A stretch of DNA of 20,822 nt from IMG/VR virus record IMGVR_UViG_3300018416_002250, positions 1-20,822 of that record, one strand, 5' to 3'. The DNA comes from a virus. The translations under genes were made by a program, and so were the position numbers. Positions 1-20,822 of this stretch are shown piece by piece (position 1 is the stretch's first letter; each line of letters begins with the position of its first letter). Under the pieces are notes generated by a model. It was given only the letters and a program-made list of their open reading frames with translations. It ran no database searches and was not told the origin of the DNA.

Positions 1-2
1 AA

Positions 3-101
3 GGTGGTACTGGTGGAACGGGCGGAACAGGTCATACAGGAGGAACTGGCGGAACGGGCGGAACAGGTGGTACTGGTGGTACTGGCGGAACAGGTGGTAC
101 T
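3..101 (+). repeat. Gly-Gly-Thr collagen-like triplet repeat (11 units)
   Basis: There are eleven consecutive nine-base units in the frame of the fibre-like gene. Ten encode Gly-Gly-Thr and one (30-38) encodes Gly-His-Thr; a related Gly-Leu-Asn triplet follows at 102-110. Codons vary between units (ggt/gga/ggc and act/aca/acg), so the amino-acid pattern is conserved more tightly than the DNA. That argues for selection on a collagen-like helix rather than recent slippage. The array continues off the left edge, so its full length is unknown. Confidence 0.9.
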
Positions 102-563
102 GGATTAAACGCAGGAGGATCTTTATCTCCTGAGTGGAGTGGTGCTGTATTTTATATACCAGATTCATCAAATGCAAATGGTATATGGACTGTTGGTTAT
201 GATACATCAAACTATTGGACATTTTATAGATGGACATCAAACGATTCTGACCAAAGAGGTGGTATAAGATTAATGATTACTTATCCAGATGGAATTACTG
301 CTATGAGTGGGGTTTATGTAATGGTTAGAACGAGTAGTGCTACATCCACAACAAGTCACTTAGATGTAACAGCAGGCAATCCAGCTTCAATGACTTCAGT
401 ATTAACAAATGTTGCTCAAACATCTTGGGGTATTGAAACAATATCTTCTGGCACTTTAGGTTCAAATACTGGCACTCAAGAAAGAAGTTTAATACAATTT
501 GATTGTTCTGCAGACGATGGAGAAACTGTAGATTTAGGTCCGATTTGGTGGGTATTTAGTTAA
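3..563 (+). CDS. Tail-fibre-like protein, C-terminal part (5' end outside the window)
   Basis: The frame is open from base 3 to the TAA at 561-563, giving 186 visible residues; the true start lies upstream. The first 33 visible residues are a collagen-like array of Gly-X-Thr triplets, after which come about 150 residues rich in Ser, Thr, Trp and Tyr (for example IWTVGYDT and WTFYRW) ending PIWWVFS. This looks like a beta-rich fibre head or tip, and no enzymatic motif is seen. Phage fibres often carry collagen-like stalks before a globular receptor-binding end, and the adjacent tail genes fit that role. An internal ATG at 273 would give a 96-residue product, but the open frame continues upstream through coding-quality sequence, so 273 is unlikely to be the start. 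The next gene follows after 12 bases with a good ribosome site, suggesting one operon. The fibre assignment is inferred from composition and context; no specific family is recognised. Confidence 0.75.
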   Translation, partial: GGTGGTGGTGHTGGTGGTGGTGGTGGTGGTGGTGLNAGGSLSPEWSGAVFYIPDSSNANGIWTVGYDTSNYWTFYRWTSNDSDQRGGIRLMITYPDGITAMSGVYVMVRTSSATSTTSHLDVTAGNPASMTSVLTNVAQTSWGIETISSGTLGSNTGTQERSLIQFDCSADDGETVDLGPIWWVFS

Positions 564-575
564 GGAGAATGTTTT

Positions 576-1154
576 ATGGCTAATTATATATTATGTTATC
601 ATACAGGCTCTGGTGTTATACAGAGAGTAGTAAATGCTGATGTGGTAAATTTTGAAAAATGTGGTTTATCTGATAAAGAAACAAAGATACAAGTTTTAGA
701 TTCTTCTGAAAATGTAGGATATTATTTAGGTAGAAGATATTCTGGCTCAGCTGATGATTTGGCAAACGGAAATGGAACGATGGTTTTACAAGATTCATTT
801 GAATGGTCTATAAATGGATTAGTGTTAAGTTCGAGTATGGATGTTAGTATTCCATCGGATTCTCCTTTTAATTTAGAACTAAAAATTTTAGATGGACAGA
901 CAAATGAAAAATCAAATATATCAGGAGATGGTTCTACAGATTATGTTAGTGTTAAACCAATATGGCATATAGAATCTTTAATAGCACCTGATGATGAAGA
1001 ATCACTAGCTTCATATGATATTCCAAATGCTAATATGGAATACCAACCTTATACAAATGGTGAAGCAACTCAGAGTGTGGATTTAACTTCAGATAGTAAT
1101 AGGTTATATTTATTAAGAACTAGTAATGTAAGTGTTAACTTGATAAAAGATTAA
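576..1154 (+). CDS. Unrecognised structural-type protein downstream of the fibre gene
   Basis: This 192-residue protein starts at an ATG preceded by AAGGAGAA, 12 bases after the fibre-like gene. I do not recognise a family. It is acidic and polar, without a signal peptide, membrane segment or catalytic motif. It opens MANYILCYHTGSG and has alternating hydrophobic and polar stretches with Asp/Ser-rich turns, consistent with a beta-rich virion protein. Position and spacing place it in one transcription unit with the fibre-like gene and the 482-residue protein downstream, which it precedes by 11 bases. Possible roles are a fibre-associated tip, a fibre chaperone or a baseplate-periphery protein; none can be chosen from sequence alone. 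Confidence 0.7.
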   Translation: MANYILCYHTGSGVIQRVVNADVVNFEKCGLSDKETKIQVLDSSENVGYYLGRRYSGSADDLANGNGTMVLQDSFEWSINGLVLSSSMDVSIPSDSPFNLELKILDGQTNEKSNISGDGSTDYVSVKPIWHIESLIAPDDEESLASYDIPNANMEYQPYTNGEATQSVDLTSDSNRLYLLRTSNVSVNLIKD

Positions 1155-1165
1155 GGAGAAGGAAA

Positions 1166-2614
1166 GTGTCCTTTAGAGATCATTCATATTTTCATATCGT
1201 AGGAAGAAGTGGTAATAGCACAGCTGGTTACTATTGGGAACCAGGTGATAGTACAATAACTAGAGTATGGACATCAAGTACTTCAGATGGATACAGAGGT
1301 GATGGAAGTGCTGTTGATAGATCTAGAGGATTAGTATATTATGGCAGTGCAAGCCACTCAGGAGATAGTGTTACTGTATTTAAAACAGCTGATGGAGCAG
1401 TTCAAGCTAGCACAACATCAACAACATTTGATAATCATGCATGCGCTTTTGTACATCCAAGTGGAACGGCTATCTATAAATATCGCAGTACCACTGCATC
1501 TAATGCAACAAATATTCATTACGCAAGATTAACTGATTTAGGTAGCATCAATACAGGAACGGCGACAATAAATGTTGAACATAGTGATATTGGAAAGATA
1601 CTTACTCTTCCCACAACTGGATATGTTATAGATGTTGAGCCGGATATATATGATAGGCCAGACAAAAATCTATTAGTAATGGTGACAAATACAACTTCAA
1701 ATTGGAACTCTGATTCTACTTCTTGTAATCGTTTATGGATTTATCAATATGATATGATAGCTGATGAACAAATTCTTTTAGTTACTTTTGATCCCGATAA
1801 CTACACAGCAGATTCTATAAGAACAAGAGTAAGTGAACTAATGTGTAAAGACAATGGTAATTTTATTATTCAATGTAGAGCAGGTTCAACTGATGGTGGA
1901 CTTTTTATGGAAATACCTAGACACCCTGCTGGTGTTAACAGTGATATCGCTGACCCTACTGCTGTATGGGCTGTTAATAAAAGAACTGTAGATGGTGATG
2001 TAAGGAGACAGTTAGGAAAGCTTGACTATATATCACAAAAATATTTATACTTAGGCTCTGGATCTACAAACGATCCAGAACCTGTAGGTTTGATAAGTAT
2101 GATAGATGGGAGTGTTTTAAGTTTTAGAGAAACAGTAGCAGATGATGGAACTAATGAATTTAGAACACATTGTGGTCAACCTTGTTTATGGGGAAAATGG
2201 TCTGAAGGACCAAATGCTAGCAGTACCTCTTACAACAACATAAGACCATACTCTCAGTTAATATACTTTTCAGGATTTGGAGGAAACCATAATGCTAATC
2301 CAAACCTAGCATTTTTCAACGGACCTCCTGAAGATGAATTTAACAATACAGACGCTACTGTTGTCAAACTAAACTCATCAAGCACACTTTGTGGTGCTAC
2401 TATGGATGCTAATGGAATGGTAAACGCTATGGCTGGAGTAGGTTCATTTCAAAACAAAGATGATATGACAACATTAATGCACTCTTATGGTGAGAGTGGT
2501 GCGATACTAGCAGGTAAAGCAGATACTATGTACGATGAAGATAATAATCAAATGGTTCATATGAGGCATGGTAAGCGTTGGGTAGGTGGTACACTTCTAT
2601 TTGCTGGACATTAA
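1166..2614 (+). CDS. Unrecognised large beta-rich, propeller-like virion surface protein
   Basis: This 482-residue protein starts at GTG, with AAGGAGAAGG at 1153-1162 deciding the start. The sequence is rich in Gly, Ser, Thr, Asp, Trp and Tyr, with recurring stretches such as RGLVYYGSAS, NLLVMVTN, KYLYLGSGS and SQLIYFSGFGG at fairly regular spacing. These resemble successive blades of a beta-propeller, but I cannot assign a family. There is no signal peptide or membrane helix. It is the last gene before the glycan cassette and lies 11 bases after the previous gene, so it probably belongs to the fibre operon. A receptor-binding or fibre-tip role is a reasonable inference. It could also be an acceptor of the cassette's modification, given its many Ser and Thr residues, but no defined acceptor motif is visible. 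Confidence 0.7.
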   Translation: MSFRDHSYFHIVGRSGNSTAGYYWEPGDSTITRVWTSSTSDGYRGDGSAVDRSRGLVYYGSASHSGDSVTVFKTADGAVQASTTSTTFDNHACAFVHPSGTAIYKYRSTTASNATNIHYARLTDLGSINTGTATINVEHSDIGKILTLPTTGYVIDVEPDIYDRPDKNLLVMVTNTTSNWNSDSTSCNRLWIYQYDMIADEQILLVTFDPDNYTADSIRTRVSELMCKDNGNFIIQCRAGSTDGGLFMEIPRHPAGVNSDIADPTAVWAVNKRTVDGDVRRQLGKLDYISQKYLYLGSGSTNDPEPVGLISMIDGSVLSFRETVADDGTNEFRTHCGQPCLWGKWSEGPNASSTSYNNIRPYSQLIYFSGFGGNHNANPNLAFFNGPPEDEFNNTDATVVKLNSSSTLCGATMDANGMVNAMAGVGSFQNKDDMTTLMHSYGESGAILAGKADTMYDEDNNQMVHMRHGKRWVGGTLLFAGH

Positions 2615-2644
2615 AAAAATAATATTATTTAGTAGGAAAGTTAC

Positions 2645-2654
2645 ATATTTATTA
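2645..2654 (+). promoter_or_regulatory. Promoter-like ATATTTATTA motif before the glycan cassette
   Basis: This is the only non-coding stretch between the fibre operon and the cassette (2615-2674). The motif sits 20 bases upstream of the TTG start. The same core appears in the other four intergenic gaps longer than about 45 bases (11675, 12065, 14724, 16464). Similar strings also occur inside AT-rich genes (for example 1106 and 2041), so a promoter role is only a suggestion from position. Confidence 0.3.
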
Positions 2655-2674
2655 CCAATAATTAAGGAAATATT

Positions 2675-5600
2675 TTGAAAGAGGTTATAGACGATTTAGT
2701 TATAGATTATAATTTTGACGCGGGTCCTTTTGTAGGATTGACATCTGAAAAAAAATATCAATGTAGAGTAGAATTTTGGAAACCTAATAGTAAAAAACAT
2801 TGGGGTGATTTAGTATACTCTGCTAATATAGATAGTCTTGGTAAGACTGCTTTTGTTCCTACAAAATGGTATATTGAATGGACAATAAGAGTTTATAAAG
2901 AGGATAATTTAGTATTTACACATAAATTAGATTTGGAAGGTAAAAAAGTTTTTGTAAGATTGTCTAGTAGTATGTTAGGTGATAATTTTTGTTGGATTCC
3001 TTATGTAGAAGAGTTTAGAAAAAAACATAATTGTGAGATATTCTGTGGAAGTACTTTTCCTGAAATATTTGAACACACATATGATTTTGAATTTTGGAAA
3101 GAGGGTTCTGAATGGCCTGACGAAGAGTTTTACGCTACATATGAAGTTGGTGTATTTGGTTACAAGAATGATGAACCACATTATGAGTTTGTCAATACTC
3201 ATAATAAAAATAGTTTATTAGAAACATCAATGGCTAAAACAGCTAGTGATATTTTAGGTTTAGAACATAAAGAGATAAGAGCGAATATAGATTTATCAAA
3301 ATATGAACCAAAAGAAAGAGTAAAGGGAAAGTATGTTTGTATAGCTCCATATGGTAGTGCTCAGTTAAAGATGTGGAATAATGAAGATGGTTGGCAAAAA
3401 ATAGTTGATTATTTTTTGAATATTGGGTATAAAGTTTTATATTTATCTAGAGAACCTAATGGTTATATGAATAACAAAGTTCCGAAGGGCGTAATTGATA
3501 AATCGGGATGGGATATACCAATAGAAGAAAGAATAGCAGATTTGAAATATTCAGAACTATTTTTAGGAATAAGTTCTGGTTTAAGTTGGGTTGCTTGGTC
3601 TGTAGGAGTTCCTGTAATTTTAATACACGGACATAATTATTCTTGGTATAATCCTATTGATAATGTTAAACATATTAATTTAGAAAATGACAAAAGTGTT
3701 TGTACAGGTTGTTGGCATAGAGATGGTTTTGCTCCAGGTGATTGGAACTTTTGTCCAGAACATAAAGGTACAGATAGGCAATTTGAGTGTACTAAAAAAA
3801 TAACTGCTGAAATGGTTATAGAGGGAATAGAGTCTATGTTAGAAAAAAACAAAGTTGAAGTAAAATCAGAAAATAGATGGATTTTGGGCGTTAATATAGG
3901 TCATGATGCCGGTGCAACATTAGTTAAAGATGGTAGAGTATTTGTTTCTATTAATTTAGAAAGAATAAGTAGGATAAAACACGATGAGGGTAATGACGAT
4001 TTTCCGTGGGCTGCTATGGATTATTGTTTAGATTACGCCAATATAACTAAAAAAGATTTAGAAAGAGTTGTTTGGAATGGTATAGGATTACAGCCAGAGT
4101 TGATGATGAACCCTGATGGTGATTGGGCTAACAGATTAAGGAGTAATGGTTATGATTTACCAAAAGACAGATTGAATTATTGTACTCATCACTTAGCACA
4201 TGCATATTCAGCTCACTATTCAAGCGGATTTGAAGAATCAATTAATATTGTCGTTGATGCTGGTGGTGAATCAAACTATAAGTATGTATTGGAAAACTAT
4301 ACTAATAATCCTATAGCACATATGAAAAAGTTTCCATTGGAAAAGTGTGTTGAAGCCACTAGTATTTATGAAGTAAAGAAAGGAAAATTTACAAAGATAT
4401 ATTCTGCTTACAAACCATTTCCAATGTCTAGAGAATTATGGCCGTTATTAGGACAATCTCTCGGTGAGTTTTATGCTATAGGTTGTAACTACATTGGTAT
4501 GGATGGCTTGTATGATGCAGGAAAACTTATGGGATTAGCTCCATATGGTAGAAGAGAAGAAGCTCTCAAAGAATATGAACCAATATCAAATGTTTACATT
4601 GATGACGATCCTAAAGCAGGAGATTACTTTATAAGGGTGCATCACAATGATGTTGATAAACAAATGATACCTAAATCTGAAGATGGTTACTATGATAATC
4701 CAATTTGGTATATAAATTCAGAAAGACCTAAATTTCTAGAATCTAATATAAGCCATATGGATTTTCAAACAAAAGCTGATTGGGCTTGGTGGGTACAACA
4801 TAGTTTTGAAAAAATGATATTGTTTTTAGCTAAAAAAGCTTCTATGATTTCTGATGTAAAATATTTGACTGGTTCAGGTGGATGTTTTTTAAATTCTGTT
4901 GCTAATCAAAAGATAGTTGATTTGAATCTATTTAAAGACCATTTTTATGTTCCAGCTTCTGATGATGGTGGTATATCTATTGGAACTGCTTTCTATGGAT
5001 ATTATAATTTTCATCCCGATAAAGGTAAGGTAAATCTTAGTAACAGAGAAATAGAAGTTTTTATGGGTAAGGAATATTCTGAAGAAGAAATATTAGCTGA
5101 CTTAAAGTTATTTGACAATATTGAATATGAAAAGATAGAAGATGAAGTTGAGCTTTCTCAAAAAGTTGCAAGGTTTATTCACGATGGAAAAGTAGTTGGT
5201 TGGTTTCAAGGTGGTAGTGAAATGGGTCCTCGAGCATTAGGACATCGTAGTATTTTAGGAGACCCAACTCATCCCGATATGCAAGATATAATAAATGATA
5301 GAGTAAAACATAGAGAATGGTATAGACCATTTGCTCCTGCTTGTACTGTTGAAGACGCTCATAGATTTTTTGAACATACAACAGAAAGCCCATATATGTT
5401 GTTGATAGCGCAAGTAAAAGAAGAGTACAAAGAAAAATTGCCATCAATAACGCATGTGGATGGTAGTGCTAGATTACAGACTGTGAGAAGAGAAACCAAT
5501 ACTAGATATTATGATGTTATCAGAGAGTTTGGTAGATTATCTGAAATACCAGTTATACTAAATACATCTTTTAACGAAGCAGGAGAACCTATAGTTGAAA

Positions 5601-5725
5601 GACCATTTGATGCTGTAAAGTGTAGTCTTAAAAATAATATTGATTATTTAGTTATAGAAAACTTTTTAATCAAAAAAACTCCTGATGTTCTTAGAAAACC
5701 AAATCATTTACCTAATATTGTATGA
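2675..5725 (+). CDS. TibC-like (BAHT) heptosyltransferase fused to NodU/TobZ-type O-carbamoyltransferase
   Basis: This 1016-residue two-enzyme fusion starts at TTG, chosen because AAGGA at 2664-2668 lies six bases upstream and the next in-frame ATG would remove a conserved domain. Residues 1-395 match the bacterial autotransporter heptosyltransferase family: a beta-rich N-domain with KWYIEW (about 70-75), LGDNFCWIPYVEEFRKKHNC (about 98-117), a GT-B donor region with K232 and W234, LGISSG at 297-302, and four cysteines (C343, C346, C360, C372; CTGCW...DWNFC...FEC) matching the metal-binding finger of TibC. Residues 402-1016 form a complete carbamoyltransferase: NIGHDAG at 407-413, the H505/H509 and D528 metal-ligand pattern, GKLMGLAPYG at 616-625, GSGGCF at 733-738, and a C-terminal domain with GPRALGHRS at 851-859 and NTSFN at 963-967. 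Inferred role: transfer of a heptose-like sugar to protein Ser/Thr plus carbamoylation of a sugar hydroxyl. The sugar and acceptor are not shown by sequence. Confidence 0.88.
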   Translation: MKEVIDDLVIDYNFDAGPFVGLTSEKKYQCRVEFWKPNSKKHWGDLVYSANIDSLGKTAFVPTKWYIEWTIRVYKEDNLVFTHKLDLEGKKVFVRLSSSMLGDNFCWIPYVEEFRKKHNCEIFCGSTFPEIFEHTYDFEFWKEGSEWPDEEFYATYEVGVFGYKNDEPHYEFVNTHNKNSLLETSMAKTASDILGLEHKEIRANIDLSKYEPKERVKGKYVCIAPYGSAQLKMWNNEDGWQKIVDYFLNIGYKVLYLSREPNGYMNNKVPKGVIDKSGWDIPIEERIADLKYSELFLGISSGLSWVAWSVGVPVILIHGHNYSWYNPIDNVKHINLENDKSVCTGCWHRDGFAPGDWNFCPEHKGTDRQFECTKKITAEMVIEGIESMLEKNKVEVKSENRWILGVNIGHDAGATLVKDGRVFVSINLERISRIKHDEGNDDFPWAAMDYCLDYANITKKDLERVVWNGIGLQPELMMNPDGDWANRLRSNGYDLPKDRLNYCTHHLAHAYSAHYSSGFEESINIVVDAGGESNYKYVLENYTNNPIAHMKKFPLEKCVEATSIYEVKKGKFTKIYSAYKPFPMSRELWPLLGQSLGEFYAIGCNYIGMDGLYDAGKLMGLAPYGRREEALKEYEPISNVYIDDDPKAGDYFIRVHHNDVDKQMIPKSEDGYYDNPIWYINSERPKFLESNISHMDFQTKADWAWWVQHSFEKMILFLAKKASMISDVKYLTGSGGCFLNSVANQKIVDLNLFKDHFYVPASDDGGISIGTAFYGYYNFHPDKGKVNLSNREIEVFMGKEYSEEEILADLKLFDNIEYEKIEDEVELSQKVARFIHDGKVVGWFQGGSEMGPRALGHRSILGDPTHPDMQDIINDRVKHREWYRPFAPACTVEDAHRFFEHTTESPYMLLIAQVKEEYKEKLPSITHVDGSARLQTVRRETNTRYYDVIREFGRLSEIPVILNTSFNEAGEPIVERPFDAVKCSLKNNIDYLVIENFLIKKTPDVLRKPNHLPNIV

Positions 5726-7662
5726 ACTATATAGCAAAACCACCTAAAAACTTTTTAGAGTTATACGACTATATTGATGAAACAAAATCCTTTTGGAAAG
5801 TTGATGATTTCAAAAAAGAAATAATTGATTTCGAACATCCAAATGTTCATATACCAGATGCTTGGGAATTTTTTATTGGACATCCCGAAACATCAGTTCC
5901 TTACAGACCTGATAGAGGCGTTTCTTTTGGTGATTGTATTCCATATACTAGACTTCCAGAGCTTATAAAAATGTACTATGGTTGGAGAGGTGCTAAAGTT
6001 TTTATACCTGAATGGTTTATTGATGTATTTCAACACAATCCTTATGTTGATGGTACTCACGAATTTGATTATAAATGGGGTTCAATGGGAACTTTTGGAA
6101 CTACTATTCAAAGATGTTCTAATGCTTGGGGATTAACTTCTCCTTTCTATACACCTAAATTATATGCTTCTGCTCATATTAAAAAGAGAGAAAATACTAT
6201 ACTTTTCACTTTAAATAGTAAAACAGGTGGAAGAGTAACACAAAATGAAACATTAGAAAAAATAGTACAACATCTAACAAAAAAATATAGGGTTGTGCAA
6301 TTAGCTTTGTCTGATGACTATTTAATAAAATCTGCTAACCAACACGTTCTAAATGTTTCGAGAGATAAGTTGATAGATTTTGTAGCAGAGTTTCCTATAT
6401 ACATAGGTGCTCAAAATAGTGTGTATCATATAGCAAAAGGTTTAGGACTAAAGATGGTTGGTATCCTACCCAAAAAACAAATAATTGGTGAAAAGTTAGC
6501 CGGTTTACACTCTGAAAAAGTCGTTTTACCCTTACTTACTGTAACCAATTCATCAGAGGTTACACCTTACGATGAAAAATATTGGAGTAGAGCCAAAAAA
6601 TTCAATCCATTTTTTCCTAAAGAATATGAAGACGGAGATGTAAGTTCAGATAAAGCTTACAACGATACTATAGCACATTTAGGATGGTTGTATCCTGACA
6701 CTCCACATTTAACATTAGATGAAGATGGTTCTCCGAGATGTCCTACTTTATCAGAAAAAACCATAGATATGGCATTAGAAGATAAAATATATCCTTTTAA
6801 TGATAGTAGATTATGGGATTATTATGAACACTCAGAGTTGTGGACTTCAGTACATCCTCAGAAGATGACTTTTAAAAGTAATGAAGTAGAAGACAACAAA
6901 TTTGTATTTCAACACATTCCTAGAACTGGTGGTAATCTTTTTAGAAATGTTCTTTGGTCTATATATGGTATTGATTTGAGCCACAAAAAAATAATTGACA
7001 AAGTTCTTTACGATGAGAATTGTTTTATAAAAGATAATGAAACTATTATCTATGAAGATTATGGAGACCATCCACAATGGAATAATTATGAAGTAAAGCC
7101 AACAGTAAACACTTCAGATTACAAATGCGTAATAGGTCACTTTACTATACAAAAACATTTAGACTTAAAAAGTAGAGGATACAAATTTGTAAATTGGTTT
7201 AGAAATCCAATAGATAGAGTTATATCTCAATATTTTTATGATAAGATGTCAGCTGAAAATGTTAGTTTGGAAGAGATAAACGATCCTGTTCGTAAAAAAC
7301 TTATAGAAGAGGATATGAGTTTGTATGAGTATTGTGAAATGAGTTACAATAGAAATATTTATTCAGATTATGTAGGTGATAAAATTTACGAATTAGATTT
7401 TATAGGAATTACAGAAAATTACAAAGATAGTCTTAAAAAGTTTGAGAAGATGTTCAACATAGAAATACCGATTGGGCCTAGAAATGTTTCTTTTTTTGAT
7501 GACTCATCAGCTGATGATGAATATATAATAAAGATAAAGAATCAAAGAAAACATTTATATTCAACGGATGATATAGATAGAAACATAATAGAAGAATTAA
7601 ATAAAGAAGATATGAAAATATACAATCAAGCAGTAAGAATAAATTCGGAATATAAATTATGA
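5722..7662 (+). CDS. GT9-like glycosyltransferase domain fused to a PAPS-type sulfotransferase
   Basis: This 646-residue protein has an ATG that overlaps the previous stop in ATGA, implying translational coupling; no clear ribosome site precedes it. Residues about 60-330 look like a GT-B, heptosyltransferase (GT9)-like domain: a VSFGDCIPY loop (67-75) resembling the Gly-Asp acceptor-side loop, and FPIYIGAQNSVYHIAKGLG (224-242) resembling the family's donor-site motif. The K-x-W element seen in the upstream BAHT domain is not evident, so activity is uncertain. Residues about 390-646 form a sulfotransferase: HIPRTGGN (398-405) fits the 5'-phosphosulfate loop and FRNPIDRVISQYF (493-505) the 3'-phosphate motif for PAPS binding. 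Predicted role: addition of a sugar and O-sulfation of the glycan made with the neighbouring enzymes. The sulfotransferase call is stronger than the GT9 call. No membrane segment is present, so it is probably cytoplasmic. Confidence 0.8.
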   Translation: MNYIAKPPKNFLELYDYIDETKSFWKVDDFKKEIIDFEHPNVHIPDAWEFFIGHPETSVPYRPDRGVSFGDCIPYTRLPELIKMYYGWRGAKVFIPEWFIDVFQHNPYVDGTHEFDYKWGSMGTFGTTIQRCSNAWGLTSPFYTPKLYASAHIKKRENTILFTLNSKTGGRVTQNETLEKIVQHLTKKYRVVQLALSDDYLIKSANQHVLNVSRDKLIDFVAEFPIYIGAQNSVYHIAKGLGLKMVGILPKKQIIGEKLAGLHSEKVVLPLLTVTNSSEVTPYDEKYWSRAKKFNPFFPKEYEDGDVSSDKAYNDTIAHLGWLYPDTPHLTLDEDGSPRCPTLSEKTIDMALEDKIYPFNDSRLWDYYEHSELWTSVHPQKMTFKSNEVEDNKFVFQHIPRTGGNLFRNVLWSIYGIDLSHKKIIDKVLYDENCFIKDNETIIYEDYGDHPQWNNYEVKPTVNTSDYKCVIGHFTIQKHLDLKSRGYKFVNWFRNPIDRVISQYFYDKMSAENVSLEEINDPVRKKLIEEDMSLYEYCEMSYNRNIYSDYVGDKIYELDFIGITENYKDSLKKFEKMFNIEIPIGPRNVSFFDDSSADDEYIIKIKNQRKHLYSTDDIDRNIIEELNKEDMKIYNQAVRINSEYKL

Positions 7663-9254
7663 GTAAGGTATTTGGTATAATAGGTCACGCTCACGATTCT
7701 ACAGTAGCTTATATGGAAGATGGTGAGATAAAATGTGTTATTGAAGAAGAGAGAATCAGAAAGACTAAATCTGCTTACCTAACAGGTGTTTATCCCGTAT
7801 TCTCTTTAGACTATATAGAAAATTTAGGATATAAATTAGAAGACGCTGATTACATTTGTATACCCGAAGTAGCAGAGCCAGACTTTGATAGATACAAATC
7901 AGATGAAATAAGAAGAAAGATTGTTACATATCCACATCACTTATGTCACGCAGCTGGTGCTTACTATACATCAGGCTTTGAAGAAAAAACATTGGTTGTA
8001 ACACACGATGGTAGTGGTTCTACTGTTGTTGGTAGAGTTTACTTAGGAGAAGATAACAAATTAGAATTAGTACACAAACAAATGAGAGGTACAGGATCTA
8101 TTGGTGAGTTTTACGGAGTAGCAACAAAATATTTTGCTCCAAAAGGAGCTAATTGGATTCCGTTGAAAGATGAAGGTAAGTTGATGGGTATGGCTGGACA
8201 CGGAAATTATGATATAAATATTTACAATATGTTGAAACAACTTTTGTATTACGAAGGTGATTTGAATTTTGGTCCGATGGGAAATTCTAAAAAAGTACAA
8301 TTCTTTTTTGAAGAAATGACTAATAGTATTCTTAATTGGTCTGAAGATTTTAGTATTAGAGCTGATTGGGCTTTTAATTTACAGAAATTAGTTGAAGATT
8401 GTTTCTTACAGTATTTAGATGACTTACACAAACTATATCCAGAATATAAAAAGATAGCTGTAGCTGGTGGTATATTTGCTAATGTAAAAATGAATCAAAA
8501 GATAAATGAATTAGATTGGGTTGATGAATTGTATGTTTATCCGCCAATGGGAGATAGTGGATTAGCATTAGGCGCAGCTTTGAAGAAGTCAGCTGAGTTG
8601 AATGAATGGAAAACTAAAAGGTTTGAAAATGTATTTTTAGGTAATGAATATTCAGAAGAAGAAATTTCAGAAGAATTAAAGAATTATAATTTCAAAAAAG
8701 AAAAATTCAACCCTAAAAAAGTAGCTAAGCTATTAGATGATGGTAATATCATAGGATGTTTTCGTGGTAAGATAGAACACGGGCCTAGAGCATTGGGTGC
8801 TAGAAGTATTCTAGTTAGAGCTACTGATAAAGAGATGCACGAAAAACTAAATGAGAGATTGAAGAGACACGAGATAATGCCATTTGCTCCAATAATCTTA
8901 GGCGATGAGATAGATAATATATGTCTGAATACTAAATCTAAAATGACAGCAGAGTTTATGACATTGTGTTACACAATAAAAGAAGAATGGGCTGATAAAA
9001 TACCAGCAGTTGTTCATAGAGTAGACAACACTTTAAGACCACAATTAGTTTACAAAGAAAGAAACAAATTTTTCTATGATATTCTAAATGAGTATTTTAA
9101 GATTTCTAAGATACCAGCTTTACTAAACACATCTTTCAATGGACACGGTGAACCAATAATATTTCACTTAGACCAACCATTGAATCATCTTAGAGATGGT
9201 ACTGTAGACTATTTAGTCTTAGGCGATAATCTATATTGGAGTGAAAATGAGTAA
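7659..9254 (+). CDS. Stand-alone NodU/CmcH-family O-carbamoyltransferase
   Basis: This 531-residue protein is close to the usual length for single-domain members of this family, and starts in an ATGA overlap with the previous gene. N-terminal domain: GIIGHAHDS (6-14), HHLCH (93-97) and D117 as probable metal ligands, GKLMGMA (173-179), a glycine loop VAGGIFAN (268-275) and MGDSG (297-301). C-terminal domain: EHGPRALGARS (373-383) and NTSFNGHGEP (490-499). Family members transfer the carbamoyl group of carbamoyl phosphate through a carbamoyl-adenylate intermediate to a hydroxyl, usually on a sugar or antibiotic. It clearly differs from the carbamoyltransferase half of the 1016-residue fusion, so two positions or two sugars may be carbamoylated. 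All signature motifs look intact. The substrate cannot be read from the sequence. Confidence 0.9.
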   Translation: MSKVFGIIGHAHDSTVAYMEDGEIKCVIEEERIRKTKSAYLTGVYPVFSLDYIENLGYKLEDADYICIPEVAEPDFDRYKSDEIRRKIVTYPHHLCHAAGAYYTSGFEEKTLVVTHDGSGSTVVGRVYLGEDNKLELVHKQMRGTGSIGEFYGVATKYFAPKGANWIPLKDEGKLMGMAGHGNYDINIYNMLKQLLYYEGDLNFGPMGNSKKVQFFFEEMTNSILNWSEDFSIRADWAFNLQKLVEDCFLQYLDDLHKLYPEYKKIAVAGGIFANVKMNQKINELDWVDELYVYPPMGDSGLALGAALKKSAELNEWKTKRFENVFLGNEYSEEEISEELKNYNFKKEKFNPKKVAKLLDDGNIIGCFRGKIEHGPRALGARSILVRATDKEMHEKLNERLKRHEIMPFAPIILGDEIDNICLNTKSKMTAEFMTLCYTIKEEWADKIPAVVHRVDNTLRPQLVYKERNKFFYDILNEYFKISKIPALLNTSFNGHGEPIIFHLDQPLNHLRDGTVDYLVLGDNLYWSENE

Positions 9255-11661
9255 ACATATTAGAATATTTAAAGACCCAAAGATTCGTGTACAACACACA
9301 TCAGATAAAGCTAAAACTTTGTACTTCGATTTCTTTATAAGAAGAGAGAACGGAAAACTTCAGTATATAGAGTCTGGTTCAGTAGTTGGTAAAGGTGGTT
9401 GGTATAGTCTGTGGATTCAATGGCACGCTGAGTGGGTAGTTAAAGCTTACTATTTAGAAAATGGAATTTTTAAATTTTTAGAAGAAGTAGAGTATGATGT
9501 AAGAGGAAAAAATGTACAGATGGTTTTCTGTACAGATGATTGGAATGAAGCCGTTGAATTTTTGAGATGGTCTATACACTTCAAAAAAATAACTGGTTGT
9601 AAGTTATTCATAGCCTCATCTGAATTTAATGAAGGTCATTTCAAAGGGGAGGGTTTACAAATAGATTTAGGTGCTATCACCACTTTTACAGAAAAATACA
9701 ATTCTGGTCCTATAGATCCTACAGGAGTATCAGACAATACATATGTAGAACCATCAAATGAACAAAATGAACCAATACAAAATTTGTATGCTAGATATGA
9801 CTTAGGAACTTTTCCAATAAAAACTTCACCAAGATTTGGAAACTTAGTAGACAATTGGAGAATTGAAAATAAAGAAGTAGAGTCTCACTATAACTCTATA
9901 AGCTACAAACAGCACACTAAACAACCTATTGGTTTGATAGACAATTATGATATAATTTACGATAGTTGGAAGAATCCTGTGATTCACTCAAAAAATCAAT
10001 TAGAAGAATTTAATGGAATAGTTGATAAAGATGTGGAGATAGAAGAACTTACTTCTGAAGAAATAGTAAAACACATATTAGGATTCAGAACAAAGTATTG
10101 GAAGTATGGAATTTTGAAATTGCATAAAAGTGGTTACAAAGAACCAAATGGAGTATTTGTAAAGCACGAATCTTTTAGTGGTGGATTTCATATTTGGGGA
10201 AAGGGTAGTAACAAAACTCGTGTTGCTATACAAATTCTCAGTTACAATAAGCCTGAGTATTTAAAAAGAACTTTGGATTCATTACTAAAAGTAATGGATT
10301 TAGACGACAAAATATGTGTGGTTGAACAATCAGATGATAAAGATTCTAAACAAAAAGCTGTAGACATATGTAAAGGTTACAACGATATAACATTATTAGA
10401 TTTAGATAAAAATTTAGGACAAAGGGGTGCTACTAATAAAGTATGGGAAAGCGGTTTCTTTGACAATTGTGAATTTATTATGTTCTCAGACCAAGACAAC
10501 GAATATCACGAACCACTAACAATATTATGTGATAAGTTAGAAGAAGAGGGTGTAAAAATATCCACTTTTTATAATTCTCCAGAACACGATATAATAAAAA
10601 AAGATGGAAGTTGGATTTACAGAAATACTGCGAGAGCTGGTAATATGATGTTAACTAAAGAACATATGTTTGAAATGCTTCCTATAGATGAAAATCTATA
10701 TTCAGAAACCAAAACGGATAAAGATTATTGTGCTTGGTTTGCTGGTTTAGATTGGTGGGTACAATGGTGGCACGAAGCTAGTGGTGGTAAATTAGAATTG
10801 GATGGTTTTGTAGCTTGTTATCCAGGTGGTTGTACTCATTTTGGAATTGAATCTACTTGGCAAGGAACATACGATGATGAAATTCCTACAAATGAATCTA
10901 TTCTCATAAGAGATAAAAGCCTACAACAGATTATAAAAAAGTATCCAAACAGACATTTGTATAATCACGGAAAGAATAGTTGGTATGAGAAAGAAAAATT
11001 AGATTTGAGTAATGTTACATTGGTTGTAATAGATTGTATTGATTATGAAAGAGCTTTAAAAGCGATAGACATATCAACCACATACGCAGACTTTGCAGAT
11101 GTAAAATTTTTTACATCTATGAATAAAGATAATGATGACATAGTAAAGATACCACATTGTCAATCTAATTTTGATGTTATACATTTTATGTGGAAAAAAA
11201 TGAACTCATACATTCAAACAGATTACATATTACATATAGAGTTTGATGGGTTTATTCTCAATCCAAAAGCTTGGAAAGATGAGTTTCTAAAGTATGATTA
11301 TATTGGAGCTCCGTGGTGGTATGAAGAAAACAATGTAGGTAATGCTGGATTTAGTTTGATAAGTAAGAAGATGTTAGACTTTATACAAAAAGATGAAGTT
11401 ATAGATTTATATCCATCAGATGATGATGCTATATGTAGAATAAATAGAAAATACTTAGAAGATAATGGAATAAAGTTTGCACCTGAAGAATTAGCTGCTG
11501 ATTTTTCTTTTGAAGCTAATGAAAAAAGAGGTGATGAATGGGATGGACAATTTGGTTTTCACAGTCCATCTTACATAGATGAAAGACATCCAAATAAGTA
11601 TCGTGGTGGCATAACAAATGTTGATAAATGGGAAGATAAAGACAATTTTAGTTGGCCATAA
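9247..11661 (+). CDS. Three-domain protein: BAHT-like N-domain, GT2 glycosyltransferase, DUF5672 glycosyltransferase
   Basis: Its 804 residues are counted from the ATG at 9247. A GTG two codons earlier is possible, but GGAG at 9238-9241 is well spaced for the ATG, which overlaps the previous stop. Residues 1 to about 190 resemble the N-domain of the upstream BAHT protein: an EWVVKAYYLENG strand, VRGKNVQMVF, an FKKITGCKLFIAS strand and LYARYDLGTF, the counterpart of FYATYEVGVF there. Residues about 322-560 form a GT-A/GT2 domain: RVAIQILSYNKP (325-336) and a DxD-like SDQDN (414-418). Residues about 589-775 match DUF5672: HIEFDGF (663-669), YIGAPWW (685-691), VGNAGFSL (697-704), DDDAICR (725-731) and KFAPEE. 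Predicted role: two successive sugar additions, with the N-domain perhaps binding the acceptor or a partner. No membrane segment is seen. It ends the cassette. Confidence 0.82.
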   Translation: MSKHIRIFKDPKIRVQHTSDKAKTLYFDFFIRRENGKLQYIESGSVVGKGGWYSLWIQWHAEWVVKAYYLENGIFKFLEEVEYDVRGKNVQMVFCTDDWNEAVEFLRWSIHFKKITGCKLFIASSEFNEGHFKGEGLQIDLGAITTFTEKYNSGPIDPTGVSDNTYVEPSNEQNEPIQNLYARYDLGTFPIKTSPRFGNLVDNWRIENKEVESHYNSISYKQHTKQPIGLIDNYDIIYDSWKNPVIHSKNQLEEFNGIVDKDVEIEELTSEEIVKHILGFRTKYWKYGILKLHKSGYKEPNGVFVKHESFSGGFHIWGKGSNKTRVAIQILSYNKPEYLKRTLDSLLKVMDLDDKICVVEQSDDKDSKQKAVDICKGYNDITLLDLDKNLGQRGATNKVWESGFFDNCEFIMFSDQDNEYHEPLTILCDKLEEEGVKISTFYNSPEHDIIKKDGSWIYRNTARAGNMMLTKEHMFEMLPIDENLYSETKTDKDYCAWFAGLDWWVQWWHEASGGKLELDGFVACYPGGCTHFGIESTWQGTYDDEIPTNESILIRDKSLQQIIKKYPNRHLYNHGKNSWYEKEKLDLSNVTLVVIDCIDYERALKAIDISTTYADFADVKFFTSMNKDNDDIVKIPHCQSNFDVIHFMWKKMNSYIQTDYILHIEFDGFILNPKAWKDEFLKYDYIGAPWWYEENNVGNAGFSLISKKMLDFIQKDEVIDLYPSDDDAICRINRKYLEDNGIKFAPEELAADFSFEANEKRGDEWDGQFGFHSPSYIDERHPNKYRGGITNVDKWEDKDNFSWP

Positions 11662-11674
11662 AATACATTTTGGG

Positions 11675-11684
11675 ATATTTAGTT
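11675..11684 (+). promoter_or_regulatory. Promoter-like ATATTTAGTT motif before the small coiled-coil gene
   Basis: It lies in the 57-base gap after the cassette, 34 bases upstream of the next ATG. It shares the ATATTTA core with the other long intergenic gaps but diverges at the end. The gap is extremely AT-rich, and no strong terminator hairpin is seen in it. It is the weakest of the five sites. Confidence 0.22.
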
Positions 11685-11718
11685 AATATATATTATATAA
11701 TTAATAAGGAGTTATACA

Positions 11719-12024
11719 ATGGAAGAAATAAAATTCACAGATGAGGAACTGAAAAATCTAAAGGATCTAAGCGATACTTATAGAGGTATTCAGGAAGTTA
11801 TGGGTAAATTGTCAGTTCAGAAGTTACTGAACAGTCAACAAGCTGATGCTTTAGAACAATCAGAATTAGATTTAAACACACAATATACAGAGAATCAGAA
11901 AAAAGAAAGAGAATTGGTAGATACTCTTTCTAAAAAATATGGACCTGGTAGTTTAGATGCTAGTACTGGTGTTTTTACACCATCTCCTCAACAGAATGTT
12001 GAAGAAAACTCCGAAGAAAAGTAA
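11719..12024 (+). CDS. Small coiled-coil protein of unknown function, upstream of the tail sheath
   Basis: This 101-residue protein starts at an ATG preceded by AAGGAG (11706-11711). It is almost entirely helical in character: charged and Gln-rich heptad-like segments over residues 5-70 (for example LKNLKDLSDTYRGIQEVMGK), then a KKYGPGSLDASTGVFTP turn and an acidic tail ending in EENSEEK. No membrane segment or catalytic motif is present. I do not recognise a named family. Its place between the cassette and the sheath, with its own promoter-like motif, suggests a virion assembly or minor structural role. That is inference from context only. Confidence 0.75.
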   Translation: MEEIKFTDEELKNLKDLSDTYRGIQEVMGKLSVQKLLNSQQADALEQSELDLNTQYTENQKKERELVDTLSKKYGPGSLDASTGVFTPSPQQNVEENSEEK

Positions 12025-12043
12025 AAAATATTACAAACACACG

Positions 12044-12092
12044 TTGTTTTCAGAAATTAGACATATATTTATATACAACAATTTCTAAACAA
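12044..12092 (+). promoter_or_regulatory. Inverted repeat enclosing a promoter-like motif upstream of the tail sheath
   Basis: The left arm TTGTTT-TC-AGAAATT (12044-12058) pairs with AATTTCTAAACAA (12080-12092) over 13 base pairs with a two-base bulge. The 21-base loop contains ATATTTATAT (12065-12074), the motif shared with other intergenic gaps. The sheath start is 26 bases further on, with AAGGAG at 12107-12112. It could be a factor-binding site, a leader hairpin or a weak terminator for the previous gene; no T-run follows, which argues against the last. Confidence 0.4.
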
Positions 12093-12118
12093 TTTAAACA
12101 CCTTTAAGGAGAACAAAT

Positions 12119-14605
12119 ATGGCAGAGAGAATAGTCAGTCCTGGTGTATTTACCCGAGAAAAAGATTTATCTTTTCTTCCTCAAGGAATTTCTGAAATAG
12201 GAGCAGCAATTGTCGGACCAACTAAACAAGGTCCAGCTTTTGTACCTACAATAGTAAGAAGTTTTGAGGAATATCAGCAAATTTTTGGTGGGTATGATAT
12301 AAATTACTATACACCTTTTACTGTTAGAGAATATTTAAGATCCGCTGGTACTGTAACCATAGTTAGAGTTGGTTACCTTGGCGGATATACAACAACAGGT
12401 TTTAACTTATTAGCAAGTGGTTCAGCTGGAAAGCTTGTCGTAGCATCATTTTTACCATCAGTTAAGAACTCAAATGGTTTGGGTTCTATAAGTGGTTCTG
12501 TAAATCACGATGAAGCAAAAGCTACTAACTTTAACCTTACTATAAATGGTGCGAACGCAACCGCTAGTTTGTCTAATTTGACAATAGAATCGCAGGGTTC
12601 TGCTACAGGAAATAATGACGCAGTATCTGCAAATTATATTGGTAGACAAATACCTGATTCAGCACAAGCTCAATCTATAGGTAGTACAGAAGCACCAGCT
12701 TATATGTACAAATTCTTCGAAAGTGCTGTTAGTGCTTCGGTAGTATCTGGAACTACAATTCTTGCTAACGCTTCGATGTCAATTGAGAGTGTTTCTTATG
12801 ATTTCTCTACTGGTACAGAAACAGTAGATACTTCAGATGGAAACTACATATCAACTATAACTGGTAACTCAGATGGAGCTTCGTCTAGAACACCTTTTAT
12901 ACAATCACAAAAAATAGGCGGTAGTGGAACAAACCTCTTCAGAGTTTACGCAAGAGCTCAAGGTAACGATACAAATCAATTTTATGTTGTGATAAGGGAT
13001 GTGAAAAGACCACAAAGTTCTAACTCAAGTCCAGTATTTGCACAATTCGGACTTTCAGTTTGGAAAACTGGTGGAAGTGCTCCAATAGAAACATATAGTG
13101 GTTTGAATTTAGATCCAGATTCATCAAATTATATTGTAAAAGTAATTGGTGATATGTTTCAGACTGTGAATAACAATGGTGAAATAACAGAGTACGGTGA
13201 TTATCCTAATCTTTCACAATATATTAGAATCGGTGATTATAAAGAGGATTTATTTAAGAGTAATCCTAACTTACAACCTATGGGTCACGCTGCTGTATTA
13301 GATCCTGTACCAACTTCGGCTGGTATAGTTCCATCTGCATCTTTTGGTTTTTCACAAACCATCGATGGTGGTAAGACAAATTCGAGTACATACAAAGGTA
13401 ATCTGCCATATGGTGTTAAATTACATCCTGACTACCCAGCGAATGAACTTCTCGGTAATTATGCTTACCTATCTCCGATTCCAAAGAGTGAAACGGCAGG
13501 ACAGAATGTGGCATTTGCTTTGGAAGATATGAACGGATATGGAGATACTAGTTCATTTGAATTTAGTAACTTTACTAACTTCACAGTTTCTTCATCTTTC
13601 CTAACGATATCTTCTTCTGTAGAACAGTTAAAGTACACTGTTCCAATGCAACACGGATTTGATGGAATCAACCCAGCTGCTTCAAAAGCTACTGGTACTT
13701 CTATTTCATCAACTAACACTAGTGGATTCGATTGTTCAACAGTAGTGTCTAGTGGTTCAGTAGCTTACAAAAGAGCCATTAACGCAATATCAAATCCAGA
13801 TGATTATGATATTAATATGTTGGTAACTCCAGGTATTATACATAAACATCATCCGATAGTTAGTAACCACGCTATTGAAAAGATGGAAGCTAGAGCTGAT
13901 GCTTTTTATGTAATGGATGGTTCTGATATCGATGATAATGTTGCTACAGCAGTTTCTAATGTTGAAGCGTTAGATACTAACTATGTAGCTACATACTATC
14001 CTTGGGTTAAGATTGAGAATCCTATTGGCGGAGGTTTGATTTTTGTACCACCATCAGTAGTAATACCAGGTGTGATTGCTTTCACAGATAGTGTAGCTCA
14101 CGAATGGTTTGCTCCTGCTGGATTGAACAGAGGTGGATTAGCAAGTGCTAGAATGGTTAAGAAAAAGCTAACTCATACAGATAGAGATACTTTGTATGAA
14201 GGTAGAGTCAATCCGATTGCTTCTTTTCCTGGTCAAGGAATTGTGGTATTTGGACAGAAGACACTACAGGCTAAACCATCCGCTTTGGACAGAATCAATG
14301 TAAGAAGACTACTTATCAGATTGAAGAAATTTATTGCTTCTTCAAGCAGATTCTTAGTGTTCGAACAAAACGATTCATCCACAAGAAGCAGATTCCTAAA
14401 CATAGTGAATCCGTTCTTAGAATCAGTTCAGGCTAATAGTGGTTTGAGTGCATTCAAAGTCGTAATGGATGATAGTAATAATACACCTGATGTCATTGAC
14501 AGAAATCAGTTGATTGGACAGATATTTATCCAACCTACCAGAACTGCAGAGTTTATTGTATTAGACTTTACAGTATTACCAACTGGAGCTGCATTTCCCG
14601 AATAA
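12119..14605 (+). CDS. gp18: Contractile tail sheath protein (T4 gp18 family)
   Basis: This 828-residue protein starts at an ATG after AAGGAGAACAAAT. It polymerises around the tail tube and contracts on infection. The N-terminus is typical of sheath proteins (RIVSPGVFTREKDLSFLPQG, then IGAAIVGPTKQGPAF and FGGYD). The C-terminal 200 residues are the conserved inner domain: NVRRLLIRLKKFI from 727, STRSRFLNIVNPFLESVQ from about 754, then NNTPDVIDRNQLIGQIFIQPTRTAEFIVLDF. T4 gp18 is about 660 residues. The extra length lies in the Ser/Thr/Asn-rich middle (about 100-450), probably an enlarged outer-surface domain. The tube gene follows after a terminator, as expected for a high-output structural pair. 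This is among the surest calls in the window. Confidence 0.95.
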   Translation: MAERIVSPGVFTREKDLSFLPQGISEIGAAIVGPTKQGPAFVPTIVRSFEEYQQIFGGYDINYYTPFTVREYLRSAGTVTIVRVGYLGGYTTTGFNLLASGSAGKLVVASFLPSVKNSNGLGSISGSVNHDEAKATNFNLTINGANATASLSNLTIESQGSATGNNDAVSANYIGRQIPDSAQAQSIGSTEAPAYMYKFFESAVSASVVSGTTILANASMSIESVSYDFSTGTETVDTSDGNYISTITGNSDGASSRTPFIQSQKIGGSGTNLFRVYARAQGNDTNQFYVVIRDVKRPQSSNSSPVFAQFGLSVWKTGGSAPIETYSGLNLDPDSSNYIVKVIGDMFQTVNNNGEITEYGDYPNLSQYIRIGDYKEDLFKSNPNLQPMGHAAVLDPVPTSAGIVPSASFGFSQTIDGGKTNSSTYKGNLPYGVKLHPDYPANELLGNYAYLSPIPKSETAGQNVAFALEDMNGYGDTSSFEFSNFTNFTVSSSFLTISSSVEQLKYTVPMQHGFDGINPAASKATGTSISSTNTSGFDCSTVVSSGSVAYKRAINAISNPDDYDINMLVTPGIIHKHHPIVSNHAIEKMEARADAFYVMDGSDIDDNVATAVSNVEALDTNYVATYYPWVKIENPIGGGLIFVPPSVVIPGVIAFTDSVAHEWFAPAGLNRGGLASARMVKKKLTHTDRDTLYEGRVNPIASFPGQGIVVFGQKTLQAKPSALDRINVRRLLIRLKKFIASSSRFLVFEQNDSSTRSRFLNIVNPFLESVQANSGLSAFKVVMDDSNNTPDVIDRNQLIGQIFIQPTRTAEFIVLDFTVLPTGAAFPE

Positions 14606-14624
14606 AAAGGGGGTGTAAAAAACT

Positions 14625-14655
14625 AAGGGGAGTAATTATACTCCCCTTTTTTTTT
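14625..14655 (+). terminator. Strong intrinsic terminator after the tail sheath
   Basis: A perfect 10-base-pair stem, AAGGGGAGTA (14625-14634) with TACTCCCCTT (14639-14648), has a four-base loop and a T-run reaching 14655. It starts 20 bases after the sheath stop. It should end or attenuate the sheath transcript and set sheath output apart from the tube and downstream genes. Confidence 0.92.
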
Positions 14656-14659
14656 ATTT

Positions 14660-14681
14660 AAAAAACTATGAAAAAACTATG
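14660..14681 (+). repeat. Tandem 11-base repeat between sheath terminator and tube promoter region
   Basis: Two perfect head-to-tail copies of AAAAAACTATG occupy 14660-14670 and 14671-14681, directly after the terminator's T-run and about 40 bases before the promoter-like motif. They could be an upstream A-tract element or binding sites for an activator; chance duplication in AT-rich DNA is also possible. Confidence 0.6.
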
Positions 14682-14710
14682 AAATAAATGAGTGATAAGT
14701 TGTATCGATT

Positions 14711-14739
14711 TTTCATTTTGTTTATATTTATATATGAAA
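14711..14739 (+). promoter_or_regulatory. Promoter-like motif in a small inverted repeat before the tail tube gene
   Basis: ATATTTATAT at 14724-14733 is the same ten bases found upstream of the sheath at 12065-12074. Here too it lies between inverted arms, TTTCAT (14711-14716) and ATGAAA (14734-14739). The tube ATG is 34 bases downstream of the motif. Because a strong terminator lies just upstream, the tube operon needs its own promoter, which makes this the best supported of the motif sites. Confidence 0.42.
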
Positions 14740-14767
14740 GAATTAAACACTTAATGGGAGAACTGAA

Positions 14768-15256
14768 ATGGCAGACTTAATCGATCCTTCAGAAATAATG
14801 TTCACTCCGTTTGAACCTAAAACAAAAAATAGGTTCATTATGTACATTGAAGGCGTTCCAGCTTATTTAATAAAAACTGCAAACCGCCCTACCATAACAT
14901 TTGAGGAAATAGAATTAGACCACATAAATGTTAAAAGGTATGTAAAAGGAAAAGGGGCTTGGGAAACTTTAGATATAACTCTTTACGATCCTATAGTACC
15001 ATCTGGTGCTCAGGCAGTTATGGAATGGGTAAGACTACATAAAGAGTCTGTAACTGGTAGAGATGGTTACTCCGATTTTTATAAAAAAGATGTTACTTTT
15101 AATGTATTAGGACCTGTTGGAGATAAAGTTGAAGAGTGGACACTAAAGGGAGCTATGATTCAATCTGCTAATTTTGGAGATTTGGATTGGTCAGTTAGTG
15201 AACCAGCAGAAATTACATTAACATTAAGATACGATTACGCTATCTTACAATTCTAA
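14768..15256 (+). CDS. gp19: Tail tube protein (T4 gp19 family)
   Basis: This 162-residue protein starts at an ATG after GGGAGAA and is close in length to T4 gp19. It forms the inner tube through which DNA passes. The family pattern is visible: an N-terminal segment ending in FTPFEPKTKNRFIMYIEG, a central ITFEEIELDHINVKRYVKGK strand pair, WETLDITLYDPIVPSGAQ, and the C-terminal YDYAILQF strand after EITLTLRY. It is the first gene of the post-terminator unit and follows the sheath, as in T4. A short gene begins nine bases after its stop. Confidence 0.93.
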   Translation: MADLIDPSEIMFTPFEPKTKNRFIMYIEGVPAYLIKTANRPTITFEEIELDHINVKRYVKGKGAWETLDITLYDPIVPSGAQAVMEWVRLHKESVTGRDGYSDFYKKDVTFNVLGPVGDKVEEWTLKGAMIQSANFGDLDWSVSEPAEITLTLRYDYAILQF

Positions 15257-15265
15257 GAGGAAAAT

Positions 15266-15475
15266 ATGAGTTTTATATCAGAAATGTTATCAAGTGATGC
15301 TAAGATTTCGTCTAAAAGAGTAATTGGATTCGCTGCTTTCATTATGTTGATTGCTAGTTGGGGTGCAGATACTTTTTGGGCTTTTGAAGTTAAAGACAAA
15401 ATCTTAGATTGCTTTATGTATATCTCAGTCGTTGGATTGGGTGTTACAGCTGCCGAAAAATTCGGTAAAAAATAG
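15266..15475 (+). CDS. Small two-helix membrane protein, holin candidate
   Basis: This 69-residue protein starts at an ATG with GAGG (15257-15260) five bases upstream. It has a short charged N-terminus (SSDAKISSKR), a first hydrophobic helix at about 19-39 (VIGFAAFIMLIASWGADTFW), a short charged link with EVKDK, a second helix at about 46-62 (ILDCFMYISVVGLGVTAA) and a basic tail EKFGKK. Small size, two membrane helices and a lysine-rich C-terminus fit a phage holin, but no endolysin gene is visible nearby and the location between tail genes is unusual. It could instead be another inner-membrane protein made late in infection. A minus-strand open frame across this gene (15253-15609) has no ribosome site and looks like a shadow. 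Confidence 0.75.
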   Translation: MSFISEMLSSDAKISSKRVIGFAAFIMLIASWGADTFWAFEVKDKILDCFMYISVVGLGVTAAEKFGKK

Positions 15476-15508
15476 TTATAGTTCAAAACTAAATTATAGG
15501 AGTCAGTT

Positions 15509-16255
15509 ATGGCAGAAGTCAAGTTCCCTACGGAAGTAGTGGATCTGCCGTCAAATGGATTATTGTATCCAAAAGATAGCCCGCTATCTTCAGGTAAAAT
15601 AGAAATCAAATATATGACGGCTAGAGAAGAGGATATTCTTACATCAGCTAATCTAATTAAAAAGGGTATAGTTGTTGAAAAGTTAATTGAAGCTTTGGTA
15701 GTAGATAAGTCTATAGATGTTAATAGTTTGTTGGTAGGAGATAAAAATGCTGTTCTTATCGCTTCTCGTATATTAGCATATGGAAAAGATTATGAAGTAG
15801 AAGTTGATGGACAACCAATTACAGTAGATTTAACTAAGTTAAAAGATAAAACTTTAGACGAAAGTATAGTCACAAATGGTGCTAATGAATTTGAATTTGA
15901 ATTACCAGCTACTAAAAGAAAAATAACCTTTAAACTCCTTACTTCAGCTGATGAATCTGAGATAGATAAAGAAATTGAGGGTTACAAAAAAATAGGAGAT
16001 GGTATAGGATACGAAACTACAACAAGACTAAAACATCAAATACTATCAATAGATGGAGATAACAAAAAAACATCTATAAATAGTTTTGTAGACAATGAGT
16101 TTTTGTCGAGAGATTCTATAGCTTTCAGAGAATATGCTTTATCAATAACACCTGATGTGGATATGTCATCAACATACATAGACGCAGATGGAAATGAGAA
16201 GGAGTTCACGGTCCCTATGACCGTTTCGTTTCTTTGGCCTTCCATTAGAATTTAA
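15509..16255 (+). CDS. gp26: T4 gp26-like baseplate hub / tail assembly protein
   Basis: This 248-residue protein starts at an ATG after AGGAG (15499-15503). The N-terminus carries the motif series of the T4 baseplate (gp26-type) family: DLPSNGLLYP (12-21), a short linker, then IEIKYMTAREEDILT (31-45) and NLIKKGIVVEKLIEALV. The C-terminal half has AFREYALSITPDV and ends VPMTVSFLWPSIRI. In T4, gp26 is needed for central hub assembly. Here the gene sits where other tailed phages place tail assembly chaperones, shortly before the tape measure. Its last ten codons overlap a second open frame (16221-16454) that lacks a start codon, so a longer frameshifted product of about 314 residues is likely. 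Confidence 0.82.
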   Translation: MAEVKFPTEVVDLPSNGLLYPKDSPLSSGKIEIKYMTAREEDILTSANLIKKGIVVEKLIEALVVDKSIDVNSLLVGDKNAVLIASRILAYGKDYEVEVDGQPITVDLTKLKDKTLDESIVTNGANEFEFELPATKRKITFKLLTSADESEIDKEIEGYKKIGDGIGYETTTRLKHQILSIDGDNKKTSINSFVDNEFLSRDSIAFREYALSITPDVDMSSTYIDADGNEKEFTVPMTVSFLWPSIRI

Positions 16256-16454
16256 AGTAGATTTACATAATCACTTATTTGAGTTAAGTTTTAATTCGCA
16301 GGGAATGTTCTCATTCTCTGATGTATACAATATGCCAGTTTACCTTAGAAAGTTTTACTTTAAAAGACTTCAAAAACATTATAAGGATGAAGTTGACGCT
16401 ATAGAAAAATCAAGAAAGAAGAGTAAAGCGAGCCCACCTATATTCAAAAAATAA
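16221..16454 (+). CDS. Start-less overlapping frame, probable frameshift extension of the gp26-like gene (gp51-like position)
   Basis: This frame is open from just after a TGA (16218-16220) to the TAA at 16452-16454 and encodes 77 residues of coding quality, beginning PFRFFGLPLEFKVDLHNHLF. It then has a compact GMFSFSDVYNMPVYLRKFYF segment and a basic KKSKASPPIFKK tail. It contains no ATG, GTG or TTG before the ATG at 16305; that ATG would drop the first 28 codons, and the only candidate ribosome site (AGGGA) abuts it. The simplest reading is that ribosomes enter by a +1 (or -2) shift from the gp26-like frame, as in the chaperone pairs such as lambda G/GT that precede tape measure genes. In T4 the small gene 51 follows gene 26. 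A separate 49-residue protein from 16305, or a sequencing indel, are the alternatives. Confidence 0.62.
   Translation, partial: PFRFFGLPLEFKVDLHNHLFELSFNSQGMFSFSDVYNMPVYLRKFYFKRLQKHYKDEVDAIEKSRKKSKASPPIFKK
16232..16238 (+). other. Candidate +1 frameshift site CTTTGGC
   Basis: Any switch between the gp26-like frame and the overlapping frame must occur within 16221-16255. In that window CTT TGG C resembles the CTT TGA C shift site of bacterial release factor 2: the P-site Leu codon can slip one base to TTT, and the A-site is the single-codon Trp. An alternative is TTT C at 16229-16232, where Phe tRNA could re-pair with TTC. No close upstream anti-Shine-Dalgarno stimulator is seen; AAGGAG at 16199-16204 is about 28 bases away. 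Confidence 0.3.
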
Positions 16455-16463
16455 GATAATCTG

Positions 16464-16473
16464 ATATTTATTA
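16464..16473 (+). promoter_or_regulatory. Promoter-like ATATTTATTA motif before the pre-tape-measure gene
   Basis: This is the same ten bases as before the glycan cassette (2645-2654). It lies in the 60-base gap between the overlapping frame's stop and the next gene's ATG at 16515. It could drive the small charged protein and the tape measure. Confidence 0.3.
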
Positions 16474-16514
16474 TTGAATCAATCCACCGAAAAAATAATC
16501 ATATGGAGAATTTT

Positions 16515-16697
16515 ATGAAGATAGATGAAAACTTCGTAACAGACTTTTTAACTAAGGTTATGAGGGGAACTATATCATCTAAAGAAAAAGAGATGCTAAA
16601 GAAGAATCCTCGATTAGCTAAAAAAGTTAAAGACTTGAGAAAAATAAATAAAGAGTTAGAAAAAGATGTTAAAGCTTTAGGAAAAAAAGGTTTCTAA
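16515..16697 (+). CDS. Small basic helical protein before the tape measure
   Basis: This 60-residue protein is counted from the ATG at 16515. An in-frame ATG at 16503 has no ribosome site, whereas GGAGA at 16505-16509 is correctly spaced for 16515. It is very lysine-rich and helical: MKIDENFVTDFLTKVMRG, a short turn, then ISSKEKEMLKKNPRLAKKVKDL and a KINKELEKDVKALGKKGF tail. I do not recognise a family. Its position six bases before the tape measure gene suggests a tail-assembly role, for example binding the tape measure, but the sequence itself does not show this. Confidence 0.7.
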   Translation: MKIDENFVTDFLTKVMRGTISSKEKEMLKKNPRLAKKVKDLRKINKELEKDVKALGKKGF

Positions 16698-16703
16698 TAA
16701 ACT

Positions 16704-18743
16704 ATGGCAACACAAAAAGACATATCAAATCAGCAAAAACTTAATGACTTAGAGAAAGAGTATCAAAGGCGACAAAAAAAAGGGTTGCCTTATCAGAAGA
16801 AACTGCTTGAAGAAATAACTCAGTTAAAGAAAGAGATGGCAGAAGAAGATAAAAAATCTCTGAAGTTTAGAACTGAATTAAACAAAGCAGATGCCAAAGC
16901 TAGAAGTTTAGCTAAAGATGTAAACAAACTCTTAAAATCACAAAAAGGACAACTTTTACAAAAGCTTGAAGTACTAAATAAATCCACAATCAAAGAACTT
17001 CAAACACAAAAAGCAAAAGAAATAGAAAGTTTAAGGTCTAACGAAAAACTAAATGATGATGAAAGAAAAAGAAAATTAAATACGATAAAAGGATTAAATG
17101 CTGTTAGAGATTTACAATTAGATGTTATAAATGATTTTGAAGCTAATTCATTAGACAGGATGGAAGGACCAGAACTATTAGCAAAAGTAATAGAGAAAGC
17201 AGGTCTTACACAAGAACAATATGATAATTTGAGTGTAGAGGGCAAAAATGCTATCAAAAAACAAGTTAATCAAATAGCTAAAAGTATGGATACTCTCAAC
17301 GAAGAGGGTATGTCAGAAATGTTTGAATATGTTACCAGTATAGAAAATGGATTCAAACCTTTATTAGAAAAAGCAGAGATGTTTGGAGACTTAATACAAA
17401 ATTCTACTTTAAGAACAAAAGCTCTTCAAGCTGGTATAGCCGCCATAGCTTTTAGTTTTGCTAAAGATTTAATTGGTACTGCTATAGATTTTAGACAAGA
17501 ATTAGGTGCTAGTGTTGGAGAATCATTAAGGTTATCAGCTAATGTAAATGCAGCAGAATCTGGTTTAACAAAGTTAGGATTGAGAGCTGGTGAAACAAAA
17601 AACTTTGCTATAGCTATATCTCAAGAATTTGGTAATCTAAGTGAGTTTAGTCAGACAACTGCTAACGCTTTTGCTCAACTATCACTCTTCACAGGTATAA
17701 CTGGAGATAGCGCTGCTAAATTAGCGAAGTCTATACAAATAATACAAGGTGGAACATTAGATTCAAATCTAAACACCATAGAACTATTTGGTAATTTAGC
17801 TAAAGCAGCTGGTGTTGCTCCAAAATTAGTATTAGAAGATATAGCTAGCGACACAGAATTATTTGCTAAATTTGCAAAAAATGGTGGTACTAACTTAGCA
17901 GTAGCTGCTATATCTGCTAGAAAATTGGGATTAAATCTAAGTACAGTAGCTGGTATAGCTGAGAACTTATTAGACTTTGAGTCTTCTATTGAAAAACAAA
18001 TGGAAGCTTCGGTATTATTAGGTAGACAAATAAACTTAGATAAAGCTAGAGAATTAGCTTTATCAAATGATTTAGCTGGATTAGCAGAAGAAGTTAAGAA
18101 TCAGGTTGGTAGTCAAGCAGACTTTGAGGCTATGAATGTAATTCAGAGAAAAGCATTAGCAGATTCTATTGGAGTAAGTGTTGCAGATTTAGGAAAGATG
18201 ATTGCAGGAGAAGATACATCCGCACAGTTAGCTGAAAAGAGAGCTGAAGAAGAAAAGAAAAGATTAGAAACTCAAATGGATATGGCTCAAGTTCAAACAT
18301 ATTTGCAGGGTATAACAGCCGCTACAGCACTAATTCAAGCTGGACAAACATTAAGTTTAAAAGCTAATTTAGCTTTAGAAAAGTTAGCTACTATGGAAAA
18401 GAAAAAAGGAGCTATAGGTTCTATAGCAAGCGCTGCTTCAACTGCTGCAGCCAGTGCTGCTAAAGTTCCATTTATTGGACCAGGTTTAGCATTAGCTGCT
18501 TTAGCAAGTGTAGGTTTGGCTGGTTACAAACTACTAAGAAAAACTCCACCCGCATTAGAGACTGGTGGTATAGTTACAAAGAGTGGTATAGCTGAAGTTC
18601 ACAAAGGTGAAGCAGTTTCAGGCACTAAAAATCAAATGGGATTTGGTGCTGATATGAGTAAAACAGAGGGTTACTTATCTACTATGGTAAACCAATTAAA
18701 TACAATGAATCAAAAAATCAACGACTTGTCGATGCAAAGCTAG
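16704..18743 (+). CDS. Tail tape measure protein
   Basis: This 679-residue protein starts at an ATG close behind the previous gene; no strong ribosome site is seen, so coupling is likely. Residues about 1-150 are a charged coiled coil (LEKEYQRRQKKGLPYQKKLL and similar). Residues about 240-265 form a hydrophobic helix (AGIAAIAFSFAKDLIG). The centre (about 270-500) is Ala/Leu/Gly-rich and helical. A second hydrophobic stretch (about 587-611, FIGPGLALAALASVGLAG) is followed by GGIVTKSGIAEVHKGE (621-636), the Gly-rich ending common in tape measure proteins. It sets tail length and is ejected into the host membrane. At the commonly used 0.15 nm per residue, 679 residues would give a tail of roughly 100 nm; this is an estimate, not a measurement. 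Position after the chaperone-like genes supports the call. Confidence 0.83.
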   Translation: MATQKDISNQQKLNDLEKEYQRRQKKGLPYQKKLLEEITQLKKEMAEEDKKSLKFRTELNKADAKARSLAKDVNKLLKSQKGQLLQKLEVLNKSTIKELQTQKAKEIESLRSNEKLNDDERKRKLNTIKGLNAVRDLQLDVINDFEANSLDRMEGPELLAKVIEKAGLTQEQYDNLSVEGKNAIKKQVNQIAKSMDTLNEEGMSEMFEYVTSIENGFKPLLEKAEMFGDLIQNSTLRTKALQAGIAAIAFSFAKDLIGTAIDFRQELGASVGESLRLSANVNAAESGLTKLGLRAGETKNFAIAISQEFGNLSEFSQTTANAFAQLSLFTGITGDSAAKLAKSIQIIQGGTLDSNLNTIELFGNLAKAAGVAPKLVLEDIASDTELFAKFAKNGGTNLAVAAISARKLGLNLSTVAGIAENLLDFESSIEKQMEASVLLGRQINLDKARELALSNDLAGLAEEVKNQVGSQADFEAMNVIQRKALADSIGVSVADLGKMIAGEDTSAQLAEKRAEEEKKRLETQMDMAQVQTYLQGITAATALIQAGQTLSLKANLALEKLATMEKKKGAIGSIASAASTAAASAAKVPFIGPGLALAALASVGLAGYKLLRKTPPALETGGIVTKSGIAEVHKGEAVSGTKNQMGFGADMSKTEGYLSTMVNQLNTMNQKINDLSMQS

Positions 18744-18752
18744 GAGATTGAA

Positions 18753-20822
18753 GTGGCATTAAAAGATTTATTATCTAATTTAGAAAACTTTAAGTATGGT
18801 ATGTCTTCTCCTGATAGAGTTGACAATCAGATAGAAAAGGGTGTAGACTTTTTTCCAAATGATGATGCTCAAGGTTTTACACCAAAGACAGATTTAGAGT
18901 CTTTATATAATAGTGTAAAGCCACCATATGCAAAAGAATGGCCTGCTGCAGCTCCTGAAAATTTTAAAACAAGAAGTGGTTATGGTACATTTGGGGAGTA
19001 TGATATTGATGAAGTAACTGGTAGAGCTATACCACAGTTTATATTTAACAGTGATACTATATTAGGTATAAAAGAACAACCACAATTTACATCTGATTTT
19101 ATGACTACTCCTTTAGCAGATTACACCAGTAGATTTTTTCCTCCAGAAAACGATTCATTAACTTTTAGTGTACAACAACATACATCAACAGGTCCTGAAC
19201 AATTTACAATACAACCATTTGATAACACACCACAACTTGAAGGTGCGCATGGTGGTAATTTATTACCAAATGCAGATAACCAGTTTGATTTTACAGCATT
19301 TAGAACTAGAGCAAGATCTACAGAACCAGCTCCTTTTCATTCTTCTATAGCAGCTCCATTTAGTAATGATGGCCCACCATCACCATTTTTAAGAGGTAAA
19401 TATGATGTGGTGTTTGGTAAAAATGCTGCAGGAAAAAATGTTAGAGATAGATACAAAGATGGTTCAGTACATATACTTGGTACGGATTTAAAGTCACCAA
19501 TTGGTGGTGATGTAACTGAGTTTGCCACATTAACTCCATTAGCTGCGAGACAATCTGTTTTCTCTTCTGATGAAACACCATTTCAAGTAGGAATATATCA
19601 GACACCAACAGGTTTACCATCACAGGTAACTCTCAATTTACCAAGAGAAGCACACAGAAAAACTGATACTGAGGTAAACGATGTATTCGTAGATTCTTTT
19701 CATAATCCAGCTGTTATAAGAAGTAAATACGAAGATTCAGATTACATTAGTGATTTATTCAAATTTGGTTCAGCTACTAGTGGAAACACTTTTAAGAATG
19801 TACCATCAGGTATAAATGAAAATAACTTACAAGGTACTAAAGATTACAGAGCAGTTGCCGATCCCTTTAATTATACAGGCTTTGCTCAACCTTTTATACT
19901 AAGAGAAATTCCTGAAGATGATGGTAATCGTGCACCTGGAAATGGTAGATGGGGATTAGACGCTTCAAACTCAGAAACAGGATTTCTTGGGCAACTAGCA
20001 GCTGGCATTGATGGATTTTTAGGTGGCTTTGTAAGAGGAGCTCCTACATTTACTGGTTTGGTAGAAAGAAATTTTGCTGATAAATTTAGAATAGCAAAGT
20101 TCTTACTAACTCCGCAGGGTATAGGATTCATAGGAAAACAAGCCGTTTTACAAGCTTTGAATCCTACCATAGAAACTAAGTTATATAACCCACTTTCTGT
20201 TCTTAACTTACCACTTGGTTCTATAACAGATCCTTCTGATTTAAGTGGTGCTGGTAGTCTAGCAGACATATCTACATTATTAGCTGGTTTTGCTCTACCA
20301 ATAACGCATGTCGATAGACACGTGGGTGGTATAAAATATGGAGATGTTAATCCACTTAATAAATTAGAAGAAGATAGTGGACTTGGTGAAAAGATTAAAT
20401 CTATACCACTTGTAGGCAATAAACTTTTTGACAAAATAAATCAGAGGATAGATGAAGTAGGTGGTTTTAGTAGATTGCGCGCACAAGCTCCTATGACAGA
20501 AACAATAAATATAGGATTAGGTGATGTTACAGTAGATTTAGAATTAAAAGACAGATTGTTTTTAATGAATCCAAACAAATATTTAATTCCAGCTTCATCA
20601 GCACCTATTTCTATAGAGAATGGTATTCCAACTTTCTTTAGTGGAAGAGATTTAGCTCAAAAAGATGCAGATAAAGTAACAGACAAGTATAAATTAGGAC
20701 AAACTCAGGGTGGTGTTACTTTTAATAAAGAAATGTCTACAAAAACAAGCGGTGACCCAGTTACACATTACTACACTTCTACTTACGCTGAACTAACGAA
20801 GGCAGAAAGATATGTTCCGGAT
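18753..20822 (+). CDS. Large virion structural protein downstream of the tape measure (3' end outside the window)
   Basis: The frame is open from a GTG at 18753 to the window edge, at least 690 residues with no stop. GGAG at 18743-18746 precedes the GTG at good spacing, and the TAG of the tape measure overlaps this ribosome site. The start reads VALKDLLSNLENFKYGMSSP. The first 380 residues are Pro/Phe/Asn-rich and look extended. At about 448-485 comes RIAKFLLTPQGIGFIGKQAV followed by an LNPTIE...YNPLSVL segment, a pattern I associate with phage tail or baseplate structural proteins. Later parts include LGDVTVDLELKDRLFLMNPN. No enzymatic motif or membrane helix is evident. A hub-proximal baseplate or tail-tip role is inferred from its place after the tape measure. 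A 182-codon minus-strand frame within it (19886-20434) lacks a ribosome site and is a shadow. Confidence 0.75.
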   Translation, partial: MALKDLLSNLENFKYGMSSPDRVDNQIEKGVDFFPNDDAQGFTPKTDLESLYNSVKPPYAKEWPAAAPENFKTRSGYGTFGEYDIDEVTGRAIPQFIFNSDTILGIKEQPQFTSDFMTTPLADYTSRFFPPENDSLTFSVQQHTSTGPEQFTIQPFDNTPQLEGAHGGNLLPNADNQFDFTAFRTRARSTEPAPFHSSIAAPFSNDGPPSPFLRGKYDVVFGKNAAGKNVRDRYKDGSVHILGTDLKSPIGGDVTEFATLTPLAARQSVFSSDETPFQVGIYQTPTGLPSQVTLNLPREAHRKTDTEVNDVFVDSFHNPAVIRSKYEDSDYISDLFKFGSATSGNTFKNVPSGINENNLQGTKDYRAVADPFNYTGFAQPFILREIPEDDGNRAPGNGRWGLDASNSETGFLGQLAAGIDGFLGGFVRGAPTFTGLVERNFADKFRIAKFLLTPQGIGFIGKQAVLQALNPTIETKLYNPLSVLNLPLGSITDPSDLSGAGSLADISTLLAGFALPITHVDRHVGGIKYGDVNPLNKLEEDSGLGEKIKSIPLVGNKLFDKINQRIDEVGGFSRLRAQAPMTETINIGLGDVTVDLELKDRLFLMNPNKYLIPASSAPISIENGIPTFFSGRDLAQKDADKVTDKYKLGQTQGGVTFNKEMSTKTSGDPVTHYYTSTYAELTKAERYVPD

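Follow-up and report, generated by a model that had tools for sequence, protein, structure and literature searches.

The closest described relatives of the enzyme that leads the locus analyzed here are the protein O-heptosyltransferases TibC and AAH (TIGR04414; PDB 4RAP and 4RB4), a family whose members described to date all act on bacterial adhesins. The lead protein, P0001, shares with them a score above the family cut-off, the N-terminal barrel region, the catalytic Asp, the sugar-binding Lys, Arg, and Trp, and a Cys4 iron finger, but it is phage-borne, is fused to a carbamoyltransferase, and is encoded beside a collagen-like fiber rather than a beta-helical autotransporter. A second comparison is provided by glycosylated collagen-like proteins, BclA of Bacillus, BclA3 of C. 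difficile, and Riftia cuticle collagen (PMC8968730, PMC11766948), which share collagen-like Gly-X-Thr stalks with Thr at the Y position, but which depend on other glycosyltransferases and sugars, whereas the present locus has a TibC-type enzyme, a predicted carbamate and sulfate, and a phage fiber as candidate acceptor. The O-carbamoyltransferases NodU and TobZ and the cyanophage PHROG 1601 "Nol-like carbamoyltransferase" belong to the same family as those found here and contain both of its domains, though elsewhere they are stand-alone (for example beside uvsW in S-SSM7), whereas in the present phage a heptosyltransferase is joined to one of the two copies within a putative glycosylation cassette. 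Finally, Microcystis phage Mel-JY01 encodes a GT4-FkbM-TibC protein (PP395634.1) that matches TIGR04414 with 317 bits and whose gene likewise lies downstream of a collagen-like Gly-X-Ser/Thr fiber, with one structural gene between, but neither a carbamoyl- nor a sulfotransferase is present in the stretch examined and the genome position is different. The combination of enzymes described below was unreported in the papers searched.

Layout and enzyme domains of the cassette

The window, the whole 20,822-nucleotide stretch that was analyzed (IMG/VR record IMGVR_UViG_3300018416_002250, positions 1 to 20,822), comes from a phage of marine type that carries the cassette (positions 2675-11661) directly behind a long collagen-like tail fiber gene (Table 1). 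It opens inside that gene and holds the last repeats only, the remainder lying outside. The preliminary description had reported four tightly packed genes between fiber and tail genes, and the ORF calls agree, with overlaps of 4, 4, and 14 nt, fiber- or adhesin-like ORFs upstream, and the gp18 sheath and gp19 tube downstream. Homologs of the 101-aa protein at the downstream edge precede gp18 in 50 of 80 tail-tube loci. None of the PHROGs families corresponded to P0002, to P0004, or to the TibC domain.

Table 1. Features of the window in and around the cassette
Feature	Position	Strand	Assignment
Fiber gene, 3' end	3..563	+	Gly-Gly-Thr repeat end, then C-terminal head; proposed glycan acceptor; translation GGTGGTGGTGHTGGTGG...
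192-aa protein	576..1154	+	Likely fiber-associated; no family match
482-aa protein	1166..2614	+	Likely fiber or adhesin; beta-rich repeats by eye; no family match
P0001, 1016 aa, TTG start	2675..5725	+	TibC/AAH-type protein O-heptosyltransferase (aa 10-387) fused to NodU/TobZ-type O-carbamoyltransferase (aa 403-1001), by sequence
P0002, 646 aa	5722..7662	+	Predicted C-terminal sulfotransferase (aa 390-635); N-terminal ~385 aa without family match
P0003, 531 aa	7659..9254	+	Stand-alone NodU/TobZ-type O-carbamoyltransferase
P0004, 806 aa	9241..11661	+	Degenerate TibC N-half (about aa 12-196), GT2 (about 332-439, SDQDN motif), DUF5672 (650-763)
101-aa conserved protein	11719..12024	+	Directly before sheath gene; downstream edge of cassette
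gp18-type contractile tail sheath	12119..14605	+	Phage_sheath_1 8e-12, phrog_23 2e-67
gp19-type tail tube	14768..15256	+	phrog_4542 1e-29

The heptosyltransferase part of P0001 scores 247.3 bits against TIGR04414 (hepto_Aah_TibC), above the NCBI curated equivalog cut-off of 200, its relatives score 273-283 bits, and the protein matches the TibC crystal structures 4rap/4rb4 at E 1e-45. In the alignment it keeps the catalytic D103 (the TibC base Asp110) and the sugar-binding K232, R286, and W305 (TibC Lys230, Arg286, and Trp305), with a conservative change of the sugar-binding TibC Thr226 to S228, and the iron finger is intact, with its four cysteines at C343, C346, C360, and C372. The position of TibC Pro-300, which bears on stereoselectivity, is Ser in P0001 as it is in AAH, an enzyme that accepts both ADP-heptoses. 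Judged by its sequence, the domain belongs to the protein-glycosylating BAHT family; because the window's family matches include no autotransporter partner, the partner being a collagen-like phage fiber, we class P0001 as a TIGR04414 member by sequence and not as an autotransporter heptosyltransferase. A weak Glyco_transf_9 match in P0001 falls on the TibC domain itself. The remainder of P0001 has both Carbam_trans_N and Carbam_trans_C (the latter at 2e-70) and matches TobZ at 2e-64, and P0003 likewise has both (2.5e-37 and 8e-49) and matches the solved carbamoyltransferases 7xb6 (8e-46) and TobZ (3e-42), the Carbam_trans matches in the two proteins spanning E 1e-24 to 1e-70.

The C-terminal half of P0002 is, by its motifs and family score, a PAPS-dependent sulfotransferase: Sulfotransfer_2 matches with 25.9 bits against a cut-off of 22 and in 4/4 homologs, and the 5'-PSB P-loop HIPRTGGN and the 3'-phosphate (3'-PB) motif RNPIDR-IS-Y are invariant across the four in alignment. 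All but one of the seven domains named in the preliminary description were recovered by family searches and alignments, the exception being its "GT9-like" call for the N-terminal half of P0002, for which Pfam gave no match up to E=10 across the four homologs, hhalign against the TibC profile reached only 1.3%, and the AlphaFold model had an unusably low pLDDT of 32 (32-33 for P0002 and P0004, from shallow alignments). In P0004, Glycos_transf_2 scores 43.9 bits (cut-off 23.3) and DUF5672 scores 49.8 bits (cut-off 24.4), and ahead of both lies a region whose homology to TibC covers the N-terminal half of that enzyme (hhalign 93%, E 2.5e-7). The profile of this region also matches TibC proteins at 1e-7 to 1e-10; the region is catalytically degenerate and in alignment does not have the catalytic Asp. 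This TibC-like half had been overlooked in the earlier domain list.

Conservation of the cassette and its fiber neighbors

The same gene order recurs between fiber genes and tail sheath, among T4-like structural modules, in at least two divergent contigs (G003 and G005; 60-75% amino acid identity), in which the gp19-type tail tube is 98% identical, and in three further loci (L005, L007, and L010) pieces of the cassette are connected to this sheath module as well. The cassette ORFs are not chance ORFs but genes under purifying selection, since all four are full-length in independent contigs and dN between window and relatives (about 0.17-0.32) is well below dS (0.87-1.25). The relatives additionally encode FkbM and 2OG-Fe oxygenase domains and an extra 429-aa carbamoyltransferase paralog that does not have Carbam_trans_C. 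No cassette domain was found in the other 79 tail-tube loci; of all 80, 41 extend more than 1 kb upstream. When IMG/VR was scanned with whole proteins, P0001 and P0002 returned no relatives, and P0004 returned seven loci, including near-identical fragments and divergent relatives.

Phages commonly have collagen-like fibers. The fiber upstream of the cassette is a collagen-like Gly-X-Thr repeat of 2176 and 2704 aa in G003 and G005, with 615-685 Thr and Pro nearly absent, and of its 578-595 Gly-X-Y triplets 398-420 have Thr at Y; the runs extend over at most 24-25 triplets and are interrupted by phase shifts, and the repeat might instead form a polyglycine-II bundle. We know of no mechanism that stabilizes or decorates such proline-poor Gly-X-Thr stalks. 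New here are this giant upstream fiber and the linkage of TibC-type genes to collagen-like genes: phage and bacterial relatives of the lead enzyme repeatedly lie beside Gly-X-Ser/Thr repeat proteins. In a division of phage clusters chosen after the data were seen, fused-type TibC clusters had a collagen-like gene nearby in 24/32 cases compared with 4/24 tail-tube controls, whereas for stand-alone 385-aa TibC-type genes such a neighbor was rare (5/35). All clusters together gave a modest enrichment (29/66 versus 4/24, p=0.014), and a position permutation of the TibC-to-collagen gene distance was not significant (p=0.28). Near bacterial TibC-type loci a collagen-like gene was found in 4/5 cases versus 0/28 GT9 controls (p=1.2e-4), and the pairing also occurs in Mel-JY01 and in one 735-kb phage.

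The converse, that Gly-X-Thr fibers always come with TibC, was rejected, with TIGR04414 in 1 of 19 such contigs, many being fragments. One of the 19 (G012) is of the same virus type and is cut inside the fiber. GT2 was found in 5/17 Gly-X-Thr contigs versus 0/20, a comparison confounded by the unequal lengths of the contigs. As for the sugar donor, the partial contigs G003 and G005 yielded no heptose-synthesis gene, and heptose-kinase-like genes adjoin TibC-type genes in L157 and, by eye, in L283. TIGR02199 (heptose adenylyltransferase) was commoner in TibC contigs (11/41 versus 1/34, p=0.004), but we consider this enrichment weak because all matches fall below the cut-off, the model also picks up nucleotidyltransferases that are unrelated, and the contigs with TibC are the longer ones.

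A proposed glycosylation pathway and its alternatives

On balance we favor, with reasonable though far from full confidence, the interpretation that the cassette attaches an O-glycan to the phage's own collagen-like fiber: Ser/Thr residues would be heptosylated, and the glycan would then be carbamoylated and sulfated. The data directly support which genes are present, the families to which they belong, the conservation of catalytic residues, the linkage to fiber genes, and purifying selection, and we infer the acceptor, sugar order, products, and function. The TibC domain of P0001 would move heptose from ADP-heptose, probably host-made, onto Ser/Thr hydroxyls of the Gly-X-Thr stalk, after which the sugar would be lengthened or branched by the GT2 and DUF5672 domains of P0004 and perhaps also by the N-terminal half of P0002, while the degenerate TibC half of P0004 may dock onto rings of TibC domains. 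The two O-carbamoyltransferases and the predicted PAPS-dependent sulfotransferase would then cap the glycan, and in the relatives an FkbM-type O-methyltransferase may extend the capping. If the analogy with BclA and Riftia cuticle collagen applies, glycosylation could stabilize a triple helix that has almost no proline, and the surface of the fiber could become anionic and hydrated.

If this is right, a bacterial adhesin-glycosylating family would be linked to phage fibers, a heptose-carbamate-sulfate glycan would be predicted on the virion, the occurrence of TibC-type genes beside fiber genes in many phage contigs would be accounted for, and an annotation could be suggested for numerous genes of phages and bacteria. 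A broader proposal, which we put forward only tentatively, is that TIGR04414 includes a widespread phage and bacterial branch glycosylating collagen-like Gly-X-Ser/Thr repeats, and that in the present phage a carbamoylated and sulfated heptose makes an anionic, proteoglycan-like fiber in which sugars replace hydroxyproline as triple-helix stabilizer. Glycosylation of the fiber can be tested directly in Mel-JY01, which carries a related gene pair and whose host is named.

Counting against the fiber stalk as acceptor are the Gly-X-Thr fibers without TIGR04414, the rarity of collagen-like genes near stand-alone TibC genes, which instead adjoin large fibers of no collagen-like character, and the beta-helical passengers that are the known TibC acceptors (PMC4358343). 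The acceptor might be another surface protein of the virion, such as the 192- or 482-aa head proteins, which separate the repeat fiber from the cassette in the window, or another fiber; we consider this unlikely, though it is the alternative to be taken most seriously, and the Gly-X-Thr fiber is shared by the window, G003, and G005, whereas the genes separating it from the cassette differ among the three, and the bacterial relatives are likewise paired with Gly-X-Ser/Thr repeats.

The preliminary description had proposed a dedicated system acting on the phage's own fiber or tail proteins or else on host surface polysaccharide, perhaps for receptor tuning or evasion. A dedicated glycosylation cassette physically tied to fiber and tail genes is supported by the linkage to a fiber gene retained in relatives, by the protein-glycosylating family of the lead enzyme, and by the giant fiber as likely acceptor, and the polysaccharide alternative is less well supported. 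Carbamoyl-, sulfo-, and glycosyltransferases are all known from polysaccharide loci, and the carbamoyltransferase of HTVC008M lies among a methyltransferase and a UDP-glucose/GDP-mannose dehydrogenase, distant from tail genes. Remodeling of the surface polysaccharide or LPS of the infected host, perhaps to block superinfection or change the receptor, nevertheless seems to us somewhat less probable still than another virion acceptor: the cassette lies inside the structural module, from fiber to sheath, in three lineages, the window has nothing annotated as polysaccharide-specific (no polymerase, flippase, acyltransferase, or membrane-embedded enzyme, with membrane segments judged without formal prediction), and the lead domain scores above the cut-off of a protein O-heptosyltransferase family.

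We regard action of the carbamoyltransferases on DNA, converting 5-hydroxymethylcytosine to 5-carbamoyloxymethylcytosine, as very improbable. The Pfam families are shared, and a phage-borne 5hmC carbamoyltransferase was proven in the MetaGPA study, in which DNA-modifying members were tied to thymidylate-synthase-family hydroxymethylases and members in unmodified contigs were flanked by glycosyltransferases and the like (PMC8670742). However, PF00303 is absent from G003 and G005 (partial) and from the complete Mel-JY01 record, and one carbamoyltransferase copy is fused to the protein heptosyltransferase. Phages do carry morons, and the site differs between lineages, but a chance set of cargo genes that do not work toward a common product is the least credible reading and is already disfavored by the conservation data, namely the overlapping genes, the order kept at 60-75% identity, and a dN far below dS.

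Domain content of the cassette

The window spans one whole IMG/VR virus record of 20,822 bases, and ORF calling places in it the four overlapping genes of the preliminary description (overlaps of 4, 4 and 14 bases), the first with a TTG start preceded by a ribosome-binding-like AAGGA. Family profiles matched the heptosyltransferase, two carbamoyltransferases, sulfotransferase, GT2 and DUF5672 domains proposed there; the GT9-like fold suggested for the first 385 residues of P0002 found no support from profile comparison or structure prediction, nor from Pfam, which gave no match at E=10.

Coordinates of the features discussed, in the window and in loci from database searches
Locus	Coordinates	Feature
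Window, P0001	2675-5725 (+)	TIGR04414 (247 bits, aa 10-387), then complete NodU-type carbamoyltransferase
Window, P0002	5722-7662 (+)	C-terminal sulfotransferase, above Pfam cut-off
Window, P0003	7659-9254 (+)	Second carbamoyltransferase
Window, P0004	9241-11661 (+)	GT2 and DUF5672, both above cut-off
Window	14625-14648	Perfect 10-bp hairpin, then T run, 3' of sheath gene
Window, gp19	14768-15256	Tail tube
L006; L008	5128-6414; 5143-6429	429-aa carbamoyltransferase paralogue
L020; L006	16259-18489; 572-1132	Two 2OG-Fe(II) oxygenases and methyltransferase of G003
L091	897-7095	Different cassette at tail-tube locus
L283	11086-12205	Putative heptose genes behind TibC-type gene
L326	9830-11900	TIGR04414 gene and repeat protein

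TIGR04414 (hepto_Aah_TibC) is an NCBI equivalog model with a cut-off of 200 bits, and P0001 has further matches in the crystal structures of TibC, 4RAP/4RB4 (E ~1e-45), and, for its carbamoyltransferase part, in the carbamoyltransferase TobZ (2e-64). In TibC, Asp110 is the catalytic base, Thr226/Lys230/Arg286/Trp305 bind the sugar and Cys339/342/358/370 form the iron finger (PMC4358343); HMMER alignment maps these to D103, to S228, K232, R286 and W305, and to C343/346/360/372 in P0001. The Pro300 that confers specificity for ADP-D,D-heptose on TibC is Ser300 in P0001, as at the equivalent position of AAH, which accepts both heptose isomers (PMC4358343), suggesting that P0001 may do so too. P0004 opens with a homologue of TibC's N-terminal half (hhalign 93%, E 2.5e-7), and its profile also matches TibC proteins with E down to 1e-10. 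With neither the LGD catalytic motif nor the iron finger present, this part of P0004 probably serves for docking or assembly. We assume that the host supplies the ADP-heptose donor, because no heptose-synthesis gene was found in the relatives G003 and G005, both partial contigs. Elsewhere, the surroundings of TibC in L157 include a heptose-kinase-like gene (TIGR02198, 111 bits, below cut-off), and in the phage contig L283 nucleotidyltransferase-/adenylyltransferase- and heptose-kinase-like genes directly follow the TibC-type gene, as judged by eye.

Relatives of the cassette

An IMG/VR search with P0004 returned seven loci, three of them near-identical or short pieces. The search for viral contigs of the same domain order, proposed earlier, yielded G003 (57 kb) and G005 (101 kb), which keep the gene order at 60-75% amino acid identity and, as claimed for the window, have fibre genes on one side and the gp8x-gp18-gp19 tail module on the other; partial cassettes in L005, L007 and L010 are attached to the same module. 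The P0001 homologue in G003 and G005 carries an FkbM methyltransferase between its two domains, and the carbamoyltransferase paralogue found 3' of the P0001 homologue lacks the C-terminal domain and is perhaps an inactive partner. Estimates of dN/dS are ~0.12-0.28 for all four genes. Cassette domains occurred in 1 of 80 IMG/VR tail-tube loci (41 extending >1 kb upstream of the marker gene), that one being G005 itself, and none of the remaining TibC loci examined had carbamoyl- or sulfotransferase domains of the cassette type; the exact combination is therefore a lineage-specific module.

Judged by tail tube and terminase, the nearest named phages are Microcystis phage Mel-JY01 (70% and 55%) and the Flavobacterium phages 'immuto' (54% each), and the virus would be marine judging by the company of its relatives. 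Compared among the window, G003 and G005, gp19 is 98-100% identical in amino acids despite diverged synonymous sites, and is thus under extreme purifying selection; other genes of the window share 60-79% with their counterparts in the relatives. The hairpin and T run are likely a bidirectional terminator. In another tail-tube locus, L091, the cassette site is taken by a different gene set next to a collagen-like fibre; it includes a 2OG oxygenase, a nucleotide-sugar epimerase/dehydratase and GT2 enzymes, but no TibC.

The Gly-X-Thr fibre as candidate acceptor

The long fibre gene 5' of the cassette encodes 2176 residues in G003 and 2704 in G005, with 42-50% Gly, 25-28% Thr and only 6-11 Pro, mostly as Gly-X-Thr where X is Gly, Ala, Gln, His or Glu, and a C-terminus that by eye resembles a chaperone-type tail-fibre domain. 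The window opens within the final stretch of a repeat of this kind, its first ORF starting GGTGGTGGTGHTGGTGG... Among other such proteins, BclA is glycosylated, and the cuticle collagen of the vent worm is stabilised by glycosylated Thr (PMC11766948, PMC8968730, PMC3368898). This fibre of the phage is the likely acceptor of the cassette glycan, and the cassette, whose enzyme families are each already known, would belong with protein O-glycosylation. In G003, the oxygenases and methyltransferase lie between fibre and cassette, and the former possibly hydroxylate the fibre. As the repeat is interrupted, with runs of at most 24-25 triplets, a polyglycine-II arrangement is a possible fold. Another virion protein is a possible acceptor; remodelling of host LPS is less likely because the cassette sits within a structural module and its lead enzyme is from a protein-acceptor family. 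DNA carbamoylation, described for a phage-type enzyme (PMC8670742), is a further rival reading, for which the companion hydroxymethylase was not found in the contigs examined.

Pairing of TibC-type and collagen-like genes

Searching IMG/VR with a seven-member TibC alignment gave at least 579 matching stretches; the 80 best of them, with earlier loci, formed 67 clusters at 90% identity. A collagen-like ORF (at least 10 Gly-X-Y triplets) lay within ~10 kb in 29 of these, compared with 4/24 control tail-tube loci of at least 10 kb (Fisher p = 0.014). The pairing was found in 24/32 clusters with TibC fused to other domains (p = 1.6e-5 against controls) and in 5/35 with stand-alone TibC (~385 aa), a post hoc split; a permutation of TibC-collagen distance was not significant (p=0.28). 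Mel-JY01 encodes a GT4-FkbM-TibC protein (TIGR04414, 317 bits) with a collagen-like fibre of 202 triplets 5' of it, one structural gene intervening, and a 735-kb uncultured phage is arranged similarly.

Among bacterial TIGR04414 loci above cut-off, 4/5 had a small (GTS)n/(GSSGTS)n-type repeat protein within ~1.5 kb, against 0/28 similarly sized loci of GT9 paralogues (p=1.2e-4), in a sample that is small and partly selected, since 4/5 came from a phage-type query and L348 is probably of the same lineage as L330. The open-access papers searched contained no report of the heptosyltransferase-carbamoyltransferase fusion, of the cassette, or of collagen-like Gly-X-Ser/Thr proteins recurring beside TibC-type enzymes, a recurrence that is testable and possibly a principle broader than one phage cassette. 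The repeat proteins adjoining the bacterial genes in L326, L329, L330 and L332 are secreted or lipoprotein-like.
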